Below, piece after piece: positions 1 to 64,000 of a DNA stretch of 64,000 nucleotides. Below the pieces are notes generated by a model. It had not been told where the DNA came from and made no database searches. It was given only the letters and a program-made list of their open reading frames with translations. The first letter of the stretch is position 1; every line of letters starts with the position of its first letter. The stretch comes from Gammaproteobacteria bacterium. GTDB lineage: Bacteria; Pseudomonadota; Gammaproteobacteria; Tenderiales; Tenderiaceae. A program made the position numbers and the translations under genes. Location of the stretch: the NCBI GenBank assembly GCA_016200485.1, contig JACQEP010000004.1, positions 186,001 through 250,000 of the forward strand, in the 5' to 3' direction.

Positions 1-4
1 CGAT

Positions 5-667
5 TCAATCCTTGAGATAACCATGCGCGCGTAATAATTCCAGACTCACGCCTGTTTGCCCTGGTTGCGCTGCACGTTCACCCAGCAATAAACGCTCAAG
101 ATAACGGGCGATGATATCGACCTCAATATTCACGCGTCGATCAACGGTATATTCGCCGATGGTCGTCAGCGTTGCCGTGTGCGGAATGATATTCATTTCA
201 AAACAGGCGCCATCAACGGCATTCACGGTCAAACTGACGCCATCGACACAAATTGAACCTTTGACCGCAATATATTTGGCCAAGGCGTCCGGCACGCGGA
301 TAGTGAAACGGATCGACTCACCGACTGCTTCACGCCGCTCAATCACTCCCACGCCATCCACATGGCCGCTGACCAGATGGCCACCTAAACGTGTGGTCGG
401 TGTTAATGCCTTTTCCAGATTGACACGCCGACCGACAGTAAACTCACCGATCGTGGTGCGACTCAATGATTCCGCCGATACGTCCATTGCAAAACCAACG
501 GCATCATGCGCCACTGCCGTCAGGCAAACACCATCCACCGCAATGCTATCCCCCAATGCGATATCGGAAAGACCCAACGCCGGCGCGTCTATGCGCAAAC
601 GGCGATCAGCGCCTTTGGCAGTAATCGTGGCAATGGTTCCCGTTTGTTCGATAATGCCGGTAAACAT
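5..667 (-). CDS. ribE: riboflavin synthase, alpha chain
   Basis: Converts two molecules of 6,7-dimethyl-8-ribityllumazine into riboflavin plus the pyrimidinedione, the last step of riboflavin synthesis, in the cytosol. The 220-residue protein has the expected two lumazine-binding repeats: GDSIAVDGVCLTAV at about 39-52 and its counterpart KGSICVDGVSLTVN at 136-149, with GHLVSGHVDG at 96-105 between them. The start MFTGIIEQTG is the family's standard N-terminus. The open frame runs further upstream, but those codons lie in a dispersed repeat and are not part of the protein. A GGAAAG stretch sits about 9 bases before the ATG. Last gene of a glyA-nrdR-ribD-ribE series; ribBA and ribH are not seen, as the window ends here. 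Confidence 0.96.
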   Translation of the reverse strand: MFTGIIEQTGTIATITAKGADRRLRIDAPALGLSDIALGDSIAVDGVCLTAVAHDAVGFAMDVSAESLSRTTIGEFTVGRRVNLEKALTPTTRLGGHLVSGHVDGVGVIERREAVGESIRFTIRVPDALAKYIAVKGSICVDGVSLTVNAVDGACFEMNIIPHTATLTTIGEYTVDRRVNIEVDIIARYLERLLLGERAAQPGQTGVSLELLRAHGYLKD

Positions 668-690
668 GATGCTTACTTTCCTTAAAACAA

Positions 691-788
691 AAAATCTAAC
701 GCAGAGACGCAAAGACGCGGAGAAAAGCAACTCAAGGGCTGAATCTTTCTAACATCTCTGCGTCTTTGCGCCTCCGCGTCGGATTTTT
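691..788. repeat. inverted-arm dispersed repeat R1 (CGCRRAG type)
   Basis: Two inverted purine/pyrimidine arms, about 691-726 (AACGCAGAGACGCAAAGACG core) and about 755-788 (TCTCTGCGTCTTTGCGCCTC core), separated by about 28 bases. Each arm is built from degenerate 8-9-base units of the form RCGCRRAG. It fills the ribD-ribE gap and produces a false N-terminal extension of ribE. Related copies are at 1927, 11986, 29876, 31048, 32211 and 55096. Confidence 0.85.
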
Positions 789-805
789 GGGTTTTAACGG
801 TTAAC

Positions 806-1909
806 TCACTGCACAGGCCGTGCCGTCAACCGCAAATCCTGCCCTACCATCCGCACATCCAGAATTTCCAGCGCGACACGTTGTGTCATTTGCTCAATCA
901 CCGGCAAATGAAACAACGGGCGCGCCGTTTGTCCCAACAAATGCGGTGCCATGTACAAAATAATCTCATCCACCAATCCCGCCGCCAACAAGGCGCCGTT
1001 CAGGGCGGGGCCGGCTTCAACCAGCAAATCGTTAATTTCGCGCCGCGCCAATTCCTGCAACAAACGTGTCAAATCCAGATGGCGGCCACTATGATCGTAA
1101 CCGGTTTCGATGATGCTGGCACCTGCCTTGATCAACGCTCCTTTGCGGCCTGAGTCAGCCTCGGCGCAACCCACCCAGATTTCACCCGACACCGAAAACA
1201 GTTTTGCCGTTGACGGCAAACGCAAACGGCTATCTACAATCACCCGTACCGGTTGCCGCGTCACCTCTGGTAACCGCACATCAAGCAACGGATCATCCGC
1301 CAAAACCGTTTCGATACTGCTTAAAATTGCCGCACTTGATGCCCGTAACCGTTGCACATCCTGACGGGCGGCATCACTGCTGATCCATTGACTCACGCCC
1401 GACGCCAGCGCGGTATGACCATCAAGACTCATCGCCAACTTGCAGCGCACAAAAGGACGCTCGCGGCGACAGCGGCTGATAAATCCGGCATTCAGCGCCG
1501 ACGCTTGTTCCGCCAACAAACCAATCTCAACGTCAATGCCCGCTGCCCGCAACTGCGCCACACCACGGCCGGCCACTTGCGGAAACGGGTCTTCCATCGC
1601 CACCACCACCCGCGCCACTTCAGCCGCCGTTAATGCCTCGGTACAAGGTGGTGTGCGACCATGATGGCTGCACGGTTCAAGGGTGACATATACTGTCGCG
1701 CCGTGCGCCCACACCCCTGCTTCACGTAACGCAAATATCTCGGCATGAGATTCACCCGCACGTTCATGCCAACCCTCACCTACGACCCTGCCATCCTTGA
1801 CGATGACACAACCGACGCGGGGATTAGGATGCGTCGTATTGATTCCGCGCGCGGCAAGCTCCAGCGCTCGCGCCATGTAACGGTAATCATCTGCGGAAAA
1901 TGCGGTCAT
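806..1909 (-). CDS. ribD: bifunctional diaminohydroxyphosphoribosylaminopyrimidine deaminase / 5-amino-6-(5-phosphoribosylamino)uracil reductase
   Basis: Second and third steps of riboflavin synthesis: deamination of the pyrimidine ring, then reduction of the ribose side chain with NADPH. The N-terminal half (about 1-145) is a cytidine-deaminase fold with the zinc site H55-A-E57 and cysteines 80 and 89 in EPCSHHGRTPPC. The C-terminal half (about 150-367) is the reductase, recognised by RCKLAMSLDGHTAL and the late LVEAGPALNGALL motif. Length 367 is normal for the fused enzyme. Between nrdR and ribE, each gap carrying a dispersed repeat, so co-transcription is likely but not shown. Confidence 0.96.
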   Translation of the reverse strand: MTAFSADDYRYMARALELAARGINTTHPNPRVGCVIVKDGRVVGEGWHERAGESHAEIFALREAGVWAHGATVYVTLEPCSHHGRTPPCTEALTAAEVARVVVAMEDPFPQVAGRGVAQLRAAGIDVEIGLLAEQASALNAGFISRCRRERPFVRCKLAMSLDGHTALASGVSQWISSDAARQDVQRLRASSAAILSSIETVLADDPLLDVRLPEVTRQPVRVIVDSRLRLPSTAKLFSVSGEIWVGCAEADSGRKGALIKAGASIIETGYDHSGRHLDLTRLLQELARREINDLLVEAGPALNGALLAAGLVDEIILYMAPHLLGQTARPLFHLPVIEQMTQRVALEILDVRMVGQDLRLTARPVQ

Positions 1910-1926
1910 GGGAAAGGATTACACCT

Positions 1927-2142
1927 AAAAAATTCCAACGCTGAGGCGCAAAGACGCAGAGAAAACCCAGGTAAAAGAAAAAATGGGACTTCAATTTGGC
2001 ATCTCACCGAACTGTTGACACTCCAGCTTTGTTAGCATGTTATCTTGCAAGCGCGTTCTCAGGAGAAAATTTAAAATACACCAATGCACGCGACCACTCT
2101 GCATTAACTCCGCGTCTCCGCGTCTCCGCGTTGGATTTTTTC
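1927..2142. repeat. inverted-arm dispersed repeat R2
   Basis: Left arm about 1927-1966 (TTCCAACGCTGAGGCGCAAA start) and right arm about 2107-2142 (ending in CGCGTTGGATTTTT), opposite in orientation, with a spacer of about 140 bases that contains no gene I can support. The right arm runs into the 3' end of nrdR and supplies its last codons. Confidence 0.85.
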
Positions 2143-2658
2143 CGGCGCAGGCGCCGTATCCTCGCCCGGCAACAAGGAAATCTGCTGTTTCTTCAATTGT
2201 GCCGATGGTTCTTTCTCCAGACGTTCGATCGCCTCGCGGAATTCGCTTACATCTTCAAAGCTGCGGTAAACCGAAGCAAAACGGATATAGGCGACTTGGT
2301 CCAACTCGGCCAGCGCTTCCATCACCCACTCGCCCAGCAGACGCGAGGGGACTTCTCGTTCACCCGTGGCACGCAACCGGTGCTTGATCTTGTGTAATGC
2401 CTGTTCTACCGCATCGGTATCGACCGGGCGTTTTTCCAGCGCCCGCAACATCCCGGAACGGAGCTTTTCTTCGACGAAGGGCTGACGGCTGCCATCCTGC
2501 TTCACCACACGTGGCATGCTCAGCTCGGCGGATTCGAAGGTGGTGAAGCGTTCGGCGCAAGTTAAACATTCGCGCCGCCGCCTCACGTTATCACCCTCAT
2601 TGGCGAGGCGCGAGTCAATGACCTTGGTATCAGCCGCACCGCAAAACGGACAGCGCAT
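2104..2658 (-). CDS. nrdR: transcriptional repressor NrdR
   Basis: ATP/dATP-sensing repressor of ribonucleotide reductase genes. The zinc ribbon is intact (C3, C6, C31, C34 in [10 protein letters not shown] and ECLTCAERF), followed by an ATP-cone from about 49 to 139 ([11 protein letters not shown] onward). Family members are usually about 150-160 residues; this one has 184. The extra tail ends in [11 protein letters not shown], and these codons are the arm of dispersed repeat R2. The repeat therefore appears to have replaced or extended the original stop. Between glyA and ribD, as in many gammaproteobacteria. Confidence 0.96.
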
Positions 2659-2687
2659 CGTCGCTCCTCGCCCTCTCTATACCCCGC

Positions 2688-3944
2688 CTAGCCCTGATAC
2701 ACCGGCAGGCGGCGACAGATCTCCGCCACCCTGGCCTTGACCTTGGCGATCGCCTCGGCATTACCACGGGCATCGATAATGTCGCAGATCCATCCTGCCA
2801 ACGCTTTGGAATCGGCTTCATTAAAGCCACGGGTGGTAATCGCCGGCGTGCCGATGCGAATACCGCTGGTCACAAACGGTGATTGCGGATCATTAGGCAC
2901 TGCATTCTTGTTAACAGTAATGTGGGCACTACCGAGCCAGGCATCGACATCCTTACCGGTCAGACCTTGCTTGATAAAACTGACCAGGAACAAGTGATCG
3001 TCCGTACCACCCGACACCACATCGTAATCGCGCTCGATGAACACCTTGGCCATCGCCCGGGCATTGACCACCACCTGCCGCTGATAATCCTTGAAAGAAG
3101 GCTCCAGGGCCTCCTTAAAAGCCACTGCCTTGGCAGCGATGACATGCATCAAGGGGCCACCTTGGGTACCAGGGAAAATCATTGAATTAAGCTTTTTTTC
3201 GATCTCAGGATTGGCCTTGGCCAGGATGATCCCGCCACGAGGGCCACGCAACGTCTTGTGCGTGGTTGAGGTGGTGACATCAGCGATCTTGACCGGGCTC
3301 GGGTAAACCCCGGCGGCGATCAACCCGGCGACGTGGGCCATATCCACCATCAGATAGGCACCCACGCTATCGGCAATTTCACGGAAGCGTTGCCAATCCA
3401 CAACTCGGGAATAAGCGCTAAAACCGGCCACCACCATCTTCGGCTTATGTTCCTTGGCCAGAGCCTCGGCCTGATCATAGTCGATCTCGCCGGTCTTCTC
3501 GTTGAGGCCGTATTGAACCGCATTATAGATCTTGCCGGAGAAATTGACCTTGGCGCCATGGGTCAAATGTCCACCATGGGCCAGACTCATGCCCATCACG
3601 GTATCGCCTGGATTGAGCAGGGCCATGTAGACTGCGGCATTGGCCTGAGAGCCGGAATGCGGCTGGACGTTGGCGTAATCGGCACCAAACAACTGCTTCA
3701 CCCGGTCGATGGCCAGCTGTTCGGCAATATCCACATATTCGCAACCCCCGTAGTAGCGCTTACCGGGGTAACCTTCCGCATATTTGTTGGTCAGCACTGA
3801 CCCCTGGGCCTCGAGTACCCGTGGGCTGGCGTAATTCTCGGAAGCGATCAATTCGATGTGCTGCTCCTGCCGGACGCGCTCCTGTTCCATGGCGCCCCAC
3901 AGTTCTGGGTCAAACGCCGCTACGGTCATATCCTTGGTGTACAT
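2688..3944 (-). CDS. glyA: serine hydroxymethyltransferase
   Basis: PLP enzyme converting serine and tetrahydrofolate to glycine and 5,10-methylene-THF, the main source of one-carbon units. At 418 residues it is full length. Seen: the N-terminal [11 protein letters not shown] motif, [25 protein letters not shown] in the cofactor region, and [15 protein letters not shown], whose lysine (near residue 230) forms the Schiff base. GGAGAG lies upstream of the ATG. The first gene of the glyA-nrdR-ribD-ribE series; nrdR follows after 29 bases. The window also carries folD, which uses the product. Confidence 0.98.
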
Positions 3945-4345
3945 GGCTAGGCCTACTCTCCGCTGGTTGATGCCTTAAAAAAAGTGAATAAGGATACCTG
4001 ATTCCAGAGCTTTCTGCATTCTGATATACTTACAAATCGATAGGTTATTGTGCAAAAACTGAAAAACCAAGAGGGAAGAAATGTTTATGCTTTACAAGCA
4101 TTCCATGAAATGCTTATTATCGCTTTCAAAAACATGCTCCCAATAATAAAACAATAACCATATAATTTTAATTCATTTTTAGCGCCACGACTATTGCCAG
4201 TCACCACGCATGCTGTAGTTAATGGTTTTTTAGAGGATAGAGAATAAAGTTCGGGCTGATTTGTCAACGTTGTATTTGCAGGAACAGGGATCACCCGAAC
4301 GGACCTCGGGCAACAACAAAGCAGTGCGGCTTACGAGGTGGCACT
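3945..4345. other. AT-rich intergenic region, no gene supported
   Basis: About 400 bases between the divergent glyA and the diguanylate cyclase gene. Noticeably more AT-rich than its surroundings, especially 4000-4200. It should hold both promoters, but I cannot identify a convincing -35/-10 pair, a riboswitch or a known operator. Short open frames on both strands have no coding character. Confidence 0.5.
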
Positions 4346-5719
4346 TTGGCAGCACCAACAACACACCCTTCGAATTCAGGACGTGACCGCATCCTGCGGA
4401 TTCTGGATGTCCTGGGTACGACTCAGACGGGTAGCAGCGTACTTCGCCACATCGATCGCACCCTTGTTGAGATTGAATCTCAACATCAGCGTGCGGATCT
4501 CTTGCATTGTCGTTTGCAGCAAGATCTGATCGGCGCACTCACTGAGGCATTACCTGTGGGTTCCCCGTTGCGGGTCGATCTGCATCTGCTACAGATCAGC
4601 ATCACCCCTAACCTGAATCCGGAACAACTCGAATCCGTTTATCAGCAGCTCAAACAGCTGCTCAATGAACAACGCAAATTGAACCATTCGGAAACAGCCG
4701 CGCTAAAGCAAGCCATGGCCGCCGTCGTCAGTCAATTCGACACTCCACTGCCCGCCAGCACGGTAGAACACATTAGCGAAAGTATTAAACAAACAGCGCC
4801 CGCGAAAAATTCTTTCGCGCCGAGCACCGCCGTGGTCACGGGAGAGGATGCGATTCCTTTTTGCCCGGTCCCTCACATTGATAAGACACGGGACAATATC
4901 CAACTCATCCAGGAATGTCTCGGCGAACAAGTCCATCACGCAATTGTACTCAATCATGAACTGGCAGATCTGCTGCGTAACACAATGGATGCATTAAGCC
5001 AGGTCGATACCACACAGGAAGTTAGCGCCATTCGCGATACTTATCTGCGCCAATGTGGCAACCTGATCAAATCGCATCAGGATTTGGTGACCAAGTTTGA
5101 TTCCATCCATCGCAAGCTGGAAGATATCGAACTATCGAGCGAACATCTGTCTGAAGAGCTAGCACGCGTGCATCGCCTCAGTATTACCGATGAATTGACA
5201 TCACTCCCCAATCGTCGCGCCTTATTGCAACGGATGGAAGATGAAGTGATGCGTGCTCAGCGCTATGGCACACCGCTGGCATTGGCGATTATCGATCTGG
5301 ATGAATTCAAACCCATCAATGATAAGTACGGCCATGCCGCCGGCGATGCCGTGCTCAAGCATTTTTCGCAGCACATCCTCGCCGTATTCCGCCACCACGA
5401 TACCGTGGCCCGTTATGGTGGCGAAGAGTTTGCCGTCTTGATGCCGAACACCGACATCGATGGCGCCTTCAGCGCCCTGGATAAGGTCAAACAGCGCATC
5501 TCCGAGTCAAAGTACGTCATGGATAGCGGTGTTGCAATTACGACACCCACCTTTTCCGCCGGGATCGCGCTCTACAGTCCGGGTGAAACTCCAGATGAGT
5601 TAATCAAGCGCGCCGACATGGCGATGTATCGCGCCAAGCGCAGCGGCCGCAGCCGCATTGAAGTTCACACCATGGGGACACAGAAGACGCGGCAGCATCT
5701 CGTGGCTGAAAACCACTAA
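4346..5719 (+). CDS. diguanylate cyclase (GGDEF domain) with unassigned N-terminal region
   Basis: Makes cyclic di-GMP from two GTP. The C-terminal GGDEF domain (about 275-440) has the active signature RYGGEEF and, upstream, R-H-H-D in the position of the RxxD inhibitory I-site, so product inhibition is likely. The first 270 residues are mostly helical, with no transmembrane stretch or named sensor domain that I recognise; a coiled coil seems likely just before the catalytic domain (about 225-270). I chose the TTG start because GAGGTGG lies five bases before it; no ATG gives a better site. Monocistronic, with a hairpin terminator directly downstream. Its stimulus cannot be told from the sequence. 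Confidence 0.9.
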   Translation: MAAPTTHPSNSGRDRILRILDVLGTTQTGSSVLRHIDRTLVEIESQHQRADLLHCRLQQDLIGALTEALPVGSPLRVDLHLLQISITPNLNPEQLESVYQQLKQLLNEQRKLNHSETAALKQAMAAVVSQFDTPLPASTVEHISESIKQTAPAKNSFAPSTAVVTGEDAIPFCPVPHIDKTRDNIQLIQECLGEQVHHAIVLNHELADLLRNTMDALSQVDTTQEVSAIRDTYLRQCGNLIKSHQDLVTKFDSIHRKLEDIELSSEHLSEELARVHRLSITDELTSLPNRRALLQRMEDEVMRAQRYGTPLALAIIDLDEFKPINDKYGHAAGDAVLKHFSQHILAVFRHHDTVARYGGEEFAVLMPNTDIDGAFSALDKVKQRISESKYVMDSGVAITTPTFSAGIALYSPGETPDELIKRADMAMYRAKRSGRSRIEVHTMGTQKTRQHLVAENH

Positions 5720-5721
5720 AC

Positions 5722-5749
5722 AAAAAAACCCGCCGCAGCGGGTTTTTTT
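5722..5749 (+). terminator. Rho-independent terminator between the cyclase gene and secF
   Basis: A-tract, CCCGC, loop CGCA-type, GCGGG, then seven T residues. The A and T tracts are complementary, so the structure can act on both strands and serve the converging secF transcript as well. Confidence 0.9.
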
Positions 5750-5772
5750 ATGAGAGGTATTTACACTAACTT

Positions 5773-6708
5773 CTAGGGCCGCGTATCGAGTTTGGCACCT
5801 TCTTGCTGCACCGGCATCAGATTCTCCCGCGAAATACCCAGCCACATCACAATCGGACTGGCAACGAGCACCGAAGAATAGATGCCAAACAAAATACCGA
5901 TGGTCAACGCCAGCGCAAAGTAGTGCAAGGTTGCACCGCCGAACAACAGCATGGAAAACACCATCAGCTGCGTCATTAAGTGCGTGATCACGGTACGGGA
6001 CATGGTGCGGGTGATGGCGTTATCGATCACCTCCGACACCGATGCCTTGCGCATCTTGCGAAAGTTTTCGCGTATCCGGTCGAACACAACCACTGATTCA
6101 TTCACCGAGTAACCTAAAATCGCGAGCACACCCGCCAACACGGTGATTGAAAATTCCCATTGAAACAGGGCGAAACAGCCAAGAATAATCACCACGTCGT
6201 GCATATTTGCAATGATCGCTGCCACCGCGAAGCGCCACTCAAAACGCAACGCCAGATAAGCCATAATCCCGGCACAAACCAACAACAGTGCCAACCCCCC
6301 ACTCTCGTACAATTCCTTTCCAACCTGCGGGCCGATGAATTCAACGCGCCGCAATTCAACAGTGGGCTCAAGCTGCCGGAGCACATTGAGCACATTCTGG
6401 CTCTGTTGGGCCGAAGAGACATCGCCTTGCAGTGGCAACCGGATGAGCACATCACGCGCCGTACCAAAATTCTGCACGGTCACATCGTGGTAGTTGTTAT
6501 TCTCCAGAGTAGCTCGAATCTGTTGCGCGTCTGCGGCCTGTTCGTAATGCATCTCCATCACGGTACCTCCCGTGAAATCGATACTGAGATTCAGACCACG
6601 AACTGTCAGCGCTGCCACCGCAAGAACAAATGTCACTGCCGAAATCACCGCCGTGATCCCGGCAAACTTCATGAACGGGATATCACTCCTTACGGGGAAA
6701 AATTCCAT
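5773..6708 (-). CDS. secF: protein translocase subunit SecF
   Basis: Inner-membrane partner of SecD that uses the proton gradient to drive late steps of protein export through SecYEG. The 311-residue protein has the SecF N-terminal transmembrane segment (about 15-37), a periplasmic domain with LSIDFTGGTVMEM, and five C-terminal segments including LGYSVNESVVVFDRIREN, the conserved SecF signature. Starts 14 bases after the secD stop, so the two genes are translated from one message. Its stop faces the terminator of the cyclase gene. Confidence 0.98.
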   Translation of the reverse strand: MEFFPVRSDIPFMKFAGITAVISAVTFVLAVAALTVRGLNLSIDFTGGTVMEMHYEQAADAQQIRATLENNNYHDVTVQNFGTARDVLIRLPLQGDVSSAQQSQNVLNVLRQLEPTVELRRVEFIGPQVGKELYESGGLALLLVCAGIMAYLALRFEWRFAVAAIIANMHDVVIILGCFALFQWEFSITVLAGVLAILGYSVNESVVVFDRIRENFRKMRKASVSEVIDNAITRTMSRTVITHLMTQLMVFSMLLFGGATLHYFALALTIGILFGIYSSVLVASPIVMWLGISRENLMPVQQEGAKLDTRP

Positions 6709-6722
6709 GTGCTTACTCCCAG

Positions 6723-8579
6723 TTAAATCTTCAGCTTGGTCAACTTACGTTGACCGTAGATCACATTGACCAAAGCACGCGAGACGAGCACGGCGCTGAA
6801 CATCGAGGTCAGGATGCCGATACACAACACCACTGCAAATCCGCGCACCGGTCCCGAACCGAGCAGAAACAGCGCCAGACCGGCGATGAATATAGTGACG
6901 TTCGAGTCGAAAATGGTGTTCCAGGCACGATCATAACCCGCATAAATCGCGGCCTGCGGTGACGACCCTGCCCGCATTTCATCGCGGATACGCTCAAAGA
7001 TCAAGACATTACTGTCGATCGCCATGCCTACCGTGAGCGCAATACCGGCAATACCCGGCAAGGTCAGCGTCGCCTGCAACAGCGACAGGATCGCGATCAG
7101 GCACACGATATTGACGAACAAGGATATGCCGGCCAACACCCCGAAAAAGCGGTAATAAATCGCCATGAACAGAGCAATGACGGCGAAACCGATCAGCGTT
7201 GAATTAAAGCCCTTGGCGATATTCTCCGCACCCAGGCTCGGGCCGACGGTGCGTTCCTCGATAATTTCGATTGGCGCCGAGAGCGCACCGGCACGCAACA
7301 ACAAGGCCAGATCGCGGGCTTCTTCAGGATTGTCCAGACCTGTGATCTGGAAACGTTTGCTAAAGGGCTCGCGAATTTGTGCCAGGCTGATGACTTCTTC
7401 CACCTTGCGTTTGGTCTTGACCTGTTGACCGTCGATCGTTTGGGTATCGATCTTGGTCTCGATAAACACCACCGCCATCAGCTTGCCGACATTTTCCTTG
7501 GTGGTGTCATACATCTTGTTGGCGCCCTTGCCATCAAGACTGATGAATACTGCGGCACTGCCATCGCGCTGATCGATGCCCGAAGAGGCATCAATAATGG
7601 CATCGCCCGTGATAATGATCCGGTTCTTGAGCAACACCGGTTGACCATTACGCTCTTTGTATAACCTGGCACCCGCTGGGACGCGCCCTTGCAGCGCATC
7701 CTGCACGGTATGGGTGTCGTCAGCCATCCGAAATTCCAGTGTTGCCGTGGCCCCAAGGATTTCCTTGGCGCGAGCGGTATCCTGTACACCCGGTAACTGC
7801 ACCACGATGCGACTCTCACCCTGCTGCTGGATCACCGGCTCGGCAACGCCCAGTTCATTGACGCGATTACGCAGCGTGGTGACGTTTTGCTGCACGGCAA
7901 ATTTTCGCGTTTCGCGCTTTTCCTGTTCGCTGATCTGCCCAGTGACATAATAAGTTCCATCGCTATCTTCCGTAGCCAGGATCAGATTGCGATATTGAGT
8001 CTTCAGCAACTCAAGCGCTTTATCACGCTCGGCAGCCTCGCGGAATTTGAGTTCTAAACCCCTGCTACTACGGCCAATGGTAAGATAACGCGTTTTCTTA
8101 TCACGCAACAAAACGCGAAATTCTTCAACATACCGTTCCTCGGCCAGACCAATGGCCGCTTCGGTATCGACATCCAGCAGAAAGTGCACACCACCGCGCA
8201 AATCAAGACCGAGATACATAGGCTTGGCGCGGATTGCACCCAGCCAGCCTGGCGTCGCTGGCACTAAATTAAGCGCAATAACATAGTCGCCGGCCAGATC
8301 TTGATTCAAATTATCCCGCGCCAAAAACTGATCTTCAGTATTGGCGAAACGCACAATCAAGCCACGGGGTTCAGACTCAATCGACTTGGGGGTAATCCCC
8401 ATTTGCTTCAGGCGCGCCCGTATATCATCAACAGCCGCAGCATTGAGACCACCGCCATGACTCGCAGAAATTTGCAGCGCCGGATCTTCGCCATAAAGAT
8501 TGGGCACGGCATAGAGTGTGCCCGCCGCAACTATGATGACGATCAGCAGATTTTTCCACCACGGATATTGATTATGCAT
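6723..8579 (-). CDS. secD: protein translocase subunit SecD
   Basis: Forms the SecDF complex with the next gene product. The 618-residue protein has one N-terminal membrane anchor (LLIVIIVAAGTLYAVPNLYG), the large periplasmic P1 domain starting with LGLDLRGGVHFLLDVD, and a C-terminal membrane domain of five segments with VGMAIDSNVLIFERIRDE, the charged motif of the proton path. Length is normal for proteobacterial SecD. yajC lies 35 bases upstream. Confidence 0.98.
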   Translation of the reverse strand: MHNQYPWWKNLLIVIIVAAGTLYAVPNLYGEDPALQISASHGGGLNAAAVDDIRARLKQMGITPKSIESEPRGLIVRFANTEDQFLARDNLNQDLAGDYVIALNLVPATPGWLGAIRAKPMYLGLDLRGGVHFLLDVDTEAAIGLAEERYVEEFRVLLRDKKTRYLTIGRSSRGLELKFREAAERDKALELLKTQYRNLILATEDSDGTYYVTGQISEQEKRETRKFAVQQNVTTLRNRVNELGVAEPVIQQQGESRIVVQLPGVQDTARAKEILGATATLEFRMADDTHTVQDALQGRVPAGARLYKERNGQPVLLKNRIIITGDAIIDASSGIDQRDGSAAVFISLDGKGANKMYDTTKENVGKLMAVVFIETKIDTQTIDGQQVKTKRKVEEVISLAQIREPFSKRFQITGLDNPEEARDLALLLRAGALSAPIEIIEERTVGPSLGAENIAKGFNSTLIGFAVIALFMAIYYRFFGVLAGISLFVNIVCLIAILSLLQATLTLPGIAGIALTVGMAIDSNVLIFERIRDEMRAGSSPQAAIYAGYDRAWNTIFDSNVTIFIAGLALFLLGSGPVRGFAVVLCIGILTSMFSAVLVSRALVNVIYGQRKLTKLKI

Positions 8580-8614
8580 GCGTTTAAGATCCCGATCTTA
8601 AATCCGGAGGATGA

Positions 8615-8944
8615 TTAGCTCTTGAATGTGCCCTTGGGCAGTAATGACGCAATGGCGGATTTTTGCACTTGCATCGTAACACCCTCCGCTACTTCCAACG
8701 AAATGAAGTTGTCATCGACTTTACTTACGCGGCCGACAACGCCACCATTGGTCACCACTTCATCGTTTTTGGACAATGATTCACACATTTTCTTGTGCTC
8801 CTTGGCGCGTTTCATCTGCGGGCGCAGCAACAGGAAATAGAAAATAATGAAAATTACGATCAGAAATACAAAATTGATCAGGCCAGCTTCACCGCCCGCT
8901 GCGGGTGCTTGTTGTGCCCAGGCATCGGAAATCAGAAAACTCAT
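8615..8944 (-). CDS. yajC: preprotein translocase subunit YajC
   Basis: Small accessory protein of the SecDF-YajC complex. 109 residues: a single membrane segment (about 22-42, FVFLIVIFIIFYFLLLRPQ) followed by a cytosolic domain with the family motif NDEVVTNGGVVGRVSKVDD. The RPQMKR sequence after the helix is typical. In the standard tgt-yajC-secD-secF order. Confidence 0.97.
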   Translation of the reverse strand: MSFLISDAWAQQAPAAGGEAGLINFVFLIVIFIIFYFLLLRPQMKRAKEHKKMCESLSKNDEVVTNGGVVGRVSKVDDNFISLEVAEGVTMQVQKSAIASLLPKGTFKS

Positions 8945-9015
8945 GGCTTACCCCTTCCTTATGTTTTATCGATTATTCCCAGCGCGGGGAACAGCGTCCC
9001 CGTGAAAGGCCGTCA

Positions 9016-10182
<1,167 letters not shown>

Positions 10183-10286
10183 TCATTTCGTCATCCAGTG
10201 TGCGTATTGCCGATCTTGATAACAGAGCAGTAAGCTTCACATGCTAGAATCGCGGCACATTAATTATTACCGAAAGCACACGCAGA

Positions 10287-10910
10287 ATGATTGAAAAAAT
10301 TATTGCCGTACTCGCCGGCTTCATCATCGCCACTATTTCACACTTGGGCTACGGCGGCATTGTGCTGCTGATGGCGATCGAGAGCGCATGCATCCCTCTG
10401 CCTTCCGAAATCATCATGCCGTTCGCCGGTTATCTGGTTTACATGCAGACCATGGAGCTGTGGGCCGTGGCACTGGCGGGGGCGGTGGGCTGTGTGCTGG
10501 GCTCGCTGATGGCTTATTACGTCGGTATGAAGGGCGGCCGGCCGCTGGTGGAAAAATATGGCCGCTATGTCCTCGTGTCGCATCACGACCTGGCACTGGC
10601 CGACCGCTGGTTTCAGCGCCATGGCGACATCACTATTTTCATCGGCCGCCTGCTGCCGGTAATCCGCACCTTCATCGCCTTTCCTGCCGGTATCAGCCGC
10701 ATGGCGCTGGGACGGTTCTGTGTCTACACCTTCGCCGGATCATACATCTGGAGCTGGGGGCTGGCGTGGATCGGCATGAAACTCGGTGAAAACTGGAAAA
10801 CATTAGGCGTCTATTTTCACCGCTTCGACGTATTGATCGGCGTCATCCTGGCGGCAGCCATTGGCTGGTATATCTACCGGCACATCAAAAACGGCCGGCG
10901 GACAGCTTAA
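10287..10910 (+). CDS. DedA/SNARE-associated family inner-membrane protein
   Basis: DedA proteins are polytopic inner-membrane proteins; several members recycle undecaprenyl phosphate or other lipid carriers. The 207-residue protein has the family landmarks: [22 protein letters not shown] near the N-terminus (re-entrant segment with conserved E and P), then [20 protein letters not shown] and a final segment near [16 protein letters not shown]. It is antiparallel to the surrounding queA and tgt. Its TAA stop shares the bases TTAA with the queA stop, so the two genes converge with no gap. The substrate cannot be assigned here. Confidence 0.92.
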
Positions 10911-11938
10911 ATTGCTTGTTTCGTAACAAACATCGCATCACCATAACTGAAGAAGCGATACCTCTGCCTGATTGCGTGTTGATACGCCGCCATCACTGAT
11001 TCATAACCCCCGAAGGCGCAGACCAACATCAACAGGGTCGATTCAGGTAAATGGAAATTGGTGACCAGGCAATCGACCACCTGGAACTGATACCCCGGCG
11101 TAATAAAAAGCCGCGTCTCACCCTGGAACGGTTTAAGTTGGCCGTCACTCACGGCCCCTTCCAAACTCCGTACTGCAGTCGTGCCAACCGCCACCACCCG
11201 GCCACCGCGCTGCCGGGTCCGTTCGATAGCGGCACAGGTTTCGGCGCCAACCTCGACCCGCTCGGCGTGCATCCGATGGTGCTGTAGGTCATCAACTCGT
11301 ACTGGCTGGAACGTTCCCGCCCCCACATGCAGGGTGACGAAAGTCGACTCGATCCCTTTGTCGCGCAATCGATCAAGCAAGGGCTGATCGAAATGCAGCC
11401 CGGCGGTGGGCGCTGCTACCGCACCAGGCCGCCGCGCGTAGACGGTCTGATAACGCTGGAGATCATGGGTATCATCGGCCCGGTCTATATAGGGTGGCAG
11501 CGGGACATGTCCGGCGGCGTCCAAAATCTCCAACACTGGCCGAGGATCAAGAAACCGTAGCTCGAATAAGTCATCATGACGGGCTCGCACTTCGGCGCTG
11601 ATGCCACCGTCCAACTGCAATGTCGAACCCGGTTTCGGAGACTTACTGGCCCGAATCTGCGCCAGCACGTCGTGTTCGTTCAGGACCCGCTCGACCAGCA
11701 CCTCGATCTTGCCGCCGCTCAACTTGACGCCGAACAGTCGTGCAGGGATCACCCGGGTATCGTTGAATACCAGCAAATCACCCGCCGCGAGCAAATCGAC
11801 GATATCGCTGAACTGACGATCCACACGCTGATGCGAACCATGGTCCAGCACCAGCAAGCGGCTGCCACAACGCTCCGCCAATGGCCGCTGGGCAATCAGC
11901 TCCGGCGGCAGCTCAAAATGAAAGTCACTGCGCTGCAT
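10907..11938 (-). CDS. queA: S-adenosylmethionine:tRNA ribosyltransferase-isomerase
   Basis: Transfers and rearranges the ribose of SAM onto preQ1 in tRNA, giving epoxyqueuosine. From the ATG at 11938 the protein is 343 residues, begins [17 protein letters not shown] and matches the family. A TTG start 42 bases upstream would add 14 residues untypical of QueA, so I did not use it. Seen: [28 protein letters not shown] and the C-terminal [15 protein letters not shown]. The upstream gap to the tRNA gene is filled by dispersed repeat R3. Confidence 0.97.
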
Positions 11939-11985
11939 GGGCGGCGATGGTAGCAGGTTATCGCTCGCGGGGAAATTCAAGGCGT

Positions 11986-12116
11986 AAAATCCAACGCGGA
12001 GGCGCAGAGGCGCGGAGAAGAGCCAATGCTTGGGGGATCATTGAAGCCACAGGGCAGGTATCAACGAACCGTTTATTTTGGAGTTTTTCCTCTGCGCCTC
12101 CGCGTTGGATCTTTAA
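11986..12116. repeat. inverted-arm dispersed repeat R3
   Basis: Left arm about 11986-12022 (AAATCCAACGCGGAGGCGCA start), right arm about 12085-12116 (ending CTCCGCGTTGGATCTTT). The arms are nearly exact reverse complements of the family consensus and are separated by about 60 bases. Between queA and the tRNA-Leu promoter. Confidence 0.87.
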
Positions 12117-12130
12117 CCCCCATCCACTAC

Positions 12131-12158
12131 TTGCCGATCGCGCCAAATCGGCTATACT
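12131..12158 (+). promoter_or_regulatory. sigma-70 promoter of tRNA-Leu
   Basis: TTGCCG at 12131 and TATACT at 12153 with a 16-base spacer, followed by a C/G-rich stretch (ACCTCCCCGCG) before the tRNA. Such GC-rich discriminators are typical of stringently controlled tRNA promoters; that control is inferred. Confidence 0.7.
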
Positions 12159-12172
12159 ACGCACCTCCCCGC

Positions 12173-12259
12173 GCCGGGATGGCGGAATTGGTAGACGCGC
12201 TGGACTCAAAATCCAGTGATGGTGACATCATGAGAGTTCGATTCTCTCTCCCGGCACCA
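12173..12259 (+). tRNA. tRNA-Leu (anticodon CAA)
   Basis: 87 bases with CCA encoded. The acceptor stem is GCCGGGA paired with TCCCGGC; the anticodon arm is CTGGA-CTCAAAA-TCCAG, giving anticodon CAA (reads UUG). A long variable arm (TGATGGTGACATCA) marks a class II tRNA, and the T arm is GAGAG-TTCGATT-CTCTC. All stems pair. Confidence 0.97.
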
Positions 12260-12321
12260 GGCACTTGCTGTGCCTTGCCCAAAATTAATGATACCGATCA
12301 CCACAGATGCACCTTGCATCT

Positions 12322-12330
12322 TGGTATAAT
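12322..12330 (+). promoter_or_regulatory. possible extended -10 promoter of glgP
   Basis: TGGTATAAT, a consensus -10 hexamer with an upstream TG, 57 bases before the glgP start. No good -35 element is seen at the matching distance, which is acceptable for extended -10 promoters. Transcription from the tRNA promoter could also read into glgP. Confidence 0.5.
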
Positions 12331-12386
12331 TATTCTTTAAATTTACACTTGCAGCATCACTGCGAAAAACGGAATCAATAAAAAGC

Positions 12387-14945
12387 ATGGCTGGCACACG
12401 TTACTCTCTTGAAGTTCAACCGATCATTCCCGAACGACTCAAAGGTCTTGAAGAACTCGCCAATGACCTGATGTACAGCTGGGACCGGCAAATCCGCTCC
12501 CTCTTTGCCCGGCTTGATACTGAACTGTGGAGTGCGTGCAGCAATAATCCAAAAGTTTTCTTGCGTCGCGTCGCCCAATCGCGCCTCGACGAAGCCGCGC
12601 AGGATTCGATTTATATCGAAGATTACACGCGCGCCATCTCCGCCTATAACGCTTATCATCGATCGCGCAAACTGACCACGACCGACACCCTGCTCCAGCC
12701 GGGACGCGATCTGATCGCTTATTTCTGCGCCGAATTTGGTTTTCACGAAAGCCTGCCCATTTATTCGGGCGGCCTGGGCATTCTGGCAGGCGACCACTGT
12801 AAGGCAGCCAGCGATCTCGGCATCCCCTTCGTTGCGATTGGCATGCTCTATCGTCAAGGTTATTTCACCCAGACCATTGACGCTCAGGGACAGCAAATTG
12901 CCCATTACATGCCGACCAATTTCGCAGACCTGCCCGTACAACCGGCGCTCAACGACGAGGGGCAGGAGATCCATGTTGAGATTGAATTACCGGAACGCAA
13001 AATTCGTCTGAAACTCTGGCGCGCCAAGGCGGGCCATATCGATCTCTACCTGCTCGACAGCGATCTCCCTGAAAACAATCGTCAGGATCGTTCCATCACC
13101 TATCAACTCTACGGCGGCGGTTCCGATACTCGTATCCTGCAGGAAATCGTCCTCGGCATCGGCGGCGTTCGCGCCATCCGTGCCCTGGGCCTCCAACCCA
13201 GCGCCTGGCATATCAACGAAGGTCATGCCGCCTTTCATATCCTTGAACGTTGCCGTGAACACATCAACCAAGACATGGACTTCGACAGCGCTCTGGAATT
13301 AGTCGCCTCGGGCACCATTTTCACAACCCATACGCCTGTCCCTGCTGGGCATGACATCTTCGATCACGACTTGATCAAGCCTTTGTTCAACAGCTACGTT
13401 CCTCAGCTTGAAATCAGCATGGAGCGTTTTCTTGAACTGGGCAGTTCACCAATTAATTATCGTGGTTTCAACATGACTTCCCTGGCACTGCGCGGTTCAC
13501 GCTTTCATAATGGTGTCAGCCGTATTCATGGTCAGGTTGCTTCACGCATGGAAAGTTACATCTGGCCACAAATTCCTCATGAGGAAAATCCGATCGGCCA
13601 TATCACCAACGGCGTGCACTTACCCACATTCATCGCGCGCGAGTGGACCAGCCTTTTTGATATCCGCTTTGGCGCTGAATGGCGAAATGCATTACTCAAT
13701 GAAAAATATTGGCATCGCATCGACAGCATCCCCAATTACACCTATTGGAGCGTGCGTCAATCACTTAAATCGGAATTGTTTGCCGAACTCAAACATCGCT
13801 TGACCATCCAGCTCCGTCGCAATTGTTGTTCCGAGGTACAGATTGATCGAGTCACTCGCTTTCTCACGCCCAATGGCAACGATATTCTGACGCTGGGATT
13901 TGCCCGCCGGTTTGCCACTTACAAACGGGCAACACTCCTTTTATCCGATCCGGAACGCCTCGCACGTCTGGTCAATAATCCTGAACGCCCGATGATCTTG
14001 ATCTTCGCCGGCAAGGCACACCCCAGCGATCAGCCCGGCCAAAATCTGATCCGCAGCATTCATGATTTGTCAAAGCGGCCGGAATTCGAGGGGCGATTAC
14101 TATTGCTCGAAGGTTACGACATCGAACTGGCGCGCAAACTGGTGGCCGGCGTAGACGTTTGGGTCAACACGCCGGAATATCCACTGGAGGCCAGCGGAAC
14201 GTCAGGCCAAAAAGCAGGCATGAATGGCGTGGTGAATCTGAGTGTCCTCGATGGCTGGTGGGGCGAAGGTTACACCGGTGATAATGGCTGGGCAATTCGT
14301 CCACATGGCTCGCAATATTCAGCAGACTATCGTAACCACGAGGAAGCCGATACATTGCTCGACATCGTCGAGGATGACTTGATACCTCTGTATTACAAAC
14401 GCAATGGTCACGGCCATTCTGATGACTGGATCAAAATGTCCAAGGCTTCGATGAAATCCATTATTCCGCGTTATAACTCTCAACGCATGGTCATGGATTA
14501 TGTGCGTAATTATTATTACCCCGCCAGCAAGGCCCGAAGAGCGCTCGGCGCCGACAATGGCAATCCTGCACGACAACTCGCGCAATGGAAACACAAAATC
14601 CGCCAAGCCTGGCCCCATGTCAGCATCCGGCGTTTGGACGAATCGATTGAGGAAATCAAAACCGGCGCTACATTGCCGATTCAGATCGCCGCTTCATTGC
14701 ATGACCTGAATGCCAGTGACGTGATTGTTGAGTGTCTGCTCGGCGGGGAAGATGGTAATCGTGAATTCAAAGTACATTCATGCCATCCACTCACTGCCAG
14801 CAGCCATAATAACGAGGGGGAGACCATATTCACGATTGATCTTCACCCGGTCTTGGCTGGCTTGCAATACTACAAAATTCGTTGCTATCCCTATCACCGG
14901 TCGCTGAGCCATCCCTTTGAAACGGGATTGATGCTTTGGCTCTAA
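12387..14945 (+). CDS. glgP: alpha-glucan (glycogen/maltodextrin) phosphorylase
   Basis: Releases glucose-1-phosphate from the non-reducing ends of glycogen or maltodextrin. The 852-residue protein belongs to the GT35 subgroup with an extra N-terminal domain (LEELANDLMYSWD near residue 25). Seen: YSGGLGILAGDH in the substrate region, INEGHAAF, TPVPAGHDIF, and the PLP segment EASGTSGQKAGMNG whose lysine carries the cofactor. Most members have SGMKAALNG or similar here; the Q and G replacements are unusual but leave the lysine. Stands alone upstream of the chemoreceptor gene; the other glycogen genes start 2.3 kb downstream. Confidence 0.95.
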   Translation: MAGTRYSLEVQPIIPERLKGLEELANDLMYSWDRQIRSLFARLDTELWSACSNNPKVFLRRVAQSRLDEAAQDSIYIEDYTRAISAYNAYHRSRKLTTTDTLLQPGRDLIAYFCAEFGFHESLPIYSGGLGILAGDHCKAASDLGIPFVAIGMLYRQGYFTQTIDAQGQQIAHYMPTNFADLPVQPALNDEGQEIHVEIELPERKIRLKLWRAKAGHIDLYLLDSDLPENNRQDRSITYQLYGGGSDTRILQEIVLGIGGVRAIRALGLQPSAWHINEGHAAFHILERCREHINQDMDFDSALELVASGTIFTTHTPVPAGHDIFDHDLIKPLFNSYVPQLEISMERFLELGSSPINYRGFNMTSLALRGSRFHNGVSRIHGQVASRMESYIWPQIPHEENPIGHITNGVHLPTFIAREWTSLFDIRFGAEWRNALLNEKYWHRIDSIPNYTYWSVRQSLKSELFAELKHRLTIQLRRNCCSEVQIDRVTRFLTPNGNDILTLGFARRFATYKRATLLLSDPERLARLVNNPERPMILIFAGKAHPSDQPGQNLIRSIHDLSKRPEFEGRLLLLEGYDIELARKLVAGVDVWVNTPEYPLEASGTSGQKAGMNGVVNLSVLDGWWGEGYTGDNGWAIRPHGSQYSADYRNHEEADTLLDIVEDDLIPLYYKRNGHGHSDDWIKMSKASMKSIIPRYNSQRMVMDYVRNYYYPASKARRALGADNGNPARQLAQWKHKIRQAWPHVSIRRLDESIEEIKTGATLPIQIAASLHDLNASDVIVECLLGGEDGNREFKVHSCHPLTASSHNNEGETIFTIDLHPVLAGLQYYKIRCYPYHRSLSHPFETGLMLWL

Positions 14946-15116
14946 ACCACTAGACACACACTACTACCCCCACCTGTGGTTCGCTACGCCTTGAGCATTT
15001 TCCATCGCTACGGCACCCTAAACGGCCCCTCCCACGCGGGGCTATTTCAACGCTCATTGCGCACAGCATCATCCAAACAACACTAGCTATAACATTGTTT
15101 ATTGGCAACATTATCG

Positions 15117-15123
15117 GCCGATA
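15117..15123 (+). promoter_or_regulatory. possible sigma-28 (FliA) -10 element of the chemoreceptor gene
   Basis: GCCGATA matches the core of the flagellar sigma-28 -10 box, 65 bases before the start. The -35 region (GTTTA about 15 bases upstream) is a poor match to TAAA. Chemoreceptor genes are often under this sigma factor, so the site is plausible but weak. Confidence 0.3.
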
Positions 15124-15188
15124 CCAATATTACTATTTAATATCTAAAGCATACTTTTGCGTAACAGACATGGAAGGGGAATAACTAC

Positions 15189-16799
15189 ATGCGTTTTGGC
15201 CTGGGCACGAAACTACTGCTCCTGTTCATTCTAAGTAGCATCATTGTGGGATTCTCGACTCTTTACACCATAATGTCATCGTCTGCCAGCATAGAGGCAA
15301 TGTATGCCGAGCTTCGGCATCTGGATAGCGCACAGGATGAAATTTTCATAACCCAGATTGCATTTGAAACAGAGGTCCATGAATGGAAGAATGTCCTACT
15401 GCGGGGCGCTGATGACACGCACCTGAAGCAGCGCTGGAATATTTATGAGGCGCAATATGCCAAAGTAGTCGAGCTCACCAACACTGCCATCAAAGACATT
15501 CCCTCAGACATAGTCAAGCAAAAATTGCATGGGTTCTTGGCCATGCACGAATCAAATCACCAGAAGTATCAAGCTGCTATCGATATCTTGCAGCAGAGTA
15601 GTTATCGCAACATCCAGTCTGCGGATAACAGCGTTAAGGGCATAGACAGACCAGCCATGACTCTATTGTACGAGACTTCAGCTGCAGTAGATCTGGCGGC
15701 GGAGACGCGTGGTGAAGAGATCTTGCGACAAATTAAAATAAAAATGAATATCGGGATGGCAGTCGAGATCGTCACCCTATTGCTAGGTGGTGCATTTATT
15801 TATTTTGTTATTAATAGACAACTTACCCGACCCATATTTAATCTGGCGGGAAGTATGAAGAAACTGCAAGATGGCGATTTCACTGTCGTTATAGATCATA
15901 AAGCCAATGATGAAGCAGGCTATATCGCAGAATCCGCCAGACAACTGGCACAACAACTTGGCAGACTGATTGCAAATGTAAGGGTTGCGGCGGATCGATT
16001 GGCGGAGACTGCACAACGCGTCGCAATGGTGTCACGCATGACTAGCGAAGGGGTAAAGAGTCAGCGCGATGATACCGACCAGGTTAACCTCTCAATGAAC
16101 GAAATGTCACAGTCCATGCTTGCCTCCGTCGAAAACTCGGGGACGGCCGTAACAACCGCCGAGGATGTGAACCGACAAATTGGAGTCATCGGCAAAGTGC
16201 TCGATGAGTCGGTAGCCGCAGTAAAGTTGTTGGCCAATGATATCAAACAGACAGCGACCCTGATCGAGGCGCTCAAGGACGAGAGCCAAAACATTGGACA
16301 GGTCGTCGAAGCCATTCGTGGTATTGCAGATCAAACCAACCTGCTGGCGCTCAATGCTGCCATCGAGGCCGCACGTGCCGGAGACCAGGGACGGGGGTTT
16401 GCTGTAGTAGCTGACGAGGTCCGCAAACTGGCGCAGACCACACAAGCTGCCACGCAAGATATCAATCAGCGTATCGAAAAACTTCAAGCGAGCGCGAGTA
16501 GCGCAGCATCGGCCATGATGGAAGGCTGCAACCGGGCAGACGTGAGCGTTTCACAGACCCTTGAGGCGCGTAGCGCCTTAAGCAATATTACGCAATCAGC
16601 AACGACAATCCGTGAAGTGAATAAAAAAATCGCCGAAATATTGAAGGATCAGCAAGCAACCGCGAAAGCAATCACCAACACCATTCTGAACATCAGTCAG
16701 GTTGCCGAACAAACCTCATACAGTTCCAAACAAACCTCCGACGAGATCGAAACAGTAGCCGACGCTGACCGCCAAGGAGAGCGAAGCGGTGGCGGTTAG
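15189..16799 (+). CDS. methyl-accepting chemotaxis protein, C-terminus lost by insertion
   Basis: Inner-membrane chemoreceptor. Two membrane segments (about 8-30 and 186-206) enclose a periplasmic helical sensing domain. A HAMP domain follows (about 207-260), then the signalling coiled coil with the conserved hairpin tip [20 protein letters not shown] (about 378-397) and [14 protein letters not shown]. At residue 523-525 (ETVAD) family similarity stops; 12 foreign codons follow and then a TAG. The missing end of the protein is found 285 bases further on in the same frame (17052-17186). The signalling tip is intact, so the truncated protein might still work, but it would lack the last bundle turns and the C-terminal tail. 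Situated among glycogen genes; its ligand is unknown. Confidence 0.85.
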
Positions 16800-17051
16800 T
16801 CCCCGATAGGCGACCCCGTCCGTGGACTCGGAGTTGAGAGCGATAGCGAGCGACGTAGAGGCTGCGGCAGCGGGTATAGTCGCCGTAGAGTCATTGTGGT
16901 AGCTATGTTGAGTGCCATGAGAGAGCGAAGCGAACGATGTTGTACGAAGACGTAGCGGACGCAGGACGGTCGGGGCAAAAGGAATCAGTTGTCGCGTCAG
17001 CGAGTCAATTTATGGCATGGACGCCATAAATTGGTCACGAGGTAGCGACAC
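16764..17051. mobile_element. short non-coding insertion in the chemoreceptor gene
   Basis: About 285 bases with no gene, separating two parts of one reading frame. The borders are approximate. The right end is a hairpin: TGTCGC (16990-16995) pairs with GCGACA (17045-17050), and inside it an exact 11-bp stem CAATTTATGGC/GCCATAAATTG lies at 17006-17033. Near the left end ACCGCCA (16768) pairs with TGGCGGT (16790). The middle repeats AGAGCGA(A/T)AGCG-like words. GTAGC occurs at both borders (16755 and 17042), but using it as a target duplication would not restore the frame, so I do not claim it. This looks like a MITE or palindromic repeat; the family is not recognised. Confidence 0.65.
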
Positions 17052-17186
17052 TATCGTGAAGCAGTTTATCTGGATAACCTAGTGAAGAAATTCGTTTTGG
17101 CCGAACAACTAGGCTCACGACACACTGAAGTTGCACGACCAACCTCCGCACCTGCCAGCAAGAATGACAATATCGATTTGTTCTGA
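17052..17186 (+). pseudogene. detached 3' end of the chemoreceptor gene
   Basis: 45 codons in the same frame as the gene that begins at 15189. They read YREAVYLDNLVKKFVL at the start and end in KNDNIDLF followed by TGA. The first part has the heptad pattern of a chemoreceptor's last helix and the ending is a typical flexible tail. There is no start codon or ribosome site of its own, so it is probably not translated. Confidence 0.75.
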
Positions 17187-17242
17187 GCGATAACAGGGCT
17201 TAACTCGCCGCTCACGCCCTTTTTGATATCTACACTAGCCGA

Positions 17243-18727
17243 TCAACGCACAAAACGGCCGTATGTCTCTACCATATGACGCAGCCGCTCCGCCGTCGAC
17301 GGCTCAAATTGATCCCATGAAAAACGCCAAGTCCAGTTATTGCTAGTGGTACCTGGCATATTCATTCTGTGCTTTCCATCCAGACCCAATATATCTTGTA
17401 ACGGAATGATCGCCACCTGCGACACAGAGGCCAAGGCACAGCGGATCAAGGCCCAAGGCATGAACTCATTGGTTTGACCTAGATAATCAAGGATTCGCAC
17501 CTGCAAATCAGGATTCAGATTATTGTACCAACCGACAGTCGTATCGTTATCATGCGTACCCGTATAAACAATGAAATCAGACTGATGGTTATGTGGCAAA
17601 TAGGGATTGCTTGCACCGCCCTCAAAGGCAAATTGTAGGATTTTCATGCCAGGCAACCGAAACTGTTTACGCAAAGATTCAACCTCGGGCGTAATAATCC
17701 CAAGGTCCTCCGCAACCAGCGGCAGTGGATCAAACGTTTCCTGCAACGATTGAAACAGGGCTTCGCCCGGCGCCTTCACCCAACGACCTTCGATTGCAGT
17801 CTGGGAATGTGCCGGAATCTCCCAATAAGCCTCAAAACCGCGAAAGTGATCGATGCGTACCCAATCAAATAACGCCAGTTGAGTCGCAATGCGTGCCTTC
17901 CACCATTTAAAGCCATCGGCCTCCATCCGCTCCCAACGATAATGAGGGTTCCCCCAGCGTTGCCCCGTCGCCGCGAAATAATCCGGCGGCACTCCTGCGA
18001 CAGTGAGCGGCTGCCCTGCTTCATCAAGCGCGAAATATTCAGGATGTCCCCACACTTCTGCGCTATCGTGCGAAACAAAAATCGGCATGTCACCAAACAA
18101 CAGCACGCCGCGATCACTGGCATACCGACGCAATTCTCGCCATTGCCAGTGAAAAATGAACTGTTCGAAGCGAATACGATCGATATCCTCTGACAAGGAC
18201 TTGCGCGCGCGCGCCAGCGCTTTGGGCTCACGATCACGGAACTCGGCGGGCCAATCCAGCCAACTCTTGCCGCCGTGTAATTTGCGCAACGACTGGAACA
18301 ATGCGTAATCATCCAGCCAGTGACTCTGTCCCAGCTGAAAACGCCCGAATTCCTCACGCTCCTGCTGAGTCGCGCGCGCCTGAAATCCGCGCCACGCCTC
18401 ATTCAATCGCTGATAGCGATAACCTCGTGCCTCAACATGCGCTGGCACCTTTTCGGCATCTAGCCAACCGCGCGCGATCAACCAATCAAGACTGATTAAT
18501 AATGGGTTACCGGCATGGACTGACAAGGCATGATAAGGCGATAAATCACCATGCGTCGGCGCAATCGGCAACATCTGCCAGAGGCTGATTCCGGCCGTGG
18601 CGAGAAACTCAACAAAACGATAGGCATCGGGTCCCAAATCACCATTACCCATACCACCTGGCAGCGAAGTGGGATGCAAGAGAACTCCAGCGCGACGGCG
18701 TCCCATCGGCGACCGATGATCGCTCAC
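17243..18727 (-). CDS. malQ: 4-alpha-glucanotransferase (amylomaltase, GH77)
   Basis: Disproportionates maltodextrins by moving glucan segments, lengthening short chains so that phosphorylase can act on them. The 494-residue protein has the GH77 motifs in order: RRRAGVLLHPTSLPGG at the start, GDMPIFVSHDSAEVW, WVRIDHFRGFEAYWEIP (catalytic Asp), VAEDLGIITPEV (acid/base Glu) and YTGTHDNDTTVGWY. The GTG start overlaps the TGA of the GH57 gene (GTGA), with AGGAG five bases before it, so the two are translationally coupled. Confidence 0.97.
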   Translation of the reverse strand: MSDHRSPMGRRRAGVLLHPTSLPGGMGNGDLGPDAYRFVEFLATAGISLWQMLPIAPTHGDLSPYHALSVHAGNPLLISLDWLIARGWLDAEKVPAHVEARGYRYQRLNEAWRGFQARATQQEREEFGRFQLGQSHWLDDYALFQSLRKLHGGKSWLDWPAEFRDREPKALARARKSLSEDIDRIRFEQFIFHWQWRELRRYASDRGVLLFGDMPIFVSHDSAEVWGHPEYFALDEAGQPLTVAGVPPDYFAATGQRWGNPHYRWERMEADGFKWWKARIATQLALFDWVRIDHFRGFEAYWEIPAHSQTAIEGRWVKAPGEALFQSLQETFDPLPLVAEDLGIITPEVESLRKQFRLPGMKILQFAFEGGASNPYLPHNHQSDFIVYTGTHDNDTTVGWYNNLNPDLQVRILDYLGQTNEFMPWALIRCALASVSQVAIIPLQDILGLDGKHRMNMPGTTSNNWTWRFSWDQFEPSTAERLRHMVETYGRFVR

Positions 18728-20436
18728 TTAATCTCCTGCCCGGGGCGCATCACTCCCCCCGTCGTCGGATTACCACCCCCACGGGTGAAACTATGGGCCA
18801 AATATTCCGGTGGTTCTTCATCCAACAATTCGTAAAGCGTCGCCAACTGCAATCGATAGAGATATTCAAAATCGCGTACCGCTTCCGCTGGATTGTAATC
18901 ACCAAACCACCAAAACCAATCCGAACCTTCACATACTGCCAACTGACGATCCAGCGCCTGACGCTGTTCTCCGGAAAATTGTTTTTGGACAATGGCACGA
19001 TCATAGGTACGCTTGGCATCGGCCAACATATCCCAGCCACGATTTTTGTCGGGCTCACCGATCCAGGTGGAAAACGTGCCATAGACCCAACTGCCCGCTA
19101 CCACTCTTGGCAATCGGGCAAGCGGTTCTATTTTCTTCAATACATTAGAAAATGTCGTTAGCTCAATACGCGGATGAGAACTCAGACGTTTATATAGTGC
19201 GCTGAGGAAGTGATAACCATTCTCTGGATAATATTCCCAGGCATTCTCGCCATCGAGAATAATAGATACCACGCTATCGGGCTGACCATGACACGCGGTT
19301 GCAATATTCTCAAGATGGTGCACCAGATCCGCGACCGCATCATCCGCATGCCATTTGGAATACGAGAATCCAATCAGATCGGAGAGCCCGTCATCGCGAA
19401 AAAAACAGGTCATGCGCCCATTTGCCGTCGCATAGGGACGATGAATGGATTTTGCCTCACGTACTTCGGGCAACGTCTCAGGACGTGCCAGACTGTTGCG
19501 CAATACACTCTCGCCGCTCGCTGCCCATTTTAATCCCTGATCTGCCAACAGGGATAAAGTCGCATCACTCACGGAACCTTCAGACGGCCAGCAACCCTGT
19601 GGACGAATACCAAAAATACGCTCAAAAGAGGCGAGCCCCTGCCTGACATGCCATTGCGCGCGCTCACTTCCCCCCGGGTATTTTTCCATCAAGGGCAAAA
19701 TCGCATTCGGCATCGCTTCACGCGCACTTTCAATGTCCAGCAACAATGGCATAATTGGGTGCGCGTAAGGCGTCATCGACAATTCGATACGGCCTTGTTC
19801 TGCCAGGCGGCGATAACGCGGCAATACACCCGCCAGTAACTCACCAATGATCACCACCAGTTGATGCCGATCATGGTAGGTAAACCCCTCGGCTTTTTCT
19901 ATTAGCTGTTTGGCGCGCGCATCGCTGCGACGCACCGTCTCACCCAACCAACCAAGGTGATACCAGGTCACGATGTCCGCGAGATACTGATCACTGACGT
20001 ATTTAAATTCATCAGGGCGCTCCAACAACCGCAGCGCAAACCCCGCCAGCCGGTCATAGGCCGGAAATCGTTTGATAATAGTTTGCTGATTTGCCCGCAA
20101 GCACGCTTTTACCAAAATCGCGCGCGCTTCGGCCTCCGTTGGCAACGCTGGCGACGCCAAGGCGGCCAGCAAATGATCCGCCAGGCGTCCATTATGATTC
20201 AGATATTGATGCACCTGTTGCGTGTAATGTTCGATTTGCTCCAATAAGATGGGGGCGAAATTAACCACCGCCCGCGCATCTGGCACTGCCTCCAGATGCG
20301 CGGCCATATCGACATAGTCTTTAATGACATGCAGATAAGTCCAGGGAAGCTTGTACTCCCCGGTAACGGGATCGAAATAATTTGGCTGGTGCATGTGCCA
20401 ACACAACACCAGCTTTAACTTGTGATCAACGGGCAT
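18724..20436 (-). CDS. glycoside hydrolase family 57 protein (amylase or glucanotransferase type)
   Basis: A GH57 enzyme acting on alpha-glucans. The N-terminal motif [16 protein letters not shown] is the first GH57 conserved region; the nucleophile Glu is in [11 protein letters not shown] and the acid/base Asp in [18 protein letters not shown]-terminal helical part carries WFWWFGDYN. Characterised relatives include alpha-amylases, 4-alpha-glucanotransferases and branching enzymes, and the sequence alone does not decide among them. It overlaps the end of glgC by 11 bases and the start of malQ by 4, forming a glgC-GH57-malQ operon. This points to glycogen remodelling in the cytosol; no signal peptide is seen. 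Confidence 0.93.
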
Positions 20437-21691
20437 AGTGTAATTCTTGCCCCAGCATTTCCGGGGATACTAGTACTATCCCGCCTTCACTGACATGAAA
20501 ACGCTTGCTATCGGCAGCAAGGTCTTCACCAATCACAGTGCCCGGAGGAATAGAACAACCTTTATCAATGACGGCACGTCGAATACGGCAGTTTCTTCCA
20601 ATCTCAACATTCGGCAACACCACTGATTCCTCCACAGTGCTAAACGAATGCACATAAACGTTCGAAAACAATACTGAGTGGCGAACTGTCGCCCCCGAAA
20701 TCAAGCAGCCTCCGGACACCATCGAGTCTACCGCCATGCCACGACGCCCATCATCATCAAAAATAAACTTGGCGGGAGGCAGCTGTTCCTGGTAAGTCCA
20801 AATTGGCCATCGCGAATCATACATATTTAATTCCGGCGTCACTGATGCCAACTCTATATTTGCCTCCCAAAAGGCGTCCACGGTTCCCACGTCGCGCCAA
20901 TACCCCTGGCGTCCGGACTGCACATCACGGAAGGAATAGGAGAAGATACGATATTTCTCCAGCACGTGAGGAATAATGTCTTTACCAAAATCATGTGACG
21001 ATCCTGGCAAGTCGGCATCGCGAACTAATTGTTCAAACAGAAAATCACGATTAAACACATAAATCCCCATCGACGCCAGCGCAACATCGGGATTTCCCGG
21101 CATTGGTTTCGGTTGTTCAGGTTTTTCTTCGAAGCCACGGATGCGATTATCGGCATCGATATTCATCACACCAAAGGCCGTCGCTCGATCCAAAGACACC
21201 TCAATACAACCAATCGTCATGTCGGCATTGTTCGCCACATGTTCCGCAATCATCGGACCATAATCCATTTTATATATATGATCCCCCGCCAGGATCAACA
21301 CATATTCAGGCATGTGGCCGCGAATAATATCGAGATTTTGATATACGGCGTCGGCCGTACCCTCATACCAGGAGGTTTCTATCCGCTGCTGGGCTGGCAA
21401 CAACTCGACGAATTCGCCGAATTCACCACGAAAGTAACCCCACCCCTGCTGAATATGCCGGATCAGTGAGTGAGATTTATATTGCGTCAGCACGCCGATC
21501 TTGCGTATGCCCGAATTAATACAGTTCGAAAGCGGGAAATCGATGATCCGAAACTTGCCGCCGAATGGCACGGCTGGTTTTACGCGCCAGGTCGTCAATT
21601 GCTTTAAGCGCGTGCCACGCCCACCAGCCAGGATCAGTGCCAAGGTATCTCGCGTCAAACGGCTCACAAACCGGGTATCCTCTAGTGTCAT
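20426..21691 (-). CDS. glgC: glucose-1-phosphate adenylyltransferase
   Basis: Makes ADP-glucose, the committed donor for glycogen synthesis. The 421-residue protein has the pyrophosphorylase signature [17 protein letters not shown] at about 14-30, the [12 protein letters not shown] catalytic segment, [20 protein letters not shown] and a C-terminal left-handed beta-helix with hexapeptide-like repeats. Family members are typically allosteric; effectors cannot be read here. GGAGGGACC precedes the ATG. First gene of the glgC-GH57-malQ operon and divergent from glgB, so the 148-base gap holds both promoters. Confidence 0.97.
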
Positions 21692-21839
21692 GGTCCCTCC
21701 CTCACGAGTTATGCCTCATAATCCCTACCCGTGCCCTCAGTCATTAACGGCACGAGAAGAATAAAACTTATGCTATCATCAAACGTAGATAATAAAGGAA
21801 AATCTGCTCAGGTTTCCTCTTAAAATTATAGCGGCCATT

Positions 21840-24044
21840 GTGGCCTCCAAAATGGGAATCGCTGTGGACGGTATTACACTTTCGTCGGACATTAGCCGTA
21901 TCATCGAGGCTCGCCATCACGATCCTTTTGCAGTGTTGGGGCGCCACACGTTGAGCGATGGTAAATCGTTAATCCGAGCTTTTATTCCCCGCGCCCGCAC
22001 AGTGGGAATTGCCGATACCAATATCACCTTGGAACGTCTTCCCGGCACGGATATTTTCGAATGGCGGGGGCCTACTGACAAGATCAAGGATCTTTACCGG
22101 CTACGCTGGCAAGACGATCACAATCAAACCCACATTCAGTACGACCCTTATTGTTTTCCACCCGTACTTTCAGAATTTGACCTTCACCTCTTTGGCGAAG
22201 GCAAGCACTGGCATGCCTATCGAATTTTAGGTGCACACCCCCACGTCCACGAAGGCATCGAGGGGGTGTTATTCGCCACTTGGGCTCCCAATGCCGAACG
22301 TATCAGCGTCGTGGGCGACTTCAACGAATGGGATGGCCGCCGCCATCCGATGCGCGTGCGCGGCGATACCGGTGTCTGGGAATTGTTCATTCCCGGATTG
22401 CACAGCGGCGATTATTACAAATTTGAAATCCGCAACCGCAATAGCGGTGAACTGCTGACCAAGTCAGACCCCTATGGTCAATATTTCGAACTGCGCCCAG
22501 GCACCGCCTCAATCATCACCGATCCCAGCCAATATCAGTGGCAAGATCAGAATTGGCTGCACCTTCGCGAACAAAACAGCTGGCTTCACGAAGCGATGTC
22601 TATTTACGAAGTCCATCTTGGCTCCTGGCAGCGAGATGAGGCGGGTAACTTTCTAAATTATCGCGAACTTGCGCACCGCATTGTCGGCCATGTGCGTGAC
22701 CTTGGCTTTACCCACATTGAGTTATTGCCTATCACCGAGCACCCGTTTGATGGCTCTTGGGGTTATCAAGCGACAGGCTATTACGCCCCCACCAGCCGTT
22801 TCGGTAAGCCCGATGATTTCCGCTATTTCGTCGACTACTGTCATCGTCACAATATCGGCGTTCTGTTGGACTGGGTGCCAGGCCATTTCCCGAAAGATGC
22901 CTTCGGACTCGCCCGCTTTGACGGCTCGGCATTGTATGAGCATGAAGACCCACGCCTGGGCGAACATCGCGACTGGGGCACATTGATCTTCAATTATGGC
23001 CGCAATGAGGTGCGCAATTTCCTCTTTTCCAGCGCTCTTTACTGGCTTGAAGAATTCCACATCGACGGCCTGCGCGTCGACGCCGTCGCCTCGATGCTGT
23101 ATCTCGACTACTCCCGCAACGAAGGCGAATGGGTACCCAACATCTATGGTGGCAGGGAAAACCTCGAAGCGATTTCCTTCTTGCGCCAATTGAATGAAGC
23201 CACTCATCAACGCCACCCCGGCACCATGATCATGGCCGAGGAATCCACCGCCTGGCCAATGGTGTCGCGCCCCGTTTATCTCGGCGGACTAGGCTTTAGC
23301 ACCAAATGGAACATGGGCTGGATGAACGATAGCTTGCAATATTTCAGCAAGGATCCTATCCACCGCCATTATCATCATGACCTGTTGACCTTCAGCTTGC
23401 TCTACGCCTTCACCGAAAATTTTATCCTGCCGTTCTCACACGATGAAGTGGTGCATGGCAAGGGTTCCATGCTCAACAAGATGCCGGGGGACGAATGGCA
23501 ACGGTTCGCCAACTTGCGGTTGTTGTATTTCTACATGTTCACTCATCCCGGCAAAAAACTACTTTTCATGGGCTGCGAATTCGCCCAGGGCCAGGAGTGG
23601 AACAGCGCCGATACCCTGGATTGGTATGTCCTTGACTACCCACTGCACCAGGGGATTCGAACCCTGGTGCGTGATCTCAATCGCATGTATCGCGAAAATA
23701 AGGCGCTGCATCATTTCGATTTCGAAGCTGCGGGTTTTGAGTGGATTGATTGCCATGATGCCGCGCAATCGGTACTCACTTATTTACGCCACAGCAGCCA
23801 TAATGACTTCGTCATCGTCGGACTGAACTTCACACCAGTACCTCGCGAACGTTATCGTATCGGCGTACCCGAGGCAGGTGTTTATCAGGAAATTCTTTGC
23901 ACAGACTCTGCCTATTATGGTGGCAGCAATATGGGCAATGGCGCGGGGCTGGTCTCAGAACCCATTCCATGGATGGGGCGCCCCCACTCCATAGAGTTTA
24001 CGCTGCCGCCATTGGCCGGGGTTGTGCTGCGACGGATTGGTTAA
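21840..24044 (+). CDS. glgB: 1,4-alpha-glucan branching enzyme (GH13)
   Basis: Introduces alpha-1,6 branches into glycogen. The 734-residue protein is of the long form: an N1 domain (about 20-110, [10 protein letters not shown]), a CBM48 (about 125-220, [20 protein letters not shown]), the catalytic barrel and an all-beta C-terminal domain. Catalytic segments seen are [25 protein letters not shown] (nucleophile Asp), AEESTAWP (Glu) and [13 protein letters not shown] (Asp). The frame can start at a GTG (21840) or an ATG four codons later; neither has a strong ribosome site. No glycogen synthase gene lies beside it in this window. Confidence 0.97.
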
Positions 24045-24049
24045 ATAAT

Positions 24050-24077
24050 GTAGGGGCGATTCATGAATCGCCCCTAC
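24050..24077. repeat. perfect 28-bp palindrome (TAGGGGC family)
   Basis: GTAGGGGCGATTCA followed immediately by its exact reverse complement. It lies between the converging glgB and the EcfT-like gene and is followed by ATTTTTG on the plus strand, so it may terminate glgB. A related near-palindrome is at 53112. This motif type is widespread between genes in bacteria, which suggests a dispersed repeat rather than a dedicated terminator. Confidence 0.8.
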
Positions 24078-24118
24078 GATTGATTTTTGCCCTTGTGATC
24101 AGGTTTTTTGACAAACTG

Positions 24119-24826
24119 TTAAATGGCAATATAACTCACCGCGTAAAAACTTAGCACCAATCCCAATGGCAATAGCCATTGTTGCGCTGATGGCCTGGCG
24201 GAGATTTCCAATTCAATAGTCGTACACACGCTTTCATCACCGCGGCGTACCACCTGACTGAAAATCGTGGCCGCGGCCGATCCATATTGCGCCAGCTTTG
24301 ATGATTGCGAGGGCAGAGACTTCACCTGCCCTGCCACGAGTGATTGCACCTCATTCACACACTCCAAGGTCATCACAATACGCACTGCCATTCGCTCCGG
24401 GTTCACCCCGAACAAACGCAACGGCGACACCAACCAATAAAGCGCACTGATTAACGGCTCACGTTGCGTCGTCAACAATAACAAACTCACCGCAGTCACG
24501 ATCAGCACCAGCACCGCAATCCGATGCACAGCAAGTGCCAGCCCTTCCCTGCTCGGCAACCACTCCGGCGCACCCTGCCAGAGGCTCTGACCAGGCGTTA
24601 GCCAGCAATAAATCAACACTATGGAAAGGAAAAACCAACGCAATCGCCATACCATCGGCCATGCAACACGCATCGTGCGCCCGCCATTACAGGCAATGAG
24701 CATCAAAATAAGACCGAGGGCGAGATAAAACTGATTGATTGAACCCAGCGAAATTGACAGGCTAAAAATCAAAAAGGCTGCAATACGGATGACTGGATGA
24801 ACCGCTTCGATTATTTTGCAACTCAT
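24119..24826 (-). CDS. CbiQ/EcfT-like integral membrane protein
   Basis: 235 residues with about five or six membrane helices (for example IRIAAFLIFSLSISLGSI, FYLALGLILMLIAC, LALAVHRIAVLVLIVTAVSLLLL). Layout and length resemble the transmembrane subunit of energy-coupling-factor transporters, and the segment LFGVNPERMAVRIVMTLECV fits the region before the coupling helices. The cytoplasmic part ends with ISARPSAQQW, only loosely like the usual Ala-Arg-Gly motif. No ATPase or substrate-binding subunit is adjacent; fimV lies upstream. The family assignment is moderate and the substrate unknown. Confidence 0.6.
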   Translation of the reverse strand: MSCKIIEAVHPVIRIAAFLIFSLSISLGSINQFYLALGLILMLIACNGGRTMRVAWPMVWRLRWFFLSIVLIYCWLTPGQSLWQGAPEWLPSREGLALAVHRIAVLVLIVTAVSLLLLTTQREPLISALYWLVSPLRLFGVNPERMAVRIVMTLECVNEVQSLVAGQVKSLPSQSSKLAQYGSAAATIFSQVVRRGDESVCTTIELEISARPSAQQWLLPLGLVLSFYAVSYIAI

Positions 24827-24908
24827 CGAAAATCTTCCTGAAAAACGATCCGAACTTACGCGTATATTCGTGTTTTTGCGAAAAAGCGCGGTTTATGGTT
24901 TATTCAGA

Positions 24909-27587
24909 TCAACCAATCTGCTGAATTAAGTGCTGGGCCTCTTGGCGTTGCATTTCACTCCCCTCGACAACAACCTCATCGAGAATCGTGCGCGCCCCCG
25001 CCTGGTCACCCATGTCGATGTAGGCCTTGGCCAAATCCAATTTCGTTCCCACGACATCGTCGGAACTGTCGAACACCGTTGATTCCAGCTCTTCTTCGAT
25101 GGGGCCAAATTGAGAAACCGCTTCATCCAGATTCCACTCCTGATTGGCCACTGAAGTTTGTTCAGCAACCACGGTTACATCGCCCATCTCCGCCGCCGTT
25201 TCTTCCAATCCCCAGTTTTTATTGACTTCCACATGTTCCGCATCAACAGGCGTCACGGCGACATGTTCTTCCGGCGGCATCTCTGATTTGAGATCGAGTC
25301 CGCCAAATTCGGAAACCGCTGCCTCCAGCGTCCATTCACTGGATTCACCCAAACCCACTACAGACTCGGCAGCAACAGTCTCATCACTGACAAGCGAAGA
25401 CAACAAATCATCGGCACGTTGTTCCAGCGACGAATCCAAATCCGTATTTTTGGCAACCGTTGGTTCAGTCCCCAGGTCAAAATTTATCTCACCTGGCAGG
25501 TCAAGATTCAGATTCAATGCATCGCCAGCCTTGGTATCCAGGGCATTCATATCCCCCACATCCAGGCTCGCAGCAAGATCAGCATCGCTCAATGTTGCAG
25601 ATGCCGCTGATACATCAAACTCGAGGTTGTTATCAGCGCCAGAAGTAGCGCCCGGCTCAGCATCGACTGCCGCTACCGCAGCACCCGCTTCGGCAAATAA
25701 TGGATGTTCCGGACATAACTCACGCCCCATCTCAATCGCTTGCGACCACACTTGATTACCCTGCCCGCCTGCCATGGCATACAGAGATTCTGCCTGGGCT
25801 TCAAAAGCTTCCTTATTCTTGGTGGTGTGATAAATCTCCATCAATTTCAACCGGAGTTCACTCCGGTCTGGATGATTACGTATCGCCTCTTTCAACAATA
25901 CCTCGGCCTGCTCATAACGGCGATAGGCAAGATAGACATCTGCTTCGGCGACGGGATCGATATCGGCTTCTTCAGTATGGATGGAACCGATATCGGAAGT
26001 TGAATATTCCGGCACCCCAGCCACAGCGGATTCAAATTCATTGCCAGGAGTACTCGATACCGTTGCCGCCGCAGCGGGCGCCGCTGACGACCTGGTCTGC
26101 GATTTAGCTGCCACAAGCGATTCAAACGAAACACCGCCAGGGATCGGTTCATCAACAGCACCTTGCCGGCGTTTACGCAGATACGCAACCACACCCAACA
26201 CCAACAATAAAGGTATGCCCACCGCCAAACCTAAAAGCTTTGGATCAGCCAACAACTGATCAACAAAACTTTGCTCGGGTTCAGGCTGAGAAACCGGCTT
26301 CGGCTTTGGCGTGGGAGCTGCTGGTGACGGTTGCGCCACTTCCGGTCCCACTGTTTCCGGTGTTGCTGCGCCTACCTGCGGCGTTGTGCCTTGCGTCACG
26401 CCGCTTTGCAGCGCCGAAAAAGTATCGTCCTTAAGCGTAATCAGCCGTTGCATGGCCTGGATTTGCTTTTCCAGCTCCGCAACACGATTGTGCAAATCGG
26501 TATTCTCCTGGCGCATTGCCTCGGCGGTTTCCTGGGCGATGGCCAGCTCTTTCTGCAAGGATCCCCCCTTGCCACTCTTACCGGTACCACCCAATCCATT
26601 CGCCGTCTGAGTTTCATCCGGCGTCACCAACTTCAGCCGCGCATTCGCAGAAGGTGTAGCCGCTGAATTAGGCGCTACCGCGCTCGATGTTGCTGGCGTC
26701 GACTCGGCTGCTGTGGCAGCTTGTTGTCCCGCAACTTCCTGTCTGACACCCGCCATGACATTCGAACCACGATGGCCACTCGCCAACCACTGCTGATATT
26801 GGCGATTGGTCTCGGCGACCGCCTCATCTTTGGAAAGCGCGCCAATCACATCCATCTCCGGGGCACGCAATATGTAGCCGGCCTTCAGCCCGTTTACATT
26901 GCCCCCCATGAAGGCTTCTGGATTTTCTTTCACCAGTGCCACCATCATTTGTGCGATGCCCACGGAATCATTCGATCGCATCCGTTTGGCAATCGTCCAC
27001 AAGGTATCCGTACGTTGCGTTGGCCCATAACTACCTACTGCTGCAGACGGTGCTACCGGCTGCGCACGCGGCGCAACGACAACGGGCTGTTCACGCTCAA
27101 TTTTTGCCGAGCCTGTCGTCGGCGCCTCAACCGGCATCGCCTTTTCTTCAGCATCAAAGACAGGTGGATCCAACAGCAGGGTATACTCGCGCAACATCTG
27201 GCCATTGGCCCAGTTGACGGTGACGACAAAATCAAGAAAGGGTTCACGTATCGCGCGATTGGAACTGAGTTTGACGTAGGGGGCGCCACGCCCCTGTTTG
27301 ATGACCTCAAACACAATATTGGCCAAGGCCGGAGTACGCTCCACACCGAGCTTTTCAAAAGCGGCATTGGTCGCCAATTGCACCGTCAACCCTTCCAGCT
27401 CGGCAGGAGTGGTTGCCAGTAGTTTGATTTCTGCCTTTAAGGGCTCATTGAGAGCAGACTGAACCGAGATGTCGCCCATTCCCAAGGCATAAGCTCCGGC
27501 CGGCACCCACAGGCAGGCTCCAAGAGCCACGGCCAACTTCCGTATTTTCAATCCCTTATACAATTTTCCGTCTCGTTTATGCATCAC
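24909..27587 (-). CDS. fimV: FimV-like polar hub protein
   Basis: Large inner-membrane protein that organises the cell pole, type IV pili and twitching motility in relatives. In its 892 residues I see: a signal or anchor segment (LAVALGACLWVPAGAYA), the FimV N-terminal domain (MGDISVQSALNEPLKAEIKL), a LysM-like domain at about 190-250 (TDTLWTIAKRM), a coiled coil near 345-385, one membrane helix (LGLAVGIPLLLVLGVVAYL), and an acidic cytosolic part with TPR-like repeats. The last helices (LDLAKAYIDMGDQAGARTIL) are the conserved FimV C-terminal domain. The neighbourhood asd-asd2-fimV matches Pseudomonas. Confidence 0.95.
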   Translation of the reverse strand: MMHKRDGKLYKGLKIRKLAVALGACLWVPAGAYALGMGDISVQSALNEPLKAEIKLLATTPAELEGLTVQLATNAAFEKLGVERTPALANIVFEVIKQGRGAPYVKLSSNRAIREPFLDFVVTVNWANGQMLREYTLLLDPPVFDAEEKAMPVEAPTTGSAKIEREQPVVVAPRAQPVAPSAAVGSYGPTQRTDTLWTIAKRMRSNDSVGIAQMMVALVKENPEAFMGGNVNGLKAGYILRAPEMDVIGALSKDEAVAETNRQYQQWLASGHRGSNVMAGVRQEVAGQQAATAAESTPATSSAVAPNSAATPSANARLKLVTPDETQTANGLGGTGKSGKGGSLQKELAIAQETAEAMRQENTDLHNRVAELEKQIQAMQRLITLKDDTFSALQSGVTQGTTPQVGAATPETVGPEVAQPSPAAPTPKPKPVSQPEPEQSFVDQLLADPKLLGLAVGIPLLLVLGVVAYLRKRRQGAVDEPIPGGVSFESLVAAKSQTRSSAAPAAAATVSSTPGNEFESAVAGVPEYSTSDIGSIHTEEADIDPVAEADVYLAYRRYEQAEVLLKEAIRNHPDRSELRLKLMEIYHTTKNKEAFEAQAESLYAMAGGQGNQVWSQAIEMGRELCPEHPLFAEAGAAVAAVDAEPGATSGADNNLEFDVSAASATLSDADLAASLDVGDMNALDTKAGDALNLNLDLPGEINFDLGTEPTVAKNTDLDSSLEQRADDLLSSLVSDETVAAESVVGLGESSEWTLEAAVSEFGGLDLKSEMPPEEHVAVTPVDAEHVEVNKNWGLEETAAEMGDVTVVAEQTSVANQEWNLDEAVSQFGPIEEELESTVFDSSDDVVGTKLDLAKAYIDMGDQAGARTILDEVVVEGSEMQRQEAQHLIQQIG

Positions 27588-27688
27588 ACATTAGTGACCG
27601 TTGATCTATATAACGGCTGTGTTGTGAGTTTCATAAATCGCTATTGAATCCCTGTGGTCCGAATGGAAAATATCCTTTTTCCATCCTC

Positions 27689-27704
27689 AGGAAGGCCGGC
27701 CTTC
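27689..27704. repeat. GC-rich 16-bp palindrome after asd2
   Basis: GGAAGGCCGGCCTTCC, self-complementary, a dozen bases beyond the asd2 stop and before fimV. There is no T tract on the minus strand, so if it terminates or stabilises the leu-asd message it does so without the usual tail. Confidence 0.5.
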
Positions 27705-27716
27705 CCGTCCTGCGAC

Positions 27717-28733
27717 TCAGTTCAGATATTCTTTTAACAGAATTTCCGCGATCTGAATACCGTTCAAAGCCGCTCCTTTGCGAACGTTATCGACCGTAAT
27801 CCACAAATCTAAACCCTTGGAATGTGACAAATCTTCCCGAATTCGTCCAACACAGACCTTATCCTTACCTACTGCATCACTCACAGGGGTCGGATAATGA
27901 CCATCGTCACACACCATCAACCCCGGAGCCCGTTTCAATAAGGCGCGCGCGGCCTCAGCGGTAAGCTTGGTTTTAGTTTCGATATGCACGGCGGCACTAT
28001 GGCCAAAAAATACTGGCACACGCACGGTTGTCGGGTTAATCGCCTGTATCGCATCACCAAAAAGCTTGCGGGTTTCGGTGACGATCTTCATTTCCTCTTC
28101 ACTGTAACCATTCGACTCAAAATCACCGACCTGAGGAATCACATTGAAGGCAATCTGCTTGGGAAAGAGTTTCGGTTTAATAGGTTGGGCATTGAGCAAA
28201 TTAGCCGTTTGCTTTGCCAATTCCCCCACCCCCGACTGACCGGCACCCGACACTGCTTGAAAAGTCACCACATTGACACGTTCGACGCCGGCTGCATCAT
28301 GCAAAGGTTTAAGCACCATCGCCAGTTGTATCACCATGCAACTTGGCATAGCAATAATGTTGTTGTCGCGGAAATTGGCAAGTGCTGCTGCATTGACCTC
28401 CGGCACGATCAGCGGCACATCCTCTTCCAGACGGAATTCCGGCGTTCGGTCAATCACCACACAATTGGCAGCAGCAGCCTTGGGGGAAAATTCGCGCGAC
28501 ACACGTGCACTGGCGCAAAAAAATGCGATCTGAGTTTGAGAAAAATCAAACTTGGCGACATCTTCCACCCGCAGATTCTTGCCACCGAACTGCACCCGGC
28601 CACCGGCCGCATCCATTTCTTCAAGCGGATACAGATTAGCCACAGGAAAGGCTCGCGCCTCGAGAATTTCAAGCAAAGTCTCGCCGACCGTACCCGTCGC
28701 GCCGACGACGGCAACATTCACACCCTGATTCAC
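27717..28733 (-). CDS. second aspartate-semialdehyde dehydrogenase (Asd2 type)
   Basis: Belongs to the ASADH fold and would convert aspartyl phosphate to the semialdehyde if active. I place the start at GTG 28733: TAAGGAG lies six bases before it and its TAA is the asd1 stop. This gives 338 residues beginning VNQGVNVAVVGATGTVG, the NADP-binding motif. The catalytic cysteine is present in MPSCMVIQL, where the family usually has NPNCSTIQ; the substrate-binding glutamine is kept, and RVPVFFGHSAAVHIET carries the expected active-site histidine. The Usg-1 paralogues known from this position in other gammaproteobacteria have lost the cysteine, so this copy may be functional. Confidence 0.9.
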   Translation of the reverse strand: MNQGVNVAVVGATGTVGETLLEILEARAFPVANLYPLEEMDAAGGRVQFGGKNLRVEDVAKFDFSQTQIAFFCASARVSREFSPKAAAANCVVIDRTPEFRLEEDVPLIVPEVNAAALANFRDNNIIAMPSCMVIQLAMVLKPLHDAAGVERVNVVTFQAVSGAGQSGVGELAKQTANLLNAQPIKPKLFPKQIAFNVIPQVGDFESNGYSEEEMKIVTETRKLFGDAIQAINPTTVRVPVFFGHSAAVHIETKTKLTAEAARALLKRAPGLMVCDDGHYPTPVSDAVGKDKVCVGRIREDLSHSKGLDLWITVDNVRKGAALNGIQIAEILLKEYLN

Positions 28734-28743
28734 CGCCAACTCC

Positions 28744-29856
28744 TTAATGTTCCAACAAGATACGCAACATGCGGCGTAGCGGCTCGGCCGCCCCCCACAA
28801 CAACTGGTCACCCACGGTAAATGCAGACAAATACTGCGGCCCCATATTCAGCTTGCGCATGCGACCTACGGGCACCGTCAGGGTCCCGGTAACCGCCGCC
28901 GGCGTCAACTCACGCATGGTGATCGCGCGATCATTGGGTACTACTTTCACCCAATCATTATGTGCAGCGATGATGCCATGAATCTCATCCAGCGAAACAT
29001 CCTTCGTCATCTTGATCGTCAGCGCCTGACTGTGACAACGCATGGCGCCGATACGCACGCACAAACCATCAATTGGAATTTGCTTGTCGCTACGGCCCAG
29101 AATCTTGTTACATTCGACCTGCGCCTTCCACTCTTCCTTGCTCTGGCCACTTTCGAGTTGCACGTCAATCCATGGAATCAAAGACCCCGCCAGCGGCACC
29201 GGCCAGGCCTCAAGCGGATAACGATCGGAACGCAGGAAATCAGCAACCTTCTTGTCAATTTCAAGTATCGCCGACGCCGGGTTATCCACCAGCGCCTTAA
29301 CTTCACCATTCACCGCGCCCATTTGCTGAATCAATTCGCGCATATTACGCGCACCGGCACCGGAAGCCGCCTGATAGGTCATTGGGCTGATCCACTCGAT
29401 CAAACCTTTGTCGAACAAGCCACCAATCGCCATCAGCATCAGTGATACGGTGCAGTTACCGCCGACATAGGTCTTGATGCCTTTCTTCAAGCCATCTTTG
29501 ATCACATGCTTGTTAACCGGATCGAGAACGATGATGGCATCATCTTTCATGCGTAAGGCAGAAGCGGCATCGATCCAATAACCTTTCCAACCTGCGCCGC
29601 GCAATTGCGGATAAATATCCTTGGTGTAATCGCCGCCCTGGCAGGTGATGATCACATCCATCGCCTTGAGATCGTCGATGCTACCAGCATCTTTGAGCGG
29701 CGGCACGTCCTTACCAATATCCGGCCCCTTGCCGCCGATCTGTGAAGTGGTGAAGAATACGGGATCGATATGATCGAAATCCCGCTCTTCACGCATCCGC
29801 TGCATCAGTACCGAACCGACCATCCCACGCCAACCGATTAGCCCTACTCTTTTCAT
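28744..29856 (-). CDS. asd: aspartate-semialdehyde dehydrogenase
   Basis: Reduces aspartyl-4-phosphate to aspartate semialdehyde, the branch point to lysine/diaminopimelate, methionine and threonine. The 370-residue protein matches the E. coli type from the start ([20 protein letters not shown]). The nucleophile cysteine is in [16 protein letters not shown] and the later [15 protein letters not shown] carries substrate-binding residues. Between leuB and asd2. Repeat R4 lies directly upstream. Confidence 0.97.
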
Positions 29857-29875
29857 TTTTTATTCCTCAAAGATT

Positions 29876-29943
29876 AGAACCGCAAAAGCCGCAAAGTAAA
29901 AAATTGTTTCTACTTTGCGTTACGTTGCGGCCTTCGCGGTAAA
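29876..29943. repeat. inverted-arm dispersed repeat R4 (CCGCAAAG subtype)
   Basis: Left arm about 29879-29901 (AACCGCAAAAGCCGCAAAGT), right arm about 29910-29943 (TACTTTGCGTTACGTTGCGG onward). A short loop of about 8 bases makes this the most compact copy. Its wording is nearer to R5 than to the CGCGGAG copies. Lies between leuB and asd. Confidence 0.8.
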
Positions 29944-29949
29944 CAGCCT

Positions 29950-31026
29950 TTAAACCCGTAACGCCGCCACCACAGCGTCACCCATGCCGCAGGTACCTAT
30001 CTTCCTGGTGCCCTCGGTATAAATATCCCCGGTTCGATATCCCTGCCCTAACACCTGCTTAACCGCGTTCCGGATCCAATCCGCCAATGCAAGCTCATTC
30101 AAAGAATAGCGCAACATCATCTCTACCGACAGAATCGTGGCCAGTGGATTGGCAATATTTTTACCGGCAATGTCCGGCGCCGAGCCGTGGATTGGCTCAT
30201 ACATACCCTTATTATTCTGGTCCAAGGAAGCAGACGGCAACATGCCGATGGAACCCGTCAGCATAGAAGCCTCATCCGACAGAATGTCACCGAAGATATT
30301 ACCGGTCACAATCACGTCAAACTGCTTCGGATTGCGTATCAACTGCATCGCCGCGTTGTCGACATACATGTGCGACAACTCAATCTGTGGATATTCCTTG
30401 GCAACGTCGATCACAACTTCTTTCCACAACTCGCTGCACTCCAAGACATTGGCCTTTTCGACCGAACACAGCTTCTTGTTACGCTTCATCGCACTCTTGA
30501 AGGCGACATGGGCGACACGCCGCACCTCAGATTCCGAATAAAGCATGGTATTAAATCCAACGCGCTCACCATTGCGCACTTCAATGCCACGCGGCTGACC
30601 GAAATAAATATCCCCCGTCAGTTCACGAACAATCATGATGTCGAGTCCAGCCACCACTTCCGGCTTCAGTGTCGAGGCATCTGCCAACTCAGGATACAAA
30701 AATGCCGGTCGCAGATTGGCAAACAGATTCAGTTCCTTGCGGATGCGCAACAAACCACGCTCCGGCCGTTTGTCGCGAGGCAAGGTATCGTATTTCGGGC
30801 CACCGACGGCACCGAGCAACACCGCGTCTGCCTGCTTGGCCAGCTTCAATGTTTGCTCTGGCAAGGGATCAGCAGCGGCATCGTAACCCGCGCCGCCAAT
30901 GGGCGCCTCTTCCAGCTCGATCTTCAAACCGTAATCAGCACTCAGGCATTTCAACACCTTCACTGCCTCGGCGACAATCTCCGGGCCGATGCCGTCACCG
31001 GGTAGTACAGCTATCTTTTTGGTCAT
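29950..31026 (-). CDS. leuB: 3-isopropylmalate dehydrogenase
   Basis: Oxidises and decarboxylates 3-isopropylmalate to 2-oxoisocaproate with NAD, the third leucine-specific step. From the ATG at 31026 the protein has 358 residues and starts [18 protein letters not shown]; a TTG four codons upstream is less likely. Seen: [14 protein letters not shown], the catalytic Lys-Asp region ([19 protein letters not shown]) and [14 protein letters not shown] for the cofactor. Separated from leuD by the GxxExxY element, which must be read through if leuCDB is still one operon. Confidence 0.97.
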
Positions 31027-31047
31027 ATTTTCTCTCAAAAATCATCA

Positions 31048-31493
31048 TAAACCGCGAAGGACGCAAAGGAACGCTAAGATTGCAGCTGATTCACAACCCG
31101 CTTCAAGCCATCCTTCATATGTTTTACATTAAAGTTAAGCAAAAAACCCAAACGATAATCTCCCAGCTTGAGATAACTCAGAAGCTGAGCCAAATGGATA
31201 TCAGTAATCTTATCTACCGCTTTCAGCTCCATTACAACGGCATCCGCAACCAGCAAATCGATCCGATATCCCACATCAAGTTTCAATCCATCATAATGCA
31301 CAGGCAAACCAACCTGGCGTTTCACATCCACTTGCTTAGCAAGCTCATAAGCCAAACATGCTTCATAGGCGCTTTCTAACAACCCAGGCCCCAATGCCGA
31401 ATGAACCTTAAATGCACAATCAAGAATAATTTTCCCAATCTTTTCTGCATTCATTTATTTTCCTTGGCGTTCCTTTGCGTCCTTTGCGGTTAA
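31048..31493. mobile_element. candidate full-length element R5: GxxExxY gene enclosed by inverted arms
   Basis: Left arm about 31048-31079 (starts AACCGCGAAGGACGCAAAGG) and right arm about 31461-31493 (starts TCCTTGGCGTTCCTTTGCGT) are inverted copies differing at about three positions. The single gene between them uses bases of the left arm for its stop and of the right arm for its ribosome-binding site. It sits between leuD and leuB. That it is mobile is inference; no target duplication was recognised. Confidence 0.6.
31074..31454 (-). CDS. GxxExxY protein (PD-(D/E)XK nuclease-like)
   Basis: 126 residues. The name-giving motif is G24-L-L-E27-S-A-Y30. After it come D66 in GYRID, E76-L-K78 in VVMELKAV, and Q90 with Y94 in QLLSYLK; together this is the D-ExK-QxxxY pattern of a PD-(D/E)XK nuclease core. 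The family (often annotated as a PD-(D/E)XK superfamily member) has no established role that I know of. AAGGAAAA precedes the ATG and lies in the repeat arm; the TAG stop is also in an arm. The metal-binding residues appear complete, so activity is possible. It may act on the repeats that flank it; that is inference. Confidence 0.9.
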   Translation of the reverse strand: MNAEKIGKIILDCAFKVHSALGPGLLESAYEACLAYELAKQVDVKRQVGLPVHYDGLKLDVGYRIDLLVADAVVMELKAVDKITDIHLAQLLSYLKLGDYRLGFLLNFNVKHMKDGLKRVVNQLQS

Positions 31494-31499
31494 TCGCTC

Positions 31500-32138
31500 T
31501 TAAGTAAACAACCAGGGCGCGACAACCTTACGCTTTGCTTCATAGGCCTTGATGTCATCCACATGCTGCAGAGTCAAGCCGATATCATCCAGACCATTTA
31601 ACAAGCAATGTTTGCGGAAGGCATCTACTTCAAAGGCAAATGATTCGCCGGACGGGGTAACCACCTTTTGATTAGGCAGATCGATTTCCAGACGGTAACC
31701 TTCGGTCTTTACCGTTTCTTTAAACAATTCATCTACCACCGTCGCAGAGAGCACAATCGGCAAAATGCCGTTCTTGAAACAATTATTGTAAAAAATATCG
31801 GCAAAACTCGGGGCAATGATACTCCGGAAACCGTAGTCTTCCAGCGCCCACGGCGCATGCTCACGCGATGAACCGCAACCAAAGTTATCGCGCGCCAGCA
31901 AAATCCTCGCACCCTGATAACGTGATTGATTGAGCACGAACTCAGGATTCAAGGGCCGCTTGCTATTATCCCTTCCCGGCTCGCCATGATCGAGATAACG
32001 CCATTCATCGAATAAATTAGGACCGAAACCAACACGTTTGATCGATTTCAAAAATTGCTTCGGAATAATGGCATCGGTATCGACATTCGGCCGATCCAGC
32101 GGTACTACCAAACTGTTAAGTGTTATAAATTTATTCAT
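31500..32138 (-). CDS. leuD: 3-isopropylmalate dehydratase, small subunit
   Basis: Partner of LeuC in the isomerisation of 2- to 3-isopropylmalate. 212 residues, normal length. Motifs: [17 protein letters not shown] near the N-terminus and the swivelling-domain loop [20 protein letters not shown]. It follows leuC after a gap filled by repeat R6. Confidence 0.97.
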
Positions 32139-32210
32139 ATCATTCGCCTTTCAAAACCCAACACGGACGAGCGCATGGATGCGCGAGGTAGGGCAACGCA
32201 TGGAGCGGTT

Positions 32211-32276
32211 GCCGAGACGCAAAGACGCAGAGAAACCCAGTTATAAATTCTTTGCGCCTCCGCGTTAGATCTTAGA
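32211..32276. repeat. inverted-arm dispersed repeat R6
   Basis: Left arm about 32211-32238 (GAGACGCAAAGACGCAGAGA core), right arm about 32249-32276 (TTTGCGCCTCCGCGTTAGAT core). Sits in the leuC-leuD gap and reaches the leuC stop codon. Confidence 0.8.
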
Positions 32277-33690
32277 TTTTCAGTTCCCGCACATCGATAA
32301 AATGACCTGCAATTGCAGCCGCTGCCGCCATGGCTGGACTCACCAGATGCGTGCGTCCGCCCTGTCCCTGGCGACCTTCAAAATTACGATTCGATGTCGA
32401 GGCGCAACGCTCACCCGGTTCCAAGCGATCCGCATTCATTGCCAGACACATCGAGCAACCCGGCTCACGCCACTCAAAACCAGCGTCGATGAAAATCTTA
32501 TCCAGCCCTTCTTTTTCGGCCTGTTGTTTCACCAGACCGGATCCGGGCACCACGAGCACCTGCTTCACATTGGCCGCCACCTTGCGTCCTTTGGCAACCG
32601 CTGCGGCGGCACGTAAATCTTCGATCCGCGAATTGGTACAGGAACCTATGAAGACTATATCAACCTTGATTTCATTGATGGGTGTATTCGCCGCCAATCC
32701 CATGTAGGCCAATGCCTTTTCCATGCCGGTACGCTTCACTGCATCTTTTTCCGCCGCCGGATCGGGCACCTTACCGTCGATGGCCACGACCATCTCCGGT
32801 GACGTACCCCAAGTGACTTGTGGCTTAATCTGCGCGGCATTCAATTCAACTACGACGTCGAACTTGGCATCCGCATCACTGTGCAAATCACGCCATGCTG
32901 CCACCGCTTGCGCCCACTGCTCACTTTTCGGCGCATAGGGGCGACCTTTCACATACTCAATGGTCTTGTCATCGACAGCCACCATCCCGGCACGGGCACC
33001 GGCTTCGATCGCCATATTACAAACCGTCATCCGGCCTTCGATGGAAAGATCCATGATCGCCTCGCCGGCGAACTCAATTGCGTAACCAGTGCCACCGGCC
33101 GTGCCGATTTTACCGATGATCGCGAGCACGATATCCTTAGCGGTTACTCCTGAACCGACCTTGCCGTTCACTCGCACCAGCATGTTCTTCGATTTTTTCT
33201 GAATCAAACACTGCGTTGCCATCACGTGCTCAACTTCAGACGTTCCAATCCCGTGCGCCAAGGCGCCGAGTGCGCCATGCGTCGACGTATGCGAATCACC
33301 ACACACCACCGTCATACCTGGCAACGTTGCACCCTGCTCCGGACCAACGACATGAACAATGCCCTGCCGCAGATCATTCATCTTGAATTCGGTGATGCCG
33401 AAGTAATTGCAGTTGTCGTCCAGCGTCTCGACCTGCAATTTAGAAATCGGATCAGTTATGCCCGCGATGCCTTGATCACGGCCGATGGTCGGCACGTTGT
33501 GGTCCGGCGTTGCCAGATTGGCACTCACCCGCCACGGCTTGCGGCCCGCCATGCGCAAGCCATCGAACGCCTGCGGCGAGGTCACTTCATGCACCAGCTG
33601 CCGGTCAATATAGATCAAGCAACTGCCATCATCGTTCTGACGCACCACGTGGGCATCCCACAATTTGTCGTACAAGGTCTTGCTTGCCAC
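32272..33690 (-). CDS. leuC: 3-isopropylmalate dehydratase, large subunit
   Basis: Aconitase-family subunit holding the 4Fe-4S cluster. The 472-residue protein has [19 protein letters not shown], the cluster cysteines in [14 protein letters not shown] and in [13 protein letters not shown], and the C-terminal substrate region [17 protein letters not shown]. The start is GTG with GGAG six bases upstream. A MITE-like palindrome lies 18 bases before the start codon, between it and the likely promoter, so transcription may be altered. Divergent from a LysR-type regulator. Confidence 0.97.
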
Positions 33691-33707
33691 GGATCACTCC
33701 ATATTCT

Positions 33708-33854
33708 TAGGGAACCTCTGATTAATCCGCTGAAGCAGCGTCTGCGGCGTTGCAAATGGGCTCAAAATGCTCATTTACTGCGTGTAAACTCCGCTTTTTC
33801 GCCCATTTGCGCCTTGCATCCATCTGCTTGATCAAATTAATCAGAGGTTCCCTA
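33708..33854. mobile_element. MITE-like long palindrome upstream of leuC
   Basis: About 147 bases with 19-bp exact terminal inverted repeats, starting TAGGGAACCTCTGATTAAT at 33708 and ending with the reverse complement at 33854. The interior is also folded: GCAAATGGGC (near 33751) pairs with GCCCATTTGC (near 33801). There is no gene inside. It occupies more than half of the 263-base divergent leuC/LysR promoter region. No clear target duplication. Confidence 0.75.
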
Positions 33855-33953
33855 GGTTCCATCACGATCCCTATAGTACCTCCATACAAATCATAATACT
33901 AATTCATGTTTTTTATTAATTGCATAACTTTTAGGAATAGTTAAAATAGATAT

Positions 33954-34823
33954 ATGAATATCGAAGAACTCCAGGCCTTTCTCACCGTCGCCGAACAGGG
34001 CTCATTCACCCGCGCCTCCGAATCACTATTTCTCACGCAACCCGCGGTGAGCAAGCGCATCGCGGCACTGGAACAGGAGCTCAACGCCCGTTTCTTCGAC
34101 CGCATCGGTCATCGCATCGAACTCACCGAGGCCGGCCGCGCCCTGCAACTACACGCCAGCCTGATCCTCAACGCTATAGAAGACAGCCGCCGCGCGATCG
34201 CCAACCTTGGCGGCGAGATCGGCGGCCGCCTCAGCCTCGCCACCAGCCACCATATCGGCCTCCACCGACTACCTCCGGTGTTACGCAGTTATACTCGCGC
34301 CCACCCCGACGTACAGCTTGATTTACGCTTCATGGACTCCGAAGCCGCCTGCCGCGCGGTGGAACACGGTGAACTGGAACTGGCCATTGTCACTCTGCCC
34401 GATCCACGCCATAGCACGCTGGAATTATTGCCGTTGTGGGAGGATACTCTGCACCTGGTCACCGCTACCGACCATCCCTTGAGCCGAAAAAAACAGATTA
34501 CACTCGCCCAACTGTGCCAGCACCCGGCGATTCTCCCCGCTCATGGCACCTTCACTCGCGAACTGATCGAGCAAAAACTTGGGGCTCAGGCCAGAAACCT
34601 GCACGTCGTCCTGGAAACCAATTACCTGGAAACGATCAAGATGATGGTGTCGATCGGTCTGGGCTGGAGTTTCTTGCCTGAGACCATGCTCGACCGCAGC
34701 CTGCACGTGCGACGCAACAAAGAATTCGCGGTAAAACGTACTTTAGGCGTGGTACGTCACCCGCAGCGCACGCTCTCCAATGCGGCGCGCGCGTTGATCG
34801 AGGCGTGTGCGACCTCTACCTAA
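33954..34823 (+). CDS. LysR-type transcriptional regulator
   Basis: 289 residues with the standard layout: winged helix-turn-helix at 1-60 (MNIEELQAFLTVAEQGSFTR, LTQPAVSKRIAALEQEL) and an effector-binding domain from about 90 (GRLSLATSHHIGLHRLP onward). Divergent from leuC, and LysR regulators commonly control the neighbouring divergent gene, so control of leuCDB by a leucine-pathway metabolite is likely but inferred. The MITE-like palindrome sits between the two genes and may disturb the shared operator. Confidence 0.93.
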   Translation: MNIEELQAFLTVAEQGSFTRASESLFLTQPAVSKRIAALEQELNARFFDRIGHRIELTEAGRALQLHASLILNAIEDSRRAIANLGGEIGGRLSLATSHHIGLHRLPPVLRSYTRAHPDVQLDLRFMDSEAACRAVEHGELELAIVTLPDPRHSTLELLPLWEDTLHLVTATDHPLSRKKQITLAQLCQHPAILPAHGTFTRELIEQKLGAQARNLHVVLETNYLETIKMMVSIGLGWSFLPETMLDRSLHVRRNKEFAVKRTLGVVRHPQRTLSNAARALIEACATST

Positions 34824-34967
34824 GCTGTTTTATTTCACTTATGCTGATGTACAAACGAAAATGTTCATGGATTGTCCAATTTTGAAATTCCCTGCTTTTA
34901 TAGGTCAGTCGGTAACCTCTAAAATCAGCCGATATCTGACACACATTCCGACAGGAGCCACTCGCGC

Positions 34968-36224
34968 ATGAGCAACAAGCAACCGGCTACCAACCTTCAG
35001 CAACTGCTGGCCCAGCAGGCTCCGCGTCGCCGCGGGTTGATCATCACTGTAATCGCGCTCGTTATCATCGGGCTGATTGCCGTGTTTTTCTTCAAAGGCA
35101 ACACCAAGGCGCCGCAACAGTTCATCACTGCCGAGGTGCAACGTGGAGACCTCACAGTCACGGTTACTGCCACTGGCACCCTGGCGCCACTGAATCAGGT
35201 CGATGTCGGCAGCGAGATCTCCGGCACCATCGAATCGATTGCTGTCGACTTCAATGATCGCGTCAAACGTGGCCAGGTACTGGCGCGTATCAACACCGAC
35301 GAACAACAGGCGCGCGTCACACAAGTCCGTGCTGCGTTGGACGTTGCCGAAGCGCGCGTCTTGCAAGCCAATGCAACGGTTCAGGAAACCGAATTGAAAC
35401 TGAAACGTTGTGAGACACTGGCACAACAGGGGCTGTGCCCATCCCAGGATATGGAAGCCACCCGCGCCGCCCGTGACCGTGCCGTGGCCGACCAGTCCAG
35501 CGCGAAGGCACAGGTATCGCAAGCCAAGGCCACACTCGATGCCGAACAGACCCGACTCACTAAAGCCGCCATTCGCTCACCGATTGACGGCATTGTGCTT
35601 AAACGAAATATCGAACCCGGCCAGACTGTGGCCGCCTCGTTGCAAGCCCCTGTGCTCTTCACACTCGCGGAAAGCCTGAGCCAGATGGAGCTGCATGTCT
35701 CGGTTGATGAAGCCGATATCGGCCAAATACACGTTGGCCAGATTGCGACCTTTACCGTGGATGCCTACGGCGACCGGAGTTTTCCGGCCAAGATTATCCA
35801 AGTACGCCTGGCACCCCAAACCACGGGGGGCGTAGTGAGTTATGAGACGGTGCTGGCGCTCGACAACAAAGATCTCGCCCTGCGCCCAGGCATGACGGCC
35901 ACCGCCCAAGTCATGGTCGAACAGATTCATGATGCCCTGCTGGTACCCAATGCAGCACTGCGTTTCACTCCGCCTGTGACTCAGGCCAAAGAACAACGCA
36001 GCCTGCTCGACCAGCTTTTTCCGCGTTGGGGCCGGCGCGATCGCAATGAACAAGCCCAAGGCAAAAACAAGCAGAAACAGGTATGGCTGCTGCAAAACAA
36101 TGTGCCCACGCCAGTCGATGTCAAAACTGGCGCCAGTGACGGACGCATGACACAAGTTACAACTGGCGAGCTGCAGCCCGGCACTGCCTTGTTGGTGGAT
36201 GTGGCGACTGGACCCGCGCGATGA
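34968..36224 (+). CDS. MacA/HlyD-type periplasmic adaptor of an ABC efflux system
   Basis: Links an inner-membrane ABC transporter to an outer-membrane channel. 418 residues: cytosolic N-terminus, one membrane helix (about 23-43, LIITVIALVIIGLIAVFFF), the first lipoyl half (VTATGTLAPLNQVDVGSEIS), a long alpha-helical hairpin (about 110-190), the second lipoyl half (IRSPIDGIVLKRNIEPGQTV) and beta-barrel domains. The MacA family is indicated by the following MacB-type genes; the stop overlaps the next start (ATGA). Substrate unknown; no TolC homologue in the window. Confidence 0.92.
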   Translation: MSNKQPATNLQQLLAQQAPRRRGLIITVIALVIIGLIAVFFFKGNTKAPQQFITAEVQRGDLTVTVTATGTLAPLNQVDVGSEISGTIESIAVDFNDRVKRGQVLARINTDEQQARVTQVRAALDVAEARVLQANATVQETELKLKRCETLAQQGLCPSQDMEATRAARDRAVADQSSAKAQVSQAKATLDAEQTRLTKAAIRSPIDGIVLKRNIEPGQTVAASLQAPVLFTLAESLSQMELHVSVDEADIGQIHVGQIATFTVDAYGDRSFPAKIIQVRLAPQTTGGVVSYETVLALDNKDLALRPGMTATAQVMVEQIHDALLVPNAALRFTPPVTQAKEQRSLLDQLFPRWGRRDRNEQAQGKNKQKQVWLLQNNVPTPVDVKTGASDGRMTQVTTGELQPGTALLVDVATGPAR

Positions 36225-36928
36225 ACAATGATCGGCCACTGATTGCCCTGCGCAGCTTGAGCAAGACCTACGGCCGCGGCGCAGCAAGTGTCAATGCCTT
36301 GCACGATGTTGATCTGACGATCCGCGAAGGCGAATTCGTCGCCATGATGGGACCGAGCGGTTCGGGAAAATCCACTTGCATGAATATCCTCGGTTGTCTC
36401 GATATACCCAGCAACGGGCAATATCTGTTTCATGGCGAACCCGTGGAACAACTATCGCGCAATCAGCGGGCATTGCTGCGTCGTCACTACATTGGATTTG
36501 TGTTTCAGGGATTTAATCTGCTCGCCCGCACTACGGCGCTGGAGAATGTCGAACTGCCGCTGATTTATCGCCGCATTCCCACCCGCGAGCGTCACGCCCG
36601 CGCCCGTGCGGCATTGGCCGCTGTCGGACTCGAAGGCCGTGAAAATCACACGCCAGCCGAACTCTCTGGCGGCCAGCAACAGCGTGTTGCCATCGCCCGC
36701 GCGTTAATCACCGAACCTGCCCTGGTGCTAGCTGACGAACCCACCGGCAATCTCGATACCCAGCGTGGCCACGAGATCATGCAGCTACTCAGTAATCTCA
36801 ATCGCGAACGGAATATCACCATCATCATGGTCACCCACGAAGCAGACATCGCCGCCTTTGCCAAACGTGTCGTGCAGTTTCTCGACGACACGATCCAACG
36901 TGATGAATTCAATGGAGGAACACGCTGA
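36221..36928 (+). CDS. MacB-type ABC transporter ATP-binding subunit
   Basis: 235-residue ATPase with Walker A GPSGSGKST (about 46-54), signature LSGGQQQRVAIARAL, Walker B LVLADEPTGNLD and the switch histidine in MVTHE. It resembles the LolD/MacB group. In E. coli MacB the ATPase and permease are one chain; here they are two genes joined by an overlapping TGATG. Middle gene of the adaptor-ATPase-permease operon. Confidence 0.95.
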   Translation: MNNDRPLIALRSLSKTYGRGAASVNALHDVDLTIREGEFVAMMGPSGSGKSTCMNILGCLDIPSNGQYLFHGEPVEQLSRNQRALLRRHYIGFVFQGFNLLARTTALENVELPLIYRRIPTRERHARARAALAAVGLEGRENHTPAELSGGQQQRVAIARALITEPALVLADEPTGNLDTQRGHEIMQLLSNLNRERNITIIMVTHEADIAAFAKRVVQFLDDTIQRDEFNGGTR

Positions 36929-38133
36929 TGTGGTGGAGTGCGTTATCGCTAGCACTGCGCGAAATCCGCCGCAACCTGATGCGCTCGGCGTTAACCATGC
37001 TTGGCATCGTCATCGGTGTGGCGGCGGTGATCACCATGGTGACGATTGGTAACGGCACCACCGCCAAGGTCACGGCTCAGATCGAAAGCCTGGGCAGTAA
37101 CTTACTCATAGTGCGTCCAGGCCAGCGCCACCGCCCTGGCGCGCGCGAATCGGCCAAGCCCTTTGATCTGGCAGATGCGGAAGCGCTGGGGCGTGACATC
37201 CCGTCGATTGCGGGGGTCTCGGCCTCATCGGCCCAATCGGTCATGGCGGTCTATGGCAACGCCAACTGGTCCACCAACGTCACGGGCATCGATGCCCAAT
37301 ACCTCACCGTGCGCAATTGGAATCTGGCGGCGGGACGCAATTTCACCAGCGGTGAGCTGCGCGCCGGGGCAGCAGCATGCCTGCTCGGCGAAAGCCTGCG
37401 CCAGCAACTGTTCGGTCAGCAGGATCCGATCGGTACCAGCATTCGCCTGGGAAGTATTTCCTGCCAAGTCGTCGGCGTGCTTGCCACCAAAGGCCAATCC
37501 GCCATGGGGCAAGATCAAGACGATATCGTCCTCATTCCCTTGCGCAGCTTCTGGCGCCGCATAGCAGGTAATCAGGACGTCAACTCAATGTTTGTTTCCG
37601 CCCGCGCAGGCGCATCGACTGACTCAGTTAGCGACGACATTGAGCGCGTTTTGCGCGAACGCCGCCACATCAGCAGCGGCCAAGAAGACGACTTTAGCGT
37701 CATCGACATGAAAGAGATCGCCAAAACCATGACCGGCACCACCCAGATCATGACCGCCCTGCTTGGCGCCGTGGCTGCCGTAAGTCTGATTGTCGGCGGC
37801 ATCGGCATCATGAACATCATGCTCGTCTCCGTCACCGAGCGTACCCGCGAGATCGGTATCCGCCTCGCCATCGGCGCGTTGGAGCGTGAAGTCCAGCGCC
37901 AATTCCTGGTGGAAGCCGTCGTGCTGTCATCCGTGGGCGGCATCGTTGGCATCGTGCTGGCAGTCTTCGCCTCCTACCTCATCGCTGGCGCGCTGCAGGT
38001 ACCTTTCATGCCCGATGGTGGCATCATCTTGGAGGCCTTCCTGTTCTCGGCCGCCGTCGGCGTAGTATTCGGCTACTTCCCGGCTCGCAAGGCGGCACAG
38101 CTAAACCCCATCGACGCATTAAGGCACGAGTAA
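36928..38133 (+). CDS. MacB-type ABC transporter permease (FtsX-like)
   Basis: 401 residues with the MacB permease layout: one N-terminal helix (MLGIVIGVAAVITMVTIGNG), a large periplasmic core (about 50-275) and an FtsX-like C-terminal part of three helices (AAVSLIVGGIGIMNIMLVSV, TEREIGIRLAIGA-type segment, and a last helix before FGYFPARKAAQLNPIDALRHE). The final motif is the family's standard ending. Start codon overlaps the ATPase stop. Confidence 0.95.
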   Translation: MWWSALSLALREIRRNLMRSALTMLGIVIGVAAVITMVTIGNGTTAKVTAQIESLGSNLLIVRPGQRHRPGARESAKPFDLADAEALGRDIPSIAGVSASSAQSVMAVYGNANWSTNVTGIDAQYLTVRNWNLAAGRNFTSGELRAGAAACLLGESLRQQLFGQQDPIGTSIRLGSISCQVVGVLATKGQSAMGQDQDDIVLIPLRSFWRRIAGNQDVNSMFVSARAGASTDSVSDDIERVLRERRHISSGQEDDFSVIDMKEIAKTMTGTTQIMTALLGAVAAVSLIVGGIGIMNIMLVSVTERTREIGIRLAIGALEREVQRQFLVEAVVLSSVGGIVGIVLAVFASYLIAGALQVPFMPDGGIILEAFLFSAAVGVVFGYFPARKAAQLNPIDALRHE

Positions 38134-38387
38134 TTCACTATGCAGAAGGAACACAATATATGGAGTCAGTGGCTCTTCCATGGTAATCTTTACCCCCAAA
38201 CTGCCCAAACAACGGCAGGCGCCCCACCCTAAATCGTCCCCGAGAAGTAAAATACAAAAATTAAGGTAATAAAACCTGAATCCAATTGGATATAATTACC
38301 TGTCCAATGGTTATTCTACTTGCTGTACAAAAAAGCAGCTTATTAGTTGCTTTAGGCTTAAATTAAACCGAGTTTCAATACGAATAT

Positions 38388-40058
38388 ATGTGGTTGGCTT
38401 TTAAACAAAAAATTGGTGCCAAAATCATCGCTTGGAAAAATACGGAGCACAATGTATTTAAGATAGTGTTTCTATGTGCGATTTTCATATTGATCTCTGA
38501 CAACCAGCGCTTCTATTCCTCGCTATCCAGCATCATCGGTACTGCATCGATACCCAGCGCCTTGCTCTACCTGGTAGTGGTCGTCATCCTCTTTTCCAGC
38601 TTGTATCTGTTGCTTTCCCTGTTTGCCATCAAACATCTCACCAAGCCCATTTTGATCTTGATGCTCATCAGCTCCTCGCTCACAGGTTATTTCCTGGACA
38701 CCTATAACGTCATCATTGATGACCGGATGATTCAGAACGTTGCTGATACCGATTCACGAGAAGCTACCGAACTACTCTCCTGGAAAATGTTGGCGTATCT
38801 GGTTTTCTTTGGACTGCTGCCCGCAACAATCGTTGTCTTCACCAAACTCAAATACAAACCATTCACCAAGCATCTCTTGTGGCAAGGCGGTTACATCACC
38901 GCCAGCCTCGCCATCGTTAGTTTGCTAGCAATTGCATTTTACAAAGATCTCTCGATCATCGGGCGCGAACACCACGAACTGCGCTACTACATGAATCCCA
39001 GCTATCCACTCTATTCCCTGGCAAGGTTCACTCAAACGACATCGGCTCATGACGCGCCTGTCAGGCTCACGCCGATCGGAACCGAGGCACGCCAGGCCAG
39101 CACATGGCAGAAAAGAGGTAAAAAATCCGTATTCATCTTTGTCGTCGGTGAAACCGCCAGGGCACGGCATTTCTCCCTTGGCGGCTACGCGCGCGATACA
39201 AATCGCTACACCCGCGAACAGAATGTCATTTTCTTCAATAATGTTTCATCGTGTGGCACCTCCACCGCCGAATCCGTACCCTGCATGTTCTCTCTGCTTG
39301 GCCGGAGCGATTACAGTATTCAAGCAGCATCCGAACAGGAAAACCTGCTTGACGTTCTAAAACATGCCAACATCGATGTTTTATGGCGCGACAATAATTC
39401 CGGCTGCAAGGGCGTCTGTGACCGCGTGGCACAAGAGGATGTGTCGTCTCTGAAAATACCTGAGCTCTGTCGCCCAGATGAATGTTATGACGAAATCTTG
39501 CTGAACAAGCTCCAGGACTATCTGGATAAGGCACAAGGCGATGTTGTTATTGTCCTGCATCAAAAGGGATCACACGGCCCCGCCTATTCGAAGCGGCATC
39601 CACCCTCCTTCACCGAGTTCACGCCCGAATGCCAGCAAGATCAGGTCCAATCCTGTGAGCAACAGACCATTGTCAACGCCTATGACAATACGATTCTGTA
39701 CACCGATTATTTTCTGGCCCATACCATCAAGCTGCTGAAAAACAATGCCAAGACATTCAATTCAGCAATGCTCTATGTCTCCGATCACGGGGAATCATTG
39801 GGAGAAAACGGCATTTATCTGCATGGGCTCCCTTACATGATCGCTCCCGAAGATCAGAAACATGTCCCCATGATGCTCTGGCTGTCAGACGGTTACAAAC
39901 AAGCCTATGGCATCGATGAAACCTGCCTCAGACAAAACAGCGCCCGCGAATATTCGCACGACAATCTGTTTCATTCTGTTCTGGGATTGCTGGATGTCAA
40001 AACCAGCGTCTACAAGGCGGATCAGGATATTTCGCACGCTTGCAGGAAACATTCCTGA
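38388..40058 (+). CDS. eptA: lipid A phosphoethanolamine transferase
   Basis: Adds phosphoethanolamine to lipid A in the outer leaflet of the inner membrane; relatives give resistance to polymyxin-type peptides. The 556-residue protein has five N-terminal membrane helices (about 25-190) and a periplasmic sulfatase-like domain. Metal and nucleophile residues are seen: VVGETAR (E255), SSCGTSTAESVP (nucleophile T291) and YVSDHGESLGE, with many cysteines for disulphides as in EptA. Located after the efflux operon with a 254-base gap, so it probably has its own promoter (TATAAT at 38291 is a weak candidate). Closely related transferases (EptB, EptC) cannot be excluded. Confidence 0.9.
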   Translation: MWLAFKQKIGAKIIAWKNTEHNVFKIVFLCAIFILISDNQRFYSSLSSIIGTASIPSALLYLVVVVILFSSLYLLLSLFAIKHLTKPILILMLISSSLTGYFLDTYNVIIDDRMIQNVADTDSREATELLSWKMLAYLVFFGLLPATIVVFTKLKYKPFTKHLLWQGGYITASLAIVSLLAIAFYKDLSIIGREHHELRYYMNPSYPLYSLARFTQTTSAHDAPVRLTPIGTEARQASTWQKRGKKSVFIFVVGETARARHFSLGGYARDTNRYTREQNVIFFNNVSSCGTSTAESVPCMFSLLGRSDYSIQAASEQENLLDVLKHANIDVLWRDNNSGCKGVCDRVAQEDVSSLKIPELCRPDECYDEILLNKLQDYLDKAQGDVVIVLHQKGSHGPAYSKRHPPSFTEFTPECQQDQVQSCEQQTIVNAYDNTILYTDYFLAHTIKLLKNNAKTFNSAMLYVSDHGESLGENGIYLHGLPYMIAPEDQKHVPMMLWLSDGYKQAYGIDETCLRQNSAREYSHDNLFHSVLGLLDVKTSVYKADQDISHACRKHS

Positions 40059-40229
40059 CGTGGTGTCAGCGCCTTAGCTGAATTTCAGGAAGTTACCCTA
40101 TTCCATCCCATTAAATCTCCCCCGCAACACAAGAATACTTCACGCGCTCCTAACCGTATGGTCTAGAATTAAGCAGACAACCGTTCACAGCAAATATGCC
40201 CCGGCGAGGGGAAACTCAGGGGCTTCACG

Positions 40230-41501
40230 ATGCGTGTCTCTCCCATTTCGATATATATCTCCGCCATTCTGCTGCTGACATCTGCGCTATGCGATGCCGC
40301 AATCGAGCGGCGCAAAGATCAATTCGGCAAAGACTTCGGTTATTACGTCTATCCCATCGTTGGTGAAATTCCCGGCCTGGGCAGCGCCGCAGGTGGCGGA
40401 GCTAGTGTGCTGAACATCGCGGGTAACGATGCCGACTTTACTGGCTATTACATCCAGGGAGATTTTGAAGCCAAAGGCGCCGCTTTGCTGGATTACCACC
40501 TCCTGCCACAACGGCTAATCTTCGATGTCGGATACAACGATTATCTGGTGGCGCCTACTTCCTATGACCGGGGTATCAACTCCGATCCGGACGATGTGAT
40601 CCGCCCCAAGATCGAGGGGAGTTACATCCTCGGACAACTGACCTATACGCTGGATGAACGCCGTTATGAGCTCTTCGCCCGCGCCCTGAGGGGCCGCAAC
40701 CGCCTGCATGAGATTCTCGACAAGGACGGCAAGGCCTTTGCAGGGGTGGATACACAATGGAAGCAGAATACCGATTATGCGCTGGGCGGTTCTGTTGATC
40801 TCACCGATGACCGGCTTGATCCACGCAATGGAGTGCGCTTCGAATTTGCCGCCAAGCTACCGCGCGATGCTGCCGCCGATGAGAGCCATTATTGGGTGAC
40901 CGATTACAACCTCTCTTACTACATACCGATGCGGCGTTGGGATACGCTGGCCTTTAACCTCTTCCACTCGCGGACCCATGTCACTCGCAAGGGCGAGACC
41001 GATTACGCCACACTCCAACAGACCTCTGGTCTGAATTGCTCACAATACCCGGTCGGCGGTGAACGAGATAAATGTCTCACTACCGAAAAGAAACGTATCA
41101 ACAGCCTCATCGCCCAGAACCGTTATGGCACCGCCTCACCGTTGGGTGGCACACAGCGGCTGCGTGCCTTCGACAACTACCGCTTCTATGCCTCACAGGT
41201 GTTGTTTTATGGCACGGAGTATCGCTGGAATCTAACCGATGAACGGACGCCGTTCGACATCTTCATCGCCAAGGGGATTCGCACCGGCATGCAGCTAGCC
41301 GCTTTTTGGGAACGCGGCATGGTGACCGATCACAGCAATGAACTGCTCAAGGATAGCCGCAGCAGTTATGGCATCGGTTTTCGGGTGATCCTCTCCGGCG
41401 TCATCATCCGCCTCGACCTCGCCAATGGTGAAGAGGGCATGCAGAGTCAGCTCTTCATCACCTATCCGTGGAGCATGTTCTCGGTGGACAATCCGGGGTA
41501 G
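40230..41501 (+). CDS. BamA/TamA-like outer-membrane beta-barrel protein without POTRA domains
   Basis: 423 residues with a signal peptide (about 1-23, ISAILLLTSALCDA). The rest is rich in alternating beta strands and fits an Omp85-type surface-antigen barrel: LGGSVDLTDDRLDPRNGVRF resembles the barrel-entry region, and strand pairs continue to the C-terminus (GIGFRVILSGVIIRLDLAN). There is no room for POTRA domains, so it is not BamA itself. The role is unknown; short Omp85-like barrels may export or anchor partner proteins. The adjacent eptA and upstream efflux operon give an envelope context only. Confidence 0.7.
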   Translation: MRVSPISIYISAILLLTSALCDAAIERRKDQFGKDFGYYVYPIVGEIPGLGSAAGGGASVLNIAGNDADFTGYYIQGDFEAKGAALLDYHLLPQRLIFDVGYNDYLVAPTSYDRGINSDPDDVIRPKIEGSYILGQLTYTLDERRYELFARALRGRNRLHEILDKDGKAFAGVDTQWKQNTDYALGGSVDLTDDRLDPRNGVRFEFAAKLPRDAAADESHYWVTDYNLSYYIPMRRWDTLAFNLFHSRTHVTRKGETDYATLQQTSGLNCSQYPVGGERDKCLTTEKKRINSLIAQNRYGTASPLGGTQRLRAFDNYRFYASQVLFYGTEYRWNLTDERTPFDIFIAKGIRTGMQLAAFWERGMVTDHSNELLKDSRSSYGIGFRVILSGVIIRLDLANGEEGMQSQLFITYPWSMFSVDNPG

Positions 41502-41588
41502 CAACACCCAGGTCTGCGCCAGGCATTCATCAATAAAGCCATTTCTGGTATTCTGTGCAGATTCCCAGACCCCACAAAACGCTCGCTC

Positions 41589-42446
41589 ATGGCTGCAAAA
41601 ATCATTGATGGCAAAGCCATCGCCGCCCACATCCGCCAAAACGTCAAACAACGGGTCGCGCATCGTCTGGCCCTGGGCCAGCGAGCGCCTGGCTTGGCCG
41701 TGGTGTTGGTGGGCTCCGATGCCGCCTCGCAAGTCTATGTCAGTAACAAGCGCAAATCCTGCGCCGAAGTCGGCTTCATTTCCAAATCCTATGACTTAGC
41801 GGCAGAGACACCCCAGGACGAACTGCTGGCCGTGATCGATCGCCTGAACAACGATCCCGAGATCGATGGCATCCTGGTGCAATTACCGCTGCCGCAGCAC
41901 ATTGATACAGAAATGGTGATCGAGCGCATCGCGCCAGACAAAGATGTTGACGGCTTCCATCCCTATAACGTCGGCCGGCTGGCACAGCGCCTCCCCAAAC
42001 TGCGCCCCTGCACTCCCTGGGGCATCATCACACTGCTGGAACACACCGGCGAAGAACTCAAAGGCAAAGAGGCTGTCATCGTCGGCGCCTCCAACATCGT
42101 CGGCCGGCCGATGGGCCTGGAACTGCTGCTAGCGGGTTGCACCGTCACCACCTGTCACCGTTTCACCAAAAATCTGGAGGCCCACGTGCGCCGCGCCGAG
42201 ATATTAGTGGTAGCCGTCGGCAAACCCAATTTTATTCCTGGAGCATGGATCAGGGAGGGTGCGATGGTGATCGACGTCGGCATTAATCGGCTGGATAGCG
42301 GCAAACTAGTAGGCGATGTGGATTATGGAGGTGCAGCCAAACGCGCGGGCTGGATTACCCCCGTCCCCGGCGGCGTCGGGCCGATGACCATCGCGACGCT
42401 ATTGCAGAATACCTTATATGTGGCGGAAAGCCTGAGACAGGATTAA
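41589..42446 (+). CDS. folD: bifunctional methylenetetrahydrofolate dehydrogenase / methenyltetrahydrofolate cyclohydrolase
   Basis: Interconverts 5,10-methylene-, methenyl- and 10-formyl-THF. The 285-residue protein has the catalytic lysine motif [15 protein letters not shown], the substrate signature [13 protein letters not shown], the NADP loop [17 protein letters not shown] and the ending [15 protein letters not shown]. Single gene, divergent in use from glyA but functionally linked to it. Confidence 0.98.
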
Positions 42447-42459
42447 AACCCTTTTGGGC

Positions 42460-42618
42460 TTATTGCGTCCCCATGTAGTGCAGAACGGCCGGCACAATCA
42501 GCCACGCCAAGCCTTTGATTAAAAAGAATAAAAATCCATAAAAACCGACCCGCTTGAGCCAGGGGCAAGTAAGGGAAATCCGGGTCGCGACTTGTTCTAT
42601 TTTCTGGTTGATTATCAT
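42460..42618 (-). CDS. small hypothetical membrane protein
   Basis: 52 residues from the ATG at 42618, with one hydrophobic segment (VGFYGFLFFLIKGLAWLIVPAV in two pieces, about 24-45) flanked by lysine/arginine. It ends just before folD's stop on the other strand. An upstream ATG would add nine residues encoded inside an exact hairpin (42621-42647), so I prefer the later start. Downstream of cysS on the same strand. The ordered charge and hydrophobic pattern suggests a real gene; no function is assigned. Confidence 0.5.
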   Translation of the reverse strand: MIINQKIEQVATRISLTCPWLKRVGFYGFLFFLIKGLAWLIVPAVLHYMGTQ

Positions 42619-42620
42619 GG

Positions 42621-42647
42621 TATTGAGCATCAGGTTGATGCTCAATA
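42621..42647. repeat. exact 12-bp hairpin between cysS and the small membrane gene
   Basis: TATTGAGCATCA, loop GGT, then the exact reverse complement. No T tract follows on either strand. It might be an mRNA stabiliser or attenuating hairpin after cysS. Confidence 0.7.
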
Positions 42648-42701
42648 TAACGGCCGTTAGGGGACTGGGCTTGAAGCCGTACCCCTAGAAGTTAACCTTT
42701 G

Positions 42702-44087
42702 TTAACCCCGCCGCCAGGTGGTCCCGCCGGCGCCATCCTCAAGAATGATACCCTTGGCTTGCAGCTCGTTGCGAACGCGATCGGCCTCAGCCCAGTTTTT
42801 AGCTTTACGGGCATCGAGGCGTTGTTGAATCAACGCTTCGATCTCCGCGTCACTCAATCCTCCATTACTAACACCGCCTTTGAGGAAAACGTCGGCGTCA
42901 TCCTGCAACAAACCCAGCACACCACCCAAATATTTCAACGCACCTGCCAGACGCGCAATCTCGACATTGTTTTGCTCTACCTTGGCACGATTTAGCGCAT
43001 TGGCCAGATCAAACAACACCGCCATGGCTTCCGGCGTATTGAAATCATCCTCCATTACTGTGCGGAAGCGTGTCTCGTATTCGCCGCCGTCATTAACTTG
43101 ACCTACATTCACGCCGCGTAACGATGTGTAGAAACGATCCAGCGCCGCCTTGGCCGAATCAAGGTTTTGATCAGCGTAATTCAAAGGGCTGCGATAGTGA
43201 CTGGCAAGAATAAAATAGCGAATGACTTCAGGTGCGTATTGTTTTAACACTTCGCGCAGCGTGAAGAAATTGCCCAGCGACTTGGACATCTTTTCTTCAT
43301 TAATCTGGACAAAACCATTATGCATCCAGACATTGACGAATTTGCAGCCGGTCGCCGCTTCGCTCTGGGCGATTTCGTTTTCATGATGCGGAAACTGCAA
43401 ATCGAGGCCGCCGCCGTGAATATCAAAATGGTTGCCTAAACATTGCGTCGACATCGCCGAACATTCGATGTGCCAGCCGGGACGGCCTGCGCCACAGGGT
43501 GATGGCCAGCTCGGTTCGCCAGGTTTGGCGATTTTCCACAACACGAAATCCAGCGGATCATCTTTAGCTTCAGAGATTTCGACACGGGCACCGGCGCGCA
43601 AATCTTCCAGCCGTTTGCCGGATAACTGGCCGTAGGTTTCGAATTTACTGACATCGTAATACACGTCACCATTGCTGCCGACGTAGGCGTACCCCTTGTC
43701 GACCAGTATCTTGATCATGGTAACAATATCGTCAATGGAGGCCGTGGCGCGTGGCTCATGATCTGGTCTCAATACACCCAGTTTATCGGCATCTTCATGC
43801 ATGGCGATGATAAAGCGGCCGGTGAGGTCATTGATGTGTTCGCGGTTTTCACTGGCGCGCTTGATGATCTTGTCGTCGATGTCGGTGATGTTGCGGACGT
43901 AAGTAACGTCATAGCCAAGATAGCGCAGATACCGCACGACCATATCGAACACCACCAACACGCGCGCATGACCGACATGGCAATAGTCATAGACTGTCAT
44001 GCCACAGACGTACATTTTTACTTTGCCGTCCTCAATCGGTTTGAAGACTTCTTTTTGTTTGGTGAGGTTGTTGTGAATTTTTAGCAT
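42702..44087 (-). CDS. cysS: cysteinyl-tRNA synthetase
   Basis: Charges tRNA-Cys. The 461-residue protein has the class I motifs: zinc-site [15 protein letters not shown] (HIGH-type), later zinc ligands in GWHIECSAM and [11 protein letters not shown], and [15 protein letters not shown] (KMSKS). The C-terminal domain ends normally. It is followed on the same strand by a hairpin and a small membrane gene. Confidence 0.98.
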
Positions 44088-44139
44088 GGTAAAAAATCGC
44101 CTTAAATCTAACTGGTCATCGTATGATTATGTTTTATCT

Positions 44140-44313
44140 CCCCTCCTCATGAAATGAGGAGGGGTGCCCAAAGGGCGGGGTGATGTGTTTGAGAAACCAT
44201 ACACCATTGCATCTTCCAGCAACCACCACCCTCGGCAACTGCTCCCGCCAAGCCCTACCTCGGGCATCCATGCCCTCGCGTCGCTACGCGCCACCCCGCC
44301 TCCTAACAGGATC
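44140..44313. repeat. composite palindromic repeat in the cysS-gltX gap
   Basis: Begins with an exact 11-bp hairpin (CCCCTCCTCAT, loop GAA, ATGAGGAGGGG; 44140-44164), then TGCCCAAAGGGCGGGG, and ends near 44313 with CGCCACCCCGCCTCC, which is complementary to GGGCGGGGTG-type bases near 44174. The left part has the form of the CCCCTCC...GGAGGGG intergenic repeats found in many bacteria. No gene inside. Confidence 0.65.
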
Positions 44314-44330
44314 AGCTCTACCCGATCAGG

Positions 44331-45752
44331 CTAATGCCGAGCACAAAGATCACGGCACATTTGCAACCGAGCTCGTGCCCGCTCGACTGACAACAACGGC
44401 AATATCTGTCCCATCTCCGGACCATCGATCACACCGGTCAATGCCGCACGCAGGGGATGAAACAGCGCCTTGCCCTTAACACCCAGGCTCTCTTTGATGC
44501 CATTGGCCACGGCCTTGAACTCGGTGCCATGCGTTGCCAGCGCGTTAAGCGCGTGCTCAAAAAATGCAGCACCCGCCTCTTCCACTGACACCCTCGCCTC
44601 TTCGCTCAGTTCGAGCGGATCGACAAACAGGATGCGCGCCCAGCGCTCAGCATCCGGTGGCAACACGACGTTCGGCCGCACGGCAGCGACAAAGGCGGTT
44701 TTTTGGACAGCAGGGACGAACTGTTGCACTTCGCTGCCCATCCATTGCCATAGACTTTCATCATCGCAACGCGCCACAGCCTCCTGTTGATAATAAAGCA
44801 ACTGGCCGTAGTCATAACGCGCCGGTGAACGGCCTAGCTTGCTCAACTCAAAGCGCGCCGCCAACTCATCAAAGCTCATGTGGGTCGCGTCTTCGTAATA
44901 GTGACCGAGCCGTGCCAGATAATTCACCACCGCCAGCGGCAAAAAGCCCATTTCGCGCAATTCACGCACACTACGGCTACCGTGGCGTTTCGACAACGGC
45001 GCACCATCATCGCCGACGATCATCGAGATATGGCCATAGCCGGGAATGCGCAGCCCCAGCGCTTGCAGCAACAAAATCTGGCGTGGCGTGTTGGTGAGAT
45101 GATCTTCACCGCGCAGTACATGAGTTACTTCCATGCGCGCGTCATCAATGGCGTTGCTAAAAAAGAATGCGGTGCTGCCATCGGCACGACGAATAATGAA
45201 GTCGCCGATATCGGTAGTGCTGAATTTCTGGGGTCCGCGCACGAAGTCATCGAACTCAACGCTGTTGCCGTCATGTACCCGGAAGCGCAAGGTCGGGACT
45301 AATCCCTTGGCAATGCGCGCTTCACGCTCAGCGGGTGACAAACGGGCACAAGTACCGGCATAGCGCGGCGGCCGGCCCGCCGACAACTGTGTCTTGCGCG
45401 ACAAATCCAGTTCGCGCTGGCTGCAAAAACAGGGATAGGCCAGATCGCGTTTTTCCAATTCATCAAAATAATGGCGATAAATCTCGTCGCACTGCGACTG
45501 GGCATAGGGGGCGTGTTCGCCACCGACATCCGGCCCTTCCTGCCAGCCCATCTGCAACCAATGCAGATCGAACTTCAGGGCCTCGGTGTATTCATCGCGA
45601 CTGCGTTCCTGATCGGTATCTTCTATGCGCAGCAGAAACGTCCCCTGGTGACCGCGTGCCAGTAAGGCATTGAACAAGGCGGTACGGACATTGCCGATAT
45701 GCAGCAAGCCGGTGGGGCTGGGGGCAAAACGGGTTTTCATGGTCATTGTCAT
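44331..45752 (-). CDS. gltX: glutamyl-tRNA synthetase
   Basis: Charges tRNA-Glu. 473 residues with TRFAPSPTGLLHIGNVRTAL (HIGH region), cysteines in YPCFCSQREL and a later GTC that may form the zinc site, and the KMSKS equivalent PLSKRHGSRSV. Three ATGs (MTMTMK) open the frame; the third, at 45740, gives the standard start MKTRFAPSPTG. None has a clear ribosome site, so the longest is reported. Confidence 0.97.
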   Translation of the reverse strand: MTMTMKTRFAPSPTGLLHIGNVRTALFNALLARGHQGTFLLRIEDTDQERSRDEYTEALKFDLHWLQMGWQEGPDVGGEHAPYAQSQCDEIYRHYFDELEKRDLAYPCFCSQRELDLSRKTQLSAGRPPRYAGTCARLSPAEREARIAKGLVPTLRFRVHDGNSVEFDDFVRGPQKFSTTDIGDFIIRRADGSTAFFFSNAIDDARMEVTHVLRGEDHLTNTPRQILLLQALGLRIPGYGHISMIVGDDGAPLSKRHGSRSVRELREMGFLPLAVVNYLARLGHYYEDATHMSFDELAARFELSKLGRSPARYDYGQLLYYQQEAVARCDDESLWQWMGSEVQQFVPAVQKTAFVAAVRPNVVLPPDAERWARILFVDPLELSEEARVSVEEAGAAFFEHALNALATHGTEFKAVANGIKESLGVKGKALFHPLRAALTGVIDGPEMGQILPLLSVERARARLQMCRDLCARH

Positions 45753-45846
45753 TTTTGGGTTACTTCATCTTTAGCTTTTGCCTATGGGCACAAATCGCTA
45801 TCATTGGGCGTTGCTTATCCATCTGCGGACATCACAGGAGTCTCCC

Positions 45847-46431
45847 ATGAAATCATTATTCCAACGCCTGTTTCTCACCGGCCTGCTGGCCTTCTGCTCT
45901 GCTGCCATGGCGACCGATGCCACTAAGCCACAGGTCCTGTTCGAAACAAATCAGGGCCGTATTCTACTGGAATTGGATGCCAAAGCGGCACCTGTCACCG
46001 TCGAAAACTTTCTCGGCTATGTGAAGGCCGGGTTCTATGATGGCACGATCTTTCACCGGGTGATTCAGGGATTTGTGATCCAGGGCGGTGGTTTCAGCCA
46101 GGATTACACCAAAAAGCCGACCCGCGCCCCGATCAAGAACGAGGCCAAAAACGGGCTCAAAAATGATCGAGGCACCATTTCCATGGCCCGCACCATGGAT
46201 CCGAACTCCGGCACCTCCCAGTTTTTCATCAATCTGGTGGACAACCAGGGCCTCAATCCCGGCGGCTTTGACCCCTACGGCTATGCCGTCTTCGGCAAGG
46301 TGATCGAGGGCATGGAGACTGTCGACAAGATCGCCAAGGTCAAAACCGGCAGCGGTGGCCCCTTCCCGGCTGAAGTGCCACAAAGCCCGATGATCATTAC
46401 CAAGGCGACGGTGGTTGGAACCACCAAATAA
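45847..46431 (+). CDS. ppiA: peptidyl-prolyl cis-trans isomerase, periplasmic cyclophilin
   Basis: Speeds proline isomerisation in protein folding. 194 residues with a signal peptide (SLFQRLFLTGLLAFCSAAMA) cleaved near residue 22, so periplasmic. The cyclophilin domain shows FHRVIQGFVIQGGGF, SGTSQFFINLVDN and YAVFGKVIEGME, with the catalytic arginine in FHRVI. AGGAG sits six bases before the chosen ATG. lpxH follows after 3 bases. Confidence 0.93.
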   Translation: MKSLFQRLFLTGLLAFCSAAMATDATKPQVLFETNQGRILLELDAKAAPVTVENFLGYVKAGFYDGTIFHRVIQGFVIQGGGFSQDYTKKPTRAPIKNEAKNGLKNDRGTISMARTMDPNSGTSQFFINLVDNQGLNPGGFDPYGYAVFGKVIEGMETVDKIAKVKTGSGGPFPAEVPQSPMIITKATVVGTTK

Positions 46432-46434
46432 TTC

Positions 46435-47169
46435 ATGACGATATTATTCATCGCCGACATCCATCTGGGGGAGGAACACCCCGGGATCAGCGAACGTTTT
46501 ATCAGATTTATTGATGACCAGGCGCGCCATGCCGAGGCGCTCTACATCCTGGGCGATCTGTTCGAGGCCTGGGTCGGCGACGATGTGATCACCGCCGACC
46601 AGCAGCCTGCTATCTCGGCATTGCGTGAGCTGACGAAATCCGGCGTGCCGGTGTATGTGATGCACGGTAATCGGGATTTTCTGCTGGGTGCGGATTTTGA
46701 AGCCGCGACCGGTTGCCAACTGCTCAGTGATCCAACTGTCATTGATCTCTATGGGCAGCGAACATTATTGATGCACGGCGACACACTCTGTACCGATGAT
46801 CATGAATATCAGGCCTTTCGCAGCCAGGTACGTGATCCCGCCTGGCAGCTACAATTTCTCAATTTGAGCGCTGAACAACGGCTGGCGACGGCACGCCATT
46901 ATCGCCAAGAAAGCCAGCGCCTCAGTCATGCCAAGCAAATGGAGATCATGGATGTGACACCCGCCGCGGTAACCGCGGTGATGCAACATCACGGGGTACC
47001 ACGGCTGATTCACGGCCACACTCACCGCCCGGCTCTACATGAAATAATGCTGGATGGATCACGCGCACAACGCATCGTACTCGGCGATTGGTATCAGCAG
47101 GATAGCTGGCTGGAGTGCAATCCGGCATCATGGCAACTGCATTTCAACCACCAAAAAATAACCGTCTAA
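46435..47169 (+). CDS. lpxH: UDP-2,3-diacylglucosamine diphosphatase
   Basis: Hydrolyses UDP-2,3-diacylglucosamine to lipid X in lipid A synthesis, on the inner face of the inner membrane. The 244-residue protein has the metallophosphatase motifs in order: IADIHLGE, LGDLFEAWVGDD, VMHGNRDFLLG, LLMHGDTLC and IHGHTHRP. Packed 3 bases after the cyclophilin gene and followed by the SemiSWEET gene. Confidence 0.96.
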   Translation: MTILFIADIHLGEEHPGISERFIRFIDDQARHAEALYILGDLFEAWVGDDVITADQQPAISALRELTKSGVPVYVMHGNRDFLLGADFEAATGCQLLSDPTVIDLYGQRTLLMHGDTLCTDDHEYQAFRSQVRDPAWQLQFLNLSAEQRLATARHYRQESQRLSHAKQMEIMDVTPAAVTAVMQHHGVPRLIHGHTHRPALHEIMLDGSRAQRIVLGDWYQQDSWLECNPASWQLHFNHQKITV

Positions 47170-47172
47170 AAC

Positions 47173-47472
47173 ATGATCAACGTTGATCTCATCGGCACCC
47201 TGGCCGGGGCGCTCACCACCCTCGCCTTCATCCCGCAAGTGATCAATACTTGGCGCTCGCGCTCGGCGGCCGATATTTCTTTGGTGATGTTCCTGCTATT
47301 CAGTTCAGGGGTTTTGTTATGGCTGGTCTACGGCGTGCTGATTGGATCGAAACCCGTGATTATTGCCAATATAATTACATTGGCATTGGCACTTTTCATT
47401 CTTTGGCTCAAGATTAAAGACATTGTTCAACAGAGACAGAAACTCAAAGCTACGGATGAACGTGGCTTGTGA
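47173..47472 (+). CDS. SemiSWEET-type sugar transporter
   Basis: 99 residues, three membrane helices, with the PQ motif in TLAFIPQVINTWRSRSA near 17-33. This is the single three-helix unit that forms sugar-transporting dimers in bacteria. Helices: about 7-26, 42-60 and 66-85. Begins 3 bases after lpxH, so co-transcribed with it. Substrate not determined. Confidence 0.9.
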   Translation: MINVDLIGTLAGALTTLAFIPQVINTWRSRSAADISLVMFLLFSSGVLLWLVYGVLIGSKPVIIANIITLALALFILWLKIKDIVQQRQKLKATDERGL

Positions 47473-47478
47473 ATAACA

Positions 47479-47495
47479 GGTGCGCATGGCGCACC
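47479..47495. repeat. GGTGCGC hairpin between converging genes
   Basis: GGTGCGC, loop ATG, GCGCACC, followed by CTACA. Lies in the 23-base gap between SemiSWEET and hemH, directly at the hemH stop. Without a T tract; may be a dispersed palindrome acting as a bidirectional transcript end. Confidence 0.6.
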
Positions 47496-48599
47496 CTACA
47501 AACGTTTGGCGTCCGCTCGCTTACACCTCTCCATAGCCACCTGCATGGCTTGCGAGGCATTCCAATCAGGATCGGCCTCGGGCCAACCCTGAATATGCTT
47601 CAAAACCAGATCGGCGAGCCCCTGAATATGATCGGCACGATCATTGAGTGCCGGAATATAATCGTAACGCTCACCACCGGCCCCTAAAAAAAATGCACGA
47701 TTAGTCACGGCGATTTCTTCTAAAGTTTCCAGACAATCGGCGGAAAATCCGGGACATACTACAGCTACACGCTTGATGCCTTTTCCTGGCAATGCCTCCA
47801 GGGTTTTATCGGTATAGGGTTTGAGCCATTCATCTCGCCCAAAGCGCGATTGAAAGGTCAGTTGCCACTGCTCCTCTTTCAGACCGAGTTTTTCCGCAAC
47901 CAGGCGCGCGGTTCGCTGGCACTGACAATAATAGGGATCCCCGTTCAGGAAAAAACGCTTGGGCATACCATGAAAGGAAAACAATAATTTCTGTGGCATG
48001 CCGTGCCGGTCAAAATGTTCATGGATGCTGGCGGCCAAGGCATTGATGTGCGCAGGATCGTCACAATAATTATTAATGAACCGCAATTCAGGCACCCAGC
48101 GCCAAGTCTTGAGTTCATCGACGACGGCATCAAAAACAGCGGCTGTCGCGGGGGCAGAATATTGCGGATATAACGGCAACACCAGCACCCGCCGCACGTT
48201 GGCATCGCGCAATTGCGCCAGCCCGGCGGCAATGGACGGATTACCATAGCGCATGGCCAACACCACCCGTACCGGACCGCGCAGGCGTTGCTCCAATTCA
48301 GACTGTAACGCCACTGACTGACGCCGAGAGATTTTCAACAAAGGCGCCCCCTCATCAGTCCAGACCGATTGATACATATGCGCAGATTTTCTGGGACGTA
48401 TCTGGAGAATGACGCCATTCAGAATCAGCCACCATAACCAACGCGGCATTTCAACCACCCGCGGGTCAGATAGAAATTCCTTGAGATAGCGACGAACTGC
48501 CTCGGGGGTAGGCGCATCCGGCGAACCAAGATTGCATACCAAAATGCCAAGGGCATCAATACTGTCATGCTTATAATTGGAAATACCCTGGTAAGACAC
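47496..48599 (-). CDS. hemH: ferrochelatase
   Basis: Inserts Fe2+ into protoporphyrin IX. I start at GTG 48599, giving 367 residues beginning VSYQGISNYKHD, which matches relatives; a TTG seven codons upstream is less likely. Seen: ILVCNLGSPDAPTPEAVRRY, LFSFHGMPKRFF with the catalytic histidine, TFQSRFGRDEWLKPYTD, and VVCPGFSADCLETLEEI. Confidence 0.96.
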   Translation of the reverse strand: MSYQGISNYKHDSIDALGILVCNLGSPDAPTPEAVRRYLKEFLSDPRVVEMPRWLWWLILNGVILQIRPRKSAHMYQSVWTDEGAPLLKISRRQSVALQSELEQRLRGPVRVVLAMRYGNPSIAAGLAQLRDANVRRVLVLPLYPQYSAPATAAVFDAVVDELKTWRWVPELRFINNYCDDPAHINALAASIHEHFDRHGMPQKLLFSFHGMPKRFFLNGDPYYCQCQRTARLVAEKLGLKEEQWQLTFQSRFGRDEWLKPYTDKTLEALPGKGIKRVAVVCPGFSADCLETLEEIAVTNRAFFLGAGGERYDYIPALNDRADHIQGLADLVLKHIQGWPEADPDWNASQAMQVAMERCKRADAKRL

Positions 48600-48669
48600 T
48601 GTTTTCCCCGCCTTTCTCAATCAGTTACCGCAAGTATAACGCATGAACAACATACTCCGGGATATGTCA

Positions 48670-51600
48670 TCAATGGCGTAAACGAGGATTATTGAGGTAA
48701 ATGACCTTTTCTTCGCTATGCAACAGCTCATCCAGCGTACGCAACAGTTCATGGATATCCACCGGCTTGTGCAGCACTTTGGCCACACCGGCATCGCGCG
48801 AGCGGTTCTCAATCGTCACATCACTGTATGCCGTATATAGCACCACCGGCAACGAAGGCTGCATTTTCAATAACTGGCTGGCAAGCTCTACTCCAGTCAT
48901 TCCAGGCATTTGATAATCCGTAATCACAAGATTAAAAGCATCCGTCTTGAGTTCGAATAATTCAATGGCGCGCTTTGGCTCGGTAACAACCTCCACCTCC
49001 AAACCACGCTGTTTGAGGGTGTGCTCCATCATTCGCGCCACAGCAATATCATCATCCACCACTAAAATACGCCCCTGTAGCTCAACATACTCAGGATTCC
49101 TTACAAGATCATCCGTCTGTGCATTCGGTTTACCTTCAGCACGACGGAGATAAATCTTAAACACCGCCCCCTTACCAGGCTCACTTTCCACCAGTAAATG
49201 TCCGCCCATACTATGAACAATGCCATGCACCACCGACAAGCCCATACCCGACCCCTTACCCACTTCCTTGGTCGTAAAGAAAGGATCAAAAATTCTGGAC
49301 AATAAATCAGCATCGATGCCGGAACCGGTATCGCCCACCGAAATTTCAACAAAGTCACCATAGAATGGGGTATGACACGAGGTACAAATAGCGGTTGTTA
49401 CCGCCACTTTTGCAGTGACGCCGATCACCCCACCCTCTGACATCGCATCGCGTGCATTGATACATAAATTCAAAATCACCTGCTGAAACTGCACAGAATC
49501 AGTCATCACAGATGGCAATTCAGGATCAATCAATAAATCAGTTTTGATTGTTGCGGGCAGCGTAGACCGCAACATTTGCAATGTTTCCTTCAACAGCACT
49601 CCGACCGGCATGGGACGTACCGGCTCATTACCACCACGACTAAAGGCGAGCAGCTTGGCGACCAAATCCCGCGCCCGCTTGCCAGAATTAATCACTTCTT
49701 CCATGTACATTTTTACCCGTTCATCCTGCTGCACACTCTTTTCAAACAGCGCAAGATCGGCATAGCCCAATACACTGGCGAGAATATTATTGAAATCATG
49801 GGCGATGCCACCCGTTAATTGGCCTACCGCCTCCATCTTCTGCGCCTGGCGCAATTGGCGTTGTAGCTGCTCGCGTTCATGATGAGCCCGTAACGCACCG
49901 ACACCATAGATTACATCAGAAGCCAAGTCGCCAAGGAGGCGCACCTCTTCTTCGTCAAAGGCATCTGCAGCAGTCGCGTATATTACCAATACCCCATAAG
50001 GACGACCTGAAATAAACAACGGGATAGCCACCACAGAACGATAGCCACGTTTTTCCGCCGCCGCCCGCCAAGGCATGAACGAAGGATCGGAATCGACAAA
50101 TCTCACTATCGCTGGCTGTCCTGTCCGAAGCGCTCGCCCCGCTGGACCACGACCGGTATCATTTTCGTCCCAGGTGATCTTCGCAGTTTCCAAATAGTTA
50201 TCATCGAAACCCGCCGATGCGGCTGGCACAATCCGCTTTTCACTGTCATGTTGAGCCAGGCCAATCCAGGCCATACGATAACCAGCCTCTCCAACACAAA
50301 CCCGGCAAATATCGGCGTACAATTGCTCCTCATTTTGCGCATAGGCGATTGCCTCATTCGCCGCCTTGATTGCCTTCAAGGCGCGATTGCTACGCCTCAC
50401 CTCCATTTCAGCCGCAAGACGCGCGGTAATATCGCGAACAACGATAATCTTGCCAAGCTTGTTGCCCGCAGCATCCATTACCTGACCACTCGTGGTCTCA
50501 CCTATGAACGTTGAACCATCCTTACGGCTACAAGCCACGCTTGGTATTAATCCATTATTGCGCCACAAATTTTCATCTACGCCATTCTCTGCGTACTGCC
50601 GATCCTTGGCATACAATACCCCTACCTCACTGCCGATTAATTCTTTTTGAGAATATCCAAATAGTTCTTGCGCAGCCGGATTCACCATCATAATCCGATT
50701 ACTTCTATTGACGTAGATCACGACATCCTGAATGGATTTAAAAACGGCTTCGAACTCGGCATTGCGTCGCAACAATAAACCCTCAACGCGTTTATATTCC
50801 GTCACATCATGATAACTGACTACCGCTCCCAGCTTCTTGCCATCGGCACCATAAAAAGGTTGCCCACTCACCATCGCCGTATGAGGCTCCCCCCCAGGCG
50901 GGATCAAAGTCACCTGCAGATCATTCAGTGTTGCCCCGCGCCACGCCAGATACAATGGATTACGCTCAATCCCCAATCTGAGCCGGCCATCATCGTCATA
51001 AAGATTGTAGATATCTGCCCACCGTTCCTTGGGCAACTCACTCTCTTTGTATCCCTGAAAATCACGAGCAGCGCGATTAAACACCGTGAGTCTGCCATCT
51101 GCATCACACGCCATGACGCCATTCTGCAAACTGTGCAATAGTGCCGTCAGAAACTCCTTATCCTGCTCCAGTTCATAACGTGCCTTCCGCAGATCAATTG
51201 TTTTCTGCCTCAATTCACCCGTACGGCGCGCCACCTCGCGCCGCAGAAAAACACTGATGATCGACAGCAGAACCACCAACACAACAACGCCGATCGCCAG
51301 CCATTTCGCCGAGACATAATTGAAAAGGTGTTGACCAGCGCCTAGACTACGGTCAAAAAAATTATTAAATAAAGAATGGGGGTTAAGCTTTTCGGATCTA
51401 ACTTCATCATCAATCTTGGCCAGCACGCCATCCAACCCCGCGCGTACCGCATAACGCAATTCAACGGGATTAAACATGATGGGAGTCGGTACAATTAATT
51501 GGCTTTCATCTCGCGTAATAATTGAGAATCTATCCGCCAGTCCGGCATCTGCCTTCCCCTCTTCCACCAATCGTAACGCCTCGCCATAATCAATGGCGGG

Positions 51601-52101
51601 AACCTCTGAATAACTGACATTGAATTGATGCAGTACTCTTTTCAATTCAACACTCTGATTGCTGCCACCCATCATGGCGATGCGCTTGCCAGCCAGATCA
51701 AGAAAGGTTTCTATCTTTGCTTGCGGAGTGCCATAAACCACACCCCAGTTACTGACCAGCGTTTCGCGTGACATAAGATAATGCCGACTGCGATCTCTGA
51801 CATCGGCGACACCGACAACGATATCGACGCCACCATGCTCGACTCGGGCCAATAATTCAGGCAATGGGGCCGCGACATACTCAAGCGACCAGTCATTTTT
51901 TCTGGCCACCTCTTCCAACACCTCTATCGCCAATCCACGATAGCTGCCATCCGCCGCCCGATAAGCTACAGGCTTGGCGTCATAGACACCTATCTTGAAT
52001 GACTCACCGGCCTGAGCTGAAATGATGACCCAAAACAGGCCAACTATGGCCCAAAGGTGACGGCGTATACAAGCCACAAGGTAAATCATCAACGCATGCA
52101 C
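48670..52101 (-). CDS. hybrid sensor histidine kinase with solute-binding, PAS, GAF and receiver domains
   Basis: 1143 residues in one chain. Order: signal segment; periplasmic solute-binding (SBP_bac_3-type) domain at about 33-260 ([20 protein letters not shown]); membrane helix (about 278-298); two PAS domains (about 330-440 and 455-560); GAF domain (about 600-740); HisKA with [20 protein letters not shown]; ATPase domain with [10 protein letters not shown] and [13 protein letters not shown]; receiver (about 1030-1143) with phospho-acceptor D in [12 protein letters not shown] and K in [11 protein letters not shown]. The binding domain suggests an amino-acid-like ligand sensed outside. There is no separate response regulator next to it, so output is likely via its receiver to an unlinked partner. 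Confidence 0.95.
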
Positions 52102-52263
52102 CCCAAATGCAATCAGAATCTACATCAACAGCTATCGATCAACCGATATGTATTCCTGAAATTTCAGTATATTCGGCCTTTAATTTAGCATGGAATTATT
52201 AACGACTGAACCAGTCTTTTAGTTTTATGTATCTATAGCCAGATACGGTTTTACACCAGGGGC

Positions 52264-52702
52264 TCATAACCGCAACGGAGCCACCATCCCCCGCTCCCGA
52301 TACCGGCAATAATCCGCCAGAATCTGCGGATGATCAAAGACCAAGGGTGACGGTGGGGCCAGGGGATCGCGTATCAGAATCGACTTGGCATCATCCTGCG
52401 CCCGTGGCTCACCGCTTGCTTCAGCCACATACACCAGGCTGACGGTATGGCGGCGCGGGGTCTCGATCGGGGCAGGAGTAGCACCCGAGTAAAATTTTAA
52501 GTTGTACCTTGAGTCCGGTTTCTTCCTCGGCCTCACGCACCGCTGCCTGTTCAACACTCTCGCCGATATCGACAAAGCCACCAGGAAAGGCCCAGCCCAA
52601 GGGCGGATGGTGGCGCTCGATAAAAATAACAGGTTGTCCGGGACGATCTATAAGTTCGATGATAATGTCAGCAGCAACGAGTGGCGTTTGGGGAACGGGC
52701 AT
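52264..52702 (-). pseudogene. NUDIX hydrolase, interrupted by a one-base frameshift
   Basis: The first part, from ATG 52702, reads MPVPQTPLVAAD and holds a complete NUDIX box (GGFVDIGESVEQAAVREAEE then ETGL). After SCPDRDP the frame leaves the family and stops early. The expected continuation (RRHTVSLVYVAEASGEP) is present in the next frame to a stop at 52264. Removing one base near 52456 joins both parts into GAC-CCC-CGC-CGC-CAT, giving DPRRHTVS as in relatives. Either a recent loss or a sequencing error. Starts 4 bases after hslR, so co-transcribed. Confidence 0.85.
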
Positions 52703-52706
52703 GGGC

Positions 52707-53099
52707 TCAATCTTCCTGGCGAATGAAACGAATGATTTTACGCCGCGCTCGCTTATCAGGTCGGCCAGCACTCGCTACATTAAGCGATGCATCCAACCGC
52801 CGCTGTTCCGCCAACTTCACCCGCGCAGTTTGGCTGGCCTCGGTTTCTTGATACAAAGTTTGGGCGGTACTGGCAGGGCCTCTTTGGGATGAGATGCCGG
52901 TAACAACCACTACAAACTCATACACATCCTTGCGGAGTGTGAGCTCGTCTCCGATATTCACTGTACGAGAGGGTTTGGCACGCTCACCATTAATACGGAC
53001 ATGGCCACCATCGATGGCTGCTGTGGCGAGGCTGCGCGTTTTATAGAAGCGCGCTGCCCATAACCATTTGTCGATGCGGATTTTGGCGGATTCATTCAT
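52707..53099 (-). CDS. hslR: heat shock protein Hsp15 (S4 domain, ribosome-associated)
   Basis: Binds free 50S subunits carrying nascent chains and helps recycle them. 130 residues: an S4 RNA-binding domain at 8-70 (IRIDKWLWAARFYKTRSLA) and a basic tail (RPDKRARRKI). Downstream of htpG with a TAGGGGC palindrome between. The pairing with the heat-shock chaperone gene suggests common stress control, though I see no sigma-32 site. Confidence 0.93.
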   Translation of the reverse strand: MNESAKIRIDKWLWAARFYKTRSLATAAIDGGHVRINGERAKPSRTVNIGDELTLRKDVYEFVVVVTGISSQRGPASTAQTLYQETEASQTARVKLAEQRRLDASLNVASAGRPDKRARRKIIRFIRQED

Positions 53100-53111
53100 G
53101 TGACAAAAACA

Positions 53112-53138
53112 TAGGGGCAGGTTTAAAACCCGCCCCTA
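53112..53138. repeat. near-perfect TAGGGGC palindrome between htpG and hslR
   Basis: TAGGGGCAGGTTT followed by AAAACCCGCCCCTA, one mismatch pair. The outer arms equal those of the 24050 palindrome, so both belong to one family. Confidence 0.75.
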
Positions 53139-53169
53139 CCTGAACTCCTGCGTTGATCCATCTGTCAGA

Positions 53170-55065
53170 TCAGGAACTCTGTCCCGCCACCGACAGCAAC
53201 AAGTCGTTCAAGCGACTGACAAAGGCCGCCGGATCTTCAAGCTGGCCGCCTTCACTGAGCAGCGCCTGATTAAACAACACATGACTCCAGTCACCAAAAC
53301 GTTGATCGGCCGTCTCGCTGCGCAAACGTGTGACTAATGGATGCGCCGGGTTGATCTCCAGCACCGGTTGCAATGATGGTACGCTGTGACCCGCCTGTTT
53401 AAGTATTTTTTGCATACTCAGCGCCATATCGTGTTCCTGCACCACCAGACATGACGGCGAACGCGTCAAGCGATGGCTGACCCGCACTTCCTTGACCTTA
53501 TCCCCTAAGGCTTTCTGCATGCGTTCGATCAGATCCTTGTATTCATCAGCGGCCTTGTCGATCTGCTCTTTCTCTTTTTCATCCTCGAGCTTACCGAGAT
53601 CCAAATCGCCCTTGGCCACTGATTGGAATTTCTTGCCGTTGAATTCATGCAGCGATGACATCATCCACTCATCGACACGATCAGACATCAGCAGAACTTC
53701 GATACCCTTTTTGCGGAATACTTCCAGATGCGGGCTGTTCTTGGCGGCCGCGAAACTATCCGCCGTAATGTAATAAATCACTTCCTGCGATTCCTTCATC
53801 CGGCCGACGTAATCTTCAATCGATACCGTCTGGCTTGCATCATCATTATGCGTCGAGGCAAAACGCAGCAGCTTGGCAATACGTTCCTGATTGGCGAAAT
53901 CCTCGGCTGGGCCTTCCTTCATCACTCGACCGAACTCGCCCCAGAACTGCTTGTATTTTTCCACATCATTCTTGGCCAGGTCTTCGAGCAACCCGAGCAC
54001 CTTCTTCACCGAGGCAGCGCGAATCTTGTCCAGCTGCGGATTGCGTTGCAGGATTTCACGCGACACATTGAGCGGTAAATCGTCGGAATCGACCACGCCA
54101 CGGATAAAGCGCAGATAACTCGGCATTAACTGCTCGGCATCGTCCATGATGAATACGCGCTTCACATATAACTTGATACCATGACGCCGTTCACGGTCCC
54201 ACAAATCAAACGGCGCGCGTTTTGGCACAAACAACAGCGAGGTATAGGCACTGCTGCCTTCGACCTTGGTGTGCACGTGTGCCAACGGCGATTCATAGTC
54301 ATGACCAATATGCTTGTAGAATTCGTCGTATTCCTCGGCCTTGATCTCGCTCTTCGGCCGCGCCCACAAGGCAGAGGCGGAATTGATGGTTTCCCACTCA
54401 TCTTTTTTGTCCTTATCCTGGGCACGCATCCGCACTGGCAGACTTATATGGTCGGAATACTTGCGAATAATACTGCGCAGACGATAATCATCCAGAAATT
54501 CATCTTCCCCAGCGCGCAGATGCAAAGTGACTTCTGTACCACGTACCGCGCGTTCAGCAGTCTCGATAGTGTAATCACCCTCGCCCGCAGATTCCCAGCG
54601 CACACCGTGCTCCGGCCCCATGCCTGCGCGACGGGTTAATACTGTCACCTTGTCGGCGATGATAAACGCAGAATAGAAACCAACACCAAATTGACCGATC
54701 AATTGCGCGTCTCTGGCCTGATCACCGGTCAGCGACTCAAAAAATTGGCGCGTGCCGGATTTGGCGATGGTACCGATGTTATCGATCACTTCTTCACGGC
54801 TCATACCCACGCCGTTGTCACGCACGGTGAGCGTGCGCGCGTCTTTATCGAATTCGATCTGGATTTGCAATTCACCGCCGTCCGCCAGCAGGGCATCATC
54901 AGTCAGCGCTTCAAAGCGCAATTTGTCACAGGCGTCCGAGGCATTGGAGATCAATTCCCTCAGGAATATTTCTTTATTGGAATAGAGGGAGTGAATCATC
55001 AGCTTCAGCAGCTGTTTCACTTCAGTCTGAAAACCTAGGGTTTCTTTATGTGCGCCTACTGTCAT
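53170..55065 (-). CDS. htpG: chaperone HtpG (Hsp90)
   Basis: ATP-dependent chaperone. From the ATG at 55065 the protein has 631 residues and starts [25 protein letters not shown] is eight bases upstream. The longer frame would read into repeat R7 and was dismissed. GHKL ATP-binding motifs: [28 protein letters not shown] and [12 protein letters not shown]. The middle domain carries [13 protein letters not shown] and the C-terminal dimerisation domain is complete. Confidence 0.98.
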
Positions 55066-55095
55066 GCAATGTCTCCTTCCAATTTTATAAAATCC

Positions 55096-57019
<1,924 letters not shown>

Positions 57020-57024
57020 CCCCA

Positions 57025-57104
57025 GGGAAAAGAGGAAAGATAAAAGGGTAAAGGGATTGAGCGCCTGCGGCGCCCCTTTTATCTTTCCCCTTTTCCCTTT
57101 ACCC
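57025..57104. repeat. polypurine/polypyrimidine inverted repeat upstream of ppsA
   Basis: Arm 57025-57048 (starts GGGAAAAGAGGAAAGATAAA) pairs with 57074-57097 with one mismatch; GGGTAAAGGG (57046-57055) also pairs with CCCTTTACCC (57095-57104). It ends 7 bases before the ppsA start and may act as the pgm transcript end or hide the ppsA ribosome site. Confidence 0.75.
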
Positions 57105-57111
57105 TGTTCTT

Positions 57112-59487
57112 ATGAACTACATCCGCCGCTTCAATGAACTTGGCATCAACGATGTGCCGCTGGTCGGGGGCAAAAACGCCTCGCTCGGTGAAATGTACCG
57201 CACGCTCTCAGCCAAGGGTGTGCTTGTCCCCAACGGCTTTGCCACCACTGCCGCCGCGTTTCGCGATTATCTCGACTACAACCACCTCACTGGCTGCATT
57301 ACCGCGGCACTGGAGCAACTCGATACCCGTGATGTCACCGCCCTCGCCCGCACCGGCGCCCAAATCCGGCACTGGATCTTGCATGGCGAACTGCCGCCTG
57401 AGCTTGCCGCCGAGATTCGGCAAGCATATCAGGAAATGGAACCGGAATACGGCCCCAATCCTGATGTCGCTGTGCGTAGCTCTGCGACCGCCGAAGATTT
57501 GCCCTCTGCCTCGTTTGCCGGTCAACAAGAAACCTATTTGAATATTCGCGGCGGTAAAAACTTGCTGCAAACCTGCAAGCAGGTTTTTGCCTCGCTCTAC
57601 ACCGATCGCGCCATTTCCTATCGCGTCGATAAAGGCTTCGATCACATGAGTGTTGCACTGTCGATCGGCGTACAAAAGATGGTGCGCTCGGATATCGCCA
57701 CTTCCGGCGTCATGTTCTCGATCGATACTGAATCCGGCTTTCGTGATGCGGTGTTCATTACCGCCGCCTATGGTCTTGGTGAAAACATCGTCCAGGGTGC
57801 AGTCAATCCCGATGAGTTTTATGTCTTCAAACCAACGCTGAGTACCGGACATCGCCCGATCATCAAGCGCCAGCTCGGCAGCAAAGCGATCAAAATGATC
57901 TATACCTCCTCATCGATGGTCGGCCTGTCAACGCAAAATGTCGCTGTGCGCCAGGAAGACAGCGCCCGCTTCGCAATTTCCGATGACGAGGTACTGCAAC
58001 TGGCACGCTATGCGGTGACCATCGAAAACCACTATGGCCGGCCGATGGACATCGAATGGGCCAAAGATGGCGATAGCGGAAAACTATTTATCGTCCAGGC
58101 GCGACCAGAAACAGTAAAAACAACACAAGACGCGAACATCCAGCAAGTGTTTCAATTACAAAGCCGTGGCAAGGTTCTCGTCACCGGTAAAAGCGTTGGC
58201 CAGAAAATCGCCGTCGGCAAGGCCCGCGTGATTCTTGAAGCGGCACAGATGCATGAATTGCAACCCGGCGAAATCCTGATCACCGACATCACCGACCCCG
58301 ACTGGGAACCGGTCATGAAAATCGCCGCCGCCATCGTCACCAATCGTGGCGGCCGTACCTGCCATGCTGCCATCCTGGCGCGCGAACTCGGCATCCCGGC
58401 CGTCGTCGGCACCGGCGACGCCACCGCGCGCATTCACAGTGGCGTGGACATCACGGTGTCATGCGCCGAAGGTGACAGTGGCTTTGTCTACGAGGGCGCA
58501 CAACGTTACAGCAAATCAGAGATTGACCTGAGCGCACTTGGCAAGCCACGCACCAAGATCATGCTTAACCTCGCCAATCCCGAAATCGCTTTTGAAACCG
58601 CGCGGCTGCCGGTGGAAGGTGTCGGCCTGGCGCGACTGGAATTCATCATCAACAGCACCATTCGCATTCATCCGCGCGCCCTGCTTGAATACAACACACT
58701 CGACGAAGCCACGCGCCACACTATCGACAAACTCACTGCCGGTTATCCCGACCGCCGCAGTTATTACATCACGCGCCTCGCCGAAGGCATCGCCACCATC
58801 GCTGCTGCTTTTTACCCACGCCAGGTGATCGTTCGCACCAGCGACTTCAAATCCAATGAATACGCCGCCCTGATAGGCGGCGAACGCTTCGAACCGAAAG
58901 AAGAAAATCCAATGATCGGTTTTCGCGGCGCCTATCGCTATCCGTCCGCTGAATTCGCCGAATGTTTCCGCCTCGAATGCGCCGCACTAAAGATGGTGCG
59001 CGAAACGATGGGGCTCAACAATGTCACCGTCATGATCCCCTTTGTCCGCACCGTTGAGGAAGGCAAAAAAGTATTGGAATTAATGGCCGCTGAAGGATTA
59101 AAACGCGGCGAAAATGGCCTGCGCATATATATCATGTGCGAAATCCCCGCCAACGCCCTGCTCGCCGATCAATTTCTGGAACACTTCGATGGCTTCTCCA
59201 TCGGCTCCAATGACCTGACCCAACTCACACTCGGCGTCGATCGTGATTCGGGATTGGTCACCGGCATCGATGAACGCAACGAAGCCGTGCTAGCCCTCAT
59301 GAAACTCGCTATTGACGCCTGTCGCCGTCAGGGTAAATATGTCGGCATCTGCGGCCAGGCACCGTCTGACTTTCCCGAAATCACGCAATGGCTGGTGCAA
59401 CAAGGCATAGAATCAATCTCGCTCAATCCAGATAGCGTATTGCGCATGACGCAGGTGGTGTTGGAGATGGAGAAAATAAAAAACTAG
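57112..59487 (+). CDS. ppsA: phosphoenolpyruvate synthase (pyruvate, water dikinase)
   Basis: Makes PEP from pyruvate and ATP for gluconeogenesis. 791 residues, full length: the N-terminal ATP-grasp domain (VPLVGGKNASLGEM, RSSATAEDLPSASFAGQQET), the swivelling phosphohistidine domain with TNRGGRTCHAAILARELG (catalytic His), and the C-terminal PEP-binding barrel (SIGSNDLTQLTLGVDRDS, GICGQAPSDFPEI). No Shine-Dalgarno sequence is seen; the bases just before the ATG belong to the end of an inverted repeat. Confidence 0.97.
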   Translation: MNYIRRFNELGINDVPLVGGKNASLGEMYRTLSAKGVLVPNGFATTAAAFRDYLDYNHLTGCITAALEQLDTRDVTALARTGAQIRHWILHGELPPELAAEIRQAYQEMEPEYGPNPDVAVRSSATAEDLPSASFAGQQETYLNIRGGKNLLQTCKQVFASLYTDRAISYRVDKGFDHMSVALSIGVQKMVRSDIATSGVMFSIDTESGFRDAVFITAAYGLGENIVQGAVNPDEFYVFKPTLSTGHRPIIKRQLGSKAIKMIYTSSSMVGLSTQNVAVRQEDSARFAISDDEVLQLARYAVTIENHYGRPMDIEWAKDGDSGKLFIVQARPETVKTTQDANIQQVFQLQSRGKVLVTGKSVGQKIAVGKARVILEAAQMHELQPGEILITDITDPDWEPVMKIAAAIVTNRGGRTCHAAILARELGIPAVVGTGDATARIHSGVDITVSCAEGDSGFVYEGAQRYSKSEIDLSALGKPRTKIMLNLANPEIAFETARLPVEGVGLARLEFIINSTIRIHPRALLEYNTLDEATRHTIDKLTAGYPDRRSYYITRLAEGIATIAAAFYPRQVIVRTSDFKSNEYAALIGGERFEPKEENPMIGFRGAYRYPSAEFAECFRLECAALKMVRETMGLNNVTVMIPFVRTVEEGKKVLELMAAEGLKRGENGLRIYIMCEIPANALLADQFLEHFDGFSIGSNDLTQLTLGVDRDSGLVTGIDERNEAVLALMKLAIDACRRQGKYVGICGQAPSDFPEITQWLVQQGIESISLNPDSVLRMTQVVLEMEKIKN

Positions 59488-59523
59488 ATCGCTGGAAAAT
59501 TTTTAACCGAACCGTGCTCCGTC

Positions 59524-60993
59524 CCCGAAGACTGCCAATGCGGCAGTGAACGCTGTAACATCTGACAGGCTACGCCGGAAACTTTTCTGAGCTGCCTATG
59601 CGGCAGTGAACATATCGGATACCCGGCATTGACCTGGTCTTGCTTTCTGAGCTGCCTATGCGGCAGTGAACTTTTGTCATCGTCCCCAATCCCAGGTGGC
59701 ACTTTTCTGAGCTGCCTATGCGGCAGTGAACCCATCCTTGCGGAGCTCTCGCCGGCGTAATGATTTCTGAGCTGCCTATGCGGCAGTGAACACACCTACG
59801 CCGATCGAGCCTTGATTCTGCGTTTTCTGAGCTGCCTATGCGGCAGTGAACTCGAGCAATGCCGAGCGCATAGACACGTCATCTTTCTGAGCTGCCTATG
59901 CGGCAGTGAACGTTGCGCGTCCCGTCGGCAAGCGCACCAGGCGTTTCTGAGCTGCCTATGCGGCAGTGAACCGTGTGCTGGGATTGATGGCGGGCGAGTA
60001 TGTTTTCTGAGCTGCCTATGCGGCAGTGAACCGACGATCGTAATGAAAACATCACGACCATAATTTCTGAGCTGCCTATGCGGCAGTGAACTCTGTCGCG
60101 TTCGCGTTACTGGTCATCTTTACTTTCTGAGCTGCCTATGCGGCAGTGAACTCCGCCGCATTACCAGCCATTTGGATTCCGGTTTTCTGAGCTGCCTATG
60201 CGGCAGTGAACAATAACGGCGTAGCGACATTCCCCGCCCCAACTTTCTGAGCTGCCTATGCGGCAGTGAACAGCACAGATTTGACCGTACTCACCGGGTT
60301 GGCTTTCTGAGCTGCCTATGCGGCAGTGAACACGATTGGCATGAATGTAAGAGCCGTTATCAATTTTCTGAGCTGCCTATGCGGCAGTGAACGAAACTTA
60401 TGATTATGGGTCTACCATTTCGGCGTTTCTGAGCTGCCTATGCGGCAGTGAACAAAAGCTCGACGCATTGATGAACGGAGTCATTTTTCTGAGCTGCCTA
60501 TGCGGCAGTGAACTGGCTTTGGGCTTAACTTTGGGCTTGGCTTTGTTTCTGAGCTGCCTATGCGGCAGTGAACTTAAAGGGCCGCTGAGGATAGCCTTCG
60601 TTGTCTTTCTGAGCTGCCTATGCGGCAGTGAACTATTGGATTGATCGGCGATGAATGGACTGGATTTTCTGAGCTGCCTATGCGGCAGTGAACGCTGGCC
60701 ACGCCCCAGATCACGCCGTGTTGCTTTTCTGAGCTGCCTATGCGGCAGTGAACCCGTGCAGTTGTGGGAACTGGCAAAGCAGTACTTTCTGAGCTGCCTA
60801 TGCGGCAGTGAACTTGCATGCGCCTCTAGGTTAATACGCTGATCGTTTCTGAGCTGCCTATGCGGCAGTGAACTTCGATAATGGTGACGGGTGTTTGTGT
60901 TTCATTTTCTGAGCTGCCTATGCGGCAGTGAACGCGCCATTCAACGCCGTACCGGCATTGGCTATTTTCTGAGCTGCCTATGCGGCAGTGAAC
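59524..60993 (-). CRISPR. type I-F CRISPR array, 25 repeats and 24 spacers
   Basis: 28-bp repeats that begin GTTCACTGCC and end CTCAGAAA when read on the minus strand, the I-F form with a GCTGCC...GGCAG-type palindrome. 24 copies look identical (starts 59584 to 60966); the one at 59524-59551 is degenerate in the half distal to the cas genes and marks the old, trailer end. 22 spacers are 32 bp and two, at 60332-60364 and 60393-60425, are 33 bp. The orientation is set by the cas genes and leader on the high-coordinate side, so the newest spacer is next to 60966. Confidence 0.98.
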
Positions 60994-61020
60994 TACAACC
61001 AACCAATTGTAACTTCCTAA

Positions 61021-61033
61021 TTGTTAAAGAGCA
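61021..61033 (-). promoter_or_regulatory. boxA-like antitermination site in the CRISPR leader
   Basis: Reads TGCTCTTTAACAA on the minus strand, identical to the boxA of rRNA operon leaders, 27 bases before the first repeat. Such sites recruit NusB/NusE and protect long non-coding transcripts from Rho; boxA elements in leaders of other CRISPR arrays are known from published work. No rRNA gene is nearby that would explain it. Confidence 0.75.
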
Positions 61034-61049
61034 TTTCCCAAATAAGGAA

Positions 61050-61075
61050 GCCCACCCCTTTTTCTAGGGGCGGGC
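61050..61075 (-). terminator. possible terminator of the cas operon
   Basis: GCCCGCCCCT and AGGGGTGGGC around an A-rich loop (minus strand), one mismatch. It is followed by TTCCTTATTT, a weak T tract. It lies about 50 bases after csy4 and before the boxA, so it may separate cas from array transcription. Confidence 0.5.
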
Positions 61076-61123
61076 GTAAGTGATTGTTTTTATTTGCCTC
61101 AACTTGTTCACCCTAAAAAAGGG

Positions 61124-61690
61124 TCAAAACCAAGGGACTGTTGCCTGAGTGCTTAGGCCGTAGCTGTTGAACATGCCTGTCACGGGTTGTGATTGAGGCG
61201 ATTGATGTTCTATGAACAGGCGAAAGCTTTGCCCTGTGCTTTCGCTTTTGAGTTGCATGTATGGCAACGAAAGGGTTGCCTCCACACTGTCAGGGATTAG
61301 TGCGACAACATCCCGCTCCGTTACCCCCTCATGGCGTTTGCAGTAGCGGCGACGCAACCGCTCAGCACTGGATTTCGCCTGCACCCTTTTTACCCGGCAG
61401 TGTTGTGCATTGGCGGGCACTGGCATCACTTCGCCAGCCTCGATGTGATCGCGCATCTTCATCAACCAGTTTTGTTCCTCCAGGGCTTGCAGTGCCGTTG
61501 CTGTTCCATGCAGGCGCAGCAGGTTTCCCAGTGACGGCTTCCCGTTGTCCACTTTTGGAAAGCTGATGCCAATAGCGTTACTATCAAGTTGCACCAAGGC
61601 CCGGTGCAACTTGGCGAACAGGGCGCTTATTAACATATGCGAAGGAAACTCCGGGTCAGGGAGTATCTTTATGTTCTGGTAGTGATCCAT
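61124..61690 (-). CDS. cas6f: type I-F CRISPR RNA endonuclease Csy4/Cas6f
   Basis: Cuts the pre-crRNA within each repeat and stays bound to the 3' hairpin. The 188-residue protein follows the Pseudomonas Csy4 pattern: MDHYQNIKILPDPEFP at the start, catalytic H29 in FAKLHRAL, the arginine-rich helix ERLRRRYCKRH that reads the hairpin, and the glycine-rich end with VPWF. Last cas gene, next to the leader; csy3 is 3 bases upstream. Confidence 0.97.
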   Translation of the reverse strand: MDHYQNIKILPDPEFPSHMLISALFAKLHRALVQLDSNAIGISFPKVDNGKPSLGNLLRLHGTATALQALEEQNWLMKMRDHIEAGEVMPVPANAQHCRVKRVQAKSSAERLRRRYCKRHEGVTERDVVALIPDSVEATLSLPYMQLKSESTGQSFRLFIEHQSPQSQPVTGMFNSYGLSTQATVPWF

Positions 61691-61693
61691 GAA

Positions 61694-62719
61694 TCAGTCC
61701 TTCTCACCAAATACACCGCCCCGAATCAATGTCGCCATAACGTAGTGTTGATTGCCCTGCTCCGGCGCTTTGCCCTTGAGAACCCAGCCATCCAGCAGGT
61801 TGTAGAAGTCCGTTTTTTGCTTGGGCTGACGATAGGCCTTACCTTGTGATGTCACCGATCCATAGGGCTCTACCGCAATCGGGCCGATGCCATCGACATC
61901 CTCATACCAGGTATCAATAGTGCGCAGAGCATTGCCGATTTTCTGGCTATGCATTCCGGCGACGCCATCTATTTTATAAAGGGTTTTGCTCTTTTGGCCC
62001 TTTTTGTCGCCACGATCCAGAATCAACTCCTGGGATGGGTAGACCTCCTGGCCATCCCCTACACGGGCGTAGGCGATTATTTCCAGCAACGCAAATGCCT
62101 TTCCTGCGAGACCATTTTTGATTACTTCCACCAAGGCATCGAAGTTGGCTTTTGCCGCTGCCGGCACATCGAAACTGCGCAGTGAAAAATTCAGTGCGTC
62201 AAATTCCCAGCTTTGAATCTGTTTGCCATCCTGAAGATGATTAACCTGCACAACCACCTGCTCAGCCCCCAACCGGTTGCGCCACAAAAAGCGGCCATTG
62301 GCTATGTTGTGTGCATAACGACGCGCCAATTCGGCAAAACCATTGTTTTCGACATACTGCTGAACAGTGGTCTGTAACTGTTTTTGATACTCCATACTAT
62401 TGCAAGCGGATGGCGTACCTGCACCACCGAGCACCTTGAGTGTGAAACGGGCGCGCAAGGTGTCTGCATCATTGGGCAATGTCGCCACATCAACTGTTTG
62501 CAGATTGGGGGATTGAATAGAGGCATCCAGCTTTGCAGGATCTTGGTCTTTGGTGGCAAGGCGATTTGATATGGTGCCACGCACCGATTTTGCGCGCACC
62601 TCAACAACCTGCCATTGATGACCATTCTCCCTGCCATCCCAACGGCCTGCACTAAAGAGCGCATCGGAAGGGTCTAGTTTGCGTTCGAATGCCAATACGG
62701 AAGCTGTTTTGTCTACCAT
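61694..62719 (-). CDS. csy3: type I-F Cascade backbone subunit Csy3/Cas7f
   Basis: Forms the six-subunit filament that holds the crRNA spacer. 341 residues, usual length, opening [22 protein letters not shown] as in Csy3 and containing [17 protein letters not shown], a conserved part of the family. AAGGAGAA lies before the ATG. Confidence 0.95.
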
Positions 62720-62731
62720 GATGTCTTCTCC

Positions 62732-63703
62732 TTAAACGATATTGTTAATGGTGTCTGGTTGATTTGAATAGTGATTCACACAGCAATAGAGACCGCGCTC
62801 TATGTCTGAGTGGTGATGCCATAGAAGTTGTTGCAATGAAGTTAAACGGTGCGGACTCACCCACTCGCCCAATGAATAGAGGCTCTCAACGAAACGGAAT
62901 GGCGTGCCATCATCGCGGGCGTTGAGCACCTCGCCCGGCTGATAGAGCGCTGAGATGGCCGCGTAACCAACCGGAATAGGCACCAGCCAGCCGGGATGCC
63001 TGCGGATACCCCACTGTTTCTCCTCCGGTTTATCAGGGTTGGGCTGATCTGGTTCTATATTCAGCCGCGCAAGATCGAGCAGGGCATCCAGGGCGTTAGC
63101 ATTGGCATTCGTTGCCCGCATTTCGCCAAGATGGTCCGCCAGACGATCCTCGCGCTGTACCAGCGCAAACCCAGGCAGCAGCCGCCGTTTTAATTTGCGG
63201 AAGATGGCGTCACGCTCAACCTCACTTTGCGGCAGCATAAGGAGCTGTGGCTCATAACGCTTGCCTTGCCGTTGCGGCAACAGGCTTCCTCCAGCCAAAC
63301 GCATGGTGTGCGCAACTTGCATCAAGCGTTGCGCAACAAACTCAATCTCATCGCTATCAATGCGGCCTTGAATGGCAATAAGCAGACTTATCTCCATGTG
63401 AGCACGCCCCTCTTCCACGATGGCGGCGGTGGAACCATCTTTCGTCAGCGGGTTGCGAGTCAGATTAAACACCTGGGTATATTTGCCAGCGGGACGGCTT
63501 ACCTGTGGCTCAAAACGGTGGCAGACAATCCCCACCCCTTCAAACCTCAGCGCCAGTTCATCCGCAACCTTGCGTTGCATGGCGTGTATAAAACCGGCAA
63601 AGGCAGTGGGCGATGGAAAGCCCCAGGTCAGCGGGCCAGAGACGGCATTGGCATTTTGCACCTGCAAACAGGGCAGGAGAATAACGGCATCGGGATTATT
63701 CAT
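62732..63703 (-). CDS. csy2: type I-F Cascade subunit Csy2/Cas5f
   Basis: Caps the 5' end of the crRNA in the complex together with Csy1. 323 residues; the N-terminus (ILLPCLQVQNANAVSGPLTW, then GFPSPTAFAGFIHAM) is typical of Csy2. Its ATG overlaps the csy1 stop by 8 bases, so they are translationally coupled. Confidence 0.94.
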   Translation of the reverse strand: MNNPDAVILLPCLQVQNANAVSGPLTWGFPSPTAFAGFIHAMQRKVADELALRFEGVGIVCHRFEPQVSRPAGKYTQVFNLTRNPLTKDGSTAAIVEEGRAHMEISLLIAIQGRIDSDEIEFVAQRLMQVAHTMRLAGGSLLPQRQGKRYEPQLLMLPQSEVERDAIFRKLKRRLLPGFALVQREDRLADHLGEMRATNANANALDALLDLARLNIEPDQPNPDKPEEKQWGIRRHPGWLVPIPVGYAAISALYQPGEVLNARDDGTPFRFVESLYSLGEWVSPHRLTSLQQLLWHHHSDIERGLYCCVNHYSNQPDTINNIV

Positions 63704-64000
63704 AACTCTCCACCTCCAGATGCAACATACGTAACGCTTTATCTAAATCCGATTGCCATTGACCCGCAGCTGCATCACCAAAAGGCAATGGATTCTTGGG
63801 ATCACTCAGCCCGGCATTCAACCAATTGGCAAAGCGTTTACACACTGCCTCTTTCCAATCGCCCCAGACATACGTTTTCCGGAACTCCTCATCCTCATGC
63901 GTTCGATATGGATTAAGCCAACACCGCTCGTTGATGTTGAGCTTGCACTCCTTTTGCAGCGTCCAGCTCTCTTCGATGTCGCGCAGCTCCGCCGCGAATG
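63696..64000 (-). CDS. csy1: type I-F Cascade large subunit Csy1/Cas8f, C-terminal part
   Basis: About 100 codons reading from the window edge to TAA at 63696, including WTLQKECKLNINERCWLNP and VWGDWKEAVCKRFANWLNAG. The place directly upstream of csy2 and the helical character fit the Csy1 C-terminal helical bundle. The rest of csy1, and presumably cas2-3 and cas1, lie beyond the window. Confidence 0.87.
   Translation of the reverse strand, partial: FAAELRDIEESWTLQKECKLNINERCWLNPYRTHEDEEFRKTYVWGDWKEAVCKRFANWLNAGLSDPKNPLPFGDAAAGQWQSDLDKALRMLHLEVESYE

Follow-up and report, generated by a model that had tools for sequence, protein, structure and literature searches.

Several described systems share features with the insertion between leuD and leuB analysed here, in which a gene of the GxxExxY family lies between two inverted arms. 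The REP/REPIN palindromes and their RAYT enzymes are like it in that short intergenic palindromes occur in many gene-less copies, a few enzyme genes are flanked by the same palindromes, and copies also occur without the enzyme gene. The RAYT enzyme belongs to the HUH/Y1 tyrosine transposases, whereas the GxxExxY element encodes a predicted PD-(D/E)XK nuclease. The GxxExxY arms also differ in structure: tandem units make up 30-40 nt on either side of the gene, and these units diversify strongly between lineages. The first-pass annotation of this DNA had proposed the REP/RAYT analogy. It holds for the gene-less copies, for the pairing of an arm type with a paralog, and for gene-less copies that sometimes occur without the gene; it fails for the enzyme, which appears to be Cas4/RecB-like and not a transposase.

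A second comparison is with the intervening sequence (IVS) of 23S rRNA and its S23p/23S_rRNA_IVP protein (PF05635). The Coxiella IVS is 428 nt long, with a 28-bp terminal stem and an S23p ORF; its origin is unclear, and it has been proposed to be a selfish element (PMC4990558). The IVS (PMC4990558) and the GxxExxY element have in common a total size of about 430-450 bp, inverted repeats of about 30 nt at the termini and a single small ORF of about 120 aa. Unlike the IVS, the GxxExxY element is intergenic (leuD-leuB) and not in a 23S rRNA helix, its ORF encodes a nuclease unrelated to S23p, and gene-less relatives of it abound. Terminal inverted repeats, gene-less derivatives and dispersed insertions are likewise features of MITEs and small insertion sequences, from which the GxxExxY element differs in having no DDE or HUH transposase, no target-site duplication that could be seen, arms made of tandem units, and a length of about 450 bp including the gene. 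The TAACTGA repeats of Beggiatoaceae are likewise tandem 7-mer units that lie in intergenic DNA at numerous loci; a regulatory role was proposed for them, and they are described as direct repeats (MacGregor 2015, PMC4679880), whereas the GxxExxY arms are inverted.

The comparisons reported below lead us to regard the leuD-leuB insertion as probably a mobile palindromic element of about 450 bp, in which two arms of about three tandem 7-9 nt units enclose the gene for a minimal Cas4/RecB-like nuclease that would recognize its own arms, cut at the ends of the element and mobilize gene-less copies in trans.

The element between leuD and leuB

The window, meaning the whole 64,000-nucleotide stretch of gammaproteobacterial DNA that was analysed, carries the minus-strand gene order leuC-leuD-element-leuB. 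The parts of the element are as follows.

31047..31494, minus strand: whole element, about 448 bp, between leuD (31500-32138) and leuB (29950-31038)
31047..31078, plus strand: arm at the gene's 3' end, ATAAACCGCGAAGGACGCAAAGGAACGCTAAG, with three tandem units CGCGAAG, CGCAAAG and CGCTAAG
31074..31454, minus strand: GxxExxY gene, 126 aa, predicted PD-(D/E)XK nuclease of Cas4/RecB/lambda-exonuclease type, with its stop codon within the arm
31463..31494, minus strand: arm at the gene's 5' end, ATTAACCGCAAAGGACGCAAAGGAACGCCAAG on the minus strand, overlapping the gene's ribosome-binding site

The arms are 32 nt each, lie 384 nt apart and are complementary at 29 of 32 positions (91%). This is the best 32-nt inverted match in 31000-31540; 200 dinucleotide shuffles gave a mean of 20.5 and a maximum of 26. 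Both arms follow one formula, AACC and then three tandem units, CGCRAAG-GA-CGCAAAG-GAA-CGCYAAG. The 126-aa reading frame, which runs on the minus strand from 31454 to 31074, is intact. Its stop codon (TAG, 31074-31076) and its AAGGA ribosome-binding site (approximately 31461-31465) both derive from the arms, which bears out the earlier claim that gene and repeats make up one unit.

The GxxExxY protein

To our knowledge, GxxExxY is a widely annotated family without a known function. One literature excerpt that mentions it is a call of a Cas4-like neighbour beside a reverse transcriptase, and that excerpt is not about palindromes. The window protein matches the family at 135.8 bits (TIGR04256 GxxExxY and PF13366 PDDEXK_3; cut-offs 35 and 22). 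These were the sole profile matches: neither a DDE nor a HUH/Y1 tyrosine transposase domain was detected, and PDDEXK_3 being the only profile family, the ORF had no S23/IVP match.

The PD-(D/E)XK residues that had been picked out from the single sequence, D66, E76, K78, Q90 and Y94, proved to be 90-99% conserved in 206 relatives. In an alignment of 63 proteins, H18, D66 and Q90 are invariant, and E76, K78 and Y94 are each present in at least 90%. In our reading, H18, D66, E76-x-K78 and Q90-x3-Y94 would form a RecB/Cas4 active site. An AlphaFold model built from the 63-sequence alignment (pLDDT 94) has a restriction-nuclease-like fold whose top match among solved structures is Cas4 SSO0001 (Foldseek E=8e-4; VIA Z=10.1 over 100 residues), followed by Cas4 Pcal_0546 and lambda exonuclease; no sequence-level relatives were found in the PDB. 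GxxExxY thus models as a minimal Cas4/RecB-type nuclease. It shares the fold and the H..D..ExK..QxxxY pattern with Cas4, RecB and lambda exonuclease, and differs from them in being only 126 aa long, in standing alone, in being encoded inside a palindrome, and in lacking the set of four iron-sulphur cysteines of Cas4 (the window protein has C13 and C33 only).

The median dN/dS over 41 pairs is 0.084, indicating strong purifying selection. Genomes carry 1-15 copies of the gene, and pseudogenes or broken copies are common in the same genomes. Such a pattern, in which the protein is strongly selected while copies often decay, is consistent with an element that persists by moving; a host function is also possible.

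A fold close to Cas4 and other defence-linked nucleases would also suit a solitary defence or toxin nuclease that acts on phage or plasmid DNA, with the arms as self-marking or regulatory sites. We consider this most improbable, since the gene has no partner genes, stands alone among housekeeping genes and has several paralogs per genome, and many gene-less arms have no evident role. Moreover, the 50,697 phage records and the viral contigs held no relatives and only 8 plasmid records had a match, a result on which a phage or plasmid vector was rejected as well.

Arms around GxxExxY genes in other bacteria

The first-pass annotation expected inverted arms at GxxExxY genes more often than at other genes. 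The flanks of GxxExxY genes were examined in 80 relatives sampled from Pseudomonadota, Planctomycetota, Verrucomicrobiota, Chloroflexota, Acidobacteriota, Bacteroidota, Zixibacteria, Gemmatimonadota and others. Arms were scored without reference to a motif, with a threshold inverted-repeat score of at least 14, and other ORFs on the same contigs served as controls. Inverted arms were present at 51 of 73 GxxExxY genes, in many phyla, and at 1 of 81 control ORFs (Fisher p=5e-22), and the expectation was thereby upheld. The lone control match is a gene flanked by two gene-less elements. Most of the GxxExxY loci below the threshold show, by eye, weaker arms of the same type, and an independent sample of 30 loci from the class of the window gave the same arm pattern.

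The layout is constant, with two or three tandem 7-9 nt units per arm that are inverted on the far side, and the units themselves vary by lineage (CGCAAAG, CACAGAG, CGCCAAG, CGCGACG, GCGGAGG, CGCAAAT, CACGGAA, CATTAAG and CGGATT; also CRCRRAG and CGCGAAT). Outside Bacteroidota, units often end in AAGG or GAGG and so resemble a ribosome-binding site; Flavobacterium units often end in AAGTTT, and ribosome-binding sites are little used there.

Genomes rich in the motif (at least 4 arm matches) make up 12 of 27 with a GxxExxY gene and 11 of 158 without one (p=4e-6). No GxxExxY gene could be detected in some arm-rich genomes, namely G137 with 106 matches (a complete 2.8-Mb genome), G092 with 50 and G067 with 21. 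In such genomes, either the gene has been lost and copies have been left behind, or another agent spreads the copies.

Turnover of occupants in intergenic gaps

Within the family, the leuD-leuB gap holds the element in the genome of the window, a gene truncated at its 5' end together with the right arm in G004, and a gene-less element of CGCAAAT type in G009. Neither gene nor gene-less element is present in seven further relatives (G001-G003, G005-G007 and G010), and the comparison returned no match from G008. The gap is therefore empty or otherwise occupied in relatives, and the insertion is not fixed, as the first-pass annotation had anticipated. The gap in three relatives (L116, L118 and L120) carries a further palindrome family, TGTAGGGTGGGTTA...AACCCACCCTACA, which suggests that this gap attracts several kinds of palindromic repeat.

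An operon gap in Geothrix was compared in 30 species, of which 29 were analysed after one unalignable locus (L424) was set aside. The gap is empty in 6 of the 29, where 21-23 bp with TAAAA|GGAG separate the stop codon from the ribosome-binding site. A GxxExxY element occupies it in 3 of the 29; the others have a remnant or a gene-less element, with at least 6 unit types. The flanks are mostly 87-97% identical. On a tree of these flanks, at least 17 changes of occupant are required, and the gene-bearing state appears in three separate lineages. A gap in Flavobacterium is also polymorphic, with differing occupants in sister species whose flanks are 92-95% identical. Judged from these alignments, the differences in occupant are turnover at the DNA level, and the gaps may be either insertion hot spots or sites of replacement by conversion. 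No target-site duplication was recognized at the empty Geothrix sites or around four composite copies in the genome of the window; the exact ends are ambiguous by a few bases. Gain, loss and exchange of the unit and of its gene-less relatives at intergenic sites are shown by this comparison of gaps.

The position of the arms, between stop codons and ribosome-binding sites, and their supply of the gene's ribosome-binding site and 3' hairpin could instead suggest host regulatory hairpins (terminators, attenuators or mRNA stabilizers) that are kept for their function and borrowed by GxxExxY genes as expression signals. Arms of this kind at just 1 of 81 control genes on the same contigs, slots that are empty in close relatives with intact gene order, and the wholesale change of arm sequence between sister species all make this explanation very unlikely.

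Arm type, protein type and gene-less copies

The genome of the window has three GxxExxY genes, one of them broken (contig C24, locus L003), and these have three arm types, CGCRAAGG, AACGCGGAGACGC and TCCGCGAATGAACGC. Gene-less inward-facing pairs were found for all three. By pattern searches, on which all element counts for this genome rest, the CGCRAAGG type of the window gene has about 13 clean gene-less pairs elsewhere in the genome, the second type has gene-less composites and five copies in the window, and the third has four gene-less pairs. The copies in the window, for which no strand is assigned, are listed here.

694..784: gene-less copy of the AACGCGGAG arm type (that of the C24 paralog), a clear inward-facing pair at 700-778
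1933..2136: gene-less copy of the AACGCGGAG arm type, a clear inward-facing pair at 1939-2130
11989..12110: gene-less copy of the AACGCGGAG arm type, a clear inward-facing pair at 11995-12104
29878..29940: degenerate gene-less copy of the window gene's arm type (AACCGCAAAAGCCGCAAAG ... CCTTCGCGGT), adjoining leuB
32213..32270: gene-less copy of the AACGCGGAG arm type, a broken copy at 32218-32264 whose left arm is interrupted beside another palindromic repeat
55102..55243: gene-less copy of the AACGCGGAG arm type, a clear inward-facing pair at 55108-55237

The first-pass annotation had counted six gene-less copies in the window with arms of the same general type as those of the gene. The number stands (four clear, one broken and one degenerate); the assignment needs correction, in that 5 of the 6 are of the type of the broken C24 paralog and only the copy at 29878 is of the window gene's type.

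Evidence that arms and proteins belong together came from 91 non-orthologous loci, among which the k-mer distance between arms tracks the distance between proteins (Mantel r=0.375, p=2e-4). The correlation persists under control for GC (r=0.378), and it is present within Flavobacterium taken separately (r=0.43, p=2e-4, 16 non-orthologous loci). Orthologous presence and host GC were rejected as its cause, because it persists without orthologous loci and under GC control; shared host or vertical descent could nevertheless account for part of it despite these controls. Proteins that are 77-79% identical occur in Pseudomonadota (L052), Desulfobacteraceae (L060) and Chloroflexota (L066) with arms in common to the outermost bases, which argues for transfer of the whole package, binning errors being possible in single metagenome contigs.

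Strict co-variation of the two arms inside each element was rejected for the genome of the window, where it is weak: paired arms resemble each other slightly more than do arms taken from separate elements (p=0.02 on 20 nt; no significant difference over positions 5-30). Taken over the genomes compared, gene and arms form a single unit across many phyla, the type of arm corresponds to the type of protein, and gene-less copies with these same arm types are dispersed in those genomes.

A second protein in the same architecture

The gene-less occupants of the Flavobacterium gap include other units, GTTTAA, AAGTTTC, CTAAGGTA and GTTATGAG. A guess that these are of S23/four-helix-bundle type prompted a search for PF05635 genes, which are present in all 22 genomes searched. 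Inverted tandem-unit arms (score at least 15) enclose 23 of 30 PF05635 genes, with the same unit classes as the occupants of the gap. The S23 genes outside rRNA (L328-L357) have arm units of their own, TTAGTGA, TAGAGTG, GTTTAATT and GGTTGAA. CRCNVAD units occur in 20 of 24 GxxExxY arm sets and in 0 of 25 S23 arm sets, the two groups coming for the most part from shared Flavobacterium genomes. In 43 of 49 cases the nearest arm is one of the same protein family (p=2e-4). Each of two unrelated small proteins thus has its own class of tandem-unit palindromes. In the genome of the window itself, two weak S23 matches were found, neither within arms. The first-pass annotation had further implied that such arms would not surround unrelated genes. 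Among control ORFs this is so, with 1 of 81, but S23/four-helix-bundle genes share the layout, with other units.

Two alternative explanations bear on these data. According to the first, GxxExxY and S23 genes are small passengers that happen to survive inside palindromes whose spread has another cause (host replication slippage, a reverse transcriptase or some other enzyme). The presence of two unrelated proteins in one architecture is consistent with this, as are the genomes that are rich in arms without a GxxExxY gene, and a nuclease alone is not obviously able to integrate DNA. Passengers would not be expected, however, to retain all catalytic residues and a dN/dS of 0.08; each protein family has its own class of unit, and arm type tracks GxxExxY sequence. 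We regard the passenger explanation as unlikely.

According to the second, the element is IVS-like and acts at the level of RNA: the arms would form a stem in the transcript that is cleaved by RNase III and is neutral in mRNA, and the protein would act on RNA or ribosomes. Its size, the terminal stem of about 30 bp and the ORF in the loop match the Coxiella IVS (PMC4990558), S23 genes outside rRNA have the same layout, and the element sits on the coding strand within an operon. Set against this, GxxExxY models as a DNA nuclease of Cas4/RecB type, and intergenic turnover is gain and loss at the DNA level. An RNA element is distinctly unlikely as a full account; it could explain how the insertion is tolerated but not how it spreads, and it may thus be complementary to the mobile element favoured here.

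A broader proposal is made tentatively, as a real possibility. Elements with tandem-unit arms and a protein of their own may constitute a class of bacterial mobile element with at least two unrelated kinds, one with the Cas4-like nuclease and CRCRRAG-type units and one with the S23 four-helix-bundle protein and other units. In each kind the protein would recognize its own units and spread gene-less copies in trans, the elements would account for a large share of intergenic palindromes in many phyla, and the 23S rRNA IVS would be one branch. The Coxiella IVS may be a member of the S23 kind that came to lie in rRNA.

Proposed mechanism

The comparisons support mobility of the GxxExxY element, and we infer that the enzymatic step is due to the protein itself, which would move, copy or bind the arms. 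The nuclease would recognize the units in its arms, probably during replication, when the palindrome extrudes as a hairpin on single-stranded or cruciform DNA; the tandem arrangement of units suggests that each arm is contacted at several points. By cutting at the element's termini the nuclease would start copying or excision, which host replication and repair would complete; the typical target would be intergenic DNA that separates a stop codon from the following ribosome-binding site. The nuclease would serve gene-less copies in trans; the number of gene copies is low relative to that of gene-less copies. The arms also furnish the ribosome-binding site and the 3' end of the gene. The upstream arm may be adapted to translation in the host, and the hairpin may render an insertion within an operon mRNA tolerable. 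We know of no PD-(D/E)XK protein that integrates DNA without a partner, and a nuclease that lacks a partner for strand transfer leaves a real gap in this mechanism.

No published description of such palindromes with a nuclease or a four-helix-bundle protein was found in the literature covered, outside which lie subscription papers and preprints, and the element kind is provisionally taken as undescribed so far. If the proposal is correct, GxxExxY proteins are the enzymes of a mobile element that, at about 450 bp, ranks among the smallest self-contained ones, and no independent element is known to be driven by nuclease chemistry of this type. The proposal would also account for a large and mostly ignored set of intergenic palindromes, provide a route for the turnover of operon spacers between sister species, and bear on the 25-year-old open question of the origin of the 23S rRNA intervening sequence.

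Nested and tandem arrangements

In the genome of the window, one arm type is nested within another in four composite copies (L008, L009, L013 and L033). At 32165-32215 of the window and at L033, L009 and L026, a further short palindromic repeat of another kind, CGAGCGCATGGATGCGCGAGGTAGGGCAACGCA...GGTTGCC, lies inside or beside gene-less arms, as if inserted. In G067 (L387, L388 and L397), palindromes of the CACAGAG/GxxExxY type are nested within palindromes of AAGTTCC type. Two identical GxxExxY copies stand in tandem, 699 bp apart, in Flavobacteriia bacterium 40-80 (L100 3001-4077 / L254).
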